IMG/VR virus record: IMGVR_UViG_3300043172_000799 | Location: 28,944-92,943 of that record | Strand: one strand, 5' to 3' | DNA: 64,000 bases | Origin: a virus | In this document: in pieces, positions 1-64,000 of the stretch | How positions within the stretch are numbered: position 1 is the stretch's first letter | Layout of the letters: each line of letters opens with the position of its first letter | Position numbers and translations under genes: made by a program | The notes under the pieces: generated by a model | Told to the model about the DNA's origin: nothing | What the model saw: only the letters and a program-made list of their open reading frames with translations | Databases searched by the model: none

Positions 1-308
1 TCTTCCGTTGTTTCATCAGTATAAGTAATATACCATTTATAGTTTTTTTGATGTATTCCAGATACTAATAAACCGAATTCATTTATTAAAACATTCAGTC
101 TATTTCTAGTAACATTTGTTTTATATCCGGCATTCGTTACTTTTAAAAGAGTAATTTCATCTGTATATCTTATTTCTGCAATTATTGAACTATGTAAACG
201 TACAATAGTTAAACTTTCATGCTCGTTATAGTGTGTAGATGTATTGTTCTTACTCCAATTCTTTTTTGCTTTGATTGCTTCAATCATTTCTTTTTCAATT
301 GTTTGCAT
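1..308 (-). CDS. Small early phage protein, C-terminus beyond window edge
   Basis: The frame stays open to the left edge, so the C-terminus is missing. I start it at the ATG at 308 because an AAGGAA ribosome site lies 9 bases upstream; an in-frame ATG at 329 has none. The N-terminus (MQTIEKEMIEAIKAKKNW) and the later pattern with NVTRNRLNVLINEFG resemble a widespread small phage family of unknown function that starts with an amphipathic helix and a KNW segment. It is the last gene of the leftward early operon. Confidence 0.7.
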   Translation of the reverse strand, partial: MQTIEKEMIEAIKAKKNWSKNNTSTHYNEHESLTIVRLHSSIIAEIRYTDEITLLKVTNAGYKTNVTRNRLNVLINEFGLLVSGIHQKNYKWYITYTDETTE

Positions 309-360
309 AGATTTAAATTCCTTATACATTTTATTTAAACAAAATAAATTGTTTAACTAA

Positions 361-384
361 ATGCAGTAATAAAGATTACTGCAT
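361..384 (-). terminator. Hairpin after the 397-1017 gene
   Basis: ATGCAGTAAT and ATTACTGCAT form a 10-bp stem with a 4-base loop, just past the stop of the leftward gene. On the minus strand a short T-rich stretch precedes it and TTTAGTT follows, so it is a weak intrinsic terminator or a processing hairpin. Confidence 0.5.
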
Positions 385-396
385 AAAATTAAAAAA

Positions 397-1017
397 TCAA
401 TTCTTATCTTTTAACCACTGTATAGACTGATTTTCAAGAATTTCCATGTCATAGCAAACCTGAGAAATACAACTGTCAAGCAATATTGCTTGTCCTGTTG
501 TTTGTCTTCCCCATATAGTTAATCCATAATTTTCTATGATAATTTCCCCTTGTTCTTCTAATTTTCCCGCTAAAAAATCAGAAACAATCCAGTATTCATA
601 AATTTCTTGAATTTGGTTAAATTCCATGTCTTCCAGTGTTTCAATTTTACCTTGAAAAATATCAAGAAATTTTTGAGCTGTTTCATGTTTTTTTACAAAT
701 ATAGAAAAATATTCATTATCTCTATATCTAAACATTTCTATTTTATGAAAATAGTAATCTTTTATTTCTTCCAGCTCTTCAATTTTGCTTTCAATTTCTT
801 CAATTTTTTCATCTCTGTCACTTTCAAACATTTCACCAAATTCATCTGAATACCCATAATAAGAGATATATTCTATGATATCAATACCCTTTTCATAATC
901 TAAGCTGTTCAATTCTTGCAATTCGGCAACCATACTACTAACACAAGCATAAACATGAATTCCTACAAATTTACTTTTAATTTCCTGATTTTTAGAGCTG
1001 TTCATTTTTTCTATCAT
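397..1017 (-). CDS. Hypothetical coiled-coil early protein
   Basis: A 206-residue acidic protein I do not recognise. Residues about 65-90 are a Glu/Lys/Ile-rich heptad stretch (coiled coil). The C-terminal part contains YGLTIWGRQTTGQAILLD, a pattern seen in small phage proteins of unknown role. The start follows a weak AGGATG site; a second ATG four codons in is an alternative. It belongs to the leftward early group, whose genes are separated by repeated hairpin cassettes. Confidence 0.65.
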   Translation of the reverse strand: MIEKMNSSKNQEIKSKFVGIHVYACVSSMVAELQELNSLDYEKGIDIIEYISYYGYSDEFGEMFESDRDEKIEEIESKIEELEEIKDYYFHKIEMFRYRDNEYFSIFVKKHETAQKFLDIFQGKIETLEDMEFNQIQEIYEYWIVSDFLAGKLEEQGEIIIENYGLTIWGRQTTGQAILLDSCISQVCYDMEILENQSIQWLKDKN

Positions 1018-1033
1018 ATAGACATCCTATAAT

Positions 1034-1115
1034 TTTATTTAAACAATTTCAATTAATTGCTTATCAATCCATACTATAATAATAAATAATATGGATCAAT
1101 CAATAATCAATTAAA
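1034..1115. repeat. Intergenic cassette, copy A (TTTATTTAAACAA plus hairpin)
   Basis: First of two near-identical intergenic cassettes of about 80 bp. It contains TTTATTTAAACAA (1034-1046), AATTAATTGCTTATCAATCC, and an imperfect hairpin with ATCCATA and TATGGAT arms. The second copy is at 1413-1491. The TTTATTTAAACAA box occurs a third time at 330-342, before the start of the leftmost gene. The position between leftward genes suggests a terminator of one gene joined to the leader of the next. Confidence 0.75.
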
Positions 1116-1395
1116 GATCAATTACATTTTCAGATAGTGCCCAGTTATACAAACATTCATCATTTAGAATCCATGTTTCTAACTCTCCATAAATTTCTGA
1201 TTTACTACTATCAATTAAAAAATCATTGTCAATACAATTTGCAGAAATTAAGGAATTTATTATTTCTTCCTTGTGTTGGTCAATAAAATCCTCTATTGAC
1301 ATAGAATTACTTTTAAGTTCTTCAATTTCATTTTCCAGTTCTTCAAGTTCACTTTCTTTTTTTTCAATTTTTTCCGTTAGAGTTTCTTGATACAT
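1111..1395 (-). CDS. Hypothetical coiled-coil early protein
   Basis: A 94-residue acidic protein. Residues 8-30 are an almost pure Glu/Lys/Leu heptad (KIEKKESELEELENEIEEL), so a dimeric coiled coil is likely. The C-terminal half (IDQHKEEII...NWALSENVIDL) resembles short phage proteins of unknown function. AGGAAGT lies 6 bases before the ATG. It sits between the two repeated cassettes and its stop falls inside copy A. Confidence 0.65.
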   Translation of the reverse strand: MYQETLTEKIEKKESELEELENEIEELKSNSMSIEDFIDQHKEEIINSLISANCIDNDFLIDSSKSEIYGELETWILNDECLYNWALSENVIDL

Positions 1396-1412
1396 GTTTA
1401 TACTTCCTGTAG

Positions 1413-1491
1413 TTTATTTAAACAAAATTAATTGCTTATCAATCCATATTATCACAATAAATAATATGGATCAATCAATAATTAATTTAAA
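1413..1491. repeat. Intergenic cassette, copy B
   Basis: Second copy of the cassette at 1034-1115. Here the hairpin arms are longer: ATCCATATTAT and ATAATATGGAT, 11 bp around an 8-base loop. Differences from copy A lie mostly in the loop and in one arm. The right end overlaps the stop of the leftward 56-residue gene. Confidence 0.75.
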
Positions 1492-1652
1492 ATATTGGCT
1501 ACTGCTATAATATGTTCATTACTACAACAGTTAATTTCAGCATGTTTATCAGTTTCAAAAATCCTAGCATTTTGTAAATTACTAGTATAGGAATTTTTTC
1601 TTCCTGCCTTATTAACAAATTTACTATCTTTGGTTCTTACTAATACATACAT
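1482..1652 (-). CDS. Small early phage protein (MYVLVRT family)
   Basis: A 56-residue protein read from the sequence. Its pattern (MYVLVRTKDSKFVNKAG, then SYTSNLQNARIFETDKHAE, then Cys-Cys) matches a small phage family of unknown function with a predicted beta-beta-alpha layout, in which a TSNLQNAR segment precedes an Ala/Glu helix. AAGGAAGTG lies 9 bases upstream. It is the first gene of the leftward operon, behind the promoter at 1687-1714. Confidence 0.7.
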   Translation of the reverse strand: MYVLVRTKDSKFVNKAGRKNSYTSNLQNARIFETDKHAEINCCSNEHIIAVANILN

Positions 1653-1686
1653 GTTTACACTTCCTTAAAATATTTGATATACTCTA

Positions 1687-1714
1687 ATAATAACTAGAAT
1701 TTTCATATTGTCAA
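1687..1714 (-). promoter_or_regulatory. Leftward early promoter
   Basis: On the minus strand: TTGACA (1714-1709), a 16-bp spacer, then TATTAT (1692-1687), about 35 bp before the first leftward gene. It is divergent from the promoter at 1761. Confidence 0.6.
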
Positions 1715-1760
1715 CAGAATTCATAAAAATAATACTTTCATAAAATAATTTAAATAATTC

Positions 1761-1787
1761 TTGACAAGCTTTTAAACATGGTATAAT
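1761..1787 (+). promoter_or_regulatory. Rightward early promoter 1
   Basis: TTGACA, 15 bp, TATAAT, with TGG before the -10 box (extended -10 type). The leader reads TATCTTATATTAAGGAAG, shared with two other promoters in this region. Confidence 0.75.
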
Positions 1788-1821
1788 TTTTATAGTATCT
1801 TATATTAAGGAAGTGTAAAGA

Positions 1822-2046
1822 ATGATTAAAACAACGATTAAAACAATTAAAGAAAATTTTACTTTTATGGGTAGAAGATTTTTAAAAGATGATACTTGCA
1901 TAATAACGGAAAAAGAAATTTTCCATTGTTATATAGGGGATAGAACAAATTCAATAATTGCTGAAAATTTATTTACTAATGAATTTGACTCAATGCCTAC
2001 AGCAATACACAACGAATTATCAATAAATATTATTGGAAATTCATAA
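1822..2046 (+). CDS. Hypothetical early protein
   Basis: A 74-residue protein of unknown function, first gene of the rightward early cluster. AAGGAAGTG lies 7 bases before the ATG. It has a basic N-terminal segment (MIKTTIKTIKENF) and no recognisable motif. Its own promoter lies just upstream and another follows its stop. Confidence 0.65.
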   Translation: MIKTTIKTIKENFTFMGRRFLKDDTCIITEKEIFHCYIGDRTNSIIAENLFTNEFDSMPTAIHNELSINIIGNS

Positions 2047-2073
2047 TTGACTTATAGGATACATTAATATAAT
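2047..2073 (+). promoter_or_regulatory. Rightward early promoter 2
   Basis: TTGACT, 15 bp, TATAAT. The stretch ATAGGATA...AATATAAT followed by TATCTTATTAA is shared with the promoter at 6075. GATACA and TGTATC arms flank the -10 box. Confidence 0.6.
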
Positions 2074-2115
2074 ATTAGTGTATCTTATTAAATCAATTAT
2101 TAAGGAAGTGAAAAA

Positions 2116-2313
2116 ATGACACTTGAAGAAATATGTGAAAGCTTATGTACATATGATGCAAGAAGTCCTGACTATGAAATGCATATACAATGCATTTCAG
2201 CAGACTTGACTGAAATACCCGAACCACGGAATAATTGCAAATGTGATAATTGTTTTTATGGACGTGATAAACTAGCTATAGAAATATTAAAATATAGGGA
2301 TAATCACTCATAA
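2116..2313 (+). CDS. Hypothetical Cys-containing early protein
   Basis: A 65-residue protein. The C-terminal half holds CKCDNCFYG, a compact three-cysteine cluster, with two further Cys near the N-terminus; it could bind a metal ion. AAGGAAGTG precedes the ATG at 6-base spacing. Function unknown. It is the first gene after promoter 2 and is followed closely by the next genes. Confidence 0.65.
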   Translation: MTLEEICESLCTYDARSPDYEMHIQCISADLTEIPEPRNNCKCDNCFYGRDKLAIEILKYRDNHS

Positions 2314-2327
2314 AGGAAGTAAATAAA

Positions 2328-2597
2328 TTGTTTAATGAATATGGTAATAAAATAAAATATCTAATGCAAAGTAAACTGATATATTCAATACCTAATTATG
2401 GGCAAATTCCACGAATTTTTACTGAGCAAAGTTTTTATGAATATATTTTAGTTTGTGAAAATCTTACACATACAAGTTTACAAATTCCATTAGATGTGAT
2501 GAAGGCTCAAACATTTGCGGATAATAACAATTTAAAAAGAATTTCAAGTTTTGGACATATAGCACTATGGGAAGAAAAAGAGAATAAGGAAGTATAA
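2328..2597 (+). CDS. Hypothetical early protein, TTG start
   Basis: An 89-residue protein starting with TTG; AAGGAAGT sits 7 bases upstream, the same geometry as its neighbours, so TTG is the likely start. The next ATG (2335) is in another frame. No family recognised. Spacing to the next gene is 2 bases, so the two are probably translated together. Confidence 0.65.
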   Translation: MFNEYGNKIKYLMQSKLIYSIPNYGQIPRIFTEQSFYEYILVCENLTHTSLQIPLDVMKAQTFADNNNLKRISSFGHIALWEEKENKEV

Positions 2598-2599
2598 AA

Positions 2600-2869
2600 A
2601 TGAAAAATACAAAAATAGACAACTTTGATGAAATGACAAAAACAGGAGAGGAAACAACCAGATTGCTCTCTGTAAGGTTAAAAATTCCAGTGTCAAAATT
2701 TGAAATCTATAGAGATAACCAGTTTAAATTTCCTAGATATATTATAAGAATTAATCATAATGATCATGATATTACTCTAGATCGTATGACACTAAATATC
2801 TTGTTATCCGTGTATAGCTTTCAATATGTAGCTTTTGATGAAGAAAATGATATTTATATATATTTTTAG
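2600..2869 (+). CDS. Hypothetical early protein
   Basis: An 89-residue protein of unknown function, mixed alpha/beta in appearance, with a hydrophobic aromatic C-terminus (YSFQYVAFDEENDIYIYF). AAGGAAGT lies within the end of the upstream gene, indicating translational coupling. Confidence 0.65.
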   Translation: MKNTKIDNFDEMTKTGEETTRLLSVRLKIPVSKFEIYRDNQFKFPRYIIRINHNDHDITLDRMTLNILLSVYSFQYVAFDEENDIYIYF

Positions 2870-2898
2870 ATTAACATAGTAAAAAAGAAGTAAATAAA

Positions 2899-3645
2899 AT
2901 GATAGACATTTTTAAAGAACTGAAATCAGAGAAAAAAGAAAATTGCAAAGTTAACGGTTATGACAATATAAAAAATACTTGCAATTATTTATTGGAAGTG
3001 CTGGAAGATAAAAAATATTACAATCATTACAATAAAATGCAATTTTCAATAAATGCAAAATTATGTAAATCTCATCACTTTGCAGACTCTGAAGATTGTA
3101 AAAATGTAATAATTGACATTTTAAAAAATCAATACAATGTCAATAAAGATTATGAAAAAGTTTTTAATCTTCTTAATATATCAGATGAAGAAATTATGGA
3201 TTTACATAATTATTGGATTGAAGACAATCAAGGCTATATAAAAGAAATTCTTTCAGATTCTGTCATCTATGATGAGACTGAAATAAAGGAAATTCTTTCT
3301 ATTATTAAAAATGATTCAATTGGTTTTTATGGTAGAAGTGGTGGGAACTTATGTTTTAATACTGATATAGATTTTAATGAAGAACTGGAAACAATTATAC
3401 ATTGGATTGATGAAGATTACATAAAATATGAGTATGATTACAATAGACTGCAATCAGATGTAAAAGAATGGTTTAATTGTATCATGGGATTAAAATTTGT
3501 ATTAGATGATATTAAAACATTGATTGATGGTTCAAGTTTTCATGATGAATTAAAATTTAGATATGAAATTGAAATAGAAGATAATACAGAAATTCAGGAA
3601 ATTATTATTAATGAGTGCAAGCAATTAAATTTAGATATAATATAA
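2899..3645 (+). CDS. Hypothetical acidic early protein
   Basis: A 248-residue acidic protein, rich in Asp, Asn and Ile. No motif recognised. The segment NDSIGFYGRSGGNLCF (about residues 138-153) looks like a turn-rich core, and similar S-R-S-G text occurs in the following gene (YTSRSGFMSFYS) and near FYGRS patterns of other phage proteins. The two genes may be distant relatives. AAAGAAGT precedes the ATG. Confidence 0.65.
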   Translation: MIDIFKELKSEKKENCKVNGYDNIKNTCNYLLEVLEDKKYYNHYNKMQFSINAKLCKSHHFADSEDCKNVIIDILKNQYNVNKDYEKVFNLLNISDEEIMDLHNYWIEDNQGYIKEILSDSVIYDETEIKEILSIIKNDSIGFYGRSGGNLCFNTDIDFNEELETIIHWIDEDYIKYEYDYNRLQSDVKEWFNCIMGLKFVLDDIKTLIDGSSFHDELKFRYEIEIEDNTEIQEIIINECKQLNLDII

Positions 3646-3658
3646 GGAAATAAATAAA

Positions 3659-4285
3659 ATGAAAGAAAAAATAAAGGGATTTTTACCATGTTTTGATGGA
3701 TTCTATAATTCAATGTTAGAATTTGACTATGATATGTGTATCTACAATATTGAAGAGGATAGGCAAGAAAAAGGAATTATACAAAAATTCGACAGTGATA
3801 AAATAGAAATAGACTATAAAAGTTACTGCAATGATATGTCTATTAATGCAGTACAGACAATTGGCGAACCTCTGTTAGATATGAACTTGATTGTATCTGT
3901 TGAATTTGAGAATTTATATAGCCCTAGAGAATATAATTTTGAAACAGATTCTATAAATTGTATTTATTCCATAACAGAAGAAAACAAGAAAAATATACTG
4001 GAATATATTAAAAATAATATAGATGAATTTGAAACGTATATAAAGGATAGATATACAAGTCGTTCCGGTTTTATGTCATTTTATTCTAATGATTTTAGAC
4101 AATGGATAAAAGAATTTGAAAGCTGGAATATGGAAAAAATTGACCATAAATTCAGCTCAGTACTTGAATTCATACTTCTTAATGAAGAGGAACAATATTA
4201 TTACTCTATGGAAATTTCAGAAAACTTTACAATCAGTAATTCTTGTGATCAGTATATCACTAATTATGATGAGCTGTTAAAATAA
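3659..4285 (+). CDS. Hypothetical acidic early protein
   Basis: A 208-residue acidic protein of unknown function. The middle contains RYTSRSGFMSFYSNDFRQW, followed by a helical, Glu-rich C-terminus. I have seen similar R-S-G-F-x-S-F-Y text in hypothetical phage proteins but cannot assign a role. AAGGAAAT precedes the ATG by 7 bases; 13 bases separate it from the upstream gene. Confidence 0.65.
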   Translation: MKEKIKGFLPCFDGFYNSMLEFDYDMCIYNIEEDRQEKGIIQKFDSDKIEIDYKSYCNDMSINAVQTIGEPLLDMNLIVSVEFENLYSPREYNFETDSINCIYSITEENKKNILEYIKNNIDEFETYIKDRYTSRSGFMSFYSNDFRQWIKEFESWNMEKIDHKFSSVLEFILLNEEEQYYYSMEISENFTISNSCDQYITNYDELLK

Positions 4286-4303
4286 AAAAAGGAAGTAAGA
4301 AAA

Positions 4304-4486
4304 ATGAGTATAAAGGAATTACCAGGATACATTGAAAGTTATATTAAAAAATTACCTCCTTGTAAAAAATGCGGATGTTTATATCACTATGGATATAGAG
4401 ATTTATTAAGTATTGAATCTACGGTGAAAATAAAATGTGATGCTTGCCAGCATGAGAGACTAGTTTTATTTTCAGATATTTTATAG
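4304..4486 (+). CDS. Small zinc-ribbon protein
   Basis: A 60-residue protein with two Cys pairs, CKKC (about residues 20-23) and CDAC (about 46-49), a classic four-cysteine zinc ribbon. Such small ribbons often bind nucleic acid or modify host RNA polymerase, but nothing here tells which. AAAGGAAGT precedes the ATG. It ends this early operon and is followed by a hairpin region. Confidence 0.7.
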   Translation: MSIKELPGYIESYIKKLPPCKKCGCLYHYGYRDLLSIESTVKIKCDACQHERLVLFSDIL

Positions 4487-4550
4487 TTTAATTTCTTTGT
4501 ATTGACTCGTCACTGCATCGGAATTTTAAAGTGGTATGAATATATAAGAA

Positions 4551-4629
4551 ACTTGAAAAGATTGAAATTCGGTTTTTTCAAGTTATTTTCAAAAATAATT
4601 ATTATTTATATTGTTATTTTTGAAAATAA
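4551..4629 (+). terminator. Two consecutive inverted repeats
   Basis: The first pair is ACTTGAAAA (4551-4559) and TTTTCAAGT (4575-4583), followed by TATTTT: a terminator-like hairpin. The second is a perfect 16-bp pair, TTATTTTCAAAAATAA (4583-4598) and TTATTTTTGAAAATAA (4614-4629). Together they fill the 170-bp gap after the zinc-ribbon gene. Confidence 0.65.
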
Positions 4630-4656
4630 GGTTTATCTTCTTATTAAGAGGTAATT

Positions 4657-4863
4657 ATGTTAAATAGTAAAATTATTGAATTGAAAAAATCAGTTTTGAA
4701 AACAATCTTAAGTTCTGAGAATTGCAATCATGAGCAAGCATTGAAAGCATTTTCAGAATATTCTAAATTAGATGTATGCGAAGCTGAAAAAGAATTTCAT
4801 CTTTACTATGTTAGACATAGTTCAAATTTAGGAATAGTTCCCAACTTAAGAAAGGTTGGTTAA
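4657..4863 (+). CDS. Hypothetical early protein
   Basis: A 68-residue mostly helical protein of unknown function. AAGAGGT lies 6 bases before the ATG. It opens a second early gene cluster (4657-6078) of closely spaced or overlapping genes. Confidence 0.6.
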   Translation: MLNSKIIELKKSVLKTILSSENCNHEQALKAFSEYSKLDVCEAEKEFHLYYVRHSSNLGIVPNLRKVG

Positions 4864-4864
4864 A

Positions 4865-5098
4865 ATGTCAATAACTGAAAAAGAAATTCACTGTCAGAAA
4901 TTGGCACTGGAAGAGATTTCATGTCATAACGATAATAATGTTTTAATTATTGTACAATATAATAATTATTGTATTCCGGTTACTTTCAGAAATATAATAA
5001 ATGAATTTGAATTAAAATTTAATCGTGTTCCTACATATATTGAATTAATTAAAAAATGTGAGAAGATATTAAATATTGATTTATATAAAATAGCATAA
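4865..5098 (+). CDS. Hypothetical early protein
   Basis: A 77-residue protein of unknown function. I start it at the ATG at 4865 rather than at a TTG three codons upstream, because the AAAGG(T)TGGTTAAA leader directly before this ATG is repeated before the next gene. The C-terminal half (FELKFNRVPTYIELIKKCEK) is probably helical. Confidence 0.6.
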   Translation: MSITEKEIHCQKLALEEISCHNDNNVLIIVQYNNYCIPVTFRNIINEFELKFNRVPTYIELIKKCEKILNIDLYKIA

Positions 5099-5118
5099 TA
5101 CAAAAAAGTTGGTTAAAA

Positions 5119-5349
5119 ATGAAATATAATATAATCTTTAATAAGCAAGTAATCCCATATAAAATTGTAATGAAATTAGTATATTTTAACAGATACTTTG
5201 ATAAATTTTATTGTCATTCTTTTTTAGAAAATGGCTTTCGATTAAAAGAGGATTTACTTTTCATACTTGAGACCACGGAACAATTAACAGATTTTACTAA
5301 AAAATTTGATTGCATTATACAGCAAAATAATATTATTATATTTGTATAG
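5119..5349 (+). CDS. Hypothetical early protein
   Basis: A 76-residue protein with many aromatic and hydrophobic residues (MKLVYFNRYFDKFYC) and no recognised family. It is preceded by AAAAAGTTGGTTAAA, the same leader as the gene before. Confidence 0.55.
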   Translation: MKYNIIFNKQVIPYKIVMKLVYFNRYFDKFYCHSFLENGFRLKEDLLFILETTEQLTDFTKKFDCIIQQNNIIIFV

Positions 5350-5362
5350 AGGGAAAATAAAA

Positions 5363-5719
5363 ATGAAAAAAATCACTATTCTAACCTTGTTACTTTTGTT
5401 TCTGATCAGTTGTAAAAACATTACTTCATCAATTGAATATTATAAAATTCAGTTCATAAATAATTCTGATTATAGTATCTATGTAGTAGAATTCGAAGGG
5501 GAAACATTTCCAGAATTTACAATTGAACCAAATTCAAAAATAACTGTTATTTCATTGTGTCCTCCGTATTATTTTAGTTATGCATATGATAATAAAACAT
5601 ATTATTATGATAGTTCTGACTATATGCCAATAGATGAAATTAGTATTATGTCTATTTTAAATGATAGTGTAATAGAATTTAGAAATATAATAAAAGAGGA
5701 GAAAATTAAAAATGGATGA
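5363..5719 (+). CDS. Small lipoprotein
   Basis: A 118-residue protein starting at the ATG after AGAGGG. The N-terminus MKKITILTLLLLFLISCKN is a lipoprotein signal peptide with Cys at the cleavage site. The rest is probably beta-rich (Tyr/Ser/Ile alternation), with an FINNSDYSIYVVEFEG segment like small immunoglobulin-type folds. An early phage lipoprotein could act in superinfection exclusion, but that is only inference. A longer in-frame start at 5306 overlaps the upstream gene and lacks a ribosome site. Confidence 0.7.
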   Translation: MKKITILTLLLLFLISCKNITSSIEYYKIQFINNSDYSIYVVEFEGETFPEFTIEPNSKITVISLCPPYYFSYAYDNKTYYYDSSDYMPIDEISIMSILNDSVIEFRNIIKEEKIKNG

Positions 5720-5951
5720 ATTTATCAAAATTATTAATCAGTTAAGAAGGGCCAATAAAAATGATTGGTTTTATACTGATTATCAAACTAGCGGAAAAAA
5801 GATTGTAATAAAATGTTACAATACTTATCTACAGATTTTAAGGATTGATAATATCAATTATGGCGGATTAATGGATATCTCTGTTAAAAAGTTCAACAGT
5901 GAATTGGAAAGTGTTTACAAAATTGCAGTAGGGGAAATTAACAATGGATAA
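5712..5951 (+). CDS. Hypothetical early protein
   Basis: A 79-residue protein of unknown function that overlaps the lipoprotein gene by 8 bases, indicating coupled translation; AGAGGAG lies within the upstream gene. The sequence alternates polar and hydrophobic residues (KIVIKCYNTYLQILRI), suggesting a small beta sheet. Confidence 0.6.
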   Translation: MDEFIKIINQLRRANKNDWFYTDYQTSGKKIVIKCYNTYLQILRIDNINYGGLMDISVKKFNSELESVYKIAVGEINNG

Positions 5952-6078
5952 TTTGTATTTGTGTTTTAATCCAAAATTTGACAATGATTTATTTAACGAT
6001 TTAAATGAGGATTACAGGGAAAATGATAATTCTGAATTTGACAGTACGGAAGAAATTCCAGTTGAATTTGATTATTGA
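5944..6078 (+). CDS. Very small acidic protein
   Basis: A 44-residue, strongly acidic peptide (about one third Asp/Glu) overlapping the previous gene by 8 bases, the same arrangement as the pair before it; GGGGAA precedes the ATG. Function unknown. Short acidic early phage proteins sometimes mimic DNA, but there is no direct support here. Confidence 0.5.
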   Translation: MDNLYLCFNPKFDNDLFNDLNEDYRENDNSEFDSTEEIPVEFDY

Positions 6079-6121
6079 CATTTTATAGGATATATAAATA
6101 TAATGTTTGTATAAATATAAT
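6075..6121 (+). promoter_or_regulatory. Rightward early promoter 3 with duplicated -10 box
   Basis: TTGACA, 18 bp, TATAAT (6099-6104). A 17-bp unit, ATAAATATAATGTTTGT, is tandemly duplicated so that a second TATAAT sits at 6116-6121. The leader again reads TATCTTATTAA before AAGGAAGTG. Confidence 0.65.
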
Positions 6122-6165
6122 GTTTGTATATCTTATTAAGATTTTAATATAAGGAAGTGGAAAAG

Positions 6166-7248
6166 ATGAAAAAAATTAATGGTTATTTTGAAAACAATAT
6201 TGACATGAATTTGAATGATACTCTACAGAAATTAAAGAGTACTTTCTCTACTGAGAATTTAAAAGAAATGTCATTTTGTTTTGATTCTGAATTTGACAAT
6301 ATGAAGGCAGTAATTGAAAATATTATTGACCAGATAGAAAACACGACAGAAATTGAAAAATTAGAAAAGTATAGAGAAATTTTCATTGATTCATTTACTG
6401 AAAAATTAAATGAATATCTGACAGGTTCATTTGAATATTACGAAACAGAAGATTGGGGAAGTGAATATTTTAATGAAATGCCTAATGATGAAATTCAAAT
6501 AAAGGGCACTGATTATTATGGTGATAAAAAAGATATAAAAAACAATGTTATTTCTTTACTTGAAAACTTATCTATAGGTATAATTGACTATATGGAATTC
6601 TCTTTTAATAATCCTGGCTTTGTTCATTTTAATCCTGAAAATGACATTTATTTCTCTCAGGGGAATTTGGGAGAATTTGAAACACAAATAGATGATGATA
6701 TGTCAACAGAACTTAAAAAATTAAGTGATGAAGATAAGGAAGAAATAAAAAGCAATTTAGATTTTTATACATCGGATTTCGAATTATTTTATAGTAATGT
6801 AAGTTATGCTTATTATATTTATAGCATTTCATTCAATGATTTTTTCAGTAATGTATTAGATTGTATAGCTTTTGAAGACAATAAGGAAGAAATAGCCATT
6901 TTATATAATCTGTATAGAAGTGTAAAAAATGACTATGCCATAGAAACAGAAATAGCAAAAAAAATTATTGATTTATATTACTGTGAAGAAATAAGTAAAA
7001 GAGACTTTCAGAATATAATAAAAGAAAATGACTTTATTTTATCTGAAAATAAAAAACAATATTGTAAAACTTCCAATAACAAAAAAATTGAAGCTGTTCT
7101 ATTTACTACTAGATTAAAATTAGTTAATAGCTTTCCTTTTTATTTTGACTGTCATTATATAAATAAGGAAAAAGAATTTAAAAGCTGGATGATAAAGGAT
7201 AAAAAAGATTTTATCGACTATATTAAAATATTTAATGAATTGGATTAA
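6166..7248 (+). CDS. Hypothetical acidic early protein
   Basis: A 360-residue acidic protein, the largest of the early region, with no family recognised. I start it at the ATG 9 bases after AAGGAAG, matching neighbours; a GTG three codons upstream overlaps the ribosome site. Composition is rich in Asp, Glu, Asn, Phe and Tyr. It stands between its own promoter (6075) and a strong terminator (7254), so it is a single-gene unit. Confidence 0.65.
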   Translation: MKKINGYFENNIDMNLNDTLQKLKSTFSTENLKEMSFCFDSEFDNMKAVIENIIDQIENTTEIEKLEKYREIFIDSFTEKLNEYLTGSFEYYETEDWGSEYFNEMPNDEIQIKGTDYYGDKKDIKNNVISLLENLSIGIIDYMEFSFNNPGFVHFNPENDIYFSQGNLGEFETQIDDDMSTELKKLSDEDKEEIKSNLDFYTSDFELFYSNVSYAYYIYSISFNDFFSNVLDCIAFEDNKEEIAILYNLYRSVKNDYAIETEIAKKIIDLYYCEEISKRDFQNIIKENDFILSENKKQYCKTSNNKKIEAVLFTTRLKLVNSFPFYFDCHYINKEKEFKSWMIKDKKDFIDYIKIFNELD

Positions 7249-7253
7249 AACTA

Positions 7254-7288
7254 AAAAGCACTAATCATATAAAATTAGTGCTTTTTTT
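7254..7288 (+). terminator. Intrinsic terminator
   Basis: AGCACTAAT and ATTAGTGCT (with flanking A/T pairs) form the stem around CATATAAA, followed by seven T. It lies 6 bases after the stop of the 360-residue gene. Confidence 0.9.
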
Positions 7289-7330
7289 ATTGACAGTAAT
7301 TAAAAATAATGATTATTAAGGAAGGATAAA

Positions 7331-7804
7331 ATGAAAAGAATTAACGACAGATTGAATTATTTGAATTCGGCTATTCAGAAAACTATGGATTTATATGACA
7401 TGGGAAGTATAAACAATGAAACGTATAAAAAAGATATTGAACACTTAACAATCAGAATAGATGAAATTGAATTCGGAAGTGGTAACAGATACAATAATTT
7501 ATTTGACTGTTCAATAAATGACTTGATAGAATCTATCAAAACATTGGAAGAAATTGAAAGTAATCACGTTGAAAAGATAAGGCAATTAACAGAATTAGAA
7601 AAAACATATCTTCCACTTACTGAAGAAATAACAGAAAAATCAGATTGTATAGAAATTTCTTATGTTCCTAAGTTGGGAACAATTGAAATTTCAGATAATA
7701 ATACAGACAATCACATAGGATTGACTCTTGAAGATATTCAGGAGATCGTACAGATTGCACGGGAAAGGAATTTCAAAATAGCAAATAGAATTGATTTAAA
7801 ATAA
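7331..7804 (+). CDS. Hypothetical coiled-coil early protein
   Basis: A 157-residue, mostly helical acidic protein of unknown function. AAGGAAGG precedes the ATG. A TTGACA at 7290, right after the terminator, with A/T-rich sequence about 17 bp on, may be its promoter. No known domain recognised. Confidence 0.6.
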   Translation: MKRINDRLNYLNSAIQKTMDLYDMGSINNETYKKDIEHLTIRIDEIEFGSGNRYNNLFDCSINDLIESIKTLEEIESNHVEKIRQLTELEKTYLPLTEEITEKSDCIEISYVPKLGTIEISDNNTDNHIGLTLEDIQEIVQIARERNFKIANRIDLK

Positions 7805-7996
7805 CGTTTATTGATCTGTGTACTGCCTGTACTGCATTTTATAGTAATAGTGATATGTTGACATGTTTTATTAAATAAGATGCAATACAGCTCTTTTATA
7901 TACAAAATAAATATTTTCTCATTATTTTAAAAATAAATTTGACTTTATAGAATTATGGAATTATCTTTGTTATATACCATAGGAAAGGATGAAATT

Positions 7997-8164
7997 ATGA
8001 ATGATGTTAGAATGAACATAGCCAACGAAATTGACTTACTGACTAAAAAAGCTGAAAAAGAAAATGATCTGCATATGAAGACACTTATTAGAAAACAGAT
8101 TAAAACATTATTTACTGCGCTTATGGAACTAAACAAAATTCAGGATGAAATAATCAATATTTAA
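7997..8164 (+). CDS. Small helical protein
   Basis: A 55-residue charged helical protein. I start it at the ATG preceded by AAAGGATGAAATT; an in-frame ATG at 7955 has no ribosome site. Function unknown. The 190 bases before it (7805-7996) hold only A/T-rich sequence and a weak TTGACA. Confidence 0.55.
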   Translation: MNDVRMNIANEIDLLTKKAEKENDLHMKTLIRKQIKTLFTALMELNKIQDEIINI

Positions 8165-8184
8165 ATAATCAGCTTATAGAATAA

Positions 8185-8206
8185 AGCAATATAATCAAAT
8201 ATTGCT
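8185..8206 (+). promoter_or_regulatory. Hairpin between two small genes
   Basis: AGCAATAT and ATATTGCT form an 8-bp stem around AATCAA. It may be a weak terminator or leader structure. Confidence 0.35.
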
Positions 8207-8237
8207 GTATTTCATTAAACTTATTATAGGGGGAATG

Positions 8238-8417
8238 ATGAAACGAAAAATAAAGAATCCAACAAAAAAGCAGATATTATCCAGAATTTGGTTAGATTCT
8301 GATGGTTACTGGTATAAGGCTGAAAATAAATCTAGATGTTCATGGCCTGCTTATTATATTGACGGCAGGCATGTATCTTGTAAATGGTTTAATAGTAGAT
8401 TTTCAAAGAAAGGATAA
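8238..8417 (+). CDS. Small basic protein
   Basis: A 59-residue basic protein (MKRKIKNPTKKQILSRIWLD) with Trp-rich strands (YWYKAENKSRCSW, CKWFNSRF). Overlapping ATG codons occur at 8235 and 8238; the second has better spacing from AGGGGGA. The basic, aromatic make-up suggests nucleic-acid binding, which is inference. Confidence 0.55.
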   Translation: MKRKIKNPTKKQILSRIWLDSDGYWYKAENKSRCSWPAYYIDGRHVSCKWFNSRFSKKG

Positions 8418-8422
8418 AAATT

Positions 8423-8653
8423 ATGATTAATGTAGTAGAAAAGTATGTAACTAATGATAATACTTATTTTGACACAGAAGCAGAAGCAGAAGCATATATT
8501 GTTGATAGAGCCTGCTCAGAACTAAATGAGAAATTCAAAAAAATGGAAACCTATGATTTAAAACATAGGGACCTATGTACTATAATTAGTGGTTTATATG
8601 GAAGTTATGAGAGGTTAGTAGAAACAAGGGATTTTTTAATTAAACTTTTGTGA
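8423..8653 (+). CDS. Hypothetical early protein
   Basis: A 76-residue protein beginning MINVVEKYVTNDNTYFDTEAEAEAYIVDRA. This is a pattern common in small phage proteins, in which a short strand is followed by a 'DTEAEAE' helix. Function unknown. It is the last gene before the long gene-free region; AAAGGAT lies upstream, inside the end of the previous gene. Confidence 0.65.
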   Translation: MINVVEKYVTNDNTYFDTEAEAEAYIVDRACSELNEKFKKMETYDLKHRDLCTIISGLYGSYERLVETRDFLIKLL

Positions 8654-9540
8654 TATTGTAGAGAACGTAAATGGATTATACACAATACTGGATAAGATGT
8701 TATCAGCATACCCACCATATAGCCTATACATTATTGTATAGGCTTTCCTATCTGCATACATTACACAGAATCAACGCAATACAATAATGGTATTAAATAT
8801 CCAATACACATAGAAGATACACCACAGCTATTCTACAGAGCAATTAACACACATATACAGATATACTTATAGTAACATATATTCTTTATCGTATTTATAC
8901 GATAGATTATTATGTATTTTAGTTATTACATAATATGTGCACACATATGCACATAACATTAGTCCTATCATTTATATTACAGTAGTATACAGCTACTGTA
9001 ACAGTTATACAGTATAGCTATAGTAAATTATATAATGTTTGTCTCTCCTGAATAAGATTGAATAAAAGATAAAATGAATAGCTGAAATAGTTAATTGCTT
9101 GTAGTATAGCAAGTTAAAAGAATACAGCGCAGACAACAGACATTAATCCTATAGTTTACATAGGTAAAGAATGACTTCAAAAGCAATTGATTGATCAATA
9201 TTTATTTTTTATTTCAGCTTACATGTATACTGTACAACACACAGCATAGTACAACACACATTATTATATGTAAAATGAATTGATTAGAATAAATAATCGC
9301 TTGCTTTATACACTGCTTATACTAGTTTGATTGACGTAAGATAGGCAAGGCTAAGTTAGGGTGCCCATTCCTAAGTTAGTTGCCCCTAACTAACTTCCTT
9401 GATATCAGACACGGGCAATTTTGTAAAAAATCACACCATTTTCATAGAATTCGCCCTTAGTTACATTTAAACCCCTAAGAAGGCACCCCCCATTTTTCCA
9501 CAGCAAATAAGTTGTTCTCTGAATTTTTTCTAGAAAAGTC
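8654..9540. other. Gene-free hairpin-rich region, candidate origin
   Basis: About 890 bases with no credible gene on either strand. Contents: a terminator (8721-8744); TATCGTA/TACGATA arms (8887-8904); a TATGTGC/GCACATA pair near 8934-8955; ACAGTAG/CTACTGT (8979-8999); two direct copies of TACAACACACA near 9233-9260; and an AAGTTAGTT/AACTAACTT hairpin near 9373-9396. Many small palindromes and TATAC/ACATA words in A/T-rich DNA resemble a replication origin or a regulatory centre. This is inference, as no initiator gene is nearby. Confidence 0.4.
8721..8744 (+). terminator. Intrinsic terminator after the first early block
   Basis: AGCCTATACA and TGTATAGGCT form a perfect 10-bp stem with a 4-base loop, followed by TTCC. 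It lies 68 bases after the stop at 8653. Confidence 0.7.
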
Positions 9541-9569
9541 TTGACAAAACTCTCCTATAGGGTTAGAAT
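9541..9569 (+). promoter_or_regulatory. Promoter of the second early block
   Basis: TTGACA, 17 bp, TAGAAT, 28 bases before the first gene of the 9.6-11.9 kb cluster. Confidence 0.8.
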
Positions 9570-9596
9570 AGGTAATAAAACAAATTTGGAGGATAT

Positions 9597-9821
9597 ATGT
9601 TATTAGAAATTAGTAAGATGAGCATCGACCAGCTAAAGGCAGAAATACTTAACATTGAGGAAATGCCCTGCTCTGAAAGTTATTGTAGGTTTAATGATTG
9701 TGGGATGTGTATGCAAAAATACTGTACAATAGATTATGACTCCCAACAAGAAGCATGGGATAGATGTGAAGAACTGGAAGAAGAATTAAAAAGGAGGAAC
9801 AACAGTGAAAATGCGAGTTAA
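9597..9821 (+). CDS. Small Cys-rich protein
   Basis: A 74-residue protein with a cluster of six cysteines in the middle (CSESYCRFNDCGMCMQKYC), then an acidic helix. The cysteine cluster could bind zinc. GGAGGA precedes the ATG. A related cysteine pattern (CVNLSCFSGFCPFDKTDLC) occurs in the next gene, so both may share a fold. Function unknown. Confidence 0.7.
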   Translation: MLLEISKMSIDQLKAEILNIEEMPCSESYCRFNDCGMCMQKYCTIDYDSQQEAWDRCEELEEELKRRNNSENAS

Positions 9822-10455
9822 AAAAGATTTAATGAAAATGGCTAAGAATGCCAGACATGGGACAGTTAATGCCGACATGGTAAAGCTAGAAGGGAGGATC
9901 ATAGAGGTGGAAGAATATTCACATCCTATATATGATTACAGGGGGGGTGGTTGGAGCTGGAAAAAAGAATGGCTAGAATCCTATGATTTCTCACATATCA
10001 GCACTGATACGTTGGTAAGGGAAAGACAGGATAATCTAATGGGTATAACCTGTGTAAACCTATCTTGCTTCAGTGGATTCTGTCCTTTTGATAAAACAGA
10101 TTTGTGTGACACTTCGACAGAAGCAGATGAAGAAAGAATCAAGCTTGTTAAAGAAGAATTAGAAAGGAGAGAAACAATGGAATGGAAGCCAGTAAGAGGT
10201 GAAAGGGTACTAATAGGAGATTCGGAAAATGACATTAAAGAAGAAGCTATATTTTTAGCTAAAATTGAAGGCGCAAAGTATCCAGTAATAGTTGTTGATG
10301 GTTACTATGAGGAAGAGTTTGAAAATGGAGAGGAGTTTGATATTGATATGTTCAAATGTATAAAACAAATTCCTAAGAAAACAGAGCTTACATTGCAGGA
10401 GATAGCTGATAAGTTCGGAATGGCAGTATCAGATATAAGGATTAAAGATGCCTAA
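9805..10455 (+). CDS. Hypothetical protein with Cys cluster and C-terminal helix-turn-helix-like segment
   Basis: A 216-residue protein starting with GTG, chosen because AAGGAGG lies 7 bases upstream (an ATG two codons in would be too far). Residues about 90-103 carry four Cys in the same spacing style as the previous gene. The C-terminus (LTLQEIADKFGMAVSDIRI) reads like a helix-turn-helix. It overlaps the previous gene by 17 bases. Role unknown; DNA binding is possible. Confidence 0.65.
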   Translation: MKMRVKKDLMKMAKNARHGTVNADMVKLEGRIIEVEEYSHPIYDYRGGGWSWKKEWLESYDFSHISTDTLVRERQDNLMGITCVNLSCFSGFCPFDKTDLCDTSTEADEERIKLVKEELERRETMEWKPVRGERVLIGDSENDIKEEAIFLAKIEGAKYPVIVVDGYYEEEFENGEEFDIDMFKCIKQIPKKTELTLQEIADKFGMAVSDIRIKDA

Positions 10456-10612
10456 TATAAAATGTTTAGATAATGATTGCCAGAATTGCAATTCTTATTT
10501 CAGTAGGCATGGGTGGTTTGATCATCCCAAATATAAATGTAGAGTTATTGAATTTACTTGTGTCTACAATGGAACCAGCACATTCAATGAAAATTGGGAA
10601 AAATTGGAATGA
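10448..10612 (+). CDS. Small Cys-rich protein
   Basis: A 54-residue protein with five Cys (CLDNDCQNC at the N-terminus and two later), overlapping the upstream stop by 8 bases. It resembles other small phage zinc-binding proteins. Function unknown. Confidence 0.55.
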   Translation: MPNIKCLDNDCQNCNSYFSRHGWFDHPKYKCRVIEFTCVYNGTSTFNENWEKLE

Positions 10613-10652
10613 TTTAACAAATAATATTCATGTATTAAGGTGGTAGTGATAA

Positions 10653-10847
10653 ATGATGAAACTAAAAAAGAAGCCAAATATATCGTATATAACAATACAG
10701 ATAACAGAAAATAAGGACGGAAGTAGTACCTTTAATATCCATGAACTAATTCCTAAAAAAGCATTGACTTCATTGACTTCATTAACTAAAGTTCTTAATG
10801 CTAAAATAAGTGATTCGTTGAGAAAAGTAGGAGCAGAGGAGGAATAG
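10653..10847 (+). CDS. Hypothetical small protein
   Basis: A 64-residue basic protein. AAGGTGG lies upstream; two adjacent ATG codons (10653, 10656) are both possible. It has an internal short repeat, LTSLTSLTK. Function unknown. Confidence 0.55.
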   Translation: MMKLKKKPNISYITIQITENKDGSSTFNIHELIPKKALTSLTSLTKVLNAKISDSLRKVGAEEE

Positions 10848-10849
10848 TT

Positions 10850-11182
10850 TTGGGTATAGGTTTAATAAAGATAAAAGACAAGTATTTTGAGTGGTCTACT
10901 ATTGTAGATGCTCCAGTAACACTTTCTATGTCTCTCAGAGAGTTGAAAGCTTACACTAAATCAGAATATGGCAAATCAGGAATGAATGAACTAGAGGAAA
11001 GAATACACCGTTGTGAAATGTACGGGACATCATTTATGGGTGGTGGGAATGTTGAAGATATAGTTTCTAGAAATAGAGCAGGATTTGAAGAGGCATGCCT
11101 TACTATGGATGAAATCTATAATATCTATCGGAATAAAAAGAATTATAACCGTGTTTTTAAGGACAAGAAAAATGGAAAATGA
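10850..11182 (+). CDS. Conserved phage protein (EWSTIVDAPVT family), TTG start
   Basis: A 110-residue protein starting with TTG after GGAGGAA. The text YFEWSTIVDAPVT, then EYGKSGMNELEERI, then NRAGFEEACLTMDEI matches a phage family I recognise from several siphophages, always as a small unknown protein in early regions. Function is unknown. The 3' end overlaps the next gene by 11 bases. Confidence 0.75.
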   Translation: MGIGLIKIKDKYFEWSTIVDAPVTLSMSLRELKAYTKSEYGKSGMNELEERIHRCEMYGTSFMGGGNVEDIVSRNRAGFEEACLTMDEIYNIYRNKKNYNRVFKDKKNGK

Positions 11183-11366
11183 AGAGAAATTCTTTTGTTG
11201 GGGTTGTGGTAAGGTAGAAATCCCTGAGCCTGTATCTTGCTGTTCTGGTCATGAATGTGGTTGTATGGGTCAACCTATTGATCCTCCTTTCTGTTCTGAT
11301 GAATGTCAAAGAGAATGGAGTAGTAACCGGAAAAGCGTAACAATTCCATTTGAGGAATTAAATTAA
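11172..11366 (+). CDS. Small zinc-finger protein
   Basis: A 64-residue protein with seven Cys and one His: CWGC, then CCSGHECGC, then CSDEC. This is enough for one or two zinc sites. I start it at the ATG inside the end of the previous gene (MENEEKFFCWGCG), since upstream in-frame starts lie within that gene. Function unknown. Confidence 0.65.
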   Translation: MENEEKFFCWGCGKVEIPEPVSCCSGHECGCMGQPIDPPFCSDECQREWSSNRKSVTIPFEELN

Positions 11367-11379
11367 GGGAGATGAAAAT

Positions 11380-11574
11380 ATGGTAAACCATTTTATTGAG
11401 AATGTCATGATAAGAGATTGCATCATAAACATGTTGTCAAGTCCCCCGTATCCTTTTGATCAATATGAAATCGACGACTTAGAAGAAGTTTTAAAAAAAT
11501 ATGAAAATGTTGTTGATGAAAGTATTAAAATGGCTGGAGCTATGGATATTTTAATTAAAGGGGAGAACCCCTAA
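11380..11574 (+). CDS. Hypothetical small protein
   Basis: A 64-residue helical protein with a SSPPYPFDQYEIDDLEEVL segment. GGGAGATG lies 6 bases before the ATG. No family recognised. Confidence 0.6.
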   Translation: MVNHFIENVMIRDCIINMLSSPPYPFDQYEIDDLEEVLKKYENVVDESIKMAGAMDILIKGENP

Positions 11575-11594
11575 TTGGGAGGCAGAGGAGGGGG

Positions 11595-11882
11595 GTGATA
11601 ATAGCAATTGATTATGATGGAACAATTACAGCAGATCTTGGAATGTTTATCCAGATCATAAACCTTATGAAAGAATCTGGCCATACACCAATAGTGGTGA
11701 CGATGAAACATAAGCATGAAGAGGACAGTGTTTTAAATAATATGGTTTCTAAATTAGGGAACGACACTTCAGTTTATTACACCGGCAGAAAAGCAAAGAA
11801 AGACTTCATGCTTAATTTAGGAATTAAAGTTGATATCTGGATAGATGATAATCCTCATTGGATACTAGAGGATTCTAAATAA
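11595..11882 (+). CDS. Small HAD-like phosphatase domain protein, GTG start
   Basis: A 95-residue protein with two HAD superfamily signatures: DYDGTIT near the N-terminus (catalytic Asp pair) and DIWIDDNP near the C-terminus (metal-binding acidic pair), with a conserved Lys (GRKAKKDFM) between. It is a minimal capless HAD, as found in many phages, possibly a nucleotide or polynucleotide phosphatase. The GTG start follows GAGGAGGGG. It closes the operon before the terminator at 11887. Confidence 0.75.
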   Translation: MIIAIDYDGTITADLGMFIQIINLMKESGHTPIVVTMKHKHEEDSVLNNMVSKLGNDTSVYYTGRKAKKDFMLNLGIKVDIWIDDNPHWILEDSK

Positions 11883-11886
11883 AACA

Positions 11887-11912
11887 AAACCCTATATAGA
11901 TATAGGGTTTTT
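11887..11912 (+). terminator. Intrinsic terminator
   Basis: AAACCCTATA and TATAGGGTTT form a 10-bp stem with a 4-base loop and a T run, right after the HAD gene. It separates the rightward operon from the converging leftward one. Confidence 0.9.
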
Positions 11913-12004
11913 CTTACTTCACTTCTTTGGATTAAGCCATGTCAATATTATATTACTGATATACTGTGATATCCTGTACTCTACCCATGAAGGTGATCGT
12001 TTTT

Positions 12005-12229
12005 TCACTTTCTCTCCCATTCATCCCGAATATTCCATGAAAACATATATTTACACACTTCTGAATGTCTACAATCCTGAATATTTGCTAGACCTGTATA
12101 ATGCACATTTTTGCAATTACCGCAACATCGAGAATCAATTATCTGTTGTTCTAGTTCTTTGATGCGGGATTGCTGCGCGTGGTTTATATTGTATTGGTCT
12201 TTAAATCCTACAAGCTGGTATTTCAGCAC
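12005..12229 (-). CDS. Small coiled-coil Cys-rich protein
   Basis: A 74-residue protein: an N-terminal coiled coil (QQSRIKELEQQI) followed by a four-Cys, His-containing segment (CCGNCKNVHYTGL...CRHSEVC), likely a zinc site. The GTG start is 9 bases after AGGAAG and follows the end of the upstream gene. It is the last gene of the leftward operon. Function unknown. Confidence 0.6.
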   Translation of the reverse strand: MLKYQLVGFKDQYNINHAQQSRIKELEQQIIDSRCCGNCKNVHYTGLANIQDCRHSEVCKYMFSWNIRDEWERK

Positions 12230-12253
12230 TCCAATCTCTTCCTGTGCTTTCTT

Positions 12254-12772
12254 TCAGGCGGTGGTGTAGCCTGATTCATATGCAAATCCTATATCTGAAG
12301 AAAAACTATGCCTTAAGAATAATTGTGGTTCTTTTTTAAAAGCCTCTCTTATCTCATCACTGGTAGACTGCTTTTTGTCATCAATGTCATCTGGATGACT
12401 ATTACTGTCATTGTAGAATGATCCTCCCGGCTCTTTGCTTTCAAAATTCAATTGCTGATTATTTGTTCTGCACATATCCTGCATTGCTTCTAATTCTGGT
12501 GATGGCTCTTCACCCGTCCCGTTGCAGTTGAGACATCTTACTTTATTTAGGGTTACACCATAAAGCCATCCGTTACCCCTGCATGTTTTACACTTCATTC
12601 TGATCTCTTGTACAGATCGAGGATTAATTGCCTGTTTCGTTCTATATTTTATATTGTATGGTTGTTTATCTCTATCTCTCTTTTCTTTTTCAGCATCCTC
12701 TCTACTCTCATAAAATCCATTGTGCTCTATAACTCCATCATTGTTTAAACATGTAAGTTCATATATTATCAT
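12254..12772 (-). CDS. Protein with DnaJ-type CxxCxGxG zinc finger
   Basis: A 172-residue protein. The N-terminal 50 residues (MIIYELTCLNNDGVIEHNGF, then a Glu/Lys helix) resemble small phage proteins. Residues about 60-85 hold CKTCRGNGW and CLNCNGTGEE, two CxxCxGxG half-sites as in the DnaJ zinc finger. The C-terminus is acidic and polar. Role unknown; such fingers often mediate protein binding. Confidence 0.7.
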   Translation of the reverse strand: MIIYELTCLNNDGVIEHNGFYESREDAEKEKRDRDKQPYNIKYRTKQAINPRSVQEIRMKCKTCRGNGWLYGVTLNKVRCLNCNGTGEEPSPELEAMQDMCRTNNQQLNFESKEPGGSFYNDSNSHPDDIDDKKQSTSDEIREAFKKEPQLFLRHSFSSDIGFAYESGYTTA

Positions 12773-12776
12773 CTCT

Positions 12777-13022
12777 TCACTCCCCTATCTCGTCGTATGT
12801 TACACCGGTTATTTCTGATAATAATTCTCTGTGTAAATATTTATCTTCCTGTGATAAGAAAACATGGCACTTATCTAATATTTCTTTATATCCCTTAACC
12901 ACCTTCCTGAGATTGTTGGTTTGTTTTGTTATCTTGCCGGGTTCGTACATTCTAATCATAGATTTGTGGTCTACCTTGTATTCAACATCCGGCACCAACT
13001 CTCCCAATCTTTCTTCTATCAT
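12777..13022 (-). CDS. Hypothetical protein
   Basis: An 81-residue protein, part of the leftward operon; its first codon overlaps the stop of the upstream gene (13019-13270) by 4 bases. No family recognised. Mixed helical composition with a basic middle (KITKQTNNLRKVVKGYKEIL). Confidence 0.6.
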   Translation of the reverse strand: MIEERLGELVPDVEYKVDHKSMIRMYEPGKITKQTNNLRKVVKGYKEILDKCHVFLSQEDKYLHRELLSEITGVTYDEIGE

Positions 13023-13270
13023 TCCACCGCCTCCCCAATTATCTTATTTATCTTATCAGCAACAAAACTAGCCAATGGATTTTGTGCCCAACCCATGCCC
13101 GTCCATGTTCTATGTCTATTTATTATCGACTGGATAGCATGTAGGGCACTTATTGCTTTATCCCTCTGTTTCTCTGTTTCACGCACCTTCACCTCTTTAC
13201 ATACTAATACTTGATTCATACCTTCATTAGTATAAAGTGTTTCTAAATCATATGCCTTGCATTTACTCAT
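13019..13270 (-). CDS. Hypothetical protein
   Basis: An 83-residue helical protein. The segment KVRETEKQRDKAISALHAIQ resembles helical regions of other small phage proteins that precede a W-G-x-x-P loop. The ribosome site lies inside the upstream 50-residue gene. Function unknown. Confidence 0.6.
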   Translation of the reverse strand: MSKCKAYDLETLYTNEGMNQVLVCKEVKVRETEKQRDKAISALHAIQSIINRHRTWTGMGWAQNPLASFVADKINKIIGEAVE

Positions 13271-13273
13271 AAT

Positions 13274-13426
13274 CTAACACCTTTCATCTTCTAATATTTG
13301 TACTCTTTCTTCAAGTTCTTCAATAGTGTTAACAGCTTTAGCTAAAATTACAGTCATTAGCTCCAAAGCTTCTGTCTGTTTCAAAGATGATTCTTTTAAT
13401 ACTTCTAATTTCCCATCTGTATCCAT
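13274..13426 (-). CDS. Small coiled-coil protein
   Basis: A 50-residue protein found by direct reading. It is nearly all helix, ending in a heptad stretch (VNTIEELEERVQILEDERC). GGAGG lies 8 bases before the ATG. It is the first gene of the leftward operon, just behind the promoter at 13448-13475. Confidence 0.65.
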   Translation of the reverse strand: MDTDGKLEVLKESSLKQTEALELMTVILAKAVNTIEELEERVQILEDERC

Positions 13427-13447
13427 TTATTTTCCTCCATATCTTAT

Positions 13448-13475
13448 ATTATACACATTTTACTAATTTTGTCAA
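13448..13475 (-). promoter_or_regulatory. Leftward promoter of the 12.0-13.4 kb operon
   Basis: On the minus strand: TTGACA (13475-13470), 16 bp, TATAAT (13453-13448). It lies 22 bases before the start of the 50-residue gene. Confidence 0.8.
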
Positions 13476-13484
13476 GTATTTCTC

Positions 13485-13511
13485 TTGACAATCTCTGCAA
13501 TATGGTATACT
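13485..13511 (+). promoter_or_regulatory. Divergent rightward promoter
   Basis: TTGACA, 15 bp, TATACT with TGG before the -10 box. Its -35 box lies 9 bp from the leftward -35 box, so the two promoters are back to back and may compete or share a regulator. Confidence 0.55.
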
Positions 13512-13550
13512 ATCTATTTTATCAAGTGAATAGGGGAGAATAAAGAATAT

Positions 13551-13633
13551 TGCATTGGATGTAGATACAAAGGTAATCACAGGCAGCCTGTGATTATTGT
13601 ACTGATGGGAACAAGAAAGATAAATTGTCTTGA
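13551..13633 (+). pseudogene. Frameshifted small zinc-finger gene
   Basis: One frame reads CIGCRYKGNHRQP; one base earlier, the next frame reads CDYCTDGNKKDKLS and then stops. Joined, they give a small Cys-rich phage protein pattern (CxGCxYxGNHxQPCDYC) I recognise. One base is missing at 13587-13589, and no normal start codon is in frame upstream. A perfect hairpin, TAATCACAGG and CCTGTGATTA (13574-13596), spans the break. It is either a decayed gene or a sequencing error. Confidence 0.5.
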
Positions 13634-13658
13634 CAAATTCTCATTTATATTGTATACT
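13630..13658 (+). promoter_or_regulatory. Promoter of the 13.7-16.2 kb cluster
   Basis: TTGACA, 17 bp, TATACT; the next gene starts 19 bases downstream after AGGAGG. Confidence 0.8.
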
Positions 13659-13676
13659 TATTAGATAGGAGGATTT

Positions 13677-14033
13677 ATGGCAACACAAGGAATGATTGTA
13701 ATTAAAGAGGATGGGAAAGTTAAGTTTAAAATCATTGCAGGAGATAATGGTTTTAATATACATAATATTCCTAGAGCAGAATTGATAACTGATTCCCCTA
13801 CGGAATTATATACTGTAGCTCAGAGACATAATGTAGGATGTGCAGATTGTTTAATAGTTTCTTATTTAGGGGATAGTAATGAAGTACGTCATTTCCATCT
13901 TGATATGAATCTAGATCATGAAAGTAATCCTTGGTATTGGGATCAATTTTTTAATCCCGATTTTAATCCACGTTGGAAAAATGGTGGTGTAGATCATTTA
14001 AGAACCATAAATGTATCTGAGGAGGATGTATGA
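13677..14033 (+). CDS. Conserved phage protein of unknown function
   Basis: A 118-residue protein starting MATQGMIVIKEDGKVKFKIIAG. Phage early regions often carry proteins with this opening (a strand-turn-strand, then 'AGxNG'), but no role is known to me. It also contains GCADCLIVSYLGD. AGGAGG lies 6 bases upstream. First gene of the cluster behind promoter 13630. Confidence 0.7.
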   Translation: MATQGMIVIKEDGKVKFKIIAGDNGFNIHNIPRAELITDSPTELYTVAQRHNVGCADCLIVSYLGDSNEVRHFHLDMNLDHESNPWYWDQFFNPDFNPRWKNGGVDHLRTINVSEEDV

Positions 14034-14125
14034 GTGCAGTATTAATTATTATTTCTATAGTTATGGCTTTTGCCGGAGTAGAAGGATGGGGTTGGTTCTT
14101 ATTTGTAGCAGTTTTAATAGACTAG
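14030..14125 (+). CDS. Single-span membrane peptide
   Basis: A 31-residue peptide that is almost entirely one hydrophobic segment. Its ATG overlaps the upstream stop (ATGA) and GGAGG lies just before. Small membrane peptides like this are common in phage early regions. Function unknown. Confidence 0.5.
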   Translation: MSAVLIIISIVMAFAGVEGWGWFLFVAVLID

Positions 14126-14134
14126 GGGGGAATA

Positions 14135-14584
14135 TTGACATTCATTAGGTTTGGAGGGCTGTCTCTGGTCAATCAAAAAGAAAGATATAAACTGGACTCA
14201 TATCACGCCCCTCCTGCCAGAAAGGGACTATACTGTTTTCATCCAGAATTTGTAGTTCCATTCCTATATTATTGGAAGAAGGATGGAAGAAAGGATTTAG
14301 ATTCTAATAAGCGTGTATTCAAATACAATGGATATATCTGGACACATATTTATTTCCCTAAGTTAGAAGCAAAAGGATATTATTTTGACCATAATAAAGA
14401 ATGGCATTTGACACATACACGTTATTTGGAGAAAATATTTTCTAAAGAGATTGCTTCTATGAATAAATGTTTATTAGGAGACAAATATATGGGCAAATCC
14501 CTTCTTAAAGAAAATCTAAGTAGATATGCTTGGAGATGGAGTAGTAAAGATCATATGGAATTATTTATTAGTGATAAGGTATAA
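14135..14584 (+). CDS. Conserved phage protein (HAPPARKG family), TTG start
   Basis: A 149-residue basic, aromatic protein starting with TTG after AGGGGGG. The pattern MTFIRFGG, then YHAPPARKGLYCF, is shared by a family of phage early proteins I recognise by sequence but not function. The rest is rich in Tyr, Trp and Lys (WTHIYFPKLEAKGYYFDH). Its neighbours are also small early proteins. Confidence 0.7.
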   Translation: MTFIRFGGLSLVNQKERYKLDSYHAPPARKGLYCFHPEFVVPFLYYWKKDGRKDLDSNKRVFKYNGYIWTHIYFPKLEAKGYYFDHNKEWHLTHTRYLEKIFSKEIASMNKCLLGDKYMGKSLLKENLSRYAWRWSSKDHMELFISDKV

Positions 14585-14595
14585 AAGGAGAAAAG

Positions 14596-14850
14596 ATGTT
14601 TAAGAAAGACAAAAAAATTAAAGAGTTAGAGAACAGAATACAGGGTATGAGTGAGATAATCACTGACTTTGAGCGAAGTATATTTAAGGTAGAGGTGTAT
14701 GAAGATTGCTCTTTGATCACAAATAAAGCTCTCTATGGAAGATCTGCTGTTGAAATCGAGGTGATAGAGACTAAAAATTTTATTATAGACGGAGCTTTCG
14801 ACGGAAAGAAAGTATCTTTCAAATTGAAGCATCCTAGAACACGCCGATAG
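14596..14850 (+). CDS. Hypothetical small protein
   Basis: An 84-residue protein: an N-terminal coiled coil (KIKELENRIQGMSEII) followed by a beta-rich half. AAAGGAG precedes the ATG. Function unknown. Confidence 0.6.
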   Translation: MFKKDKKIKELENRIQGMSEIITDFERSIFKVEVYEDCSLITNKALYGRSAVEIEVIETKNFIIDGAFDGKKVSFKLKHPRTRR

Positions 14851-14860
14851 GAGGATATAT

Positions 14861-14977
14861 TTGTTAAACAAAATTTGGAAAAAATGCAAGCATATATTTA
14901 CTACACTATTACAGCACCGTCCTATTCCACAGCGATATGATATGCATAATATCACAGAATGGGATAGTCTCAAATGA
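14861..14977 (+). CDS. Small phage protein, TTG start
   Basis: A 38-residue basic peptide starting with TTG after AGGAGG. Its ending (QRYDMHNITEWDSLK) matches a C-terminal pattern I know from short phage proteins, in which a basic N-terminus is followed by R-x-D-x-HNI. Its stop overlaps the start of the next gene (ATGA). Confidence 0.55.
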   Translation: MLNKIWKKCKHIFTTLLQHRPIPQRYDMHNITEWDSLK

Positions 14978-15165
14978 ATATAGTGTTTGTAGTGCAATAT
15001 AGGGAACATGCATATCTGTATATTGATCAAGTATATTGTGTCACGGAGACAGAGGAAGATGCCATCATAGCCTGTGAGATATTGAATGGGCTGGATGAGG
15101 TAGCTACTTCTGGCTATGAGAAGGTTGATTATGTAACATATGGAGATTTTGTGGAAAAGGATTAA
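14974..15165 (+). CDS. Hypothetical small protein
   Basis: A 63-residue acidic protein coupled to the previous gene by a 4-base overlap. The pattern (strand, 'YCVTETEEDAIIACEILNGL' helix, strand) fits a small alpha/beta fold. Function unknown. Confidence 0.6.
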   Translation: MNIVFVVQYREHAYLYIDQVYCVTETEEDAIIACEILNGLDEVATSGYEKVDYVTYGDFVEKD

Positions 15166-15167
15166 GT

Positions 15168-15866
15168 ATGAGTAGAGCAGAAAGGAAGCATAATAAGAAT
15201 GCCTCAGAAAAAGAATTGATGAAGTTATACCGAAGACAGAATTATTTATACAGAGAAATGGGGAAATTAGGGTATAGGGAATTAGAGATTCCAATAAGAC
15301 ATGGATATGAAAAAAGATATGTTTTAAGAAGTGATATTGCCAGAAGCAAAAAAGCACATTTTCTAAATAGTATTCTATCCTTGGTTAATAACCCTATTCA
15401 TAGTGGAAGTAAAAAATTTCTAAATAAAGACTATGAAACAAAGAAATATATCCCTATGGAGCATAAATTAGGGTATATTTCTAAAAAAGAGTATGGGCTT
15501 CTTACCCCGAAAAAGCAATCTTATTTTAATGAATATTATAATAGGGGTTGGAAAGTGAACTATGTATTTGTAGGGTACACTTTAAATCTCCCTATGTGGA
15601 TGTTCTCTACGAAGATCAAATCACATTATATTTATAGAGTTAAAATAACAGATGATGAGATGCAGGATGAATATGATGAAATACGCAATTACTTCTCTAC
15701 TAATAACCTCTGGATAAAAATAGACCATGTTTTAGGTATCAGTCAGAATTATGATGATTGGTGGGTGACGGGAAGAATAGCTAAGGATAGGGATCTGCGA
15801 ATAGAAGCAGATAAGGAAATTGTAGAAGCTTATTACTCATATATTAGTCATAATAGGGAAAATTAA
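15168..15866 (+). CDS. Hypothetical basic phage protein
   Basis: A 232-residue basic protein (MSRAERKHNKNASEKELMKL at the N-terminus). Its middle repeats phrases like LGYISKKEYGLLTPKKQSYF, which resemble parts of small phage proteins. No catalytic motif recognised. It starts two bases after the previous stop. Confidence 0.65.
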   Translation: MSRAERKHNKNASEKELMKLYRRQNYLYREMGKLGYRELEIPIRHGYEKRYVLRSDIARSKKAHFLNSILSLVNNPIHSGSKKFLNKDYETKKYIPMEHKLGYISKKEYGLLTPKKQSYFNEYYNRGWKVNYVFVGYTLNLPMWMFSTKIKSHYIYRVKITDDEMQDEYDEIRNYFSTNNLWIKIDHVLGISQNYDDWWVTGRIAKDRDLRIEADKEIVEAYYSYISHNREN

Positions 15867-15904
15867 GCATATATGACTAATATATTAGTCATTAAGGAGA
15901 GGAT

Positions 15905-16012
15905 ATGAAGGTATTTAAAACAGGATTATCATTTAAAAAAGGTTATATAGCAGGGGGTATCTCTATGGTGTTGATTATTATGATAGTTCGATTTTTTTTA
16001 CTAATGGTTTGA
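15905..16012 (+). CDS. Single-span membrane peptide
   Basis: A 35-residue peptide with a basic N-terminus and one hydrophobic segment of about 20 residues. AAGGAGAGG precedes the ATG. Function unknown. Confidence 0.45.
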   Translation: MKVFKTGLSFKKGYIAGGISMVLIIMIVRFFLLMV

Positions 16013-16036
16013 GTTTTATTATTAAGGAGATATATA

Positions 16037-16174
16037 ATGGAAGATTATAAAGAATGGGGGTTTGGTAGAGCAATGACTTACGTTGGATATGATGAAAGAG
16101 AATACAGTAAATGGAATGAAGGTACTGGCTCTAAGCTATGGATAAATAGAGAGAAGTTTAACCCTATAATCTAA
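16037..16174 (+). CDS. Small hypothetical protein
   Basis: A 45-residue Trp/Tyr-rich peptide (MEDYKEWGFGRAMTYVGYDE). AAGGAGA precedes the ATG. It is the last gene before the packaging region. Function unknown. Confidence 0.5.
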   Translation: MEDYKEWGFGRAMTYVGYDEREYSKWNEGTGSKLWINREKFNPII

Positions 16175-16179
16175 CTATA

Positions 16180-16250
16180 CACTTGTGTGCCCCATACTCA
16201 AACTATATGATATAATAAATTATATAGTTTGAACAGGAGGCACACAAGTG
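16180..16250 (+). promoter_or_regulatory. Nested perfect inverted repeat covering the terS start
   Basis: Outer arms CACTTGTGTGCC (16180-16191) and GGCACACAAGTG (16239-16250) pair over 12 bp; inner arms CAAACTATAT (16199-16208) and ATATAGTTTG (16222-16231) pair over 10 bp. The AGGAGG ribosome site overlaps the outer right arm, whose last three bases are the GTG start of terS. A TATAAT is in the inner loop. As RNA this would hide the start site; as DNA it could be a terminase-recognition or operator site. Confidence 0.8.
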
Positions 16251-17006
16251 TCAGAAGAAGATAATAAAGAAGAACTCACCACAAATCAAAAGAAATCTCA
16301 GGCTCAGCGAAAGAGATGGGATAGGAATGCAGAGATAACCACTGGGAAACACTCTGATAGAAGATCCAAACGATATGACTTCAAATGTTTTGAGGGAATT
16401 AGATTATCTGCCATGCAAAAAGAGTTTGTGGTGCGGTTCATGGACCCCCCATATAATGGAATTAGAAAGAATCGCTACAAAGCATATTTGGAAGCAGGAT
16501 TTACAGCATCTAATGATAATAGCTTAAAAGCAAATTGTACGGCAGCCTTAAATAAAAGCAATATCAAGGAAGCAATCCTAGCATATCAGAAGTACGCACT
16601 TCAAAATTTAAAAATAGAAGCAACCTCACAAAACGTTGATGCCCTGCGATTAAGAGCCACATATTCAGTGTCTGACTTTTATGAGACAGATGGCACTCCA
16701 AAACCTTTAGATAAAATATCTCCAGAAATGCTAGTCGTTATAGATGATATAGATGTTGATTGGAAATTATCTAATAAGGCTGAAAAGAAAATAATTAAAT
16801 ACACGCTGGCTAATCGTGAGAAAGCTATGAAGTCTTTACAAGAAATACTAGGTATTATGAAGACTATGGAGACTATGGAGATCAGTGTGCCGGTTAGTAG
16901 TGGCAAGAATGCTATTGAAAATATAGGACAGAACAAGGATGCAGGTCCTAGAATCTCCATGAATATCACAGTAGGCAATCCTGCGAAGAAGGATTCTGAT
17001 GGCTAA
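16248..17006 (+). CDS. terS: Terminase small subunit
   Basis: A 252-residue protein that would recognise phage DNA and load the large terminase. Residues about 50-110 read like the Terminase_2-type DNA-binding region: SAMQKEFVVRFM, an R-Y-K-A-Y-x-x-AGF turn, then a helix ending KEAILAYQK. The C-terminal half is helical, with a Lys/Met-rich segment. It starts with GTG inside the inverted repeat and overlaps terL by 8 bases. The call rests on motif and position directly before the large subunit. Confidence 0.8.
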   Translation: MSEEDNKEELTTNQKKSQAQRKRWDRNAEITTGKHSDRRSKRYDFKCFEGIRLSAMQKEFVVRFMDPPYNGIRKNRYKAYLEAGFTASNDNSLKANCTAALNKSNIKEAILAYQKYALQNLKIEATSQNVDALRLRATYSVSDFYETDGTPKPLDKISPEMLVVIDDIDVDWKLSNKAEKKIIKYTLANREKAMKSLQEILGIMKTMETMEISVPVSSGKNAIENIGQNKDAGPRISMNITVGNPAKKDSDG

Positions 17007-19695
17007 GAAAGATTTAAGGAAAGCAAATAATATTCAAGATGTCAACTTTGACTTTAATTTATCTGAGAAACAATATGAAGCATTAGTTTCAATTGCAACA
17101 GAATTATTTTTTGGTGGAGCAAAAGGAGCTGGCAAAGATCAGGCTTTAGATACATTATTTTTAACTCCAACTGGGTTTAAAAAAAATATAGAATTAAATG
17201 TCGGAGATAGAATATGTAACCCTGATGGATCAATATCTAAAATACTACAAACACATCCAATTGAGAAAAAGAAAAAATATGTTTTACATTTCCGAGATGG
17301 GAGAAAAGCAGAATGCGGTGCAGATCATATTTGGTATGGGGCAAGAAAACATAACAAGTATCAGAGTTCTTGGAACGAAACAGGATGCACAAAAACAGCT
17401 AAAGAGATATATGCAATAACTAAAAGAGAAAAATTGAAATCTAAAAGAGAATGGTTCCGAATACCATTACCAAATCCTGTTAAATTTGATAACATTTATC
17501 AAAATAACAGAACAATTGAACCTTATTTGTTGGGAGTACTACTTGGAGACGGTTGTATTACAGGAAATAACCAAACTAAAATTTCTACAGTAGATCAAGT
17601 GCATATGCTATCACAATTTTCTGAATATAACTTTAGAATTGTAGACTTCTCTAAATATAATCTTGAAAAAAACAAAAACTTATTTGATTTATTTTTTACT
17701 GGGACACAGTGGAAAACTTTAGATAAGAATCTCAATAAATTAGGATTATTAGGAACCAGAAGTGCTACTAAGTTTATTCCAGAAGAATATAAAATTGCAC
17801 CCAAAGAAGTCAGGTTAGCTGTGTTACAAGGATTATTAGATACGGATGGAAGTGTAGATTGTAGTACTAGAAATGTAAGATACAGTTCTACATCCTTTCA
17901 ATTAGCAGAAGATGTTGCTTGGTTGGCTAGAAGTTTAGGCTTTTACGCTTCTGTACAAATAAAAAAAGCAAGAGATAAAGTAGAAAAAGATGGCACAATA
18001 TACCATTGCAAAGAAGGAAGAATAGTTTTTATACGAACATATAATGATTCACAATTATTCAGACTGGAAAGACATAAAGACAAAGTAAAATCTGGAGTAG
18101 TAAGACCATTAGGATTATCCGTTGTAGATGTTACAATAGAAGAAGAAGTTGAGATGAGATGTATTTCAGTAGACAATCCCAACGGTTTGTACATCACTGA
18201 AGAGTTCATAGTTACACATAATTCACATCTTATCAGATATGCTTCTATATTATATTGTCTGGCAGTACCAGGACTTCAGGTATACCTATTTAGACGAACC
18301 AGTAAACAAGTTAGATCTAACCATCTATATGGATCTACTGGATATCTTAGTGTGCTCAAGCCATTTATAGATGCCGGAGTTGTAGATATAAATCAATCAG
18401 ATAATAGAATAGACGTTTTTCATGAGGGAAAAGCAACATCTTCTATATTTCTCAGGCATCTGCAACATGAATCAGATGTTGAGATATATAGGGGCTGTGA
18501 AATCCATTTTTTAATAATGGATGAGCTTACACATTTTACTTCTTATCAGTATAAGACTCTTAGAAGTTGTGTACGTTTAGGTTTGAAGATTGACTATACA
18601 GAATTACAGAAAATGTATCCTTTTATGGTAGAAGGATTTTTTCCGAGGATATTGTGTGCATCAAATCCAGGATCTGCTGGACATTCATGGGTTAAAGCAA
18701 GTTGGATTGATAGACTTGTTCCAAATGTTATAGAGAGGATGCCTGACGAGGACGGAGGCATGTTACGGCAGTTCATCCCTGCTAAACTTGAAGACAATTA
18801 CCATCTTATGGAAAGTGATCCATCATATAAGGCAAAACTTATAGGTGTAGGTGGAGATGCTTCTAAGGCTATGCTCGATGGAAATTGGGAGATTGCAAGT
18901 GGATCTGCATTGGCAGATTGTTGGGATAAACGGTTTAACGTGATGCCACCATTTGATATACCTTCAAGTTGGGTAATAGATAGAGGTTTTGACTGGGGAT
19001 CAGCCAAACCTTTCGCTTGCTGTTATTTCGCTGAAGCATCAGGATCTACTGCTACTCTTCATAATGGTAAGACATTCACTCCACCAGAGGGGACAATATT
19101 TATGATTGGGGAACTGTATGGAAACAATCCGGCAGATTCAGACCCAGACACGGGAGGCAAGTTATCTGCCAGACAGATAGGAGCTAGGATAAAAGAATAT
19201 GAGGGATCTGTAGAATGGGGGCATAGAGTAAGGGCAGGAGCAGGAGATGGTCAGATATTTGAGGCAAATAGAGCAGGAACAGAGGAATGCATAAATGATA
19301 ATCTACTGAAAGGATATAATCTGGAAATAGTAGAAGGTGATCATGCTTCTTACATTAACCAATATACTGAGGAATTGTTCACAAGAGCAGATAAATCAAA
19401 AGGATCTCGCAAAAAAGGATTGGAGCTTTTACGCTCTTATCTAATAGATGCTCACTGGCAAGAAATAATTAGTGATACTCCTGAGAAGAATGAGTTTATA
19501 CCACCGGAGGAAGCAGGATTGGTATTTTTTGAAAATTGCAAGAATGCTATAAGAACTCTTCCTACTATTCCAAGAGATGAGCATGATCCAGAAGATGTGA
19601 ATACAGAAGCACCCGATCATATATATGATGTTGTTAGATACCGTCTGGCATCTAATAGACCAAAATTTACAAGGCTAACCCTATTAGGGGTGTAG
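16999..19695 (+). CDS. terL: Terminase large subunit interrupted by an intein
   Basis: An 898-residue precursor; removing a 362-residue intein leaves a 536-residue TerL, a normal size. It pumps DNA into the prohead (ATPase) and cuts it (RNase H-like nuclease). The Walker A motif GGAKGAGK is split from its Ser (S409) by the intein; Walker B is HFLIMDEL. The nuclease part has DRGFDWG, AGAGDGQIF and a late DHIYDVVRYRL acidic segment. Splicing must occur to rebuild the ATP site, so the intein gates packaging. Confidence 0.9.
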   Translation: MAKKDLRKANNIQDVNFDFNLSEKQYEALVSIATELFFGGAKGAGKDQALDTLFLTPTGFKKNIELNVGDRICNPDGSISKILQTHPIEKKKKYVLHFRDGRKAECGADHIWYGARKHNKYQSSWNETGCTKTAKEIYAITKREKLKSKREWFRIPLPNPVKFDNIYQNNRTIEPYLLGVLLGDGCITGNNQTKISTVDQVHMLSQFSEYNFRIVDFSKYNLEKNKNLFDLFFTGTQWKTLDKNLNKLGLLGTRSATKFIPEEYKIAPKEVRLAVLQGLLDTDGSVDCSTRNVRYSSTSFQLAEDVAWLARSLGFYASVQIKKARDKVEKDGTIYHCKEGRIVFIRTYNDSQLFRLERHKDKVKSGVVRPLGLSVVDVTIEEEVEMRCISVDNPNGLYITEEFIVTHNSHLIRYASILYCLAVPGLQVYLFRRTSKQVRSNHLYGSTGYLSVLKPFIDAGVVDINQSDNRIDVFHEGKATSSIFLRHLQHESDVEIYRGCEIHFLIMDELTHFTSYQYKTLRSCVRLGLKIDYTELQKMYPFMVEGFFPRILCASNPGSAGHSWVKASWIDRLVPNVIERMPDEDGGMLRQFIPAKLEDNYHLMESDPSYKAKLIGVGGDASKAMLDGNWEIASGSALADCWDKRFNVMPPFDIPSSWVIDRGFDWGSAKPFACCYFAEASGSTATLHNGKTFTPPEGTIFMIGELYGNNPADSDPDTGGKLSARQIGARIKEYEGSVEWGHRVRAGAGDGQIFEANRAGTEECINDNLLKGYNLEIVEGDHASYINQYTEELFTRADKSKGSRKKGLELLRSYLIDAHWQEIISDTPEKNEFIPPEEAGLVFFENCKNAIRTLPTIPRDEHDPEDVNTEAPDHIYDVVRYRLASNRPKFTRLTLLGV
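17137..18222 (+). other. Class 3-type intein with LAGLIDADG endonuclease
   Basis: Residues 47-408 of the precursor. The first residue is Asp, not Cys, Ser or Ala. W112 in ADHIW, C388 in RCISVD and T406 in VTHN form the W-C-T set that defines class 3 inteins, which use the internal Cys as first nucleophile. The end is His-Asn followed by extein Ser409. Two dodecapeptide motifs (LLGVLLGDG at about 177-185, LQGLLDTDG at about 276-284) mark a LAGLIDADG homing endonuclease. Confidence 0.85.
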
Positions 19696-19708
19696 TAAAG
19701 GACAAAAT

Positions 19709-21481
19709 ATGGGATTAGAAAATTTACTAAACCACCCCTTAGTGGGAATAAAAGAAAGAGGACAGATTTTAAATTTCTCTGTTAACACTATGCATCCAGA
19801 ATATACAGAATGGACACCTATTTGGAAAAAATGTAGAGATGCAAGAATAGGGCAGCGTGCAATAAAAAGTGCAGGGATAACTTATCTCCAAAAAATGAAT
19901 GGGCAAAGCCCACAGGAGTATGAGAACTATAAAGAGAGAGCACAATGGTATGGTGCTACTGGACGTACTGTAGAAAGCTACTTAGGTATGATATACAGAA
20001 AAGAACCACACATTGTAATTAAAGAGAGTAAAAGTTCTACGAATGTAGTTGAAAAAGAACTTTTTGATAAAGATGTTTACTACTCATTGACATCCTCCAA
20101 AGGGAAATCTTTCAGTTCTTTATCTAGAGATGTAGTGGAAGAGCTTATTGTGGTAAATAGAGTAGGAATGCTAATAGATTATCCTTCCATAGATCCAATG
20201 TTATTAGAGGGTATGAGTAAATTTGATTCTGAAAAGATGAACTACAAGCCATTGCTTTCTATGTATAAGACAGAAAGTATTATAAACTGGCACTATGAGT
20301 ATATTAATAATATCCCTATTCCTGTACTATTTGTTCTTAAAGAAGAAATATACGATACTGCTTCTATGGGAGCACTATCACCTACAAAAGTAGATTCTTA
20401 TAGAGTATTATTCTTAGAACCGTATTTCCCAGAAGATGGGGTATTAAGAGGAAGATATAAAGAAATGTCTTTCATCGAAACAACTATTAAGGAGAGAGGT
20501 GTAGAGATTTTAGTTTCTTCAGCAACTAATATTGGGTATCCACAAAAAGATGGGGAATATATTGACCATATCCCGTTCTATATTATGACAGATACTGGTA
20601 TAGAATTCACAGAAATAAAAGACAGTATGATATATGACTTATCTGAAACTAATATTGGACACTATCGTAATAGTGCTGATTGGGAGAATGAACTTCACAT
20701 TGTTGGTGCTAAGACTGCTATATTTCCAGGTTGGGATAAGAAGACTAATGGTAATCCTGTACTGGGAGGGGCACTTGCTTGTTCTAAAGGTTGTGAGCCT
20801 TATATGTTGGAAGCTTCCTCAGACAGTGGTAATCAAAAAGAAATGGATGCTAAGGAAATGCGAATGAGTGTTTTAGGTGCTGAGAGGATATCCCAGAAAG
20901 GACGATATATGCCTTCTACCGAGACAGCTAAATTAAATACTTCCAGTGAAGCATCTACATTGACGGGTATGGCTACATTTGCCAGTGAAGCATTCTCTGA
21001 AATATTAACAGAGCAATTACAATGGGATAAGAATAATGATTATGTTGTAGATTTGACATTAAATACGGATTATTATCTCGATGATATTTCTGGAGATGAG
21101 TTACTTAAATGGATGGATGCGTACCAAAGAGGTGGTATTTCTTATGATATTTATTATTATAATTTAGAGAAAAAAGAAGCTTTTCCTCCTGAATGGGATA
21201 AGGAGAAAGAATTGGCATCTTTAGAAGAATCACTTGAAAGACAAACAAATCTTCAGGATGAAAAATTCATATCATTATCTGAAAGACTAGCAGAATTGGA
21301 AGATGTAAATTCCACAATTACAACTACCTCTACTGGAAATACTATGATGTCACTTTCTACAGCAGAAAAAGGGGCTGGTCAATCTACCAGTGTAGAATTG
21401 GATACTTCTAAACAGCGTAACAATGAGACTTCTGGAACTGGTGGAGCAACACCTATAGAAACAGAAGAAATTGAAGAATAA
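19709..21481 (+). CDS. Portal protein (DUF4055 type)
   Basis: A 590-residue protein forming the ring at the capsid vertex through which DNA passes. The N-terminus has the DUF4055 pattern: W-x-x-x-RDARIGQRAIKSAG, YLQKMNGQSPQEYENYKERA, then GRTVESYLGMIYRKEP. A long helical region (LTGMATFASEAFSEILTEQL) fits the portal stem and wing. The C-terminal 90 residues are polar and low complexity. It is directly after terL, the usual order. Confidence 0.85.
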   Translation: MGLENLLNHPLVGIKERGQILNFSVNTMHPEYTEWTPIWKKCRDARIGQRAIKSAGITYLQKMNGQSPQEYENYKERAQWYGATGRTVESYLGMIYRKEPHIVIKESKSSTNVVEKELFDKDVYYSLTSSKGKSFSSLSRDVVEELIVVNRVGMLIDYPSIDPMLLEGMSKFDSEKMNYKPLLSMYKTESIINWHYEYINNIPIPVLFVLKEEIYDTASMGALSPTKVDSYRVLFLEPYFPEDGVLRGRYKEMSFIETTIKERGVEILVSSATNIGYPQKDGEYIDHIPFYIMTDTGIEFTEIKDSMIYDLSETNIGHYRNSADWENELHIVGAKTAIFPGWDKKTNGNPVLGGALACSKGCEPYMLEASSDSGNQKEMDAKEMRMSVLGAERISQKGRYMPSTETAKLNTSSEASTLTGMATFASEAFSEILTEQLQWDKNNDYVVDLTLNTDYYLDDISGDELLKWMDAYQRGGISYDIYYYNLEKKEAFPPEWDKEKELASLEESLERQTNLQDEKFISLSERLAELEDVNSTITTTSTGNTMMSLSTAEKGAGQSTSVELDTSKQRNNETSGTGGATPIETEEIEE

Positions 21482-21487
21482 AAGTAG

Positions 21488-21516
21488 TTGACAGATAACT
21501 AAAATCATGATATAAT
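21488..21516 (+). promoter_or_regulatory. Promoter after the portal gene
   Basis: TTGACA, exactly 17 bp, TATAAT: a consensus promoter. It is followed by ACCACC and GGTGGT arms (about 21539-21570), which may fold in the leader. Confidence 0.85.
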
Positions 21517-21600
21517 TAGCGTATATAAAAATAAAAAACCACCTCTTCTAATACAATAGGATTGGTGGTCTTATCTATCTAGTCAAAATAGGAGAAAACA

Positions 21601-21756
21601 ATGCCAGTACAACGAAGTACCTCAAATGGAAAACCCTGTTATAAATGGGGATCTCAAGGAAGATGTTACACATATACAGCAGGAGATGAAGAAAGTAGAA
21701 AAAGAGCCAAAGCTAAAGCAGAAGCACAAGGAAGGGCTGTACATGCTAGTAAATGA
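21601..21756 (+). CDS. Small basic phage protein (MPVQR...KPCYKWG family)
   Basis: A 51-residue basic protein beginning MPVQRSTSNGKPCYKWGSQG, then CYTYTAGDEESRKRAKAKA. I recognise this pattern (N-G-K-P-x-x-K-W-G, CYTY, R-K-R-A-K-x-K-A) from many siphophages, where it lies near portal and head genes. Function unknown. AGGAG precedes the ATG. Confidence 0.75.
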   Translation: MPVQRSTSNGKPCYKWGSQGRCYTYTAGDEESRKRAKAKAEAQGRAVHASK

Positions 21757-21907
21757 AGAAGAAAGAAGCAGAATTGATAAGGAATTTTTTGACAGCATTG
21801 TAATAGCTGAATTATCTTGTGTAAAACTTGATGAAAAAGAAAAGATATCAAATTTAGATTTTAAGCCAGAAGATCTAAATTACTTCTCATACACATTTCT
21901 AAAATAA
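21743..21907 (+). CDS. Hypothetical small protein
   Basis: A 54-residue acidic protein overlapping the previous gene by 14 bases. I start it at the ATG after GGAAGGG; the longer frame upstream would overlap the conserved basic gene entirely. Function unknown. Confidence 0.5.
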   Translation: MLVNEEERSRIDKEFFDSIVIAELSCVKLDEKEKISNLDFKPEDLNYFSYTFLK

Positions 21908-21926
21908 AATCAAAAAGAGGACTCCT

Positions 21927-23015
21927 ATGTCAACAGCAACAAATCAATTGCAGGATCTATCTGTAAATAATCAGCATTTAATTGAGCAACATAAAAATGA
22001 AATTATTTCTACAATGCTGATCTTTTTTAAGCATATGGAAAAACTAATAAATAAGGAAATAAAAGCATCATTTGATGATACAAAAACAATAGTGGATAAG
22101 AATGCATTAAAAAGGAGATTAAATGTAATTCAGGAAAGGGAATTAAATAAGATACAAAAACAGATAACAAAGGATGTACATAAATTTTTAGGATCACAGG
22201 CAAAGAACTATGAAAAACAATTGAAAGGTGTCTTGAAAGACGTTTCTAAATATATAAAAGTGCATAGTATTAGTGAGAAAGCTTTGAAACATAATTATGA
22301 TAAAGAGCCTATTGTTATGGAAAAAGGATCATACAATACACTTGCTTCTTTATGGGCCACTTTCTTTCTGAGTGTAAGAACCAATTTAAATCAGAACACA
22401 GAATCTGCATATAAGTTAAAGAAAACTACCAGAGAGTATACTAGTGATTTAAATAGAGGCTATAAAATTAGTGAAAATAGTTTGAATGGGATTATAGCCG
22501 TATATATACAACAGGCAGTTGGAAGTGCAGCCAAATCTGTTAATGGTGTAAATGAAGAGTTCATTCGTGGGTATTCATGGAGTTCCGTACTTGACAGTAA
22601 AACGAGTGATTTTTGTATTTCTCACGCATATAGATTTTGGATTTATAATCACCCTGAATTGAGTACATTAGAAGCAGAGATTTACAGCCCTGCCCATTTC
22701 CGTTGCCGTGCCAGTAACCCCCCAATAATAAAATCATATAGAGAATTAGGAATATCTGCCAGTGAATTAACAACATCTCAGAAATCACTATTGGCAAATA
22801 GTAAAACAGAGACATTGACCTACAATCAGTTTTTTGAAAGACAGACGGAGAGTGTGAAGAAGGAAATATTAGGAGTTGTGAGATATAATGCATACCAACA
22901 AGGAAACTTAGATGTTTCTGCGTTCTATACAAGAGATGGAAGAAAACTCACATTAAAACAACTAGAAAAAAAGAATATTCAGATAGCAGATGAATACTTG
23001 AGATATGTCAATTAA
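21927..23015 (+). CDS. Minor head protein, SPP1 gp7 / Mu gpF-like
   Basis: A 362-residue protein. The C-terminal third has the SPP1 gp7 / Mu F head morphogenesis pattern: SSVLDSKTSDFC with its Cys, then YSPAHFRCRASN, the metal-site-like HxRCR motif. The N-terminal half is a long helix region. Members join the prohead near the portal, and the gene order portal then minor head fits. The last residues run on another helical pair. Confidence 0.8.
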   Translation: MSTATNQLQDLSVNNQHLIEQHKNEIISTMLIFFKHMEKLINKEIKASFDDTKTIVDKNALKRRLNVIQERELNKIQKQITKDVHKFLGSQAKNYEKQLKGVLKDVSKYIKVHSISEKALKHNYDKEPIVMEKGSYNTLASLWATFFLSVRTNLNQNTESAYKLKKTTREYTSDLNRGYKISENSLNGIIAVYIQQAVGSAAKSVNGVNEEFIRGYSWSSVLDSKTSDFCISHAYRFWIYNHPELSTLEAEIYSPAHFRCRASNPPIIKSYRELGISASELTTSQKSLLANSKTETLTYNQFFERQTESVKKEILGVVRYNAYQQGNLDVSAFYTRDGRKLTLKQLEKKNIQIADEYLRYVN

Positions 23016-23032
23016 AGAAAAGAGGGAAAATA

Positions 23033-23224
23033 GTGGAAAATGATGTAAATAACTATAAAATAAACATTCCAGAACAGAGTGAGTGGGTCTGTTATATGTT
23101 TGGGAATAAACCTGATGGGATGGGGATGCGTTATATACCTTCTGTCGGGAATGTCCCAAATGTGTTTGTTAGGTTTATGATGAGAATATGTTTTGGATGT
23201 ACTTGGATAAAGGAGAATAAATGA
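23033..23224 (+). CDS. Small phage protein, GTG start
   Basis: A 63-residue protein. The text PEQSEWVCYMFGNKPDGMGMRYIP and VPNVFVRFMMRICFGCTW matches a small conserved phage protein with Cys and Trp. Function unknown. Its TGA overlaps the ATG at 23221, the start of the phosphoesterase ghost. Confidence 0.65.
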   Translation: MENDVNNYKINIPEQSEWVCYMFGNKPDGMGMRYIPSVGNVPNVFVRFMMRICFGCTWIKENK

Positions 23225-23289
23225 CAGTAACAGAATGGTTATTAGAGAAACAGCCTAATCCAATTGGAAGTGACAATTTTTATGGGTGA
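23221..23289 (+). pseudogene. Ghost N-terminus of the phosphoesterase gene
   Basis: A 22-codon open frame, MTVTEWLLEKQPNPIGSDNF and on to Tyr-Gly-stop, which matches the start of the phosphoesterase at 24417 (MTRIQWLLGNIPNPTESSDF): M-T-x-x-x-W-L-L, P-N-P, S-D-x-F-Y. It is translationally coupled to the upstream gene by an ATGA overlap, so it looks like the original gene start. The homing endonuclease gene now interrupts it. Confidence 0.75.
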
Positions 23290-24445
23290 GGCAGTGGTAG
23301 AGCAATTTGATACATTTACTGTAGATATTCCCCTTCTATCAAAAACACATAAATCCTATTATAAGGCATATATGTTTTTAAAGACGGGACTATTATATTG
23401 CACTAAATGTGGAGAATTGCTAGAGTTTGATAAATTTGGCAGTAAGAAAGAATGTATCCCATTCTACAAAAGAAGTCAATGTCTTGACTGTGAGAATAAG
23501 ACCAGAGGTTTCTCATACAGAAATGAAAGTCTGACCTCTAAAAGATATGCTAATGATGGGATACCAAATACATTATTTAATGATTTTGAAGTTTTGCATC
23601 AAGATGATGCAAAACACCTACCAAAAAGCCAAAAGACATACTACAGATTGTACATGTTTTTAAAAGAAAAACTTTTATACTGTGGTAAATGCAATAAACT
23701 GTTAGATATAGATAAGTTTCGATTAGATGACAAAAAAGTATTATTTGGTAGGAGAACTTATTGTCATGCTTGTGAGCTTAAATACTCTAGAAGTACGAAT
23801 GTTAAGGAAAAGCGTTCAAATAACCATAAGCTAAAGTATGTAGAAAATAGAGATCACATTTTAGAATATCAGGAAGAATATCGACAGAATAATAAAGAGA
23901 AGATATCTAAAAGGAATAAGAAATATAGAAAAGAAAATAAAGATAAAATAAAAGAATGGCAATCGGAATACTATAATGAGAATAGAGATGAGAGAATTAA
24001 ATATGTTATTGGGTATACAAAGAAAAGAAGAAAGAAAGACCCATATTTCCGAATGAAATTGATTTATAGGAAACAATTGTGGAGAGTGTTTGCTGGAGAG
24101 GAAAGAGAAATAAGATCAAAGGAACTGTTAGGGTGCAGTTACGAGGAGTTTTTAGAGTACTTGGAACTCCCAGAAGGGAAAGAGTATACAGACTTTGAAT
24201 TAGACCACGTAATACCCATAGAAGCCTTTAACATTTGTGAGGATAGTGAGAAAATTTTATGTTCTCATTACACAAACTTTCAATTATTATCTAAACGGGA
24301 TAACAGAAGTAAGAGTGATTTCTGGGAAGGAATAAGGTGGAGAGATGTAAGTCCAGAAGATAAGAAAAGTGCAAGATTAGAAATATTAAACAAAATAAAA
24401 AGGGGAGCTATTAACAATGACAAGAATCCAGTGGTTGCTAGGTAA
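23282..24445 (+). CDS. HNH homing endonuclease with duplicated zinc modules
   Basis: About 387 residues from the ATG 11 bases after GGAAG. The N-terminal 180 residues hold two copies of a module: SYYKAYMFLKTGLLYCTKCG...FDKF...CLDC and TYYRLYMFLKEKLLYCGKCN...IDKF...CHAC. A charged repeat of K-x-N-K-E-K-x-x-x-x-x-x-Y type follows, then the HNH core: ELDHVIPIEAFN...HYTNFQLLSKRDN. It would cut intron- or gene-less alleles to spread itself. Its end overlaps the phosphoesterase start by 29 bases. Confidence 0.85.
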   Translation: MGEAVVEQFDTFTVDIPLLSKTHKSYYKAYMFLKTGLLYCTKCGELLEFDKFGSKKECIPFYKRSQCLDCENKTRGFSYRNESLTSKRYANDGIPNTLFNDFEVLHQDDAKHLPKSQKTYYRLYMFLKEKLLYCGKCNKLLDIDKFRLDDKKVLFGRRTYCHACELKYSRSTNVKEKRSNNHKLKYVENRDHILEYQEEYRQNNKEKISKRNKKYRKENKDKIKEWQSEYYNENRDERIKYVIGYTKKRRKKDPYFRMKLIYRKQLWRVFAGEEREIRSKELLGCSYEEFLEYLELPEGKEYTDFELDHVIPIEAFNICEDSEKILCSHYTNFQLLSKRDNRSKSDFWEGIRWRDVSPEDKKSARLEILNKIKRGAINNDKNPVVAR

Positions 24446-25628
24446 TATACCAAATCCAACAGAATCTTCAGATTTCTACTATTTGATGGATGATTTCTCA
24501 GCAGAGTTTGGGGAAACTCCCATTGATAATTTCAAGAGATACGCCAGAAAAGCTATGGGAGAATACAGAGATCAAACATCTCCAGAAAACACACTAACAA
24601 CAGAAATTACAGATAATGGGTTAGAAGTAAAATTAAAATCGTTTGGGATAACTACAGAAGAAGGAATCAGGAAACAAGCAGGATTATCCGTAGAAGAATG
24701 GGATTGTTCTGCTTTCAGGGTAAAATCCTCCCAGAATGAACAGAACCCTTGGCATTCAGTTAATGCTGAATTCCGAAAGAAGAAGGAGCTTGCATTTCCC
24801 CTAATTCAGCAAGCAGAAGTTAAGATAGAGCAATATGAAAATGTTGCTAGAAAACCATCAGACACAACAGTAAATGTATCTGATCTCCATGCACCGATGC
24901 ATGATGAGAAAGCTATGGATATCTCTATACAGGTTATGAAAGACCTATATCCTTCAACCGTAGTTATAAACGGAGATGCATTAGATCTTACTGATTTCTC
25001 TGATAAGTTTTTAGCGTCTTTGGAATGCCGAAATCAAACACAGAAGGGAATCAATGCCGTTGCAAAGTATATTGGGCAGATAAGACAGGTTTGCCCAGAA
25101 GCTAAAATAGTATTTATGGAAGGGAATCATTCAAATAGAATGAGAAAAGTAATCCTTAAAAATGTAGCAGGAGCTATAGGATTAAAGAGAGCTGATAATC
25201 TTGATGGATATGAAGCCCTTTCCGTACCAAATCTTCTTTGTTTAGATACGCTAGATGTAGAATGGCAACCATATCCTGAAGGTGAGTATTGGGTTAATGA
25301 GAATTTAAGATTTCATCATGGAGAGAAATTAAACTTAAACAATATAGCTAATGAAAGTTTTGTAAACCAAGTAATGGGGCATAATCACAAGCATCTCATG
25401 GTAAGTAGGACAAAGCATATATACAATGGCAGGAAGCAGATATGGGTAGCTTCCTTCGGATGTATGTGTATGATGGATGGGAGTGTTCCTTCAGTAAGTA
25501 GCCATTCTGATTGGCAGAGTGGCTTTGGGGTTGTGTATCATACAGGAACTACTTGCCAGCCTATCCCTATTTACATCGAAGATGGGAAAGCTTTATTTGA
25601 AGGCAAGGTTTATGAGGCTAGAATTTAA
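24417..25628 (+). CDS. Calcineurin-like metallophosphoesterase
   Basis: A 403-residue protein with the metallophosphoesterase signature set: SDLHAP (DxH), INGDALDL (GD), FMEGNHSNR (GNH), FHHGE and VMGHNHKH (GHxH). The N-terminal 140 residues are a helical extension. Phage genes of this type lie beside head genes; the substrate is unknown. Its first 22 codons are a second version of the fragment at 23221, separated from it by the endonuclease gene. Confidence 0.85.
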   Translation: MTRIQWLLGNIPNPTESSDFYYLMDDFSAEFGETPIDNFKRYARKAMGEYRDQTSPENTLTTEITDNGLEVKLKSFGITTEEGIRKQAGLSVEEWDCSAFRVKSSQNEQNPWHSVNAEFRKKKELAFPLIQQAEVKIEQYENVARKPSDTTVNVSDLHAPMHDEKAMDISIQVMKDLYPSTVVINGDALDLTDFSDKFLASLECRNQTQKGINAVAKYIGQIRQVCPEAKIVFMEGNHSNRMRKVILKNVAGAIGLKRADNLDGYEALSVPNLLCLDTLDVEWQPYPEGEYWVNENLRFHHGEKLNLNNIANESFVNQVMGHNHKHLMVSRTKHIYNGRKQIWVASFGCMCMMDGSVPSVSSHSDWQSGFGVVYHTGTTCQPIPIYIEDGKALFEGKVYEARI

Positions 25629-25629
25629 A

Positions 25630-25674
25630 TATACCCTATAAGGTATAAAAGGAGAATATACCCCATAGGGTATA
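25630..25674. repeat. Two tandem palindromes
   Basis: TATACCCTATAAGGTATA (25630-25647, 6-bp arms) and TATACCCCATAGGGTATA (25657-25674, 7-bp arms) are two similar palindromes 9 bp apart, at the left edge of the CRISPR insertion. They could be protein-binding sites or scars of insertion. Confidence 0.6.
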
Positions 25675-25693
25675 GGATGGAACATCCACAAGG

Positions 25694-25745
25694 TCAGTAC
25701 AAGTTGTTTCTTTTCGACGAGAGTTTCTTGTACTGATTTAATTTT
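25694..25745 (+). terminator. Hairpin at the left edge of the CRISPR module
   Basis: TCAGTACAAG and CTTGTACTGA form a perfect 10-bp stem around 23 bases, followed by TTTAATTTTTA. It would stop transcripts coming from the phosphoesterase gene. Confidence 0.7.
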
Positions 25746-25755
25746 TACTTGACAG

Positions 25756-25808
25756 ACCCTCTTTCCTGTGGTATGCTTTATAGGCATATTACAGGAGGAG
25801 GGTTTTTT
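25756..25808 (+). terminator. Second terminator before the cas12f promoter
   Basis: ACCCTCTTTCCTGT (25756-25769) pairs with ACAGGAGGAGGGT (25791-25803) with one bulge; a TATGC/GCATA pair extends the inside and TTTTTT follows. Together with the hairpin before it, this insulates the CRISPR module from upstream phage transcription. Confidence 0.75.
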
Positions 25809-25833
25809 GTTAGTAGATAAAATATTTTTATGC

Positions 25834-25862
25834 TTGACAAATACCTATTACTGTGTTAGTAT
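25834..25862 (+). promoter_or_regulatory. Promoter of the cas12f-like gene
   Basis: TTGACA, 17 bp, TAGTAT; the effector's GTG start is 34 bases downstream with AAAGGAGA between. Confidence 0.75.
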
Positions 25863-25895
25863 TTAAATAGATCAAAAATATAAAGGAGATATTTA

Positions 25896-27239
25896 GTGGG
25901 CAATGTGTTGACAAAGCTGATACAGATAATACCAGATGATGATATTAATGGTACGTATAAAATTATACGTGATTGGATGTACCATAGTACATCACTTGCA
26001 AATCTTATTATGACTGAGACATATGTAATAACACAAAGAGCAAGAGCCTTGTGCACTGCTCAGCCTGAATTAGATTATTTTCAGGCTGTTGCAAAAATGA
26101 AGGTTGAACGTGTTGGAAGTTATATTGGTAAAGTCACAGAAAAGACAATAGGTAGTAGTTTTGGGTATTGTTTATCTAAATCCCCTAATTATGCAGAAAA
26201 TATTCCAGGGGCTATTCGTACCAAAATAGATAAGGTGGTTGGACAACACTTTCAAGCAGATGTAAAAACCAATGGATTGCTGAAGGGAAATTGTTCTCTT
26301 AGATCTTACAGCCGTAAAAACATGGCTGTATATCTACCCAGTAGTAAGGGTGCTTCTAAGTTTACTTGTGAGGATGGTAACTACTATTTTAGTACCATTA
26401 ACAAATTGCGATTTAAAGTATTTTTAGGTAGGGACAATAGCAAAAACAAATTAGCTATTGACAGGATTATTTCTGGTGAGTATAAAATGCCTGATGTATC
26501 CATAAAGATTAAGGATAATAAAATATTTGTATTGGCACCTATAACAATTGAAGTAACAGATTTGGGATTAGACCCAGAGCTATCAGTTGGTGTAGACTTA
26601 GGAATTACTATTCCTGCGGTGTGTGCATTGTCCACTGGATTAGATAGAGCATTTATAGGTAATGGCACTGAGATAGTCAACTACCGTTTTTCTATGCGAA
26701 GAAAGAGAAAAAACTTACAGAAGAGTTTAACATTGTCTACAGGAGGAAGAGGAAGAGGAAAAAAACTAAAAGCATTAGAAAGGATAAGTAGTACTGAAAG
26801 TAATTGGATAAAGACTAAAAATCATTTAATTTCTAAAAAAATTATTGATTTTGCATTGACAAACGGAGCAGGAACTGTTAAGCTTGAATTATTAGAAGGG
26901 TTCACCAAAGAACATTCTTCCAACATTGTGCTAAAAGATTGGACGTATTATCAGTTAGGAGAGATGATACAGTACAAAGCAAAAATAGCTGGAATTGTAG
27001 TAGTACGGATAGATCCTTATCACACTTCACAGACATGCAACGTGTGTGGACATTCTACTAAAGAGAACAGACCTAAAGGTACAAAAGGTCAAGCATACTT
27101 TAAATGTGTGTCTTGTGGGCATAAAACCAACGCAGACCTTAATGCTGCACGGAATATTGCAAAATCGACAAAGATAGTAACTAAGAAGAAGGAATGCCAG
27201 TACCACAAATTGAAAAGTAACTTAATAGAAGTATCTTAA
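25896..27239 (+). CDS. cas12f: Miniature Cas12f-like CRISPR effector nuclease
   Basis: A 447-residue RNA-guided DNA nuclease candidate. The RuvC residues are D234 (VGVDLGI), E331 (VKLELLEG) and D414 (TNADLNAARNIA). A zinc ribbon, C381/C384 and C404/C407, sits between the last two. Parts read like the small Cas12f1 of Acidibacillus as I remember it: DRIISGEY, GGRGRGKK, NWTYY-like DWTYYQLGEM and IDPYHTSQTC. TnpB shares this fold; the repeat array, anti-repeat and lack of transposon ends favour Cas12f. GTG start after AAAGGAGA. Confidence 0.88.
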   Translation: MGNVLTKLIQIIPDDDINGTYKIIRDWMYHSTSLANLIMTETYVITQRARALCTAQPELDYFQAVAKMKVERVGSYIGKVTEKTIGSSFGYCLSKSPNYAENIPGAIRTKIDKVVGQHFQADVKTNGLLKGNCSLRSYSRKNMAVYLPSSKGASKFTCEDGNYYFSTINKLRFKVFLGRDNSKNKLAIDRIISGEYKMPDVSIKIKDNKIFVLAPITIEVTDLGLDPELSVGVDLGITIPAVCALSTGLDRAFIGNGTEIVNYRFSMRRKRKNLQKSLTLSTGGRGRGKKLKALERISSTESNWIKTKNHLISKKIIDFALTNGAGTVKLELLEGFTKEHSSNIVLKDWTYYQLGEMIQYKAKIAGIVVVRIDPYHTSQTCNVCGHSTKENRPKGTKGQAYFKCVSCGHKTNADLNAARNIAKSTKIVTKKKECQYHKLKSNLIEVS

Positions 27240-27360
27240 TGATTCTTCTGGGGCGGTTTCACGTCCTTATGCTGAGGGAGATTTCTCCGCTCTGGCAACC
27301 ACATATTATTTTTGCGAAGTGGTTACAAACAACACCTTATTTGCAGTAAGATGAGACACA
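27240..27360 (+). ncRNA. Predicted tracrRNA with two-part anti-repeat
   Basis: Between the effector stop and the array. Predicted stems: GGGCG/CGTCC (27251-27266), GGAG/CTCC (27277-27288) and AACCAC/GTGGTT (27297-27324). Then ACACCT (27332-27337) and GTAAGATGAGAC (27346-27357) are complementary to AGGTGT and GTCACATCTTAC of the repeat, the latter at 11 of 12 positions. A stem set followed by two anti-repeat parts is the layout of Cas12f tracrRNAs. Exact ends are unknown. Confidence 0.8.
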
Positions 27361-27442
27361 GAGATGTTTTGGTATATTCTTGTATAGGTTCGCACTTTTA
27401 GTGTTGTAAGTACTTGTTTTGGTGAGAGTTATTTTATAGGCA

Positions 27443-27786
27443 GTCACATCTTACATAGGTGTGTGGATTGAAACAGTATTAGATGGAATAGACAAATCCT
27501 TGACTAAGTCACATCTTACATAGGTGTGTGGATTGAAACGACGTATGATGCGAGAGAAGGCAATCAAGGCAGGGTCACATCTTACATAGGTGTGTGGATT
27601 GAAACAATTCTGATTCTGAGTATTTTATTATCTTTTTGGGTCACATCTTACATAGGTGTGTGGATTGAAACCATGCCCTTTTTTGAGACAGACAACTATT
27701 TTAAAGTCACATCTTACATAGGTGTGTGGATTGAAACTGGTATATTGTTGCAATTGTCTCAATCACGTCACATCTTACATAGGTGT
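27443..27786 (+). CRISPR. CRISPR array, five full repeats and a truncated sixth
   Basis: Five identical 32-bp repeats (GTCACATC...GATTGAAAC) start at 27443, 27508, 27574, 27640 and 27706. Spacers are 33, 34, 34, 34 and 29 bp. A sixth repeat (27767-27786) keeps only its first 20 bases. The region 27361-27442 is an A/T-rich leader. The repeat end GATTGAAAC is typical of CRISPR repeats. No cas1, cas2 or cas4 is in the window. Confidence 0.95.
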
Positions 27787-27885
27787 ACTGAAAATCTTAG
27801 TAAAGGCGATGACTGGGAAGAAGATTTTGAAGAAGAATTAAAGTTTATGGGCAAACACGCCGATGATATAAGTATAAGAAATTAA
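27787..27885 (+). pseudogene. C-terminal remnant of an HNH homing endonuclease
   Basis: An open frame without a start directly after the truncated repeat: ENLSKGDDWEEDFEEELKFM and on to a stop at 27885. 'NLSKGD-W' is the usual ending of HNH endonucleases after HYTNLQPLW; the intact endonuclease at 27948 ends with DNLEKLDKWEEDLDNE. The junction with the repeat at 27786/27787 is where array and gene were joined. Confidence 0.65.
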
Positions 27886-27888
27886 AAA

Positions 27889-27940
27889 CTGTCTTTTCTC
27901 TCGCGCGAGACTGGCAGAAATGTCAGGAGAGAGGAGACAG
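27889..27940 (+). promoter_or_regulatory. Hairpin hiding the ribosome site of the next endonuclease
   Basis: CTGTCT and CTCTC pair with GAGAG and AGACAG; inside, CTGGCA and TGTCAG close a GAAA tetraloop (27911-27926). The GAGAGAGGAG ribosome site of the 27948 gene is in the right arm. Confidence 0.65.
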
Positions 27941-27947
27941 GATTTAT

Positions 27948-28799
27948 ATGACAGAAGAAAAATATCTCATTACAGAAAAAGGCAGAGAATGCCCTAAATG
28001 TGGTGAGTTTAAAGAATGGGAAGAATTTGGCAAGAGAAAAGGTAGACCATCTGGATATGCCAGCAGTTGTAAAGAATGTGGCAGGAAGTATGCTAGGAAA
28101 TATTCAAAAAGTAATAAACAAAAAATAAATCAATATGCAAAAGAGTACCGAAGTAACAACAAAGAGCAAATAGAGGAGTATATGGTTGGCTACCGTACTA
28201 CAAATGCTGAGAATACTAAAGAGTATAATAAAAGATATAAGGAAGAAAATAAAGAGTCTCTTAAAGAACATTACTTAGAGAATTTTGAAGCTACAAGACA
28301 TATTAGAGAGCAATATTATTGTAATAATAAGGAAGTGATGCAGTCTAATAATAAGAGATACCGTCACAACAACAAAGAAGGAATAAAAGCTAAAGCCAAA
28401 AGATATGATCTGGAAAATAAAGCTAAACGAAATTATAGAAATAAGGAGAGACGTAAATCTGATCTTAATTTTAAAATAGTTACCAGCTTACGCTCCAGAA
28501 TGGGTAATGCTTTGAAAGCTCAAAATTCTGAGAAATTTTTTCATGCATTAGATATATTAGGATGTTCTCCAGCAGAGTGTGTTAGTCATCTGGAAAAACA
28601 ATTCACAGAGGGTATGTCTTGGAGTAATCATGCAAAAGACGGATGGCATATAGATCATATTAGACCTTGTGCTTCTTTTGACCTAACTATTCCTGAACAG
28701 CAAAAGTTATGCTTCCACTACACAAATTTACAACCTTTATGGTGGTATGATAATTTAGAAAAACTGGATAAATGGGAAGAAGACTTAGATAATGAATAA
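27948..28799 (+). CDS. HNH homing endonuclease
   Basis: A 283-residue protein: an N-terminal zinc ribbon (CPKCGEFKEWEEFGKR...CKEC), a repeated charged helix region with N-N-K-E units, then the HNH core, HIDHIRPCASFDL, Q-Q-K-L-C-FHYTNLQPLWWYDN. It is downstream of the CRISPR array and the HNH remnant. It probably entered as a separate homing event; no intron is evident. Translation is likely damped by the hairpin at 27889-27940. Confidence 0.85.
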   Translation: MTEEKYLITEKGRECPKCGEFKEWEEFGKRKGRPSGYASSCKECGRKYARKYSKSNKQKINQYAKEYRSNNKEQIEEYMVGYRTTNAENTKEYNKRYKEENKESLKEHYLENFEATRHIREQYYCNNKEVMQSNNKRYRHNNKEGIKAKAKRYDLENKAKRNYRNKERRKSDLNFKIVTSLRSRMGNALKAQNSEKFFHALDILGCSPAECVSHLEKQFTEGMSWSNHAKDGWHIDHIRPCASFDLTIPEQQKLCFHYTNLQPLWWYDNLEKLDKWEEDLDNE

Positions 28800-28884
28800 A
28801 ATGTAACTCGCAAGAGATTTGTCTGGAAGGTGACAACCGGACGTAAAGACCTTTCTTAAGCGAAAGGCTAGGATCATCCTATTT
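28800..28884 (+). other. Structured gene-free stretch after the endonuclease
   Basis: Three predicted hairpins in a row: GTCTGG/CCGGAC, CCTTTC/GAAAGG and AGGA/TCCT, directly before the terminator. No coding potential. It could be a 3' untranslated structure or the remains of a structured RNA; I see no group I intron core. Confidence 0.4.
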
Positions 28885-28911
28885 AAGACACCCTTAATTG
28901 GGTGTCTTTTC
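28885..28911 (+). terminator. Terminator closing the CRISPR insertion
   Basis: AAGACACCC and GGGTGTCTT form a perfect 9-bp stem with a 6-base loop and a T tail. Confidence 0.9.
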
Positions 28912-29120
28912 TGTTTATAACTCCAATCCAACCAAATTCCCTCCAAATCACTCACTTGTGTGCTCCACAGTAAATCATAATGTACACTTAGGTAAGATCA
29001 AATAAGAAACTAATGCCTCAGCAGAAGCCTAGGGACTTTGGATCTGCCCATCAGTAGATGTGGCTATATTAATTTTTAATTCTCATATTATTTATGAGGG
29101 CAATTAACAGGAGTTAAACG
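28912..29120 (+). promoter_or_regulatory. Leader of the scaffold-capsid operon
   Basis: About 210 gene-free bases. It contains CACTTGTGTGCTCC (28953-28966), which matches the left arm of the terS inverted repeat in 13 of 14 positions, and a GCAGA/TCTGC hairpin (about 29022-29047). AACAGGAG precedes the scaffold ATG. No clear -35/-10 promoter is visible. Confidence 0.45.
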
Positions 29121-29915
29121 ATGCCATTTTTCGACGAAGTAGTAATCCCAAGTTTAAAAGAAGATGTTGATCCAAGTACAATTGAAGTAGGATTCAATGA
29201 GTATGTGACAAAGCAGAATGAGAGTTTTTCAAAGGGACTCAGGGAAAATCGTGATACGATTCTAGAAGAGAAAAAATCCCTAGCAACCCAAATGAAAGAA
29301 GTTCAAGAGCAGTATGCTTTCCTAGAAGGGAAAGAGTTCAATGCTGATGCATATAACAAAATGAATTCGGATTTAGAATCCTATAAATCATCTGCCAATA
29401 AAGATGAAGAAGAGTTTAGACAGCAATTGACCGATCAATATGAAAAAGGTAAAAAGTCTTATGAGGAGACAGTAACCCCGACTATCAATTCACTTAATCT
29501 TAAACTAGAAGAAGCAGTTAAGTCTAGGGATACATACCAGAACCAGTATAAGAACTACCTTAAAGATAGTGCTCTCAGAAAAGCTGTATCAGATATAGGT
29601 GCAGACATGGATGAGTGGACGTTTGAAGGTTTTAAGACTTCAGCCAAGATTGATTATGATGATGGAGGAGGTATCAAAGATATCTCTGTTAAGCATGATG
29701 GTGGATATATCCCAATCGAGGATTGGTCCAAGATCTTCCCAACGACTGACCGAGGCAAGAAAATGATTAAGCAGCCCATAAACGGTCCAGGTGGTGGAGC
29801 AAAAGGGTCAGGATCAGGAACTGGTGGAGCTGTTACTTTAGAAGACATTAATAATATGGAAGATGCTGGGGCACGTAGAGTTGCACTAGCTAAATACATG
29901 GAAGGTAAAAAGTAA
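29121..29915 (+). CDS. Capsid scaffold protein
   Basis: A 264-residue acidic protein directly before the capsid gene. A long helical middle (residues about 35-160: EEKKSLATQMKEVQEQYAFL and on) is followed by a Gly-rich linker (GPGGGAKGSGSGTGG) and a helical tail. This is the standard shape of phage scaffolds, which shape the prohead and are then lost. The call rests on composition and position. Confidence 0.8.
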   Translation: MPFFDEVVIPSLKEDVDPSTIEVGFNEYVTKQNESFSKGLRENRDTILEEKKSLATQMKEVQEQYAFLEGKEFNADAYNKMNSDLESYKSSANKDEEEFRQQLTDQYEKGKKSYEETVTPTINSLNLKLEEAVKSRDTYQNQYKNYLKDSALRKAVSDIGADMDEWTFEGFKTSAKIDYDDGGGIKDISVKHDGGYIPIEDWSKIFPTTDRGKKMIKQPINGPGGGAKGSGSGTGGAVTLEDINNMEDAGARRVALAKYMEGKK

Positions 29916-29958
29916 TAAACTTTTTATTATATTTTAAGTAGAAAAAACGGAGGCATAT

Positions 29959-30798
29959 ATGTCAGTAGAAAATTTTAAACCAACGATTTGGTCAGACCTT
30001 ATTTTTATGGAGTATGACAAATCTTTGGTATTTGCACCCCTGATGAACAGGGATTATGAAGGCGAAATTCAGGCAGGTGGATCATCTGTAAAGATTAACG
30101 AAATTGGTGATGTAACTACCAAAGCATACACAGGAACAGTTGCTTATGAAGATCCAAAGGATGCTTCAAAGTTCCTTCTTATAGATCAGGAATTTTATGC
30201 TGCCGTTAAGGTAGAGGATATTGATCAGGCACAGGCAAAACCAAAGGTTATGGCAAAAATTGCTAATCGTATTGGTGTTTCTCTTGCAGAAACAATGGAT
30301 GAATATCTGGCAAGCCTCTCTGCTGAAGCAGGGATCACTTCCGGTCTAGGTACTGAAGCTGTTCCTATTTCCATCACATCAGCAAATGTAACTAATTACC
30401 TTTCCCTTGTTGCACAGGGTATGGACGAGCAGAATTGTCCACAGGGTGGGAGGGTCGCAGTTGTCCCCCCATGGTTCGTGCAGAAGCTTACACTTGCAAA
30501 AATCACACTTGATACAAACAACAGTGATACACTCTCTACAGGTTTTGTAGGAAACTACTACGGATTTGATTTGTTTATGAGCAACAGTGTAGAGCATAAT
30601 GCGGCAGTTTGGTACAAGCCAATGTTCTTCCTAAGAAATGATTCTATTGCTTTTGCAGAACAGCTTGTAAGAACTGAAGGAATGAGAGCAGAAAATTCTT
30701 TTTCTGATCTTATGAGATCTCTTACAGTATACGGTGGAAAAGTAACTCGTCCAAACTCTTTGGCAGTACTTACATGTGCTTTTGGTGCAGAGAGCTGA
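29959..30798 (+). CDS. Major capsid protein
   Basis: A 279-residue protein with HK97-fold style text: an N-terminal arm (ENFKPTIWSDLIFMEYDKSL), EGEIQAGGSSVKINEIGDVT, a D-Q-E-FYAAVKVEDIDQAQAKP spine region, and the late NSFSDLMRSLTVYGGKVTRP segment common in P22-coat-type proteins. It forms the icosahedral shell. A well-spaced GGAGG site and the location after the scaffold support it. Confidence 0.88.
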   Translation: MSVENFKPTIWSDLIFMEYDKSLVFAPLMNRDYEGEIQAGGSSVKINEIGDVTTKAYTGTVAYEDPKDASKFLLIDQEFYAAVKVEDIDQAQAKPKVMAKIANRIGVSLAETMDEYLASLSAEAGITSGLGTEAVPISITSANVTNYLSLVAQGMDEQNCPQGGRVAVVPPWFVQKLTLAKITLDTNNSDTLSTGFVGNYYGFDLFMSNSVEHNAAVWYKPMFFLRNDSIAFAEQLVRTEGMRAENSFSDLMRSLTVYGGKVTRPNSLAVLTCAFGAES

Positions 30799-30821
30799 GA
30801 TTAATTAGAAAGGATTTCTAA

Positions 30822-31112
30822 ATGGCAAGAGCAAAAAAAGAGGATAAAGTAGAGGCGAAAGTCCCTACTTTAGATCCTAAAAAAGTTGAAGAAGTTGTTG
30901 AAGCGAAAGTGGATGAGCTTGTTATTGAAGAGGTTGATGAAGCTAAGGCTGAAAAACCTGTAGTAAAAGACAAAGAGCCTGAAGTTAAAATTGAAAAAAC
31001 TGAAAAGCCTGAAGTCAAAGAAAAAGTAGAAAAAACTCCTTGTGAGAAATGTTCTATAAAGTTTGGTAGTCCAGCTTGTAAAAGTTGTATTATCTTCAAA
31101 CGTATGAAATAA
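30822..31112 (+). CDS. Lys/Glu-rich low-complexity protein with Cys tail
   Basis: A 96-residue protein of repeated Lys, Glu, Val and Pro up to residue 72 (EKTEKPEVKEKVEKTP), ending in a Cys cluster (CEKCSIKFGSPACKSC) that could bind zinc. Similar low-complexity proteins occur after capsid genes in phages, with unknown role. Probably co-transcribed with the capsid. Confidence 0.6.
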   Translation: MARAKKEDKVEAKVPTLDPKKVEEVVEAKVDELVIEEVDEAKAEKPVVKDKEPEVKIEKTEKPEVKEKVEKTPCEKCSIKFGSPACKSCIIFKRMK

Positions 31113-31124
31113 TTGGAGGAATAA

Positions 31125-31487
31125 ATGGCTAGAAGTGCAGTAACTGTAGCAAATTTGCTAAAGTATAATACAGCGTATGATATTACCGCAGATGCAATTG
31201 ATCTGGCAAATGATCATAGCATTGATATTACAGATATCAAAGATGATCTCTTTATGGTGATGATTGAGAACACAAGTACTCTTGCAGGTACAGCAACATT
31301 CGTTGCAAGTGCTTTCAACTCTGAAAGTGGACAGGGTGATCTTGTTGTCACAGTTGGTGATAGTGCAATTCAGGTGATCACACTTGAATCAGCAAGATTC
31401 AAAGGATCTGACGGTCTTCTCCTGATTGATATGGCATCTACAGGTGCTCTTGCAGGTAGAATTTTTGCATCAGAATTACCTAGATAA
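31125..31487 (+). CDS. Probable head decoration protein
   Basis: A 120-residue beta-rich protein (MARSAVTVANLLKYNTAYDI...FMVMIENTS). Position and composition fit proteins that stud the capsid surface. The 'V-M-I-E-N' phrase and the small Ala/Thr/Ser-rich strands resemble such proteins. AGGAGG-like site present. Confidence 0.6.
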   Translation: MARSAVTVANLLKYNTAYDITADAIDLANDHSIDITDIKDDLFMVMIENTSTLAGTATFVASAFNSESGQGDLVVTVGDSAIQVITLESARFKGSDGLLLIDMASTGALAGRIFASELPR

Positions 31488-31498
31488 AGGAAGTAAAA

Positions 31499-32107
31499 AT
31501 GGATAAAAGTGTAGTCATTCTTGGAACTGGCATGACACTTTCTAAATTCAATAAAAGTGAACACAATGGCTCTGAAATATGGGCTGTTGGTTCTGCTTTT
31601 AAAGTACTAAAAAATACAGACATTAATATAGATAAATATTTTTGTTTACATAACAATGAAACACTAGAATTTGACGGAGATATCATCGACCAAAATAAAT
31701 ACCCATTGCAATCGATTATTTCAAAATTTAACAGTAAATTCTTCACAAACTCAATATCTTATATGATAGCATTTGCTTTATATAATGATATCAAAAAGAT
31801 ATCAATCTACGGAGTTGATATGGATTCTGAGAGTGAGTACGAATTTGAACGTCCTAGTGTTGCTTATTGGATGGGTTTTGCAAGAGGATTGTCGGTAGAA
31901 GTAGAGATTGCTTCTAACATTGACAGTCCTATTTTTTTGTATGGATTTGAAGATTATAGCCCCTTAGTAAAGAGGCTTACAGATAGAATGAATTGGTCTA
32001 AACAAATGGCTGACAACTACTTAGAAGAAAAAGATGTTCGCAGAGCAGATCAGTTTATAGGACAATACGCTGATAATAAATATTGGCTTAGAGAATTAAG
32101 AGGATAA
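31499..32107 (+). CDS. Rossmann-like phage protein (IYGVDM family)
   Basis: A 202-residue protein. VVILGTGMTL at the N-terminus looks like a nucleotide-binding loop. The middle KKISIYGVDMDSESEYEFER, then PSVAYWMGFARGLSVEVEI, matches a family seen in many phages, with resemblance to DUF115-like sugar-metabolism enzymes. Reaction unknown. It lies between capsid and fibre genes, so modification of a virion protein or sugar is possible. Confidence 0.6.
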   Translation: MDKSVVILGTGMTLSKFNKSEHNGSEIWAVGSAFKVLKNTDINIDKYFCLHNNETLEFDGDIIDQNKYPLQSIISKFNSKFFTNSISYMIAFALYNDIKKISIYGVDMDSESEYEFERPSVAYWMGFARGLSVEVEIASNIDSPIFLYGFEDYSPLVKRLTDRMNWSKQMADNYLEEKDVRRADQFIGQYADNKYWLRELRG

Positions 32108-32176
32108 TAATAGAGAAAACAATAATGATCTACAGGAATAGACCTGACTGTTTCTCATAACCATACGGAGGAAAGT

Positions 32177-32473
32177 ATGTCAGAAACAAACGTAACAACC
32201 CATAATATAGAAAGAATAACATCTCCTTTACAAATTTTACTAACAGAGGGAAGTTCATATCCTTATGACCTATCTTCCAATAGTATAAGTAGAATTTCAA
32301 TATCTAATAATACATCTACTGAAATTACAATAGTATTAACAGATATTAGTACAGTAGAAAGAAGTATAAGATTAACAGCAAATAAGAATTTTGAATCTCC
32401 TGTCACACAGTTGAGTTCAATTAATACCAGTGCAATCACTAGTTTTGATATAGCTCTTTTCGGAGGTGCATAA
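32177..32473 (+). CDS. Small virion-associated protein, paralog 1
   Basis: A 98-residue protein beginning MSETNVTTHNIERI. The start is shared with two larger proteins at 39299 and 40099 (MPETN-x-TT-x-x-IE), so the three form a family flanking the giant fibre. The rest is beta-rich. It could anchor or decorate head or fibre. GGAGG lies 7 bases upstream. Confidence 0.6.
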   Translation: MSETNVTTHNIERITSPLQILLTEGSSYPYDLSSNSISRISISNNTSTEITIVLTDISTVERSIRLTANKNFESPVTQLSSINTSAITSFDIALFGGA

Positions 32474-32474
32474 T

Positions 32475-35400
32475 ATGGGATATTCAGGTGGTGGAGAAGG
32501 AATTGGAATCAAATACATAGATGCTACACACAGACTATCTATTGATCCAGAGACTGGAAATATAATAGCAGAAGAGTTGGTTGATGATATATGGCAACCT
32601 GGGTCGTTTGAAGCTGGTGCTAATTCGTTTTGGCTCAGATATGTTGGTCTTGCAGGTATAGGACATCATTTAGCAACTGAGTTAAAAGATGGGCATTTTC
32701 ATTTTTTTGCTCATTCAGAATTTGATGGGGAATTAACCACTCAGGATACCCAGATAATTTATGCATATAATTATGAGGCAAGGAGAATCTACCAGCCTGA
32801 CGATAGTACTACTTTCACAGGTAAAAATATAGAGTTTACTTTTCCTTCAGATGTTCACGTATTGGCAGAAAATGTTTATTACAAAACAGGTCCGACAGGT
32901 CCAACAACTCCAGTAAAAATTCAAGTATGGAAAGGAAGTGATGATACAGGGTTAAAGGTATTTGATCAAACTTATCCTGCTTCTGATTTTACGGCTGATT
33001 CTGAAATACAGTTAGCATATAACGGGTATGTAGAGTATGATGAGGATCAGACTTATTTTTTAAGATATTCCTGTGATACTGCTTTCTCATTAAAAGCAGA
33101 TGCAACAACATCATATGTATGGTTTGCAGCTGATGTTTCAGATGTCAGAGAAGATAGTATACTGCAAGTAAGATCCTATGAAAGCCGTAGTGATGGTGTT
33201 TATAGCTTTACTTCCGGTGAAGACTGGGCAATAGAGAATAATAAAATATATATATGTAATGCTACAGGAACTCAGACAGGAGATTTTGCAAGCAATTCTG
33301 ACAAATGGGAAACTATTGGTGATTCTCATATTACTTACAATGAAGTAGCAAATTATGCATCATTACCTGACCCTGCTGAACATACATCTAAAATGTATAT
33401 AGTTCTTAATTCAACCGGATTTGACTGGAATAGAAGAAAAGGTTTATATCATTCTGACGGCGTGACATGGACAAGATTATCAAATGTTTCATTTGAGGTG
33501 ACAGACGCAGACGCACTTTTTAGAGATGATCTTGACAATAGTAAAATAGCAAAATTTGAATTATCAGAAATCTCAGCAGATACAACTAGAACTTATAACT
33601 TTCCTGATGTTTCTGGAAGAATATTTGTCGACGGAATGACTGCTGATGTTATGTTGAATGGGGATTTGAATCTTAACAGTGCAGGTAAAATTGTTAATAT
33701 GGTTAATCCCACCCTTGACCAGGATGCTGCAACTAAAAATTATGTGGATTCTCATAGTGTTAATGGAGCATGGACAAGAACAGGAACAGTATTAAGCCCT
33801 ACAAATGCAGGAGACACAGTAGGATTTGGAACAGATGTTAGATGGAATACTAGAGCAAACACCGGTGCAAACTTAGAACTCCAAGACGCAATCCCCGAGT
33901 ATTACAATTCTGAACTAGATCTATGGATACCAACAGGTATTGCAGCAGGTTCAGAGGGTTTATGGATTGGTGATACTCAGATTGTGCCTTACAACGGACT
34001 AACTTCATGGAAAACCAGAACAGGTGAAATAACTCTCCCAGTTCACGTTCACCATGATTTAGACTATATAGGGACTGATCAAAGAGCACATTATAGAACT
34101 GGTATTGATAGACTTACTAATTTTGTTATTCAACCTATTGTTACTGACGAATGGGTTGGGACTTTACTACCTCATTATGGGACTGCATTTATAGGTGGAG
34201 TATTTCACTCATTTACTACTGTTGCAGGTAATACAAAGCCAAATGCAGCAGTTGAATTTTACATATTCACTGGTCATATAACCAAAGCGCAATTCTTCGC
34301 TGATAAAGTAACTAACAGATTACTTAAGACATATATTCCTGCTTCTACTTGGGATTATGAAATAACACCATTTACTATTGAATTTGAAGCTGGGTTAGAA
34401 TTACACATTGGAGAAGAATATACTGCTTTTCTTTATAGTCCTGATGGAGATTTTTCATTTTTAGGGGCACCAGATCCAATATGGAATCCTTGGGAAACAG
34501 AAGAAATATTCCAACCATTTTTTGAAGTAGATGTCACTCGCCAGGAAATTAGATATACTATCGATTATGGCGATGATGAAAATGTTACTGTACCGAGTAA
34601 TCTTTTCTCAACTGCTGGTGATATTGCAGCAATGACTGGAAATCTATTTGCCTTTGGAGAAACTGGAGAATCAACCAATACTATGATTGGTGGCGCAGGT
34701 ATTAATGCTTTAAGTTTAAATCAAAGTATTGGTATAGGTTTTGATGCACTATATAATTCAACAGCACTACAAAATGTAATTAGTATAGGTCATGCATCAG
34801 GTGCAGGATCAAGTGGTGAAGATTGTTTATACTTAGGAAAACAAGCTGGTGAAAATAATACAGTTGACGGTAAACTCTTCATTGCAAATGTTACAGACGT
34901 TTTATTAGAAGGAAGTTTTACTGATAAGTGGCTTAAGGTTCATGGTGAAATTACAACAGAATTTCACGGTGGCTTTGGTCATTATGAAAACTTAGCTTTT
35001 ACATCTGAAGATATAATGCTTGACGATGACGGTGCGTGGAGAAATATAAATTCCGTTTCTTCTACAGAAGGACACACAGCACCAAATGGAGAAGATACTG
35101 CTGTTCAGTATAGTTTCGGTTGGATGGGTCTAGTGGCAAAAGGATACTGGAATGATTTTGAAGAGGCTACTGAATATACGGTTTCAGTTTGGGCGAAATT
35201 TATCAGTGGTGATGGTGCAGTTTTTAGAGTAAATTTAGGTGGTGATGGAATAAGTGGGCCAAGTATAACAACAACTTCTGAATGGGTTCGTTATGAAATG
35301 CCTCTTACCTCTGGGACAGCCAATGGTGAATTACACCTCTGGAAGATGACTAGTACCGGAATTATTCAATTTTGGGGATGGCAGATTAATACAGGTAATA

Positions 35401-38400
35401 TAGCACTACCTTATATTAAAACACATAGAAATCCAACTGAATTAAACTATGGTAGTTGGACAAATGGTTATTTACCTGATACAAATATTCACGGTAATTT
35501 GACTTTAGGTGTTGATACTTATGATCTCGATAGAAACAAATTAAATATCATAACTGATGCTGGCAATAATTTAGCTCAGCCTCTTAGATTGATTACTAAT
35601 GCTTCTGGAGCCGGAGCTGCTACTGGAATAATCTTTCAAACAACTTCTCTTATACACCTATATGGAAAGGGTGGTATATTCTTTGAATCAGATGGTTCTG
35701 GTTATGGTCAAGGAAGTCTGCATCTTTGTAATGCTGGTAGTGGGACTGCTGATGTCACCATTGCTCATTCTGCAATAAAAATTGATAGCTCTCGTAGAGT
35801 TGGTGTTGGAATGAATTATGCTGATGTTCCAAAAGCTAATCTTCATCTTGTAGCTAGTAATGCTACCTCTGCTTTTGATACAATAGCCAATGATCGAGGT
35901 ATGATCATTACCGGCAAAGAGGGATACACCAGATTGTACTTTGAGTCAGCGAATGCCGCAACTAATCTTGGGACTTTTGTTATTGATAATAATTATGGAC
36001 AATTAAGATTCGGTTCATTGAATGATGGAGCACTGACAGACAGACAAGCTCATTTTATTGTTCTGGATAGTGCTACTGGATTCATTGGGATAGGACATAA
36101 AGATCCTCTAGCTCGATTAGATGTTAGTGGTGATGCAATTGTAAGTACAGAATTGACTGTTGGAAAATATGCCACAACCGCTGGTAAAATTACAATACTG
36201 GACAGTGGCAGTAAAACAGAACCACCTGAGATATTTTCAGACGCTCTTGGGAATTTAACACTTAAAGCTACTGCAAATACAGCCAATATTATAATGAATA
36301 TTGATGGATTCCAAGGATACTTTGTAGTCCAAGACCAAACTGATACTAACTTAATGACAGTTAGACACACTACAGGCAATACATGGATTAAGGGTACTAC
36401 TACTTTGGGTGGGAGTTTAATCTTAGAAGATCCATCAGTTACTTTTGATAGTACCCTTGTATTTAATGATGGTACAAGAGATAGATTATCTTTACAGTCA
36501 ACCATAGCTATAATTAGTTCTGCTAATGGGTATTCAAGTTTCCAGATATTTGATTCATCAATGAAAATGGTTCAGGATTCAATAGCCAGAATAGGTGTTG
36601 ATGGTGAATCATCATATTTAAGGTCACATAATGAAAATAACTTATTAGTTGTTGATAACACAAATACAACTATTACGGGCCCTTTTAATGTAAATGGAAA
36701 TACAGTTATAATGGGTGATGTGACTGTAGATGGTGAATTGTATCATCGGGGTGGACCTAAAGGTGCAACTGGAATATTACAAAACTATGTAGAATTTTCA
36801 CATGAATATGTTGACCCAGGAAATTTCAATCTCTCTACTACATGGTGGTGGCATAATGAAGCTGAGAATACTATAACATCTGTAACTGAAGCTGCACCTG
36901 ATTTATCAGATAGTGCAACCAGAATAGATATTGGTGATGGCGGATTTTATGATGATATAGTAATCCTTAGAGGATTTAAAAACACTAATCCATTGGCTAA
37001 TGATACTACATATACAGTCAGTATGTGGGTTAGACTAGAAAGTGGTGATGGTGACTTTTTAATAGCTGCTACTACTAACAGTGAAATAAGGATTGCAACA
37101 TCTGAATGGAAAAGATATTGGTATACGTTTACTACTGATTCAAGTGTGGAGCATTTGGTTGAGATACATAAGAAAACAGCTTTAGGTACTTTTGATATTT
37201 GGGGTTGGCAAGTAGTTGACGGAGAAAATTTAACTCAATTCGTACCAGGTTTTGGTGATCCAAGTCTATATCTGAGTCCTGATTGGGGAGCATCAGTTAA
37301 TGGCGAGTTTGTAGTTAATAATGCATTTAGAGATGTTTTTAAAGTGCAGTCAACAGGAGGAAGATTTAATTTTTTCAATAGTAAAAGTGGTCAATCTACT
37401 GAGCCTGGAGGATTATGGATTCACAATGTTACGAGTGGAGATGCATCTCTTTCATTTTCCGCAGGATTAGCAGATAGATGGACGATATATCAAGATGCAA
37501 GCCAACAATACCGTTTTAGATTTTATAATTCCGCTATTGATGAGTCCGTTTTAGCTATAACAACTGTAGGAGACCTTGAACTTAATATAGCTGATGCTAA
37601 AATTAAATCTTCCGACGGCACCGGTTACTTTCAATTTGGTTATGGTGGTGATATCCTTTGGAGGGATGTTGACAATTCAGTTGATAGGTTTGAAGTAAAT
37701 AATACAAATACACATTTACGTTCTCCTGATGGGGATAATGATATTGCTGTTAATAATATTGGTGTTGCCATAGGTATTAATTCAACTTCTGGTAATTTCT
37801 TAGTACATGATGAATCTGCTGTTGAATTATTCAATATAGACAAAGATGGTAATACAAGATTTACAGGGAATTCAGTTATTAATAGTCCAACGACTACTGG
37901 TCTTGCGCTTAATATCCAAGCTAATGATTTAATAACTGGAATGGCTCTCAGTGTTGCAAGTAATTCTGCTGATACTTCAACTAGAAATTTAGTTCGTATT
38001 CTAAATGATAATGCTTTGGCCACTGGAACGACAGCTTTATCGATTCAGCAAGATAGTACCGGCCTTGCTTTGGAAGTAATTGGAAGTGCGAAATTTGATA
38101 CGGACACTTTATTTGTTGATTCAGTAAATCACAGACTAGGAGTCAATAATTTATCGCCTAATGTTGACTTGGATATCAATGGGAATGCCGAAGTTCATGG
38201 TTCGAATCCGACCAATACATGCTTTTTGGTTCAAAATAGTAATTTAACGACAGGTATTTTATCCTACTTTTACAGTGATTCAACCAGTTCAGAAGAAAGA
38301 GAATTAGTAAGGATTCGCAACACCAGTGGTGCAGCGGATATGACCACTTGCTTTGCACTTCATCAAGATGCAAATCACATAGGATTACATGCACATCTTC

Positions 38401-38948
38401 ATGGAGTCACTACGGGCGTCGGTATGCAATATGATGCAGATTATTTAACAACAGGTACTTTAGCCAATTTTCATAGCAATTCATCGAGTGCACAAGTAAG
38501 GTCATTAGTAAAGATTAAAAATGATCATATTTCAGCTACAGGCACTTATTGTTTAACATTGCAAAATGATGCCAGTGCAATGGGACTTCATGCAGATGGA
38601 TGTGGTATTAAGATTAGTGGCGGTGGAGCTTTTCATATTGAAGATGGAAATGTGCTGCTTAATGGTGACGATGCAGATCTTATCCTTAATGGTGGAGCAG
38701 ATATGACAGTGGATGGTAATTTATCTATTGTAACCTTAAAAAACGGTGCAAGTATACATATTCAAGATGATGGAGTTATTCTTATGACCACTGGTACCTT
38801 TGCATGGTCAGGTGCTGGAGAATTTATCCCACCACAATTGTCACAAACAACAATTGATGCGATGGCAAAGACAAAAGGGATGATGTGGTACAATACAACA
38901 TTCGATAAACATCAAGGATATGACGGCACAATCAGAAACTTTTATTAA
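32475..38948 (+). CDS. Giant fibre-like protein
   Basis: A 2157-residue beta-rich protein. It includes GPTGPTTP collagen-like text near residue 140. Two copies of a carbohydrate-binding-like jelly-roll are recognisable by TYTVSMWVRLESGDGD / TEYTVSVWAKFISGDGA, a W-x-R-Y step, and F-x-I-WGWQ-V. The C-terminal third carries repeated shaft-like units (TTGLALNIQANDLITGMALS). It ends QTTIDAMAKTKGMMWYNTT, a typical fibre end. Its place among head genes is unusual. I start it after GGAGGT, at the ATG overlapping nothing. Confidence 0.75.
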   Translation: MGYSGGGEGIGIKYIDATHRLSIDPETGNIIAEELVDDIWQPGSFEAGANSFWLRYVGLAGIGHHLATELKDGHFHFFAHSEFDGELTTQDTQIIYAYNYEARRIYQPDDSTTFTGKNIEFTFPSDVHVLAENVYYKTGPTGPTTPVKIQVWKGSDDTGLKVFDQTYPASDFTADSEIQLAYNGYVEYDEDQTYFLRYSCDTAFSLKADATTSYVWFAADVSDVREDSILQVRSYESRSDGVYSFTSGEDWAIENNKIYICNATGTQTGDFASNSDKWETIGDSHITYNEVANYASLPDPAEHTSKMYIVLNSTGFDWNRRKGLYHSDGVTWTRLSNVSFEVTDADALFRDDLDNSKIAKFELSEISADTTRTYNFPDVSGRIFVDGMTADVMLNGDLNLNSAGKIVNMVNPTLDQDAATKNYVDSHSVNGAWTRTGTVLSPTNAGDTVGFGTDVRWNTRANTGANLELQDAIPEYYNSELDLWIPTGIAAGSEGLWIGDTQIVPYNGLTSWKTRTGEITLPVHVHHDLDYIGTDQRAHYRTGIDRLTNFVIQPIVTDEWVGTLLPHYGTAFIGGVFHSFTTVAGNTKPNAAVEFYIFTGHITKAQFFADKVTNRLLKTYIPASTWDYEITPFTIEFEAGLELHIGEEYTAFLYSPDGDFSFLGAPDPIWNPWETEEIFQPFFEVDVTRQEIRYTIDYGDDENVTVPSNLFSTAGDIAAMTGNLFAFGETGESTNTMIGGAGINALSLNQSIGIGFDALYNSTALQNVISIGHASGAGSSGEDCLYLGKQAGENNTVDGKLFIANVTDVLLEGSFTDKWLKVHGEITTEFHGGFGHYENLAFTSEDIMLDDDGAWRNINSVSSTEGHTAPNGEDTAVQYSFGWMGLVAKGYWNDFEEATEYTVSVWAKFISGDGAVFRVNLGGDGISGPSITTTSEWVRYEMPLTSGTANGELHLWKMTSTGIIQFWGWQINTGNIALPYIKTHRNPTELNYGSWTNGYLPDTNIHGNLTLGVDTYDLDRNKLNIITDAGNNLAQPLRLITNASGAGAATGIIFQTTSLIHLYGKGGIFFESDGSGYGQGSLHLCNAGSGTADVTIAHSAIKIDSSRRVGVGMNYADVPKANLHLVASNATSAFDTIANDRGMIITGKEGYTRLYFESANAATNLGTFVIDNNYGQLRFGSLNDGALTDRQAHFIVLDSATGFIGIGHKDPLARLDVSGDAIVSTELTVGKYATTAGKITILDSGSKTEPPEIFSDALGNLTLKATANTANIIMNIDGFQGYFVVQDQTDTNLMTVRHTTGNTWIKGTTTLGGSLILEDPSVTFDSTLVFNDGTRDRLSLQSTIAIISSANGYSSFQIFDSSMKMVQDSIARIGVDGESSYLRSHNENNLLVVDNTNTTITGPFNVNGNTVIMGDVTVDGELYHRGGPKGATGILQNYVEFSHEYVDPGNFNLSTTWWWHNEAENTITSVTEAAPDLSDSATRIDIGDGGFYDDIVILRGFKNTNPLANDTTYTVSMWVRLESGDGDFLIAATTNSEIRIATSEWKRYWYTFTTDSSVEHLVEIHKKTALGTFDIWGWQVVDGENLTQFVPGFGDPSLYLSPDWGASVNGEFVVNNAFRDVFKVQSTGGRFNFFNSKSGQSTEPGGLWIHNVTSGDASLSFSAGLADRWTIYQDASQQYRFRFYNSAIDESVLAITTVGDLELNIADAKIKSSDGTGYFQFGYGGDILWRDVDNSVDRFEVNNTNTHLRSPDGDNDIAVNNIGVAIGINSTSGNFLVHDESAVELFNIDKDGNTRFTGNSVINSPTTTGLALNIQANDLITGMALSVASNSADTSTRNLVRILNDNALATGTTALSIQQDSTGLALEVIGSAKFDTDTLFVDSVNHRLGVNNLSPNVDLDINGNAEVHGSNPTNTCFLVQNSNLTTGILSYFYSDSTSSEERELVRIRNTSGAADMTTCFALHQDANHIGLHAHLHGVTTGVGMQYDADYLTTGTLANFHSNSSSAQVRSLVKIKNDHISATGTYCLTLQNDASAMGLHADGCGIKISGGGAFHIEDGNVLLNGDDADLILNGGADMTVDGNLSIVTLKNGASIHIQDDGVILMTTGTFAWSGAGEFIPPQLSQTTIDAMAKTKGMMWYNTTFDKHQGYDGTIRNFY

Positions 38949-38959
38949 CAGGAGAAAAA

Positions 38960-39241
38960 ATGAAATTAAATGTGAACTTTGAGATTTTTGATCTAAATGA
39001 CAAGGCAGTACCGGAAAAGGCAAGCAGGTTTATAGCAGAAATGCTGCTGGAACATAAAGGTGATTCGTTAAAACTATATGAACTCGCAATCAAAATCAAC
39101 AAAAATGAATCAATTGAAATAGATACAACAGATTTAAAACTTATTGAAGATGCCGTAAAAGGGAATCCAAAATATACGAATCTTGTAAAGGGTGCTATTT
39201 TAAAAGAGATAGAATCTCAGAAATTTTTATCAAATAAATAA
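38960..39241 (+). CDS. Hypothetical protein after the fibre
   Basis: A 93-residue helical protein, 12 bases after the giant fibre, with AGGAG before the ATG. The text KLNVNFEIFDLNDKAVPEKASRF resembles small phage proteins that accompany fibres (possible chaperone). This is inference from position. Confidence 0.6.
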   Translation: MKLNVNFEIFDLNDKAVPEKASRFIAEMLLEHKGDSLKLYELAIKINKNESIEIDTTDLKLIEDAVKGNPKYTNLVKGAILKEIESQKFLSNK

Positions 39242-39298
39242 TAAACATCATGGCTATGTTTTAAGGAACCAACATGGGATTTAAGGAGGCAAACTATT

Positions 39299-40087
39299 AT
39301 GCCAGAAACAAATAGTACTACGCAGAAGATTGAAAACATATTAGCAATATTATCAGGAACATCGTCCGCTTCAGAAGTATTTGTTAATAAATTTGGAGAG
39401 AATATAGATATAGATACTGCTGATACCGCAGGAGCATTGACACAAGTTATTTGGCCTATTAAACGTACTGTACAGGATTACCCATTTCTGGATGCTCCAA
39501 TAGCATTAACTATACAATCAGATAGTGCAAGTGATACATCATTATCAGGTGTAGGAGCACAAACAGTATTTGTGTATTACCATGATTTAAATGGGGAGGC
39601 ACAAGTTGAAACAATATCATTGTTAGGAGTAACTGAAATTACATTACCTACAAATTCGTATGGTGTGTTTAGAATAGAGGTAGATGAATCTGGATCATCA
39701 AATACAAATGTAGGAACTATTACTGTTGAGAATGGTGGTACAATATATGCTGTGATTTTACCAGGAGAAGGGCAAACACAAATTGCTGTACAGAGAATAC
39801 CCAATGGTATAGTAAGTGCTACAGTAAAATATGCCAGAACAACATATGCCAGAACAGGAAATAATAATCTAGCAACTTTGCGATTAAAAGTAAGAAAAGC
39901 TAATGGAACAAAATTAACAAAATTAAATGTAAATCTTGTATCAACTGGATTGGTAGATTTTGAAAGATATTATCAAGTTGGAGGAATTGTATTAGAAGCA
40001 GGAGACTGGGTTTACTGGGAATGCACAAGTGTGGATACTAACGATACACCTCTTGCTGGATATTTTGATATTATAGAAAATATGTAG
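39299..40087 (+). CDS. Virion-associated beta-rich protein, paralog 2
   Basis: A 262-residue protein starting MPETNSTTQKIENI. It is Thr/Ser/Ile rich with strand-like alternation throughout (SLLGVTEITLPTNSYGVFRI), as in fibre or decoration proteins. AGGAGG precedes the ATG. Function unknown; probably part of the particle. Confidence 0.6.
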   Translation: MPETNSTTQKIENILAILSGTSSASEVFVNKFGENIDIDTADTAGALTQVIWPIKRTVQDYPFLDAPIALTIQSDSASDTSLSGVGAQTVFVYYHDLNGEAQVETISLLGVTEITLPTNSYGVFRIEVDESGSSNTNVGTITVENGGTIYAVILPGEGQTQIAVQRIPNGIVSATVKYARTTYARTGNNNLATLRLKVRKANGTKLTKLNVNLVSTGLVDFERYYQVGGIVLEAGDWVYWECTSVDTNDTPLAGYFDIIENM

Positions 40088-40098
40088 AGGGGAACATT

Positions 40099-40656
40099 AT
40101 GCCAGAAACCAATGTAACAACAAATAATATAGAGAAATTAGCAACTCTATCTGGGGATTCTCCTATAGGAATAACTACAATATCTATACAAGAGAGTGCT
40201 TTTATAAATGGAAGGGCATTTACCCATTCTGATTATACACTAGGTGTTTTAGCGGATAATGTAACTAATTATTTATTTGATCCAACAGCTTGTACATGTG
40301 ATCAGATAGTAGCAGAAGTACCTATATTTAATGCCACATCAGGTCCGGTTACAATAGAATTTTTTGCAGGAACAATAGTTTCAGCTAATGGTACAGAATT
40401 AGACTCTTTTAATAGACGTTCAGGTGGAGATATTCCAGAAGCAAAACTATATATTGGACCAACAATAACTTTTGATGGGGCAAGATTTAGTGGAATAATA
40501 CTTACTGCAACAGAGGCAGCTCAAGGGGATACAGGAGCAGTCACAGTTAGTGGATTACCATTTGAAGTTAGTAAGTCAATTAAAATATTGATTAGAGTAA
40601 CAAATGCAAACGGTGTAAATAATATTGGTAGGCGTTTTGATTGGGTGGAAGCATAA
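40099..40656 (+). CDS. Virion-associated beta-rich protein, paralog 3
   Basis: A 185-residue protein starting MPETNVTTNNIEKL, closest to paralog 1 in its first 14 residues. The remaining region is beta-rich (CDQIVAEVPIFNATSGPVTI). It follows paralog 2 after 11 bases. Function unknown. Confidence 0.6.
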   Translation: MPETNVTTNNIEKLATLSGDSPIGITTISIQESAFINGRAFTHSDYTLGVLADNVTNYLFDPTACTCDQIVAEVPIFNATSGPVTIEFFAGTIVSANGTELDSFNRRSGGDIPEAKLYIGPTITFDGARFSGIILTATEAAQGDTGAVTVSGLPFEVSKSIKILIRVTNANGVNNIGRRFDWVEA

Positions 40657-40708
40657 TATACAGAATAGAATAAAATAAAATTAATACAAAAAATTACAGG
40701 AGATATTA

Positions 40709-41020
40709 ATGGAAGAAAATTACTTGGATTTATGTGCAGAATTGGCAACGAGATTCGAAGAGGATCTGAAAGCTCTTATGAATAAAGAAGTGGCTGAAAT
40801 GGAATTCTTAAATCAGAAAGATTTTAAAAAATGTGAGGATAGGGCAGATAAGTTTTTAAAACTTGCAACAAAAAGAGTTTCTAAAATTTTAGCATTAGGT
40901 ATTGCTAAACACAGAGAAGATAAGCATGGAGAAGATACTTTGGAAGAGCAGGCATCACTAATGGCTGGATTGGAGCCGGATGATGTAGAAGTGGGAGTTA
41001 TGGGATGGTGGAGTCAGTAG
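40709..41020 (+). CDS. Hypothetical helical protein
   Basis: A 103-residue charged, helical protein of unknown function, with its end overlapping the next gene by 16 bases. AGGAGAT precedes the ATG. Confidence 0.6.
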   Translation: MEENYLDLCAELATRFEEDLKALMNKEVAEMEFLNQKDFKKCEDRADKFLKLATKRVSKILALGIAKHREDKHGEDTLEEQASLMAGLEPDDVEVGVMGWWSQ

Positions 41021-41445
41021 ACAAGGCACGATATGTTTTACTTATATCAAGTATTTTGGTTATGTTTCTAAATTTATTTGATTCAATTAATCAGGGAGTA
41101 CCTTTTTCTCACTACATATTCTATGTATTGAGTTTATTGGTCTTATGCATTGTTCTTATGTTTATCCATAAGAACTTTGTAGTAGCAATAGTATTAGCCC
41201 TTATGGGGCTTTTAACTATGATAGATACTGCAACCCCAAATTATTTATCTGGTGGTATAGTATTTTTTATATTTTCAATGAATATTTTTAAAAGTAATAT
41301 TTTTTCATTTTTTATATATTTTCTAACTATGTTAATAGTTATTGGTTCACATGTATTTAATGCAATATCCCCTGCTGATGCTATCAATGTTTTAATTGCA
41401 TATGCTGTGATTTATTTACTAAATCATTTTCTAGCTGATCAATAG
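41005..41445 (+). CDS. Membrane protein with about four spans
   Basis: A 146-residue protein; after a short N-terminus, about four hydrophobic segments follow (YVLLISSILVMFLNLF; YIFYVLSLLVLCIVLMF; VAIVLALMGLLTM; FSFFIYFLTMLIVIG). No family recognised. Membrane proteins in a head cluster are unusual; a holin or exclusion role is possible but unproven. Confidence 0.6.
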   Translation: MVESVDKARYVLLISSILVMFLNLFDSINQGVPFSHYIFYVLSLLVLCIVLMFIHKNFVVAIVLALMGLLTMIDTATPNYLSGGIVFFIFSMNIFKSNIFSFFIYFLTMLIVIGSHVFNAISPADAINVLIAYAVIYLLNHFLADQ

Positions 41446-41455
41446 AGGAGGCTAT

Positions 41456-41770
41456 ATGAATAAATTGGGGGAAGTTTTGCTAAATGAACAAACACGCGTA
41501 ACTATAAGTATAGCCACTCTTTTAATAGTTATTGGATTTTCTATAACAGCCACATTTACCTTTACCACTTGGAAAACAAAATTTGAATCCCAATTGGAAT
41601 ATGTAGATACACAACTTGTTGAAGAAATAACAGAACGAAAACTAGCAGATGAGGAACTTATGGATGAGTATAAAGAAACCAAATCTCTTTTGATTGGAAC
41701 ACAAACAAATTTGGTAGAGATACAAACAGATCTTAAATGGATAAAAAGCTTTTTAATGAATAATGAATAA
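41456..41770 (+). CDS. Single-span membrane protein with coiled coil
   Basis: A 104-residue protein with one hydrophobic segment near the N-terminus (VTISIATLLIVIGFSITATF) followed by a long coiled coil. The shape resembles small holin-associated or XhlA-like proteins. GAGGAGG precedes the ATG. It may work with the membrane protein just before it. Confidence 0.55.
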   Translation: MNKLGEVLLNEQTRVTISIATLLIVIGFSITATFTFTTWKTKFESQLEYVDTQLVEEITERKLADEELMDEYKETKSLLIGTQTNLVEIQTDLKWIKSFLMNNE

Positions 41771-41783
41771 TGAGGAATAGAAG

Positions 41784-42326
41784 ATGAATGTAATATTTAT
41801 CATAGAAGACGGCACAGCTAAATCTGATGCAACATCATATGTGTCTGTAGAAGATATGAAACAATATTTTTTTAATGTTGGGTATGATTATGATAGCTTG
41901 ACTGATGACGATATTAAAAGACTATTAAATAAGAGCACTTTTTATATAGACACAAACTATGACTTTCCTGGGTATCGTCAAACAGGGACACAGAGTTTGA
42001 CATGGCCTAGATCCTCTGCATATTACCTGGATGGATACAATATAGATGAGTCTTATATTCCACCTGAGATTATTAATGCAGTGTGTGAAACAGCCAATTT
42101 AATCAACACTGGATCAGATCCTTTTGCTACAATTAGTAAAGATGGGAAAGTAATAGCTGAAAGCAGTGCTGTAGACGTTATTAAAGAGAGCACCAAATTT
42201 GAGGAAGGATCAGTTCTTTATAGTGATGTGTACGTAATTGTAGATTCTGCATTATATAGATTAACAGGTGGTGTAAGTAATAACTTCACACTTAGTGTTA
42301 TTCGAACGGGTGGGGATTCAGCTTAA
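41784..42326 (+). CDS. Head-tail connector (DnaT-like / gp6-like)
   Basis: A 180-residue protein. The text SYVSVEDMKQYF...LLNKSTFYIDTNYDFPGYRQTGTQSLTWPRS is the pattern usually labelled 'DnaT-like' head-tail adaptor, an all-helical ring under the portal. Despite the label it has no DNA-replication role here. Position before the closure and terminator genes agrees. Confidence 0.75.
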   Translation: MNVIFIIEDGTAKSDATSYVSVEDMKQYFFNVGYDYDSLTDDDIKRLLNKSTFYIDTNYDFPGYRQTGTQSLTWPRSSAYYLDGYNIDESYIPPEIINAVCETANLINTGSDPFATISKDGKVIAESSAVDVIKESTKFEEGSVLYSDVYVIVDSALYRLTGGVSNNFTLSVIRTGGDSA

Positions 42327-42342
42327 AATAAGGAGATTAAAA

Positions 42343-42738
42343 ATGGCAACTAATTTATATTTGGCAGATAGCCAAGAATATATAACAGCAGATACGATGG
42401 ATGATGCTGTGACAAAGTATTTTCAGGACAAAGGGGTGTACCCAACATCTATAGCACTATTTAAGGATTCTACATTTCTTATCACAGAATCTACAGTAGT
42501 TGCTGTAACACCTGAAGTTCTTCCGGCAGGAGCAGTAACAGCAGGAGCAACCGTTTCACCAAGTACACCAGTGTATATAAAGGAAGGGGATCAAATAACA
42601 CTAACAGCCACAGGAGCAGGGGCTTTTCCAACTTTTGTAAATTGGGAAATAGATTCGGTGGAAGTTTCTACAGATAATCCATATACACATACAGCTACAG
42701 ACATTGCTGTGACGATAAGTGCAAACTTCTCTGCATAG
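42343..42738 (+). CDS. Ig-like/bacterial-repeat domain protein
   Basis: A 131-residue protein. I start it at the ATG after AAGGAG. Its C-terminal 75 residues resemble an InlB-type bacterial repeat: a 'P-V-Y-I-KEGDQITLTATGAG' strand pair, a central W (FVNWEIDS) and an ending TDIAVTISANFSA. Such domains decorate virions and may bind sugars. Confidence 0.65.
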   Translation: MATNLYLADSQEYITADTMDDAVTKYFQDKGVYPTSIALFKDSTFLITESTVVAVTPEVLPAGAVTAGATVSPSTPVYIKEGDQITLTATGAGAFPTFVNWEIDSVEVSTDNPYTHTATDIAVTISANFSA

Positions 42739-42767
42739 AGGAGTTATCCTCTATTTGGAGATAGAAC

Positions 42768-43178
42768 ATGGCTAAATTTAATTACCAAAAAACATTAGCT
42801 ACATCTCAGAGATTGATAAATAAGTTTGGTAATCCAATTACTATGACAAGAGCGTACAACGCCTCCCAATGGGATCGTGTCTATGATCCGGTAACAGAGT
42901 CATTTACTTGGACAAACACCACCACAGGAGCTTCACAGAGCACAGAACCGGCAGATGAGGTTACAATAGCAGATGGTGCATTAGTTGGAATTGATGAAGA
43001 GCTATTGGAAAATAGTTTAGTCAAAAAAAGTGATAGTAAGCTTTTGGTTGTGGGGATTGACGAACCACAGGTTGGAGACACATTTATTGTTAATGGGAAA
43101 GTATACGCTTACATTGCTCACATATCTATTAATCCTGCTGGTGTGAATGTTTTATACAAAGTAGCTCTCCGAATTTAA
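42768..43178 (+). CDS. Head closure (stopper) protein candidate
   Basis: A 136-residue protein with INKFGNPITMTRAYN near the N-terminus, SDSKLLVVGIDEPQVGDTFI and a strand-rich C-terminus. This matches the general look of phage head-closure proteins (a small SH3-like barrel) placed between connector and tail completion genes. Confidence 0.65.
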   Translation: MAKFNYQKTLATSQRLINKFGNPITMTRAYNASQWDRVYDPVTESFTWTNTTTGASQSTEPADEVTIADGALVGIDEELLENSLVKKSDSKLLVVGIDEPQVGDTFIVNGKVYAYIAHISINPAGVNVLYKVALRI

Positions 43179-43196
43179 TTTTTATTAGTATAACAT

Positions 43197-43282
43197 AGCA
43201 GGGTAGAGAAGCGGTCATTCTCAGCGGTCTCATAAGTCGCCAGCCTTAACAGGCTTCGTCAGTTCGAATCTGACCCCTGCTA
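43197..43282 (+). tRNA. tRNA with CAU anticodon and long variable arm
   Basis: An 86-base cloverleaf: acceptor AGCAGGG/CCCTGCT (7 bp), D arm GAGA/TCTC, anticodon stem GCGGT/GTCGC with loop CTCATAA (anticodon CAT), variable arm of 17 bases with stem AGCCT/AGGCT, T arm GTCAG-TTCGAAT-CTGAC, discriminator A, no encoded CCA. CAU means Met or lysidine-type Ile; a long variable arm is normal only in Leu, Ser, Tyr and SeC tRNAs, so the identity is uncertain. Confidence 0.85.
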
Positions 43283-43296
43283 ATAATATTATAGAT

Positions 43297-43352
43297 CACC
43301 TTCTCCTTTGCAAAGGCTGGTGATTAGTAATAGTCATCAGAAAGAGAAGGTG
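43297..43352 (+). promoter_or_regulatory. Three-way-junction hairpin hiding an endonuclease ribosome site
   Basis: CACCTTCTC (43297-43305) pairs with GAGAAGGTG (43344-43352), which contains the ribosome site of the 43361 gene. Inside are a CCTTTGCAAAGG palindrome and a CTGGTGAT/GTCATCAG hairpin. Confidence 0.7.
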
Positions 43353-43360
43353 GTTTTAAT

Positions 43361-44473
43361 ATGAGTAAGTATTCAAAGTATTTAATAGCTGGTATGGTGT
43401 TTAATGGCTGGGAAGTCATTAAACCTGACGTAGAAAGTAATGAAGGAAAACCGTCTTGTAGATGGTCATACAGGTGTAAATGTACAGATTGTGGTTTAGA
43501 GAAAGGGATTGATAAGAACAGATTGGCTTCTTTGAGTATAGGGCTTTGTGATCATAAGGGACAAAAGCAACATCCAAAATATTTAGAAAAGGGAACCACA
43601 TTTTCCGGCTGGGAAGTCGTAGAACCAGAAGAATCAAAGAACATCAGAGTTAAGCCTTCCGAATGGTTTTACAAATGTGTATGTCCTGTATGTGAAAATG
43701 AAAAACTTGTTAAAAGAACAACTTTACTTATTGGAGGTATAAACCCCTGTTCTCATGATGTTGTAAGAAACAAAAAGGGACGTACTTGCACAATGTGTGA
43801 TCAATTTTTATCATGGGATTCTTTTGGTGAAAAAGAAGATGGTTTTAACAGAAAAAATCATTGGTGTATTGGATGCACAAGAAAAAAGAGCACCCTATAT
43901 TATCATTCTGTAGAAAAGCTTGATATGCAAAATAATCCAGAAAAATATAGAGAAATAAATAAGGCTAAATATCAGAAGGATAAGGAGAATATCCAGAAAA
44001 AACATTCAGAATATTACTTTAGGACAAAGGAATCCCGTAGAGAGCATAAACGTAACTATAGAAAAAATAGATTAGAAAATGATTCCGCATTTAAACTGGA
44101 GTCTACTCTTCGCAATAGTATTTCCAGAGCTTTAAAAGCTTCTACATCTAAAAAGTTTTTATGCTCTAATAAAATGTTGGGTTGTACTCCGAAAGAATGT
44201 GTAGATTACCTTAATGATAATGAGTTTGGATATAACTTTAAAGATCATGGTATGTTTTCCTTGCATGTAGACCATATTATTCCATGTGCCTTTTTCAACT
44301 TGGATAATGCACTAGAACAATTGATTTGTTTCAATTATAACAACTTAAGGTTGTACCCAGCTAAGGAAAATTGGGCAAAACATGCCCACATAGAAGATAT
44401 GTGTCAGGATCTTTACCTTGAAATACAAAATGATGTCTTAAAAAAATATCCAGAATTGGAAGAAGGAATATAG
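43361..44473 (+). CDS. HNH homing endonuclease with duplicated N-terminal modules
   Basis: A 370-residue protein. Two N-terminal modules share G-x-x-F-x-G-WEV-x-x-P and Cys pairs (FNGWEVIKPD...CKCTDC; FSGWEVVEPE...CVCPVC), then a third zinc ribbon (CTMCDQFLSWDSFGEK). After a charged linker comes the HNH core, LHVDHIIPCAFFNLD...CFNYNNLRLYPAKEN. It lies directly after the tRNA and breaks the order of connector genes. Translation is probably restrained by the upstream junction. Confidence 0.85.
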   Translation: MSKYSKYLIAGMVFNGWEVIKPDVESNEGKPSCRWSYRCKCTDCGLEKGIDKNRLASLSIGLCDHKGQKQHPKYLEKGTTFSGWEVVEPEESKNIRVKPSEWFYKCVCPVCENEKLVKRTTLLIGGINPCSHDVVRNKKGRTCTMCDQFLSWDSFGEKEDGFNRKNHWCIGCTRKKSTLYYHSVEKLDMQNNPEKYREINKAKYQKDKENIQKKHSEYYFRTKESRREHKRNYRKNRLENDSAFKLESTLRNSISRALKASTSKKFLCSNKMLGCTPKECVDYLNDNEFGYNFKDHGMFSLHVDHIIPCAFFNLDNALEQLICFNYNNLRLYPAKENWAKHAHIEDMCQDLYLEIQNDVLKKYPELEEGI

Positions 44474-44474
44474 C

Positions 44475-44987
44475 ATGTCTAATAATAAAGATTTCATAAC
44501 TGATATTGCTAAGTTCAAAATAAAATCTGAAAACACTATAGATGATACAAGAAAATTCTTAGCTTTTGAGCTGTTTTCCCGTGTAGTTGATAGAACTCCC
44601 GTCGGTTTCCTATATGAACCAACATCAGGTAATACTAAGTTCAATTGGACCTGCACCATTAACACTCTACCAACCTCCATATTAAAGGGGGTCGATAAAA
44701 AGGGAAATGTAACTAAAGCTAGAATGGAAAAAGTCCTAGACAGAGTAAAATCTGATGATATAATATTTTTTTCCAACTCCGTAAGTCACATATTTCAGAT
44801 TGAAGATGGCCTATATCCTAAATCTCCTAGTGTAGGATCTTGGAATAAGCAGACAAAATCATACGAGATAAGAAGTTCTGGAGGCTTTTCCAAGCAAGCA
44901 CCAGCCGGAATGGTAAAATTAACACTACTTGCCTTTTCTAGTGTATCTAAAAATGCCATACGAAAGGCACAACGCCAAAATAGGTAG
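44475..44987 (+). CDS. Tail completion/neck protein (HK97 gp10-like)
   Basis: A 170-residue basic protein. The text FLAFELFSRVVDRTPVGF, then NTKFNWTCTINTLPTS, is the gp10-like pattern: a helix with R-T-P-V, then N-x-x-x-N-W. These proteins link head and tail. It begins one base after the stop of the endonuclease, which sits in the middle of the connector genes. Confidence 0.75.
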   Translation: MSNNKDFITDIAKFKIKSENTIDDTRKFLAFELFSRVVDRTPVGFLYEPTSGNTKFNWTCTINTLPTSILKGVDKKGNVTKARMEKVLDRVKSDDIIFFSNSVSHIFQIEDGLYPKSPSVGSWNKQTKSYEIRSSGGFSKQAPAGMVKLTLLAFSSVSKNAIRKAQRQNR

Positions 44988-44996
44988 GAGTATCAA

Positions 44997-45410
44997 ATGA
45001 CGCAAAAAGACATTGAAAAAGCACTAGATTTTAGGATGGGTGAGTATAAGACAGTATATCCTATACCAGTAGAGTATCCTGATGTAGCATATACTCCTAT
45101 TATTGGTACATCATATTTAAAAATAGATTATTTAAATACCCCAACTATACAAGTTCAATTAGGAACGAAAGCTGCTGATAGAGCTACTGGGATATATCAA
45201 ATCACATTAAATGTGGAAAACAATAAAGGTTCCGCAGAAGCAACAAAAATTATCACTCAATTGAAAGAGTTTTTCAAGAGAGGAACAATTGCTTCGTACA
45301 ATGGCTTGAATGTTAGAATATTAGGTTTTTATTTAGGGAGTTATTCTTCCGAAGGGGATTATTACCGAGAAGTAGTGAATATTATTTTTCGGTCCGATAT
45401 ATCAAATTAA
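44997..45410 (+). CDS. Tail terminator protein (DUF4128-like)
   Basis: A 137-residue protein: Y-L-K-I-DYLNTPTIQVQLGTKAADRATGIYQITLNVENNKG, then a helix and GFYLGSYSSEGDYYREVVNI. This is the DUF4128 pattern of siphophage tail terminators, which cap the tail tube. It sits directly before the tube gene. Confidence 0.8.
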   Translation: MTQKDIEKALDFRMGEYKTVYPIPVEYPDVAYTPIIGTSYLKIDYLNTPTIQVQLGTKAADRATGIYQITLNVENNKGSAEATKIITQLKEFFKRGTIASYNGLNVRILGFYLGSYSSEGDYYREVVNIIFRSDISN

Positions 45411-45431
45411 AGTAAATTACGGAGGTAATAA

Positions 45432-46859
45432 ATGGCAAATGGATCAGAACGGTATTTAGCATACCAGAAAGAAACAATAGCTTCAACACTCCCTAGTCCG
45501 TTTGATGCACAAAAGCTGAGAGTGGTATCAGGAAGTGGTATTGAGAATGCCAGAACTAATATAAGTTCTGATGAAATTAGAGATGATAGACAGATTATAG
45601 TAGCAAGACTAGGGCAGAATGCCCCTGCACTAACAATACCAGGTGAGCTTTCATTTGAAAGTTATGATGACCTTATCGCCGGTGCAATGGGTAGCCTTTG
45701 GGTAGGAGATTATGATTTAAATACTATCACAGTAGATGTGGCAGCAGGAGCTACAATTACTACAGACGATGCTTCCACATGGCTAAGTAAAGGTGTTGCA
45801 GTAGGAGACTATATCACACTTACAGGATTGACAGTAACAGCAGAAGATGGAGTTTATTATGTAGACACCTTGGCTGGTGCTGTAATGACATTGGATCAGG
45901 CAGATGCCTCCACACCGGCTGCATTCACACTTGAAGCCGGTGCTGTTGTAAGAATCGCAGGAGCAAGAAAAGGTGGAGCACATGATGGTTCTACAAACAA
46001 CATAACTGTAGTAGCCTTGGCAAAAACCATGACTGCTGCTACTGCATTGTGGGTTACTACATTCAACATCCGTGTTGGTGATAGAGTATTCTTCGCAGGA
46101 TTTACAAATGCAGGAAATAATGGATTTCACAAAGTAGCTGCTGTTACAGATACAGTACTTACATTGAAGACTCTTACATTAGTGGATGAGGTTATGGCTA
46201 CAGCATTAGAAGTAGCAAATGCTTCGGCAATAATTGTGACTGGAGTTGATCTTCCAACATTTAGTGTTGAAGAAGGATTTAGTGATGTTTCCAGATATCA
46301 CCACATTACAGGAGCGAAGGTAGGTACGTGGAGTGCAACTATACAGACTGATAGTATTATAACTACTGAGTTTGGAATGAGTGGTGTAACTTATAGTGGG
46401 TTTGATACAACTACTGTAACTAACTCTCTTACAGATGGAAACATCAATGATGTGTTTGACTCATATACTGGAACACTAACAATACCAGGTGTCAACGATT
46501 GTGTAATTACAGGATTTGACTTCACGTTAGAGAACAACCTGAATGTAAGATATGCTCTTCTTCAAAGAGATGCATGTTCCATTGGTGAAGGTAGAATTAA
46601 CGTCACCGGAACAATCAGTGCTTACTTTCCTGATAGTACACTAAGTGAGATCTACAACAATGAGACAGAACTTAACGTAGCATTGTACTTTGAAGATCTC
46701 GATGGAAATGGTTATACTTTTGGATTTCCAAAAGTTAAGTTCACAACTGATTCTTTGGACATAGCAGAGAATGACGTAAGTGAGTCCATAGGCTTCACTG
46801 CCTTGGGGGGAGATGCAGACTTCAAAACTATGTATGTAATTAAGAACAGAGCAGTTTAG
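45432..46859 (+). CDS. Major tail tube protein
   Basis: A 475-residue protein. The start MANGSERYLAYQKETIASTL, the phrase RDDRQIIVARLGQNAPALTIPGELSFESYDDLIAGAMG (a tube-protein strand-helix element) and the conserved ending INVTGTISAYFPD...LNVALYFEDLDGNGYTFGFPK fit the phage tail tube family. A central Ala/Thr-rich insert (about residues 95-275) contains two similar beta domains, probably on the tube surface. Terminator follows. Confidence 0.8.
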   Translation: MANGSERYLAYQKETIASTLPSPFDAQKLRVVSGSGIENARTNISSDEIRDDRQIIVARLGQNAPALTIPGELSFESYDDLIAGAMGSLWVGDYDLNTITVDVAAGATITTDDASTWLSKGVAVGDYITLTGLTVTAEDGVYYVDTLAGAVMTLDQADASTPAAFTLEAGAVVRIAGARKGGAHDGSTNNITVVALAKTMTAATALWVTTFNIRVGDRVFFAGFTNAGNNGFHKVAAVTDTVLTLKTLTLVDEVMATALEVANASAIIVTGVDLPTFSVEEGFSDVSRYHHITGAKVGTWSATIQTDSIITTEFGMSGVTYSGFDTTTVTNSLTDGNINDVFDSYTGTLTIPGVNDCVITGFDFTLENNLNVRYALLQRDACSIGEGRINVTGTISAYFPDSTLSEIYNNETELNVALYFEDLDGNGYTFGFPKVKFTTDSLDIAENDVSESIGFTALGGDADFKTMYVIKNRAV

Positions 46860-46865
46860 TAATTA

Positions 46866-46892
46866 TTCCCCTACTTTTTAGTAGGGGATTTT
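46866..46892 (+). terminator. Terminator after the tail tube gene
   Basis: CCCCTACT and AGTAGGGG form an 8-bp stem with a TTTT loop, followed by ATTTT. Confidence 0.9.
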
Positions 46893-46940
46893 AAACCAAA
46901 AAAAGAGAAACAAAACAAAAACAAAGAGGTAAAGAGAACT

Positions 46941-47312
46941 ATGAAAATTTCTAAATTTAACACAGTAGAAGCTTGCGAGAAGGGAGCATGGTTGACCATT
47001 CAGGACTTTGATGAGATGGACACAGATATTGAGATCAAAGTAATTGGTGTAGATTCCAAAGTATTCAAGAAACAGGTAAATAAACTTGCCAGACAGAATG
47101 AAGGTAAGAAAGTAAGTGATGCAGATAAACTAGAAGCGGAGACAATTCGTACTCTGGTAGCAATCACAACAGATTGGAAGAACGTTGAGGATGATGAAGA
47201 TAAAGCAGTTCCTTTTTCAAAAGAGGCTGTAGAAATTGTCTATACAGAATCCCCCTATATATGTGCACAAATTATTAAATTTGCGAGTGACCGTACAAAT
47301 TTTTTAGACTAA
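46941..47312 (+). CDS. Tail assembly chaperone, short form (gpG-like)
   Basis: A 123-residue acidic protein. It starts 48 bases after the tube terminator, with AGAGGT upstream. Members coat the tape measure during tail assembly. The middle (KVIGVDSKVFKKQVNKLARQ) fits the family. Near the 3' end is a slippery site that lets some ribosomes make the long form. Confidence 0.8.
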   Translation: MKISKFNTVEACEKGAWLTIQDFDEMDTDIEIKVIGVDSKVFKKQVNKLARQNEGKKVSDADKLEAETIRTLVAITTDWKNVEDDEDKAVPFSKEAVEIVYTESPYICAQIIKFASDRTNFLD

Positions 47313-47334
47313 AGGCATCCCGTTTAAAGGATGC
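47297..47334 (+). promoter_or_regulatory. Programmed -1 frameshift signal
   Basis: The heptamer A AAT TTT (47297-47303) is in the right phase for -1 slippage. A GCATCC/GGATGC hairpin (47315-47334) begins 11 bases later. The -1 frame stays open into the 47348-47710 coding region. Confidence 0.85.
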
Positions 47335-47710
47335 GGTAATAAGTAGATTGTTGTTGGATACTCCCGATGAAAAAACAGGAGTATCTAAAAGAAAAAAATT
47401 AGAAAAGGTATATGAACAATCTGGTGTATTACCTCCTGAATTAGCAGATGAGGTTAGACCGGAGTTTTGGGATGAACCCATATTTAATATGTTTTTTGAG
47501 ATTTTTCAGAGAGGTCAAGAGTTCTACCAGACAATCTACTATTATCAACAAGTCATGGACTTAGAGCTTGATGGGGAAGATTTAACTATCTTATTACTCC
47601 TATGGAACACAGCAAGTAAGTACTTATCTGAAAAAGATAAAAAGGGTAAAGAAACAACCCCTAAGAATAACAAACCGGCAAGTAGACATACAGGAAAAAG
47701 ACGGAGGTAG
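47303..47710 (+). CDS. Tail assembly chaperone, frameshifted extension (gpT-like)
   Basis: The downstream frame made by -1 slippage; joined to the short form it gives about 256 residues. It reads FRLKASRLKDAVISRLLLDT after the shift. It has no good ribosome site of its own. The C-terminus is basic (KKGKETTPKNNKPASRHTGK). This G/GT pair is the classic siphophage layout before the tape measure gene. Confidence 0.85.
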   Translation, partial: FRLKASRLKDAVISRLLLDTPDEKTGVSKRKKLEKVYEQSGVLPPELADEVRPEFWDEPIFNMFFEIFQRGQEFYQTIYYYQQVMDLELDGEDLTILLLLWNTASKYLSEKDKKGKETTPKNNKPASRHTGKRRR

Positions 47711-47712
47711 GA

Positions 47713-50700
47713 ATGGCAAATATAACTACATTATTTATAAAAGTGGATTCAAATGGTGTCGTCACCGCTTCTAAGAATTTAAAAGGATTAAAAGATCAAG
47801 CTAATAAAGTAGTTCCTGCTGTAGCAAAAGTGACAGCAGGAACTAAGGCTCTAAATACATCTACAAAGGCAACAGCCGTCACACTGGCTAGTGCCTCTTC
47901 TGGTCTAAAGACTGTGGGTAGAGACTTGAATAGATATTCTCTACTTTTAGCAGGAGCAGGAACTGCGGTAGCTAAGTTTAGTTTTGACCTATCTAAAGGA
48001 CTGGGGCAAGTACAGACTTTAATACCCGATACAGGAAATAGAATATTTGAGCTAGAAGACGCTCTCAAAGATCTTTCTGTATCTTCAGGTGTTAGTTTAA
48101 ATAATTTAACAGAAGGTTTATACCAGACTATATCTGCATTTCAAGATAGTGCTGACACAATAGATATATTTACTCAAGCAACTGAAGCCTCAATAGCTGG
48201 TAATGCTAGAGTAGTTGATTCTATTGAACTAGCATCTGCTGTTACAAAAGCCTATGGTGACACAACTGCGAAAGCAACACAGAAGGTATTTGACTTGGCA
48301 TTTGAGACAGTTAGATTAGGTCAAACTACTTTCCCACAATTAGCAAATGGAATCCAGACAGCAACAGACAGTGCTGTACGTTTAGGGATATCTCAAGAAG
48401 AACTATTTGCTACATTCTCTGCATTAACAGGAGTTATAGGTGATGCATCAGAAGTTGCAACAAAGTTTAGATCAGCTTCAGCATCTTTATTAAATCCGAA
48501 TGAGAATCTGTTAAGATTATTTAAAGCCTTATCAGAACAGACTGGAGAGTCTATTAAAAATGGGAAAGATTTTGTAAAGGTAGCCGGTGGATGGCAAGAG
48601 GCATTAGCATTAGTAGTTGACACAGCAGAAAAAGCAGGACAGCCATTACAAACATATATTAGAAGAATTGAAGGTATAACACTTGCCAGTAGATTGGCTG
48701 GAAATTCAGCAGAGAAATATGCTTCTGACTTAGAAGATGCCAATAATGCTGTAGGAGCAAGTAAGCGTTCATATGATGAAGTAAAAGAAGGGATAGACTC
48801 CTTTAGACAATCTATCTTAGAAAGTAGACAACAAATTATAGTTGCAGCTACAGAAATAGGGGAAAACTTAGTACCACGATTAGCGGAGTTACTTGCAAAA
48901 ATTGCAGATGCAGTAACGTCTTTTTCTAATATGGATGATGAACTTCAACACTTTATAATAACTGTTGGAGCATCCTTAGCAGTATTAGGACCCTTTTTAA
49001 TTTTACTTGGGTCAATTGCTAGGGCAATAAAAGCAATACAGGCATTGAAAGCCTCTGCTACATTTATTTCATTAGCCACAGCACTTGGTGGTCCGGCAGG
49101 ATTGATTGCAATATTAGCAGTAGCAGTAACTGGTTTCTTATTACTAAATAGTACAATTGCAAAGTCTATTAAAACCCAGAAAGAATTGAGTGATGCTATA
49201 TCCTCCACTAGTGGAGTAGGTACTGCTTTCAATAATTTAGCAACCAAATATGAAACTGTGAATGATGTAACAACTGTTAACCGAGATCTAAACAAAGAGT
49301 TGGTTGAGCTATATCCAGAATTGTCAGAAAATGTAGATATATACAAGGATAGTCTAGGGGATGTATATAATGAATTAGTCAAAATAAAACAAATAAAACT
49401 TGAGTTAGCACTACAGGCTCAAATAGATACATTGCACGATTTGAGAGCAAATGCAAGAGAAGCTGGAGATGCTTATGCAGATATACTCCCAGAGTTTAGA
49501 GCATTATTTGATGAACTTGGAGGACATGAGGAATTCACTGGAGGATTTGAAGGATTTCTTCAAGCTGTGTCCAGTGGAGAAGTTGCTGTAGATAATTACT
49601 TAGGACTTATTAACAGATTCAGAATAAGGCAAGGGGAACTTAACATAGAGCAAGGAAAGTTTGCAGAAGTCTATGATGAAGTGCTGGAGAGAATAGAGTC
49701 TACCGGACTATTTGATGTGATAGCAGATGAAGCTAATATTCTTAAATTGATACCAAAGACCTTACAAGAGGTGTTAAACAAAACACAAGAGGAATTAGAT
49801 AAGAATAAGCCAGAAATAGATCTAACACTAGATGCAGATACAAAAGAGAAAGCTCTTAAAACTTGGCAAGAATGGTTTGAACAAATTACCGGAGTTGCTA
49901 AAGAAAGATTTGGGAATAGTGGAAAAGTTGCATCAGAGGAATTCATAGCACAAATAAAGAAAGCAACCTCAGACCAAGATATTCTTTCTCTTTTAATAGG
50001 TGAAGATTTAGATAATGTGAAGAGTGCAAAGTCTGAAATAGACAAGATGAAAAGTGCCTTATTGGAACTTGTAACAATTGCAAAAGACGAGGTAAAGGAC
50101 GGAGAGATTTTTGAATTTGATGATAAGAGCATTAGGACTTTGATTCAGGGAATCAATGAGGCAACAGATGCATTAAAAGGATTTCAAGCTCAATCTTTAA
50201 AAGATACTTTAAAAGATGATTTGTTAGCTATGGATAAGCTGAATGAAGCATTTGGTGAAGCTCCTGAGTCCTTTGATGCCTTAACAGCAAAAGCAGATGT
50301 TCTAGGAGAAGCTTTGGAAAAGGCACTAGAGCTAGATCTTGAAGGTACGGGATTTGTAGAGGATTTAAAAAGCCAATTATCTGAAGTAGAAGAAGCACTT
50401 TCCAGCACTTTTGAAGGTGCACAGAATAATGTTGTTGACTTTTTTGAGAAAGCCCAGAAAGCAATGTTTGAGTTTATGACCAATACAATGGGCATGGCTC
50501 CACAGGTGGCATTGGCCATATCTGAAATTGGGGTAGCGTTATTGAGTTTAGGTATTGATGGAATCACCTCTAGTTTTGAAGCACTCGGTAATGCATTTGC
50601 AGACGGTGTGGCTAGTGGAAAAGAACTTAATGATATTTTAGCAGATCAAGCATTAGCTATACTTGAAATGCTCCCACAATTATTTATTCAGGCAGGGTTA

Positions 50701-51216
50701 CAACTGATAGCCAGTGGAAACTACGCTGTGGGTATTGGGTTTGTGGCAGCAGGATTAACATCCTCCTTTTTGACAGGTCTGGCTAAGGGTAAAGCAGAAG
50801 CGGATGAAACTGCTAATGCACAAGGAAATGCATTCTCAGGTTCAAACATAATTCCGTTCGCTTCCGGTGGATCATTTACTAATTCAGTAATTGATTCTCC
50901 TACTAACTTTGCTTTTGCAAATGGTGGGGCACTAGGTCTAATGGGTGAAGCAGGACCAGAAGCTATACTACCTTTATCTAGAACATCTTCTGGAAATTTA
51001 GGTGTGGAAACTACCGGAATGGGTGGGGCAAATATCTCCATTAATATAATAAATAATACTGGATCTCAGGTACAGACAAAGGAAAGAAAAACTCCTGATG
51101 GAACACAGATAGAAGTTATCATTGGACAGGTTGTTGGAAAGCAATTAGCTAATGGTAAATATGATTCTGCCATGCAAGGCAGATACGGCACTAAAGTAAA
51201 AGGGATAGCAGTATAA
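47713..51216 (+). CDS. Tape measure protein
   Basis: A 1167-residue, mainly helical protein that sets tail length. The N-terminus (ITTLFIKVDSNGVVTASKNL) leads into TP901-type text: GTKALNTSTKATAVTLASASS, 'LSVSSGVSLNNLTEGLYQTISAF' and 'VTKAYGDTTAKATQKVFDLA'. Hydrophobic segments lie near residues 420-470 and 930-1030. The C-terminus carries the usual FANGGALGLMGEAGPEAILP motif. It overlaps the next gene by one base. Confidence 0.92.
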   Translation: MANITTLFIKVDSNGVVTASKNLKGLKDQANKVVPAVAKVTAGTKALNTSTKATAVTLASASSGLKTVGRDLNRYSLLLAGAGTAVAKFSFDLSKGLGQVQTLIPDTGNRIFELEDALKDLSVSSGVSLNNLTEGLYQTISAFQDSADTIDIFTQATEASIAGNARVVDSIELASAVTKAYGDTTAKATQKVFDLAFETVRLGQTTFPQLANGIQTATDSAVRLGISQEELFATFSALTGVIGDASEVATKFRSASASLLNPNENLLRLFKALSEQTGESIKNGKDFVKVAGGWQEALALVVDTAEKAGQPLQTYIRRIEGITLASRLAGNSAEKYASDLEDANNAVGASKRSYDEVKEGIDSFRQSILESRQQIIVAATEIGENLVPRLAELLAKIADAVTSFSNMDDELQHFIITVGASLAVLGPFLILLGSIARAIKAIQALKASATFISLATALGGPAGLIAILAVAVTGFLLLNSTIAKSIKTQKELSDAISSTSGVGTAFNNLATKYETVNDVTTVNRDLNKELVELYPELSENVDIYKDSLGDVYNELVKIKQIKLELALQAQIDTLHDLRANAREAGDAYADILPEFRALFDELGGHEEFTGGFEGFLQAVSSGEVAVDNYLGLINRFRIRQGELNIEQGKFAEVYDEVLERIESTGLFDVIADEANILKLIPKTLQEVLNKTQEELDKNKPEIDLTLDADTKEKALKTWQEWFEQITGVAKERFGNSGKVASEEFIAQIKKATSDQDILSLLIGEDLDNVKSAKSEIDKMKSALLELVTIAKDEVKDGEIFEFDDKSIRTLIQGINEATDALKGFQAQSLKDTLKDDLLAMDKLNEAFGEAPESFDALTAKADVLGEALEKALELDLEGTGFVEDLKSQLSEVEEALSSTFEGAQNNVVDFFEKAQKAMFEFMTNTMGMAPQVALAISEIGVALLSLGIDGITSSFEALGNAFADGVASGKELNDILADQALAILEMLPQLFIQAGLQLIASGNYAVGIGFVAAGLTSSFLTGLAKGKAEADETANAQGNAFSGSNIIPFASGGSFTNSVIDSPTNFAFANGGALGLMGEAGPEAILPLSRTSSGNLGVETTGMGGANISINIINNTGSQVQTKERKTPDGTQIEVIIGQVVGKQLANGKYDSAMQGRYGTKVKGIAV

Positions 51217-51596
51217 TGCCTACAATAATAGATTGGGATTCAACACTCCCACAATCATACATACAAAGTTCTTTTAATCACACACCACAAGGTAATGTAT
51301 TAAGAACAAACATGGATTCTGGGCCTGCTAAAGTGAGGAGGCTATTCACAGCAGTACCGGAAAATTATTCCGGTGTGATGGTGATGACTTCTGCCCAGTT
51401 AACAACATTTAAAACATTTTTTACTACAACTCTGGGGTATGGAATTAATACTTTCAACTTCCCAGATCCGTTCAATCTTTCTTCTACTATAGAAGTTAGA
51501 TTTAAAATAGATAGTAATGCTTCTCCATATCAAGTTACCCCTGATGCGGATACACTTGATTGGAGTATTACATTAAACTTGGAGTCTACACCATGA
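51216..51596 (+). CDS. Minor tail protein
   Basis: A 126-residue beta-rich protein: WDSTLPQSYIQSSFNHTPQGN...VRRLFTAVPENYSG, then helix and FPDPF. This pattern is typical of the small protein that follows the tape measure in siphophages with DUF1833 and NlpC/P60 tips. Overlaps the next gene by 4 bases. Confidence 0.75.
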   Translation: MPTIIDWDSTLPQSYIQSSFNHTPQGNVLRTNMDSGPAKVRRLFTAVPENYSGVMVMTSAQLTTFKTFFTTTLGYGINTFNFPDPFNLSSTIEVRFKIDSNASPYQVTPDADTLDWSITLNLESTP

Positions 51597-52069
51597 GTAG
51601 AAACATATCAAATACTGCTAGAATAGCTATAAATGCTCCTCAGACAGATCAGGTCTTTTTGGTGATTTTAACAATTGATCATCCAGATTTATCTTCTCCT
51701 ATGCGAGTTGTAAACAACAAACAGAGTGTTATATCAAATGGGGAAACATATATAGCTACAGCATTCAGTTTTATACCTCCTGCACAGGAGGATGGAGTAA
51801 TAAGTAATAGTCAATTATCTATTGATAATGTAGACAGACTAATGGTACAAGTAATAAGAACAATTAGTTCTCCTGCTGATATAAGTGCCAGCATAATTTT
51901 AGCTGATTCTCCTGATGTAGTGGAAGCAGGACCTTGGGATTTTAAACTTAGAGATGTGACGTATAACCGAGAAACCGTTTCTGGAGAATTGGTATATGCA
52001 AGTTATTTAAGGGACAATTTGGGTACTATAAAATATAAGAATATTAATTTCCCAGGATTATTCGGATGA
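51593..52069 (+). CDS. Tail tip protein (DUF1833)
   Basis: A 158-residue protein. I start it at the ATG that overlaps the upstream stop. ILTIDHPDLSSPMRVVNNKQ, then SVISNGETYIATAFSFIPP and a late REVSG-like strand (NRETVSGELVYA) define DUF1833, a tip component next to NlpC/P60 proteins. Confidence 0.85.
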   Translation: MSRNISNTARIAINAPQTDQVFLVILTIDHPDLSSPMRVVNNKQSVISNGETYIATAFSFIPPAQEDGVISNSQLSIDNVDRLMVQVIRTISSPADISASIILADSPDVVEAGPWDFKLRDVTYNRETVSGELVYASYLRDNLGTIKYKNINFPGLFG

Positions 52070-52473
52070 TAGATATAAATAAATATATAGGAATTCCTTA
52101 TAAAACAAAGGGATATGATTTTGATGGAGCGGATTGCTTTGGTTTAGTTAGGTTATTTCTTCAAAATGAGTTTGGAATGGCTATGCCTAAATTTGAACAA
52201 TACAACCCTGATGAGGATATTAAAGAAGTAGCAAAACAATTCAGTTTGAATATTCCTCTGATAGCAGGAGAAAGGGTGGACATCCCTGAAATAGGAGATG
52301 TGGCTTTGTTCCACTTTCGTGGAATTGCCAGTCATATTGGAATATACGTAGGGAACAATAGAGTACTCCATATATTAAGAGGAACTAATTCTACTTGTGA
52401 AGCTATTGATAGTAGAAGATTAAAAGGAAGATTAGAGGGTTATTATGGACTTGAACGAAAAAATAAAACTTAG
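52066..52473 (+). CDS. NlpC/P60 tail tip peptidase
   Basis: A 135-residue papain-like peptidase. The catalytic Cys is in GADCFGLVRLFL (about residue 26), the His in ASHIGIYVGN (about 86), followed by NNRVLHI. Such tip proteins cut cell-wall peptides as DNA enters. It overlaps neighbours on both sides, indicating coupled translation. Confidence 0.88.
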   Translation: MIDINKYIGIPYKTKGYDFDGADCFGLVRLFLQNEFGMAMPKFEQYNPDEDIKEVAKQFSLNIPLIAGERVDIPEIGDVALFHFRGIASHIGIYVGNNRVLHILRGTNSTCEAIDSRRLKGRLEGYYGLERKNKT

Positions 52474-55400
52474 TGTTGTTCCGCATCCTTTTAAGACGGA
52501 ACGGATAGATTCTGAAGTAGATAGAAAAACATATAAAGAATTATTTGAAGAACATGTAGATACATTTCTTCCAATAGAACACGCATTAATTTTTGATAAA
52601 GATAGAAAAATTGCATTAGAAGATTTTGGTAATCTACCAGAATCTAACAATGTAATTATAAAAATGCTTCCGGCAGGAGATGATTCTGCATCCCCAACTG
52701 GAGCAAATGATTTTGGAGCACTTGGGCCATCATCCACTGGGAGTGGGGAAGGGCTAGGAACACTCCAAAAAACAGGTGGATTCTTACTTACAGTACTGGG
52801 AGCTATTCTTTTATTTACACCATTATCTCCCCTTGGGGGAATGATACTAGGTGCCGGACTATCCTTATTTTACACTGGAACTCAGACATATAAAACAGAA
52901 ACACCAGATCTATCAGGCACAGAAAGAGAAGCAGTTGTTACAACTCCATCCATTCGTGGAGCAAAAAACAAGACTAAAATTGGAGGGAATGTTCCTATCT
53001 TATTGGGAACACACTTATTAGTTCCCGACACAATTGCAATACCATATTCATCAGTATCAGGAAATGAGCAACGATTGCACCAATTATTTTGTTTTGGGTA
53101 TAATGATATAACAATAGATGAAAGTACATTAAAAATAGGTGATAATCCAATTTCTAACTATAATAGTTTTTTATACAATATACAAAAAAATACTAGTCCT
53201 CCTACGCATTACCCAAAAAGAATTATACAAAATAGTATTGGGTTAGAATTAGTAGGACCAGAAATACAAGGGACTACACCTACATTCCCATTATATCAAA
53301 TAACAAGTACTAACACAAGGCAAATTGATGTTGAAATAGTTTGGCCTAATGGAGTAGTATTCTATACCAATGAGGGTGAACCATCCTATCACGCAGTATG
53401 GTTTAGTATATTTCTTAGTAATTATGATGGCACAAATAGACACAGAGTGTATAACACATTCATGAGTGGAAGTGAAGCTGTAACCAAAAGAGGAACATAT
53501 CCCATTGTTTTAGACAATGATACATCTGGAGGATCTGATTATTACGATGAAAAAAGACAGTATAAAATAGAAGTATATCGAGTTACACCAGACTATAGTA
53601 ATTCCCAATGGGTAGATTCAACATATCTGGATAGTATCAAAAGTCACACTGCCTCATATGATTCAAATGTCTATTCTAATAACAGACCTGTAGACCCAAC
53701 CACACAAGGACAATTAGCTATTATTAGTGTTGATGTCCTAGCAGAAAATCAATTAAAAGGGGTAATTGATCAACTTAATGCTATTGGGCAATTACATACA
53801 CTTAAGTATGATGGAGTTGGATCTGGACCCACAGCATGGTCTGTAGCAGGAACTAATAATCCTGCGTCCATGTTTCGGTATATATTGCAAGATAGTAAGG
53901 TAAATCCACATCCAACAACAGATGCACAGATAGATTGGGCTTCTTTGGAAGAATGGTATACATTTTGTGTAACCAAAGAGTTTGAATGTAATGCCGTTTT
54001 AAATGGAAATATTACAGTTGCAGATGCATTAAATAATATTGCTTCAACAGGAAGAGCAGGATGGGTAACAATAGATGGTAAGTACTCCATAATAATAGAT
54101 GATGTAAAACCAGTTATCATACAGATGTTCACTCCACGAAATAGTACTAATTTTGTAGGAAGAAAAACATTTCCAGATAACGCTACTATGTTAAAAATAC
54201 AGTTCATAGACTCAACTACGGGATATACCTCTGCTGAAAGAGATGTGTATGTGAATGACGCTGTTCCAGATGATTCTGTTACTCAGTCGGTTAGTTTATT
54301 TGGAGCAATCTCATCTGATCAAGCATGGAAGATTGGAAAGTATATGTTGGCAACTAGCCTTCTACGTCCTGAAGCGTATAGTTTTACCGTGGATATAGAA
54401 AATCTAGTATGTACTAAAGGAGACAGAATATCTATAGCACATGATTCTGCCCTTATTGGGATTTCCCAAGGAAGAGTTAAGCTAATATTTGAAAGTGGTG
54501 GAGATACAGATGGGTTCACTTCTGATGAATTATTAAATTATGAAGCAGGAAAAGATTATGCAGTAAAAATTAGACTACAAGATGGAACTATAATTGAAGA
54601 GCCTATTGTAAATCAAGAAAGCTATACTGATTTTGTAGATTTTGTCACCCCAATAATAGGTACAGGCATCTTACTTTCCACAGAATTATTTTCTTTTGGA
54701 GAATTAGGAGAAGAAGTATTAGATCTTATAGTGGCTGGGATATCTCCGGCAGAAGGATTATCTGCATCCTTGACTTGTGTAGAATATTCTCCTGAAGTAT
54801 TTGATGCAGATTCAGGTGTTATACCTGAATACAATCCTGTAATAAGTAATCCTGGAGATGGCACAGTAGGTTTGAACTTCAGTACGTTATACGATCCAGA
54901 AAAATCTGCACAATATTTAGCATCACAAGATGCCATAAATGCAGGAAATATTGCAAGAGCAGGACAATCGTTGATTGCTTCAAGACCAGATGCATTTAGT
55001 GTTGTAGACCAAGCATTCGAAGTATGCATAGCTGACAGCGGTGAAATCATATTTGTAGATAGAACCACTAGTATACTATATAAGACCAGAAAAACAGATA
55101 GCTTCACAGGAACTCCTATAGGAGATGTGGTAGCGAGTAATCCAGCAAATGCAGGAGTGAATGGCTTTGGGAATTCTAGAATATTATATGTAAATAAGGA
55201 AGACAATGATAGAATATATTTAAAGAATATAACAGACTTATTAGATGGAACTCCGGTAACAACCAGTGGTGCAGAGCGACCACAATTTATAGGGAATGAT
55301 GAACTTCTTTACATAGGGTTTGATGGCTTTCTTTATAGAGGTGTAATTACGGATGCTTTAGATGGAGTACAAGTGACAACTTTTTCAATTGGGCATTATG

Positions 55401-56665
55401 TCCCAATATCCTCTTTAGAAATAATTTATTCAAATTGGAATGATGATTCAAAATTATACAGAAAAGCTAGTACAGATGACTTGGAGGGAACAATATTAAC
55501 CAACGTCTCTGCTGGTAGATTAGCTTATGCAAACGAGGGGAGTATTTATTACATAAACTATGATGATGGGCTACTAATTTACAAGATAAACATTGATGAT
55601 ACAATTACTGATGGGATACCGGCTTATCTTGCTTCTTTGGGTGTCACTGCTGACAGTGAAGGGAACGTTGTATTTATATCACTGTTTGACAATAGTACAA
55701 TATATAGTGGACTTCTTGATCTAGCTATTACAGATGGGTTTTTAGAAGCTTCGCCAAATGAGTTTACTTTATTGGGGGACTTACTTATAGGAAGTACTAG
55801 AATTTCAAATATCACTTCCGAAGCTTTGGATGAAATTGCAGTGAAAGACTCTTTCTACCATGAATATTTGTCGTTAGAAACAGTTGTGTTATTTAAAGGA
55901 AATGACTATGTAGTAGTAAATATTTCGGCTGGAGGCACATCTGTACAAGCAACAATAGAAGTAGCTGGAACACGTATTATATTAGATGCAAATAGGGTTA
56001 TTATTGATGGCACTGTAACAGCTAATTTATTAGAAGCAAGTGCTATAAATAGTAAGGCTAAGACAGATGGGGGATTTTACAAATCGGAATATGATTTAGA
56101 TTCGGGAGCACAGCTACTTAGAAGAGATGATGATACTATTATGCTCGATTTTGATGCAGATAGAACAGGAAGTGAGTTACTTCTTGGTGGAACATTAGTT
56201 GGTGTAGATGGAGAGTTTACCGGAACATTAACAGCAGTAGATGGGAGCTTCTCTGGAACACTAGATGCAGTTTCAGGAGTATTTGAAGGATTATCTGGTC
56301 TTAGAATGGAAGCGGTAGCCTACAGTGGAACAGAGACAGCATTCTACTACGACACTGGGAAGTCAAGTTCAACTACGGTAGTTGCAGGGACATTTTTCTT
56401 AGCAACAAGGGACATTTTCCTAATAGCAGGAGGATTTGATACACCAAACGCTTTATTTGGTGTACAATATTTATACAACACGTATAATGCCACAAATCGT
56501 GTAAACACAATGGATCTAACAGGGTTTGGAGATACAATTTCTGGATCTGTAGTTGTCAGAAGTGGTACTCTTCAGATTCAATTCATAAAAAATACAGCAG
56601 GGGCAGGAACATCTGCTAGTATGACGGCTATGGTAATTAGGCAACCAGATCCAGCTAGTCCGTAA
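52445..56665 (+). CDS. Tail tip / host-specificity protein (J-like)
   Basis: A 1406-residue protein. A ubiquitin-like start is followed by a hydrophobic hairpin (GGFLLTVLGAILLFTPLSPLG, about 110-135). Then comes the J-type core: TPSIRGAKNKTKIGGNVPIL, 'QLFCFGYNDITIDESTLKIG'. Later parts include beta-propeller-like repeats (YINYDDGLLIYKINIDD) and a C-terminal collar with LLEASAINSKAKTDGGF, which resembles the phage tip attachment region. It probably contacts the host receptor. Confidence 0.85.
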   Translation: MDLNEKIKLSVVPHPFKTERIDSEVDRKTYKELFEEHVDTFLPIEHALIFDKDRKIALEDFGNLPESNNVIIKMLPAGDDSASPTGANDFGALGPSSTGSGEGLGTLQKTGGFLLTVLGAILLFTPLSPLGGMILGAGLSLFYTGTQTYKTETPDLSGTEREAVVTTPSIRGAKNKTKIGGNVPILLGTHLLVPDTIAIPYSSVSGNEQRLHQLFCFGYNDITIDESTLKIGDNPISNYNSFLYNIQKNTSPPTHYPKRIIQNSIGLELVGPEIQGTTPTFPLYQITSTNTRQIDVEIVWPNGVVFYTNEGEPSYHAVWFSIFLSNYDGTNRHRVYNTFMSGSEAVTKRGTYPIVLDNDTSGGSDYYDEKRQYKIEVYRVTPDYSNSQWVDSTYLDSIKSHTASYDSNVYSNNRPVDPTTQGQLAIISVDVLAENQLKGVIDQLNAIGQLHTLKYDGVGSGPTAWSVAGTNNPASMFRYILQDSKVNPHPTTDAQIDWASLEEWYTFCVTKEFECNAVLNGNITVADALNNIASTGRAGWVTIDGKYSIIIDDVKPVIIQMFTPRNSTNFVGRKTFPDNATMLKIQFIDSTTGYTSAERDVYVNDAVPDDSVTQSVSLFGAISSDQAWKIGKYMLATSLLRPEAYSFTVDIENLVCTKGDRISIAHDSALIGISQGRVKLIFESGGDTDGFTSDELLNYEAGKDYAVKIRLQDGTIIEEPIVNQESYTDFVDFVTPIIGTGILLSTELFSFGELGEEVLDLIVAGISPAEGLSASLTCVEYSPEVFDADSGVIPEYNPVISNPGDGTVGLNFSTLYDPEKSAQYLASQDAINAGNIARAGQSLIASRPDAFSVVDQAFEVCIADSGEIIFVDRTTSILYKTRKTDSFTGTPIGDVVASNPANAGVNGFGNSRILYVNKEDNDRIYLKNITDLLDGTPVTTSGAERPQFIGNDELLYIGFDGFLYRGVITDALDGVQVTTFSIGHYVPISSLEIIYSNWNDDSKLYRKASTDDLEGTILTNVSAGRLAYANEGSIYYINYDDGLLIYKINIDDTITDGIPAYLASLGVTADSEGNVVFISLFDNSTIYSGLLDLAITDGFLEASPNEFTLLGDLLIGSTRISNITSEALDEIAVKDSFYHEYLSLETVVLFKGNDYVVVNISAGGTSVQATIEVAGTRIILDANRVIIDGTVTANLLEASAINSKAKTDGGFYKSEYDLDSGAQLLRRDDDTIMLDFDADRTGSELLLGGTLVGVDGEFTGTLTAVDGSFSGTLDAVSGVFEGLSGLRMEAVAYSGTETAFYYDTGKSSSTTVVAGTFFLATRDIFLIAGGFDTPNALFGVQYLYNTYNATNRVNTMDLTGFGDTISGSVVVRSGTLQIQFIKNTAGAGTSASMTAMVIRQPDPASP

Positions 56666-56681
56666 TAAGAAGGAGACAAAT

Positions 56682-56728
56682 AAATGTCAAGATTAACTAT
56701 TGACATTTAGTTCTGTATATGATATAAT
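56682..56728 (+). promoter_or_regulatory. Promoter of the lipoprotein gene, overlapping an inverted repeat
   Basis: TTGACA (56700-56705), 17 bp, TATAAT. The -35 box is the right arm of AAATGTCAA...TTGACATTT (56682-56708), a 9-bp inverted repeat that could be an operator. Confidence 0.8.
56684..56710 (+). pseudogene. Ghost start of the downstream fibre-like gene
   Basis: A 9-codon remnant, MSRLTIDI-stop, with AAGGAGACAAATAA before it. The real gene at 57288 begins MSRLILAN after AGGAGAGACAATTAA. The similarity of leader and first codons suggests the lipoprotein unit entered at the start of this gene and left the old start behind. Confidence 0.5.
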
Positions 56729-56763
56729 TCCACATGAAGTAACAATAAAATAATGGGGGATTT

Positions 56764-57207
56764 ATGCTTAAGATTTTAAAAACAACACTATTGGTAATAA
56801 TCATTTTTTTGAATCTTGGTTGTGCAAATATACTGTACAACCAAGATGCCATCACAGAGACGTTTAATAATATAGACGAAATAGCTGAGGTCATGCGTTC
56901 TATTGAATATGTGGCAGATGTAAAAGAAAACTGGCAATTACCAGAAACAACATATGATAGAGGTGCAGGGGACTGTGAGGATCAAGCATCTTTGTTCGCA
57001 TATCTTATAATAACTTATTTACATGCTGAAAATGTGTATTTAGTAAGATGTGAAAAGTCCAATGGAGAAGGACATATGATTGTTGAATGGGAAGGTGTTG
57101 AATGGGAAGGCATTAAGGGAGTAAAGATAAAAGACTTTGATTCAAAGTATACTTTTACTTACCGAATGTCCCTAGCTACTTACATTATTTTGGCTACAAT
57201 AATGTAA
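56764..57207 (+). CDS. Transglutaminase-like lipoprotein (moron candidate)
   Basis: A 147-residue protein: lipoprotein signal peptide with LNLGC, then DRGAGDCEDQASLFAYL, a transglutaminase/cysteine-protease core with Cys in GDCEDQ, and the His in GEGHMIVEW. The Asp is probably in KIKDFDSKY. It has its own consensus promoter within the tail operon, so it may be expressed in a lysogen. Possible role: surface change or superinfection exclusion (inference). Confidence 0.7.
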   Translation: MLKILKTTLLVIIIFLNLGCANILYNQDAITETFNNIDEIAEVMRSIEYVADVKENWQLPETTYDRGAGDCEDQASLFAYLIITYLHAENVYLVRCEKSNGEGHMIVEWEGVEWEGIKGVKIKDFDSKYTFTYRMSLATYIILATIM

Positions 57208-57287
57208 GTAAAGAACATATCACAGAACATAGTCTCCTGTTAAATAATACACAATAAATGCGTTATTAAAATAGGAGAGACAATTAA

Positions 57288-59585
57288 ATGAGTAGATTAA
57301 TACTAGCAAATTCAGACTATGAGGATTTTGATACTACAGCAGGGGCAGACAGCACTACACTTTCTGCAATTATTGGAAAACAATATATCATAAAAAATAG
57401 CGGTACAGGGGGAAACCCCCTTACCGTAAATTATGGGGCAAGCTTATTAAATTTAGAGGATGGACAAGCATTTTATTTCATCTTTGATGGAACACTGTGG
57501 TCTACCCTTTCAGGGCAAGGTGGGGCAGGAGCTTCCATTACTGGGGAATTAGGAGAAGCAGTAACAGCAGGAGATGCACTTTATTTTGCTACTGATGGTA
57601 AATTATACATAGCAGATAATACTGACCCTACAAAAGTTATACTGGCAGGATTATCATTATCCACTGCTTCATCTAGTGAAACAATAATAGCACAAAAAGC
57701 AGGGCTGATAGATTTCTATTCTGGCTTAACAGTTGGTACAGCATATTACTTAGGAGCAACAGGAAATCTTATAGAAGAAAGTACCATTAGTGGAGGAGCT
57801 GAAACTGTATTCATAGGAGTAGCAGTTTCAACATCAGCAATAGACGCAAATATACAATTACCTTCCGCTGGCGGTGGTGGGAGCATAACTGAAGGTACAT
57901 TAGGTGAAACAGTTGCCCAAGCCAAGTTAACTTATTTTAAAACAGATGGAAAAATGTACCTTGCAGATAATACAGATTTTACAAAATCATTTTGTGTGGG
58001 TTTTACTTTAACAGCAGGAATATTAGATGATGAAGTAGAAGCACAAAAAGCAGGATCAGTGGATTTATTCACTGGCTTAACAATAGGCTCAGACTATTAT
58101 CTGGGCACTGCTGGAGATATATTATTAAAAAGTCAATTAGCAGATGGAGCACAGATTGTATACGTTGGGAGAGCGGTATCAACTACAGAAATGGATGCAA
58201 ATGTTCAACCTCCACAGCCGGTTGTACGAACAGGCGATTTTGATGAAATTGGAACAATAAAATACTTTTCAACATATAAAGATAGACCTTCTCTCTTACC
58301 ATTTGCATTTGATAATGCTATTTCACAAGGAACATATTCTCCGCTATTTGCAGAAGTTGGACACATGTTTAATGATGCCCATGTTGCTGCTGGGGATGCA
58401 GACTTGAGTGGATCTGGAACACTGTTCTATCCTACTCCTCCACCAGACGCATATGGGAGAATTGGTATTCCAACACAAGAATTTACAGATTTAGATGTGG
58501 ATATTTCTCTTGATAGAGCCACAGGATTAACTGGAATTGTGAATGCATTAAGAGATGGTACAGCTTTTAGATTTGAACTTATTTCAGGAACTGTTCCAAC
58601 AGGCTTAACAGATGGAACTATTTATTATGGTCGTTTTGGTGATGGTTTTATGGATTTTTACCCAACAGAAGAGGATGCAATCGCAATTACTAATCGGGTG
58701 GATATAACCACTACTGGCTCTGGTACTTTCAGACTGACTCAAGAAGGGATTAGTATTGATGATGCAGTTGAAGATCATAATCATGGAGCATCTCTTGATA
58801 ATAGTGGTGTTGGTGGTGTAGGTGGAGCATTAGTAAGAGGAGTAACAAAGGATACTGAAAGCTCAGATGGAACATTCGTGACAGGTGTGAATGGTGCAAA
58901 CATCTCCAACGAAACAAGACCGAATACTTTCTACGAGTTCGCATATATTAAAGCAGAATCTATCACACCATCTGGTGAAGCTGTAAGCGCTTTGAGATAT
59001 GTCGAGGATTGGCAAACTTGCCCTCAACTCGGCAATGATGTAGTTATCAACCACAAATTAGGGATGCTCTTAGATGATGGATTACAAGTTATAGTACTTG
59101 GAAGAGATGCGGGGGGAATAATTTCTATACCATTCCATTTTAGATCGGATGTAAATGTAAATTATGGTTTAATACCTACAGATGTGGATATAAACAATAT
59201 ACTCATACAATCAGGAGATGCGTCGTCCCAAAGAATATTAGATAATAGTGGGCTTTTATCTATCATTATTGATATTAAAGTAGTAGTCACCAAACCAAAC
59301 CTTGTATCAACTTTCTACAACACAAATAACAGACAAGTCTATGATATTGCTGATGCTGTAGATGTGACTTACAATTTACCAGATGCTTCAAATACTCTTG
59401 ATGAAATTGTAGTAAAAAGGAGAGGAGCTGGAACTGGTAAAGTATTATTTAATACTCAGTCAGCACAGACTATTGATGGTAATATCCCTAGTACTTACGA
59501 ACTGGAAAATGCAGTAAAAGACATATTTGTAGTTTTCCCATCTGGTGGGAATTGGTTTATCAAAATATATAGTCTTATAGTGTAA
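57288..59585 (+). CDS. Tail fibre-like protein
   Basis: A 765-residue protein with two DUF2190-like repeat units: TGELGEAVTAGDALYFATDG...LYIADNTDPTKVILAGLSLS and EGTLGETVAQAKLTYFKTDG...MYLADNTDFTKSFCVGF. The C-terminal half is different and beta-rich, with DDAVEDHNHGASLDNSGVGG, like phage tail-collar ends, and a late shaft of Asn/Asp repeats. Likely part of the tip or a side fibre. Confidence 0.75.
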   Translation: MSRLILANSDYEDFDTTAGADSTTLSAIIGKQYIIKNSGTGGNPLTVNYGASLLNLEDGQAFYFIFDGTLWSTLSGQGGAGASITGELGEAVTAGDALYFATDGKLYIADNTDPTKVILAGLSLSTASSSETIIAQKAGLIDFYSGLTVGTAYYLGATGNLIEESTISGGAETVFIGVAVSTSAIDANIQLPSAGGGGSITEGTLGETVAQAKLTYFKTDGKMYLADNTDFTKSFCVGFTLTAGILDDEVEAQKAGSVDLFTGLTIGSDYYLGTAGDILLKSQLADGAQIVYVGRAVSTTEMDANVQPPQPVVRTGDFDEIGTIKYFSTYKDRPSLLPFAFDNAISQGTYSPLFAEVGHMFNDAHVAAGDADLSGSGTLFYPTPPPDAYGRIGIPTQEFTDLDVDISLDRATGLTGIVNALRDGTAFRFELISGTVPTGLTDGTIYYGRFGDGFMDFYPTEEDAIAITNRVDITTTGSGTFRLTQEGISIDDAVEDHNHGASLDNSGVGGVGGALVRGVTKDTESSDGTFVTGVNGANISNETRPNTFYEFAYIKAESITPSGEAVSALRYVEDWQTCPQLGNDVVINHKLGMLLDDGLQVIVLGRDAGGIISIPFHFRSDVNVNYGLIPTDVDINNILIQSGDASSQRILDNSGLLSIIIDIKVVVTKPNLVSTFYNTNNRQVYDIADAVDVTYNLPDASNTLDEIVVKRRGAGTGKVLFNTQSAQTIDGNIPSTYELENAVKDIFVVFPSGGNWFIKIYSLIV

Positions 59586-59618
59586 ATAATGGAGGCTTTG
59601 GCCTCTAAGGAGAAATAG

Positions 59619-60140
59619 ATGAAAAATGGAACAGTAATACTTACATATCCTAGAGGTAAGTTTGATAAGTGGTACGTGAACTTCGTAATATGGTGTATCC
59701 AAAAAGTAACTAAGTCAAAGTACATTCACACACAAGTATGGGTGGATGGATATATGCTAGAAACGGTTCACCCCAGTGGATTCCAAAAGAAGAAGCAGAC
59801 TCCAGAGAAAAGAGAAGGTCTTGATTTCTTAGAACCAATTAGGGACCTAACACAGAAAGAGTGTGATTCTATTACAGCATATTTTGATGATAAAATTCGC
59901 AACAATATTCCCTATGGATATGCAAAGCTTTTCCTTAGTTTCATACTTGCATGGTCAAGACCCTTCTGGGAGAAAATCAAATGGATTCCTTTTCAAGAAG
60001 ATAAAATTTGGGGTAATCATTGCTCTTCAGGAGTAGATGAGGCTTTTAAGTTTTCTGGGATTGATATTCTGCCTAATGGGTATGAAGAGATAACATCCCC
60101 TAGCGATTTCATTCAATCAGATTTTTTTATAATTAAATAG
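59619..60140 (+). CDS. YiiX-like permuted papain-fold hydrolase
   Basis: A 173-residue protein. Its His is in KYIHTQVWVDG and its Cys in GNHCSSGVDEAFK, the order (His before Cys) of permuted NlpC/P60 enzymes such as YiiX. It lies at the start of the lysis group, so a cell-wall or lipid amide role is possible. AAGGAGA precedes the ATG. Confidence 0.7.
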   Translation: MKNGTVILTYPRGKFDKWYVNFVIWCIQKVTKSKYIHTQVWVDGYMLETVHPSGFQKKKQTPEKREGLDFLEPIRDLTQKECDSITAYFDDKIRNNIPYGYAKLFLSFILAWSRPFWEKIKWIPFQEDKIWGNHCSSGVDEAFKFSGIDILPNGYEEITSPSDFIQSDFFIIK

Positions 60141-60150
60141 GAGAAGATAC

Positions 60151-60585
60151 ATGGAATATACATTAGGTAAAAACACAACTAAGAATCTAGAATCAATTTT
60201 GGAATCTGGTAAAGAATCTTCCAAAATATTGGTTAATGCTGTAAAGGATTTTATTCATGATACGCCAATAGATTTTTGCATTATAGGAAATGGTGGGTAT
60301 CGTACAACAGAGGTACAGCATGAATTGTTTCTTGCTGGTAATTCAAAATGTGATGGGATTAAGAATTTGTCAGAACATCAAAAAGGGCTGGCTGTTGATC
60401 TTGTCCCATGGATTAGTAACAAATCCTCATGGGATCGTGACAGTTGTTTGTATCTTGCCGGTGCTTTCATGGCATATTGTAACAGAATGAATATCCCAAT
60501 TACAGGTGGTGCAGATTGGAATGGTGATGGTAATTTGAAAGAGGCATTTTTTGATCCTTGCCATTTCCAGATAAAGGAGTTATAG
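60151..60585 (+). CDS. Endolysin, M15 family peptidase
   Basis: A 144-residue zinc peptidase. GGYRTTEVQHELF, then SEHQKGLAVDLVP (His and Asp ligands) and FFDPCHFQI (final His) form the M15 / VanY-like signature of L-alanoyl-D-glutamate endopeptidases. It cuts peptidoglycan cross-links in lysis. GGAG precedes the ATG. Confidence 0.88.
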   Translation: MEYTLGKNTTKNLESILESGKESSKILVNAVKDFIHDTPIDFCIIGNGGYRTTEVQHELFLAGNSKCDGIKNLSEHQKGLAVDLVPWISNKSSWDRDSCLYLAGAFMAYCNRMNIPITGGADWNGDGNLKEAFFDPCHFQIKEL

Positions 60586-60588
60586 AAT

Positions 60589-60711
60589 ATGGAATGGAAA
60601 GATTTTACATTGAAAGAAAAAGTCAAAATGATCGTAATAGGACCATGGCTTTTAATAGGTGGTCTTATTAAAACTTTGTATCGTGGAATACGATTTAATG
60701 ATTGGGAGTAG
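60589..60711 (+). CDS. Small membrane protein in the lysis group
   Basis: A 40-residue peptide: charged N-terminus, one hydrophobic segment (MIVIGPWLLIGGLI), basic end. AAAGGAG lies upstream, overlapping the endolysin end. It could help the holin. Function unknown. Confidence 0.55.
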   Translation: MEWKDFTLKEKVKMIVIGPWLLIGGLIKTLYRGIRFNDWE

Positions 60712-60760
60712 GAAACTATTTTGAATAAGTAGATAAATTGGATTGGAAAAGGAGTAGCAA

Positions 60761-61006
60761 ATGAGATTTTTTAATAAAGCATGGAAAATCTGGGGTGAGA
60801 AAGGGAAGATAGCATCCATTATAGGATTCTTCCTCACTGTTCCTGCAAATATTAGGACAACGTGGCTATACTTTCACGGAGTCACATTTACAAAAGAGGA
60901 TTTAACAGTATTGGTTGTAATGAATATGATTGGCATAATTTGGTTTATTTTGCCCAGCAGTATAACCATATCTGGTACACCTTTTAAATTAGAGATAGAG
61001 GACTAA
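60761..61006 (+). CDS. Holin candidate
   Basis: An 81-residue protein with two hydrophobic segments (IASIIGFFLTVPANI; LVVMNMIGIIWFILPSS), basic N-terminus. Size, topology and place between the endolysin and spanin-like genes suggest a class II-type holin. There is no direct family match. Confidence 0.55.
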   Translation: MRFFNKAWKIWGEKGKIASIIGFFLTVPANIRTTWLYFHGVTFTKEDLTVLVVMNMIGIIWFILPSSITISGTPFKLEIED

Positions 61007-61007
61007 T

Positions 61008-61277
61008 ATGAAACTAACACTAATTCTAATAGCAATTATATTTGTAGTAATTACAATAATCTTTATTAAGTTCAAGAGAAGTAAACCATCCACAAATTTA
61101 AAAAAAGATGAAAAGAAAAAAGAAAAGCTTTTGAAAAAGCTTTCGAAAATAGATGAATCACTTTCTGTTAGATATGAAAAAGTAACTAAGAAAGTAAATG
61201 ATATTAAGAAATCTACTTCTGAATCACAGGAAGCTATAGATAATAGCATGAATGATCTAGTAAGTAAAAAGGAATAG
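61008..61277 (+). CDS. Inner-membrane coiled-coil protein, i-spanin candidate
   Basis: An 89-residue protein with one N-terminal span (MKLTLILIAIIFVVITIIFI), then a Lys-rich coiled coil. It starts one base after the holin candidate stops. The shape fits an inner-membrane spanin subunit. Confidence 0.55.
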   Translation: MKLTLILIAIIFVVITIIFIKFKRSKPSTNLKKDEKKKEKLLKKLSKIDESLSVRYEKVTKKVNDIKKSTSESQEAIDNSMNDLVSKKE

Positions 61278-61279
61278 CT

Positions 61280-61774
61280 ATGAAGAAATTAAAAATATTA
61301 CTAGGTGTATTATTCTTATTGATATCTTTCAATATATTTTCTCAAGAAGAGTCTAAAATTGAAGTTTTAACTATTGACGGGGAAGAGTATAATGTGGTTA
61401 TTCCAGAAGATTATAGTAATTTAAAGAAAGCATATATCAGATCAATGACAGCATATCTTAAAACAAAGAATAATTATGAAACATTAAAATCAACCTTTGA
61501 TGAGTATCAGGAAGAAACTGATATACTCATTGCATCTAAAAATGAAGTTATAGCAGAACAGAAGGAATTGATAATTATTAAGGATGCCAGAATAAAACAA
61601 CTGGAGTCTGTTAAGGAAAGGTTTTCAATTATCCCTTCTGTGTATTACAGTATATCTGAAAATGGTTCTAGTGGAGGAGCAGGGGTTGGGTTTCTGTTAT
61701 TCAATTCCCTCTTCCTGCAAGCGCAGGGTGGATACCCTTTAGAAGCCAGATTTAGTATTGGGTGGAAATTTTAA
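61280..61774 (+). CDS. Exported coiled-coil protein with outer-membrane-like end
   Basis: A 164-residue protein with a signal peptide (MKKLKILLGVLFLLISFNIF, then SQEE), a central coiled coil of about 70 residues, and a short beta-rich C-terminus ending in ARFSIGWKF with terminal Phe, as in outer-membrane strands. With the coiled-coil gene before it, it may act as a spanin pair or an outer-membrane lysis factor. It implies a diderm host. Confidence 0.6.
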   Translation: MKKLKILLGVLFLLISFNIFSQEESKIEVLTIDGEEYNVVIPEDYSNLKKAYIRSMTAYLKTKNNYETLKSTFDEYQEETDILIASKNEVIAEQKELIIIKDARIKQLESVKERFSIIPSVYYSISENGSSGGAGVGFLLFNSLFLQAQGGYPLEARFSIGWKF

Positions 61775-61881
61775 AAAGCCCCAAACAAATGAGGCTTTCA
61801 ATTTGTTGATGTCCTATGTTATAGGATTTTTCATATAGTTTCTCTCTTTTTCCCTCCCTCCTTAATTGGTGGGAGGGTTTT
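61775..61881. terminator. Terminator cluster between converging operons
   Basis: AAAGCC/GGCTTT (61775-61798), with T runs on the minus-strand side; TCCTAT/ATAGGA plus TTTTT (61812-61831); and CCCTCCC/GGGAGGG plus TTTTATTT (61852-61885). They would stop transcription from both directions. Confidence 0.75.
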
Positions 61882-61883
61882 AT

Positions 61884-62153
61884 TTAATAAATACCATTTG
61901 GGAATGACTCATTAGATATAACACCTTTTTCCACCATCACATTATTCAATTCTCTTATAAGCTCTGTATTTATTTCTTTTTTATACATATCTAGTTTTAC
62001 AATAAGAGAAGTAAATTTGAAAAGCTTATTATCATTCACAGAAAATAGCTTGGACAATAGTTCTGATCCAATGAAATCCCCATCAGATTTAGCCTCAATC
62101 TCAATTAAAAACTTCTGTCCTTTTTCATACGGCATTGACATTTCTTTGCCCAT
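61884..62153 (-). CDS. Hypothetical protein
   Basis: An 89-residue protein: MPYEKGQKFLIEIEAKSDGDFIGSEL, then a helical half. GGGAGGA precedes the ATG and the upstream gene's stop touches it. Function unknown. Confidence 0.65.
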   Translation of the reverse strand: MGKEMSMPYEKGQKFLIEIEAKSDGDFIGSELLSKLFSVNDNKLFKFTSLIVKLDMYKKEINTELIRELNNVMVEKGVISNESFPNGIY

Positions 62154-62798
62154 TTAATCCTCCCATCCTAATTCAATAATTGTATTATAGAGTATATGTC
62201 GGATATCATCACTATAACCAAACCTCTCCTGATTGATAATAATGGATTTTAGAATATCTCCATCATCTCTCATGGTAGCTGATTTCCAATCAGTTATCAT
62301 TTCCAACAACGATAACAAAGACATCTGTGAAAGATCTCCTGTAATAAACAATTTGTTCTCACCACAAAGTGGGCATACACCATCCAAATTTGATTCTTCT
62401 TCAGGATTCCAGCTTGTTTCACAATGAGGGCAGTACAAATGCTTATGGTGTTCTGGATGATGAGAATTTTCAGCATAGTGATGGTCAAGTGCCACTCCCA
62501 TTCCTTTAAGGAAACCCTTATACTCATCACTACCATAAGTAGATCCTGTTAACTTAGGTGTGTACTTATCAAACACTTCCTTTTCAGGTGGATGAAGTTT
62601 AGAGTAGTCATGATTAGTAAATCTATCATTTAAATTTATTAATACCCTTCCTCCAAACTCTTGTACCATTTCAATATGATCTAATGTCTCTTGTGTTGAA
62701 TCATATTTTTTCAGTTGACCTCGACAATTACACTTTCCTGCAACCCCACTTCCGCAGATTACACAACTTGCTTCTCTACAACTATCATAATGTCCCAT
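62154..62798 (-). CDS. DUF5662 protein with zinc ribbon
   Basis: A 214-residue protein. A Cys-rich start (CREASCVICGSG...CNCRG) precedes the DUF5662 pattern: F-x-NHDYSKLHPPEKEVFDKY, then MGVALDHHYAENSHHPEHH, rich in His and Asp that could bind metals like an HD-type domain. A zinc ribbon (CPHCETSW...CPLCG) is inserted after it, then the domain resumes. Found widely in phages; substrate unknown. Confidence 0.8.
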   Translation of the reverse strand: MGHYDSCREASCVICGSGVAGKCNCRGQLKKYDSTQETLDHIEMVQEFGGRVLINLNDRFTNHDYSKLHPPEKEVFDKYTPKLTGSTYGSDEYKGFLKGMGVALDHHYAENSHHPEHHKHLYCPHCETSWNPEEESNLDGVCPLCGENKLFITGDLSQMSLLSLLEMITDWKSATMRDDGDILKSIIINQERFGYSDDIRHILYNTIIELGWED

Positions 62799-63765
62799 TT
62801 CTTACCTCTTTTTCTTTTGGTCTATTCAAAAAAGAGAATTCACCAAATATTTCTTTCTCTTTTTCAACCCTTGTTTTTATAGCATCTTCTTTGTTTGTAA
62901 ACCTACCAATACGGAAGGTTTCACCTCTGTGTGTTATTCTAGCCACCCATCTATTTCTTGCACTATCGTATGTAACCCCTTTACAACCGGAGGTGTTGTC
63001 AGAGGGGGTTACACTATTTTGGGCATTTCCCGATTTGTCGGTTATTCTCAGGTTTATTCTTTTATTGTCTAAAGTGTCTCCGTTCCAGTGGTCAACTAAT
63101 TTTTTGAGAGGACGGTTACATAGGAGTGAATGCATACTAATTGATCTATAACCATAGCCTCTCCCCCTATTAGCATAGGCATACCCATTAGTTAAGCTCC
63201 AACAATACTCTTTAACCAAGTCATAGTCGTCCTTATCAATCACGGTAAATTCATGCTCTTTATTAAAAAAGAATATCTTAATGTAATCCCCACAATCTTC
63301 TACATGATTAACCTTATGCATAACCTTAGATATACTGTCTCCAGCAATTTTTCTAGAACAAGTACTGCATCTAATTGCTGTCCCACCTATTAGTGCTTTT
63401 CTAGTAGCTACCTTTGAGTTACCACAAGAGCAAGTACATATATACCTCCATAGATGTGGGGGCTTTGTTGCACCGTGCACACTAAGCTTAGAACTATGCT
63501 CCACGCCAACTATAGTTAATTCACCATATTCTGTACCGTCTTCTAAAAGTTCTGAGTTAGTAGTCACTAAACATCCACAGCTTTTTACATCCCCTCTGAT
63601 AATTTTATTTCTCTGAATAGATTTTATTTTACCACAATCACATTCACAAAAATATCTCCAAACGGAAGGGCGTTTTGTATTTCCTATGACACTTGTATCA
63701 TCCACTTTTATAATAGTTAATTTATTGTATTTCTCTCCGCTTTTTAGGTATGTTTTATACTTCAA
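62785..63765 (-). CDS. HNH homing endonuclease with AP2 domain, TTG start
   Basis: A 326-residue protein. Two N-terminal zinc modules share Y-x-x-LTI, P-x-x-WRY-x-C-x-CGxxK (CECDCGK; CTCSCGN). The HNH core reads SMHSLLCNRPLKKLVDHWNG, DTLDNKRINLRI. An AP2 DNA-binding domain (SGCKGVTYDSARNRWVARI) follows. The TTG start overlaps the ATPase stop (TTGA) with AAGGAGG in front. It follows the SbcC-like gene, a likely homing target. Confidence 0.9.
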   Translation of the reverse strand: MKYKTYLKSGEKYNKLTIIKVDDTSVIGNTKRPSVWRYFCECDCGKIKSIQRNKIIRGDVKSCGCLVTTNSELLEDGTEYGELTIVGVEHSSKLSVHGATKPPHLWRYICTCSCGNSKVATRKALIGGTAIRCSTCSRKIAGDSISKVMHKVNHVEDCGDYIKIFFFNKEHEFTVIDKDDYDLVKEYCWSLTNGYAYANRGRGYGYRSISMHSLLCNRPLKKLVDHWNGDTLDNKRINLRITDKSGNAQNSVTPSDNTSGCKGVTYDSARNRWVARITHRGETFRIGRFTNKEDAIKTRVEKEKEIFGEFSFLNRPKEKEVRNGTL

Positions 63766-64000
63766 GCAGACCTCCTTATTTTACTATATCTTCCATCTTT
63801 AATAATCTCGATAACACGGTCTGCCCCACTTATGAGTTCATCCTCATGTGTGGATGTTATTACTTGTATCCCTAGCCTTGTGCACATCTCTTTTAAGAAC
63901 ATAGATGCACGATCCCTATAGTCTCTAGATACATGTTTAAATGGTTCATCCAGTACAAAGACAGGGGAACTCCTATCTGCCTGTAGTGACCACATAGACC
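63762..64000 (-). CDS. SbcC/Rad50-like ATPase, C-terminal end only
   Basis: The visible 79 codons are the C-terminus of a gene that continues past the right edge; the ATG at 63995 is probably internal. SSPVFVLDEPFKHVS is the Walker B/D-loop of Rad50-SbcC ATPases, followed by VITSTHEDELISGADRVIEI with the H-loop His. These proteins work with an SbcD-type nuclease on DNA ends, as T4 gp46/47 do. Confidence 0.8.
   Translation of the reverse strand, partial: SMWSLQADRSSPVFVLDEPFKHVSRDYRDRASMFLKEMCTRLGIQVITSTHEDELISGADRVIEIIKDGRYSKIRRSA

Follow-up and report, generated by a model that had tools for sequence, protein, structure and literature searches.

Proteins of the type V-F Cas12f1/V-U3 group cleave double-stranded DNA beside 5' T- or C-rich PAMs, adaptation genes are absent, and some of these proteins shield E. 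coli from plasmids (PMC7229846). Huge phages encode new V-U variants and V-F subtypes, mostly without acquisition genes and with a median of six repeats (PMC7162821). Among 450 viral elements that bear arrays, 114 were reported to have type V homologues; the discussion of that paper places many of them near TnpB, V-U1, V-U5 and V-F1/V-U3, although its results state that none grouped with f1 (PMC12607003). V-F systems are enriched in plasmids, and viral mini-arrays have been reviewed (PMC11656645).

We analysed a 64,000-nucleotide stretch of DNA (the window) from a virus record 168,384 bases long, in which terminase, portal, head and minor tail proteins are encoded. Our main reading, to which we give a probability of about 0.7, is that the window carries a phage-borne, tracrRNA-guided V-F (Cas12f1/V-U3-like) interference module that lacks adaptation genes of its own and has an array whose class either came from type I-C adaptation or was adjusted to it. 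With described Cas12f1/V-U3 systems (CnCas12f1, AsCas12f1, RhCas12f1, OsCas12f1 and Al3Cas12f) it shares the fold, catalytic residues and size of the effector, a tracrRNA core behind the gene, an array, and adaptation genes that could not be found. It differs from them in being carried by a phage and in its repeat, which is of the I-C class and not the usual Cas12f-linked repeat, a customary feature of V-F rather than a defining one. The phage V-F and V-U systems of PMC7162821 resemble it in phage carriage, compact arrays and the lack of detectable acquisition genes, whereas the window combines I-C-class repeats with a fitting anti-repeat. The likeness to type I-C arrays extends to the 32-33-nt repeat, the stem layout, the TGGATTGAAAY end and spacers of about 34 nt, but we found no Cas1 in the record and saw no I-C operon beside the array, a full leader is lacking, and the array goes with a Cas12f tracrRNA core. 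Like the viral mini-arrays that use host CRISPR systems (PMC11656645), this is a short virus-borne array with host-type repeats, but it comes with an effector and a tracrRNA core of its own, holds five spacers, and shares its repeat with no host that we found. Phage V-F systems are already known; an I-C-class repeat with a fitting anti-repeat at a Cas12f locus is apparently new, since the literature we searched, which covered few subscription papers, mentioned neither repeats nor leaders of the I-C type at such loci.

The locus comprises the following features, in window coordinates:

25630-25674, no strand assigned: inverted-repeat pair TATACCCTATAAGGTATA / TATACCCCATAGGGTATA, fold z -2.6, no role assigned
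25691-25745, + strand: terminator-like hairpin 1 with a T-rich tail, fold -19.3 kcal/mol, z -4.2
25749-25777: promoter-like TTGACA-17-TATGCT, a consensus match overlapping terminator-like hairpin 2
25756-25808, + strand: terminator-like hairpin 2 with a T tail, fold z -7.6
25834-25862, + strand: promoter-like TTGACA-17-TAGTAT ahead of cas12f, a consensus match only
25896-27239, + strand: cas12f gene, GTG start, 447 aa, RuvC residues D234/E331/D414, zinc ribbon C381/C384/C404/C407
27247-27298, + strand: tracrRNA core of two hairpins, found with covariance model R1 (window left out of the build) at 29.8 bits
27299-27307, + strand: weak candidate for an anti-repeat to the repeat's 3' half, 9 pairs including 3 G-U
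27313-27321 and 27386-27395 (together 27313-27395), + strand: two arms like the ends of the I-C leader element but wrongly spaced, below significance in the model
27346-27357, + strand: anti-repeat GTAAGATGAGAC, complementary to repeat bases 1-12 at 11 of 12 positions, shuffle p 0.013
27443-27786, + strand: CRISPR array of five exact 32-bp repeats of the type I-C class, a truncated sixth repeat and five spacers

The unit sits among late genes of the record, flanked by a metallophosphoesterase gene and an endonuclease VII-like gene, with a capsid gene downstream. Matches to the capsid protein were spread over diverse phages, the best rows at no more than 35% identity; one phage relative (L106) has a capsid protein 76% identical to it. 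At the equivalent site of this relative we found neither an array nor a Cas12f-like ORF of at least 90 aa, so the Cas12f unit resembles cargo carried at a variable site. No match to Cas1 or to the Y1 transposase (PF01797) was found in the record, which is possibly a fragment, and no I-C operon was seen beside the array. Neither the exact repeat nor, in a single-protein search, the Cas12f protein was found in the viral contigs searched, a set that may not include near relatives of the record, and the repeat was carried by 0 of 291 and 0 of 398 sampled genomes. An Rfam search of 25000-28600 returned one weak, irrelevant match only.

The first-pass annotation had given the system its own promoter and insulators. 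The two hairpins with T-rich tails stand, the loop of the first exceeding the length allowed in the terminator scan. The promoter is less secure: the region holds 8 promoter-like sites against a shuffle mean of 9.5, that is, no excess, and the TTGACA-type sites ahead of cas12f are consensus matches and not evidence of function.

The cas12f GTG start is preceded by AAAGGAGA. The protein contains both cysteine pairs, and its three RuvC residues, which the first-pass annotation had named, are invariant across 24 aligned sequences. It matched the PADLOC Cas12u3 profile (4.5e-100 over residues 9-432) and the PADLOC Cas12f profile (9.5e-99) over nearly its full length. Among NCBIfam models, the general guided-TnpB model passed its cut-off (169.7 against 100 bits), the Cas12f2 model, which describes another subgroup, did not reach its own (122 of 450 bits), and the IS200 and IS607 TnpB models stayed far under theirs (57.4 of 425 and 45.5 of 350 bits). 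The solved structures nearest by sequence are Cas12f chains. An AlphaFold2 model (pLDDT 80, pTM 0.65) matched CnCas12f1 with a Foldseek E of 1.4e-29 and AsCas12f1 with Z 28.6 and an rmsd of 3.8 over 384 residues; Cas12f structures scored Z 27-29 and TnpB came next at Z 22.5. In trees the protein forms a long branch among Cas12f rows (SH-aLRT 96 in a 37-row set), a placement that is no strong test of Cas12f against TnpB because the only TnpB-like outgroup was L025. By profile and predicted fold the window protein is apparently an intact Cas12f1/V-U3-like nuclease. The claim of the first-pass annotation that the effector is among the smallest Cas12 proteins with an array was overstated: published Cas12f1 proteins include ones of 415 and 433 aa (PMC10090079) and of 422 aa (PMC7229846), and several of the Cas12f-like loci compared here encode 421-439 aa and have arrays.

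Many Cas12f genes are followed by a common anatomy, a short hairpin and then TGAG...CTCA. The covariance model of this element, R1, was built from 14 rows chosen from 28 loci for clear and mostly short inserts, the window excluded. In its alignment 96.1% of the cells of two helices are paired, and the covariation score is 0.554, against a shuffled mean of 0.179 and at most 0.178 for slid versions; another covariation measure, the number of pairs with both partners changed, gave a weak result, since 41 of 500 shuffles were equally high. The best match in the 64 kb lies directly behind the cas12f stop codon (E 1.2e-5, a rough value since the calibration was short). The second-best place, 22618-22658, scored 10 bits lower (19.8 bits), and we took it as chance and not as a second tracr core. 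When R1 was applied to 21 further loci, 16 gave a match at E<=1, and in 15 of these the match had E<=0.005; four of the 21 have the match upstream of the gene (L187, L047, L181 and L189), and five (L006, L041, L078, L165 and L217) gave no match. The structured region that had been noticed behind the gene is thus a tracr-like element scoring above chance.

The array was found as first described. Exact copies of the repeat GTCACATCTTACATAGGTGTGTGGATTGAAAC start at 27443, 27508, 27574, 27640 and 27706, the truncated sixth copy occupies 20 nt (27767-27786), and the spacers measure 33, 34, 34, 34 and 29 nt. For reference we collected type I-C arrays: cas8c was present in 43 of 291 sampled genomes, 20 stretches were taken, and arrays were found in 16, to which a Phocaeicola plasmid with an I-C operon was added (Cas8c at 405.7 bits against a cut-off of 218.65, Cas5, Cas7, Cas4 and Cas1). 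The window repeat is identical to the cas8c-linked repeat of this plasmid at 28 of 32 positions. It scored 24.0 against the I-C set, within the 17-30.5 that 17 I-C repeats reach among themselves, while 500 shuffles scored no more than 10. By its sequence the repeat belongs with those of type I-C and differs from most repeats linked to Cas12f, a point that the first-pass annotation had overlooked.

We then compared 96 distinct Cas12f-like proteins, each with at least 100 bits to the window protein, of which 54 have an array. I-C-like repeats (score at least 17) occur at 4 of these 54 other loci, namely Ectobacillus antri (L018), Priestia endophytica (L014) and the viral contigs L225 and L236; the remaining 50 score 14 or less. 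The L014 array is degenerate, was missed by the array finder and was added by hand. An upstream array at L192 scored 18.0 but was not counted because it has only two full copies, and intermediate repeats, scoring 14, occur at the downstream array of L192, at L217 and at L227. The four loci with I-C-like repeats have the same order of gene, tracr and array as the window; in L236 the Cas12f gene is split over two frames. We found neither cas8c nor Cas1 in the E. antri and P. endophytica genomes, which therefore carry I-C-like arrays without I-C genes, as far as the assemblies show.

The I-C-like repeats at Cas12f-like loci fall on three separate branches of a tree of 74 proteins, where the repeat label needs three changes, and also three when the starred branches alone are trusted. 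This was a quick tree with SH-aLRT support only; 30 near-duplicate loci were removed by hand, and rows under 400 aa or under 120 bits were excluded, except L236. A tree that makes the window protein sister to the Bacillaceae Cas12f proteins whose arrays have I-C-like repeats (L014 and L018) was rejected (AU p 7.7e-5), the group having been defined by repeats beforehand and the test run after the tree was known.

Behind the tracr core, GTAAGATGAGAC fits the window's own repeat best, none of 19 other I-C-type repeats being as good. This test covered the 70 nt behind the core, a stretch fixed after earlier, non-discriminating tests. It gave perfect matches of 8-9 bases to the locus's own repeat at L236 (p 0.012), at L014 (p 0.031, one other repeat being equally good) and at L018 (p 0.043), and no own-repeat anti-repeat at L225 (p 0.35). 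The five loci combined gave p 0.0003, or 0.002 with the window left out. In a segment pairing test 6 of 2000 shuffles were as good, the segment having been picked by eye. Gapped pairing over the whole 203-nt stretch did not favour the window's own repeat (rank 2 of 20, with 18 of 300 shuffles as good); own repeats ranked 2 at L018 (90 of 300 shuffles), 1 at L236 (2 of 300), 9 at L014 and 12 at L225, and by whole-stretch duplex energies four I-C repeats came out lower than the window's own. An anti-repeat, as noted in the first-pass annotation, has moderate support at 27346-27357. These sequence comparisons suggest that the array repeat likely pairs with the window anti-repeat.

We also looked at leaders. 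Eight of the 20 I-C stretches contain a 43-nt inverted-repeat element, GTGCGAA...ACATAAAA...TTCGCAC, which ends 127-139 nt ahead of the first repeat in the six of these where an array was detected. A model of it, R2, built from these eight stretches as located by a pattern, matched 10 of the 20 and gave no match at the I-C loci L002 and L239, whose repeats are nearest to the window's. The control on leaders outside type I-C consisted of three short Cas1 stretches (L073-L075), with a best E of 6.8; so small a control does not prove R2 specific for I-C. Over the 96 Cas12f/TnpB-like loci R2 matched at 14 places when the limit was E<=0.1, all of them on the + strand and spread over 12 loci; with the limit at E<=4e-4 there were 11 places, spread over 9 loci. 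The element lies 114-149 nt ahead of the array in L236 and at both L192 arrays and behind the array in L208. In a search of 47 kb the copies at L018 (E 0.009) and L014 (E 0.026) were weak. Of the 12 element-bearing loci, 8 have no array of at least three copies within 1.5 kb. The window has no full element in its 64 kb. With its two wrongly spaced arms only, the window leader has the look of a broken one; GTTCGCAC occurs once in the 64 kb.

Searches for spacer targets found nothing convincing. The array region 27475-27800 against phages at E<=10 returned I-C-like repeats and weak partial matches, and 5' pieces of 22-24 nt from spacers 1, 4 and 2 each occurred in 0 viral contigs, a set possibly lacking near relatives of the record. 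Against the masked window and the collected loci the five spacers gave short matches only, among the matches listed (spacers 1-3), and against their own record they gave the self match only.

RNase III is known to trim array transcripts paired with tracrRNA. In the mechanism that we propose, the array transcript would pair with the tracrRNA, host RNase III would probably do the trimming, and Cas12f with the resulting dual guide would cut DNA beside a 5' PAM during infection, the targets most likely being DNA of competing phages or plasmids. The array class may have been derived from, or adjusted to, type I-C adaptation, with host Cas4-Cas1-Cas2 acting in trans, which would explain how a module without adaptation genes is supplied with spacers. 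Type I-C Cas4-Cas1-Cas2 cuts prespacers at 5'-GAA, which is TTC on the opposite strand (PMC6519985). Spacers written in this way would carry a PAM that a Cas12f could use, and adaptation in trans is therefore a reasonable account of the shared repeats and leaders. Against a link to I-C count the genomes of L018 and L014, in which neither cas8c nor Cas1 was found, and the lack of a full leader element in the window, L002 and L239. The intermediate repeats leave room for gradual convergence instead of capture, two histories that they do not tell apart.

Other accounts of the locus divide its parts differently. The array might be a viral mini-array whose guides against rival phages serve a host type I-C Cascade, with the Cas12f gene as an independent passenger. 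The I-C class of the repeat and the known viral mini-arrays with host repeats (PMC11656645, PMC7162821) fit this, yet a Cas12f tracrRNA core lies between gene and array, the anti-repeat fits the window repeat, the same gene order with I-C-like repeats recurs at L014, L018, L225 and L236, and the repeat is missing from both genome samples, so we consider it unlikely. We think it rather improbable that the locus is a decaying or static remnant, once working, that has stopped adapting and may have stopped acting. The split leader arms and the truncated last repeat fit this, as do the split gene of L236 and the degenerate array of L014, but five exact repeats, an intact reading frame with its catalytic residues, the tracr core and a promoter-like site have been retained.

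That the I-C-like repeat RNAs act as an RNA anti-CRISPR, decoys for host type I-C proteins, is very improbable: RNA anti-CRISPRs are known and the repeats sit in a phage, but those described in PMC10651486 are solitary repeat units, whereas the window has five repeats separated by distinct spacers, together with a Cas12f gene and a tracr core. Hardly credible is an IS200/IS605 or IS607 TnpB element that stands beside the repeats by chance. The general guided-TnpB model and the next-best structural match would suit it, but the two insertion-sequence TnpB models fell far short, the record yielded no Y1 transposase, the array and tracr core are genuine, and the fold fits Cas12f better. The first-pass annotation had named placement in an IS605/IS607 TnpB clade, with transposon ends, as what would refute its reading; the profile and Y1 transposase searches gave no sign of such an element. 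Of that reading, the phage-borne V-F locus with its tracr core, its array and the terminators ahead of it is supported, and working interference against other phages or plasmids is putative. Its size and its rarity were overstated; V-F and V-U systems of phages had been published before (PMC7162821).

Returning to the phage-borne V-F module, we put forward a wider reading only tentatively. Phage Cas12f modules may ride on I-C immunity: host Cas4-Cas1-Cas2 would write GAA/TTC-adjacent spacers into arrays with I-C repeats and leaders, and the Cas12f tracrRNA would have co-evolved repeatedly to read such guides. On this wider reading the window array, its leader apparently broken, would now be frozen. 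If it is true, a phage owns a private nuclease that exploits the memory machinery of its host.

Where V-U and V-F loci lacking Cas1 and Cas2 obtain their spacers is an open question. With I-C-class repeats and fitting anti-repeats known from three Cas12f branches, and the leader element from 12 of 96 Cas12f/TnpB-like loci, one answer can be put to the test, I-C adaptation in trans. These findings also suggest that some Cas12f enzymes might take crRNAs of the I-C type, and that phages may have a route for turning host memory against rival phages.

In the window, the cas12f locus is flanked by two endonuclease VII-like genes, one on each side (23264-24445 and 27948-28799), and all three lie in a variable region located between the genes for portal and capsid. 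By-eye comparison suggests that L106, a relative of the window phage, has endonuclease VII-like genes similar to these two. Two short palindromes, nearly identical to each other, are found at 25630-25674, 5' of the terminator-like hairpins; these palindromes look operator-like.

Across the comparison loci, an array was undetected for 42 of 96 distinct Cas12f-like proteins, a count that may include genes at contig ends. The two-hairpin tracrRNA core was located immediately 3' of phage Cas12f-like genes in L045 (6275-6340) and L046 (6360-6419), and searching beside these genes detected no array. In L160 (IMGVR_UViG_3300027996_002167), the Cas12f gene and tracrRNA core are followed on the 3' side by three repeats of 19 nt (4876-4958), spaced by only 30 and 34 nt, which form an unusually short array-like structure. 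An element resembling the type I-C leader occurs near Cas12f/TnpB-like genes in eight loci (L200, L203, L210, L216, L224, L234, L235 and L052), with no array of at least three copies detected within 1.5 kb. L192 (IMGVR_UViG_3300018427_000033, 2884-5101) carries arrays on both sides of a single Cas12f gene, and the leader element is present ahead of both arrays, one copy for each; the repeats are I-C-like in one array and intermediate in the other.

Among the Cas12f loci compared, the repeat closest to that of the window was found in L236, where the Cas12f gene (2777-4271) is broken across two reading frames, which may reflect either gene decay or a sequencing error. The window repeat also gave a single short match (37 bases, E 0.3), near positions 1349-1386, in each of three Streptococcus satellite phage records (MK448333.1, MK448340.1 and MK448659.1), possibly representing a solitary I-C-like repeat.

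Follow-up and report, generated by a model that had tools for sequence, protein, structure and literature searches.

Class II tRNAs, with their long variable arm, are in textbook classification those for leucine, serine, tyrosine and selenocysteine, and initiator tRNAs belong to class I. Formylation depends on an open 1-72 pair together with G2-C71, C3-G70 and A11-U24, and the P site on three G-C pairs of the anticodon stem (PMC7949028, PMC9976931). VapC toxins cleave tRNA-fMet within the anticodon stem-loop, so a phage may have reason to bring an initiator-like tRNA of its own. Escape from host anticodon nucleases has been proposed for phage tRNAs whose anticodon loops are altered, and phage T4 uses an RNA ligase to repair tRNA-Lys after its cleavage (PMC10264068). 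A published description of class II CAU or class II initiator tRNAs in phages was not found in the literature searched, most subscription papers lying outside that search.

We analysed a stretch of 64,000 nucleotides (the window; bases 28944-92943 within a virus record 168,384 bases long; 34% G+C) and found that it carries a complete class II tRNA(CAU) gene at 43197-43282 on the plus strand, here called the window tRNA. ARAGORN places a single tRNA in the window (43196-43283, anticodon CAT) and draws it as a class II cloverleaf, rather than with the normal variable loop or different anticodon that the original prediction had named as contrary outcomes. With the Rfam tRNA model RF00005, 43197-43282 reaches 44.6 bits where the gathering score is 29, and ARAGORN finds no tRNA in 30 windows of 64 kb simulated with matching dinucleotide composition. 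The fold has a z-score of −3.9, with none of 200 shuffles equally stable; the free-energy minimum is 4.5 kcal/mol below the cloverleaf and departs from it mainly by re-pairing the inner anticodon stem. Parsed into standard positions, the gene runs from position 1 to discriminator A73. The acceptor strands AGCAGGG (43197-43203) and CCCTGCT (43275-43282 with A73) form seven pairs, including A1-U72, G2-C71, C3-G70 and A4-U69. The D arm GAGA-AGCGGTCAT-TCTC (43206-43222) has four pairs with an initiator-type A11-U24, and the T arm GTCAG-TTCGAAT-CTGAC (43258-43274) has five. Five pairs also close the anticodon arm GCGGT-CTCATAA-GTCGC (43224-43240; CAT at 43231-43233), in which G29-C41 is followed by the inner wobbles G30-U40 and U31-G39. 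The variable region CAGCCTTAACAGGCTTC (43241-43257) spans 17 nt and folds into a 5-bp stem, AGCCT/AGGCT, between 43242-43246 and 43251-43255, with C48 at 43257. Conserved T-loop and anticodon-loop bases are intact, and U21 stands in place of A21. No CCA is encoded, so the 3′ CCA must come from host enzymes. The window tRNA is thus real and unusual, and the cloverleaf, 17-base variable arm with its 5-bp stem and two inner anticodon-stem G-U pairs of the original prediction all stand, with coordinates and pairing correct.

The window tRNA sits among late structural genes, between a head-closure gene of the Hc1 family (phrog_161; 42768-43178) and an HNH-type, homing endonuclease-like gene (43361-44473), which belongs to a set of about six related loci in the phage; a gene of the tail completion or Neck1 family (phrog_169; 44475-44987) follows downstream, and these three genes are on the plus strand. 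It had been described as standing alone next to a homing endonuclease. The neighbour is confirmed, and ARAGORN finds no second tRNA in the window, but four more (an initiator-type class I Met(CAU), Gln, Leu and Trp) lie near the far end of the same 168-kb record. Some phage homing endonucleases have hairpins that hide the ribosome-binding site, and a strong plus-strand hairpin at 43284-43362 (−31.8 kcal/mol, z −5.88), where it covers the probable ribosome-binding site of the HNH gene, resembles them. Hairpins just as striking cover start regions at window 16154-16262 (ORF at 16248, z −9.6) and at L004:11793-11886 (HNH-like ORF, z −3.5); the phage thus has such hairpins at start sites repeatedly. 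The same phage encodes a T4 Rnl1-type RNA ligase (L006:8718-9830), a PNKP (L006:10133-11014) and an Rnl2-type RNA ligase (L006:13938-14933), which from their sequences look like a tRNA-repair-type set. Elsewhere we observed a terminase ORF with a LAGLIDADG (intein-like) domain (window 16999-19695), a TnpB/Cas12f-like ORF (window 25896-27239) and a nicotinate phosphoribosyltransferase adjoining an NAD synthase (L008:2627-4679), a pair possibly serving NAD+ salvage or counter-defence.

To place the window tRNA we parsed about 1030 tRNAs, from ARAGORN output on viral and bacterial loci, into standard positions. Its body combines G2-C71, C3-G70, A11-U24, a weak A1-U72, A4-U69 and A73; a weak 1-72 pair together with G2-C71, C3-G70 and A11-U24 occurs in 0 of 608 non-CAU tRNAs compared. 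In bacterial CAU initiators A11-U24 accompanies G2-C71, C3-G70 and an open or weak 1-72: it is present in 17 of 19 bacterial CAU tRNAs with an initiator-type acceptor and in none of the 18 other bacterial CAU tRNAs, which have Y11-R24 throughout (18/18) and G1-C72 in 16. When the anticodon, D loop and variable arm are excluded, 28 of the 30 tRNAs nearest to the window tRNA among 856 others are CAU tRNAs; the nearest is L042, a viral class II initiator-like tRNA identical at 45 of 57 positions, and the E. coli initiator metZ matches at 40 of the 57. Position-specific models built without the group-defining acceptor pairs also rank the viral class II initiator-like model first (42.3 versus 33.4, with Leu at 29.3), and discrimination for the window tRNA is lost once the D stem is removed as well. 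Descent from a bacterial initiator tRNA-Met is therefore a well-supported reading of these sequences that draws largely on the acceptor and D stems. The window tRNA has nonetheless drifted from the canonical initiator. Its 1-72 pair is weak but closed (among bacterial initiators U1-A72 occurs in 2 of 18 and A1-U72 in 0 of 18), G30-U40 and U31-G39 replace two of the three G-C pairs (29-31/39-41) of the 3GC stem, and its 17-nt variable region with a 5-bp stem departs from the short variable loop of bacterial initiators. Given this drift, we can only infer a role in initiation.

Long-armed CAU tRNAs are not confined to this phage. We scanned viral contigs with two patterns that require CAU and a long gap to the T loop, and ARAGORN then called class II CAU tRNAs at 19 of 21 loci from the first scan and at least 104 among 120 listed loci from the second, giving at least 123 viral loci; the patterns fix parts of the D and T loops, so these proportions are biased. 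Applied to genomes from 84,980 species of bacteria and archaea, the first pattern gave class II CAU tRNAs at 9 of 45 loci. Among the matches listed, 55 of 104 distinct viral class II CAU tRNAs have an initiator-type acceptor, two of them (L224 and L225) being doubtful because the T arm is poorly paired. Other class II CAU tRNAs have bodies of elongator type, and a few have clearly leucine-type bodies, so the long arm has joined CAU in more than one background. We defined the viral class II CAU initiator-like group by a CAU anticodon, a variable region of at least 9 nt, a non-GC 1-72 pair, G2-C71 and C3-G70, all of which the window tRNA has. Among the matches listed, most of the group have a mismatch at 1-72, and 39 of 40 have G30-C40, the window tRNA with G30-U40 being the sole exception. 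U31-G39 is found in 21 of these 40 listed tRNAs compared with 0 of 18 bacterial initiators. Variable-arm stems average 4.1 bp across the group versus 2.9 in shuffled sequences, and their sequences vary among the matches listed. From its sequence, the window tRNA thus appears to be a divergent representative of the class II initiator-like CAU tRNAs, a group that recurs in phages.

In the cultured crAss-like phages PhiCrAssBcn22/23, an unannotated class II CAU tRNA belongs to an array that also includes Ile(UAU), Ile(GAU) and a class I CAU tRNA lacking initiator features; with these three present in PhiCrAssBcn22, the class II CAU tRNA is not needed there for AUA. A 735-kb uncultured phage has Ile(UAU) and a pair of class I initiator-like tRNAs beside its class II CAU tRNA. 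Three viral contigs (L083, L095 and L137) join tRNA-Leu bodies (A15-U48, A73 and a Leu-type arm) to a CAU anticodon, making these tRNAs real candidates for placing leucine at AUG. In one class II CAU subfamily (L046, L059, L062, L082, L085, L119, L120, L147 and L275-L280) the anticodon arm is nearly invariant, CCTGTCTCATAAGCACGG, and forces a bulge or mismatch of one base near position 42; its longer form CCTGTCTCATAAGCACGGAGTYCC occurs in 14 viral contigs. The 81-nt tRNA-Met genes of Streptomyces phages, which look class II by length, were rejected as support, their T arm pairing at only 2 of 5 positions. No exact match to a 31-base stretch of the window tRNA was found in viral contigs, blast against phages returned class I tRNA-Met and no class II relative, and relatives of the neighbouring genes, the HNH gene included, yielded no close one with the same tRNA. 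Annotation pipelines label such tRNAs tRNA-Met or, as in PhiCrAssBcn22/23, skip them, and the class is thereby hidden.

We favour, with modest confidence, a functional tRNA of initiator descent that accepts methionine, has a class II arm and would keep (f)Met-tRNA available during infection. Counting against this reading are the absent 3GC stem, the closed A-U pair at 1-72, the class I initiator-type tRNA already in the phage, a score below Leu with a model trained on bacterial initiators and the loss of model discrimination once the D stem is left out. The paired A1-U72 and the two wobbles could also describe an initiator-derived tRNA that closed 1-72, lost its 3GC stem and drifted to methionine elongation at AUG (22 per 1000 codons) or to dual use, as an un-formylated initiator tRNA is able to elongate and one tRNA may serve both initiation and elongation under partial formylation (PMC7949028). 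We consider such a shift unlikely: A11-U24, G2-C71 and C3-G70 are kept, whereas bacterial elongator CAU tRNAs have G1-C72 and Y11-R24, and A1-U72 or U1-A72 also occurs in some initiator-like viral relatives, with U1-A72 in bacterial initiators. It is less probable still, indeed quite improbable, that the gene is decaying or non-translational, whether a remnant brought along when the homing endonuclease inserted or an element of the late transcript that acts as decoy, scaffold or RNA-processing signal. Its isolation between late genes next to the HNH-type gene, the inner G-U pairs, U21 and the second initiator-type tRNA would suit that account, but all stems are fully paired, the conserved loop bases are retained, and among relatives the structure persists through changes of sequence.

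The charging and decoding ideas of the original prediction fare worse. As a lysidine target, the window tRNA would be an Ile2-like tRNA reading AUA once host TilS had modified C34, and its CAU with A37 and A38, the lack of an Ile(UAU) tRNA in the phage and the heavy use of AUA (33 per 1000 codons), the one fact favouring an Ile2 role, would fit. C4-G69 and C5-G68 guide E. coli TilS, however, and none of the Ile2-type body features is present: the window tRNA has A4-U69, G5-C68, A11-U24 and A1-U72, while E. coli ileX has the full Ile2 set. Among the 18 non-initiator bacterial CAU tRNAs, all differ from it in having Y11-R24, and 16 in having G1-C72. No TilS family match was found in the phage record, though a host enzyme could act, and we now regard the idea as disfavoured and very improbable. 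Least probable of all, and hardly to be expected, is charging through recognition of the long arm by LeuRS or SerRS, with leucine or serine inserted at AUG. Both enzymes largely ignore the anticodon (PMC9976931), A73 suits LeuRS, and in a first position-specific comparison the window tRNA scored 15.9 with the Leu model, above the 7.1 of a model trained on bacterial initiators. Leucine is nevertheless disfavoured by G15-C48, as A15-U48, an essential element of E. coli tRNA-Leu (PMC9976931), is present in 75 of 75 tRNA-Leu compared, and the Leu-bodied CAU tRNAs of other phages look quite different. Serine is disfavoured by A73, as position 73 is G or T in 42 of 44 tRNA-Ser and A in 2.

The favoured methionine-accepting tRNA would have arisen when an initiator tRNA-Met descendant gained a class II variable arm, or would have come from a phage lineage that already had one. 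Host MetRS most likely charges it with methionine through the CAU anticodon, as a tRNA-Val bearing CAU is charged by MetRS as well as tRNA-Met is (PMC9976931). Formylation may follow given G2-C71, C3-G70, A11-U24, A73 and the weak 1-72 pair, and because that pair is A1-U72 it may be weak. The tRNA could then supplement (f)Met-tRNA in late gene expression, with initiation less certain than for its relatives because 3GC pairs are lost. Host nucleases that cleave initiator tRNA may act poorly on it owing to its long arm and its phage-type U31-G39 anticodon stem, a possible escape that the tRNA-repair-type enzymes of the phage would suit. A broader proposal, that phages maintain distinct class II initiator tRNAs that keep or redirect initiation to phage mRNAs when the host initiator is cut or sequestered, is tentative and rather doubtful; here the long arm and U31-G39 stem would set the initiator tRNA of phages apart from that of the host. 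If class II initiator-like tRNAs do recur in phages, they would show that the initiation machinery tolerates a long arm, would offer a case in which to test why phages have tRNAs of their own, and would make the arm and the 31-39 pair a marker that discriminates host from phage.

Compared with known systems, the window tRNA shares with bacterial initiator tRNA-fMet (E. coli metZ) the CUCAUAA loop, G2-C71, C3-G70, A11-U24 and A73, and differs in its 17-nt rather than 5-nt variable region, A1-U72, A4-U69 and lack of the 3GC stem. Class I initiator-like tRNA-Met genes of phages (Vibrio phage phi-ST2, Sinorhizobium phage Phosso and L269-L274) have a near-identical D arm, GTAGAGAAG(C/T)GGTC, and those of phi-ST2, Phosso and L273 have the GTCTCATAA anticodon loop flank in common with it; unlike the window tRNA they have a short variable loop, and in several the 3′ acceptor strand is one base longer. 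This apparent extra (bulged) base occurs in L271, L273, phi-ST2 (L001:1503-1576) and Phosso (L002:1508-1584), and the fold shows it in L271, L273 and phi-ST2. With tRNA-Leu and tRNA-Ser the window tRNA has the long variable arm in common, without the A15-U48 of the former or the G73 of the latter and with A11-U24. Similar to the phage tRNAs proposed to evade nucleases (PMC10264068), it is a phage version of a tRNA that nucleases may target, and bases of its anticodon arm are changed; long-armed initiator-like tRNAs are not described in that work, and resistance of the window tRNA is putative. Without the open 1-72 and G30-C40 of most viral class II initiator-like tRNAs, it shares both the long arm and CAU with the viral class II CAU tRNAs, including those of PhiCrAssBcn22/23, about half of which have an initiator-type acceptor.
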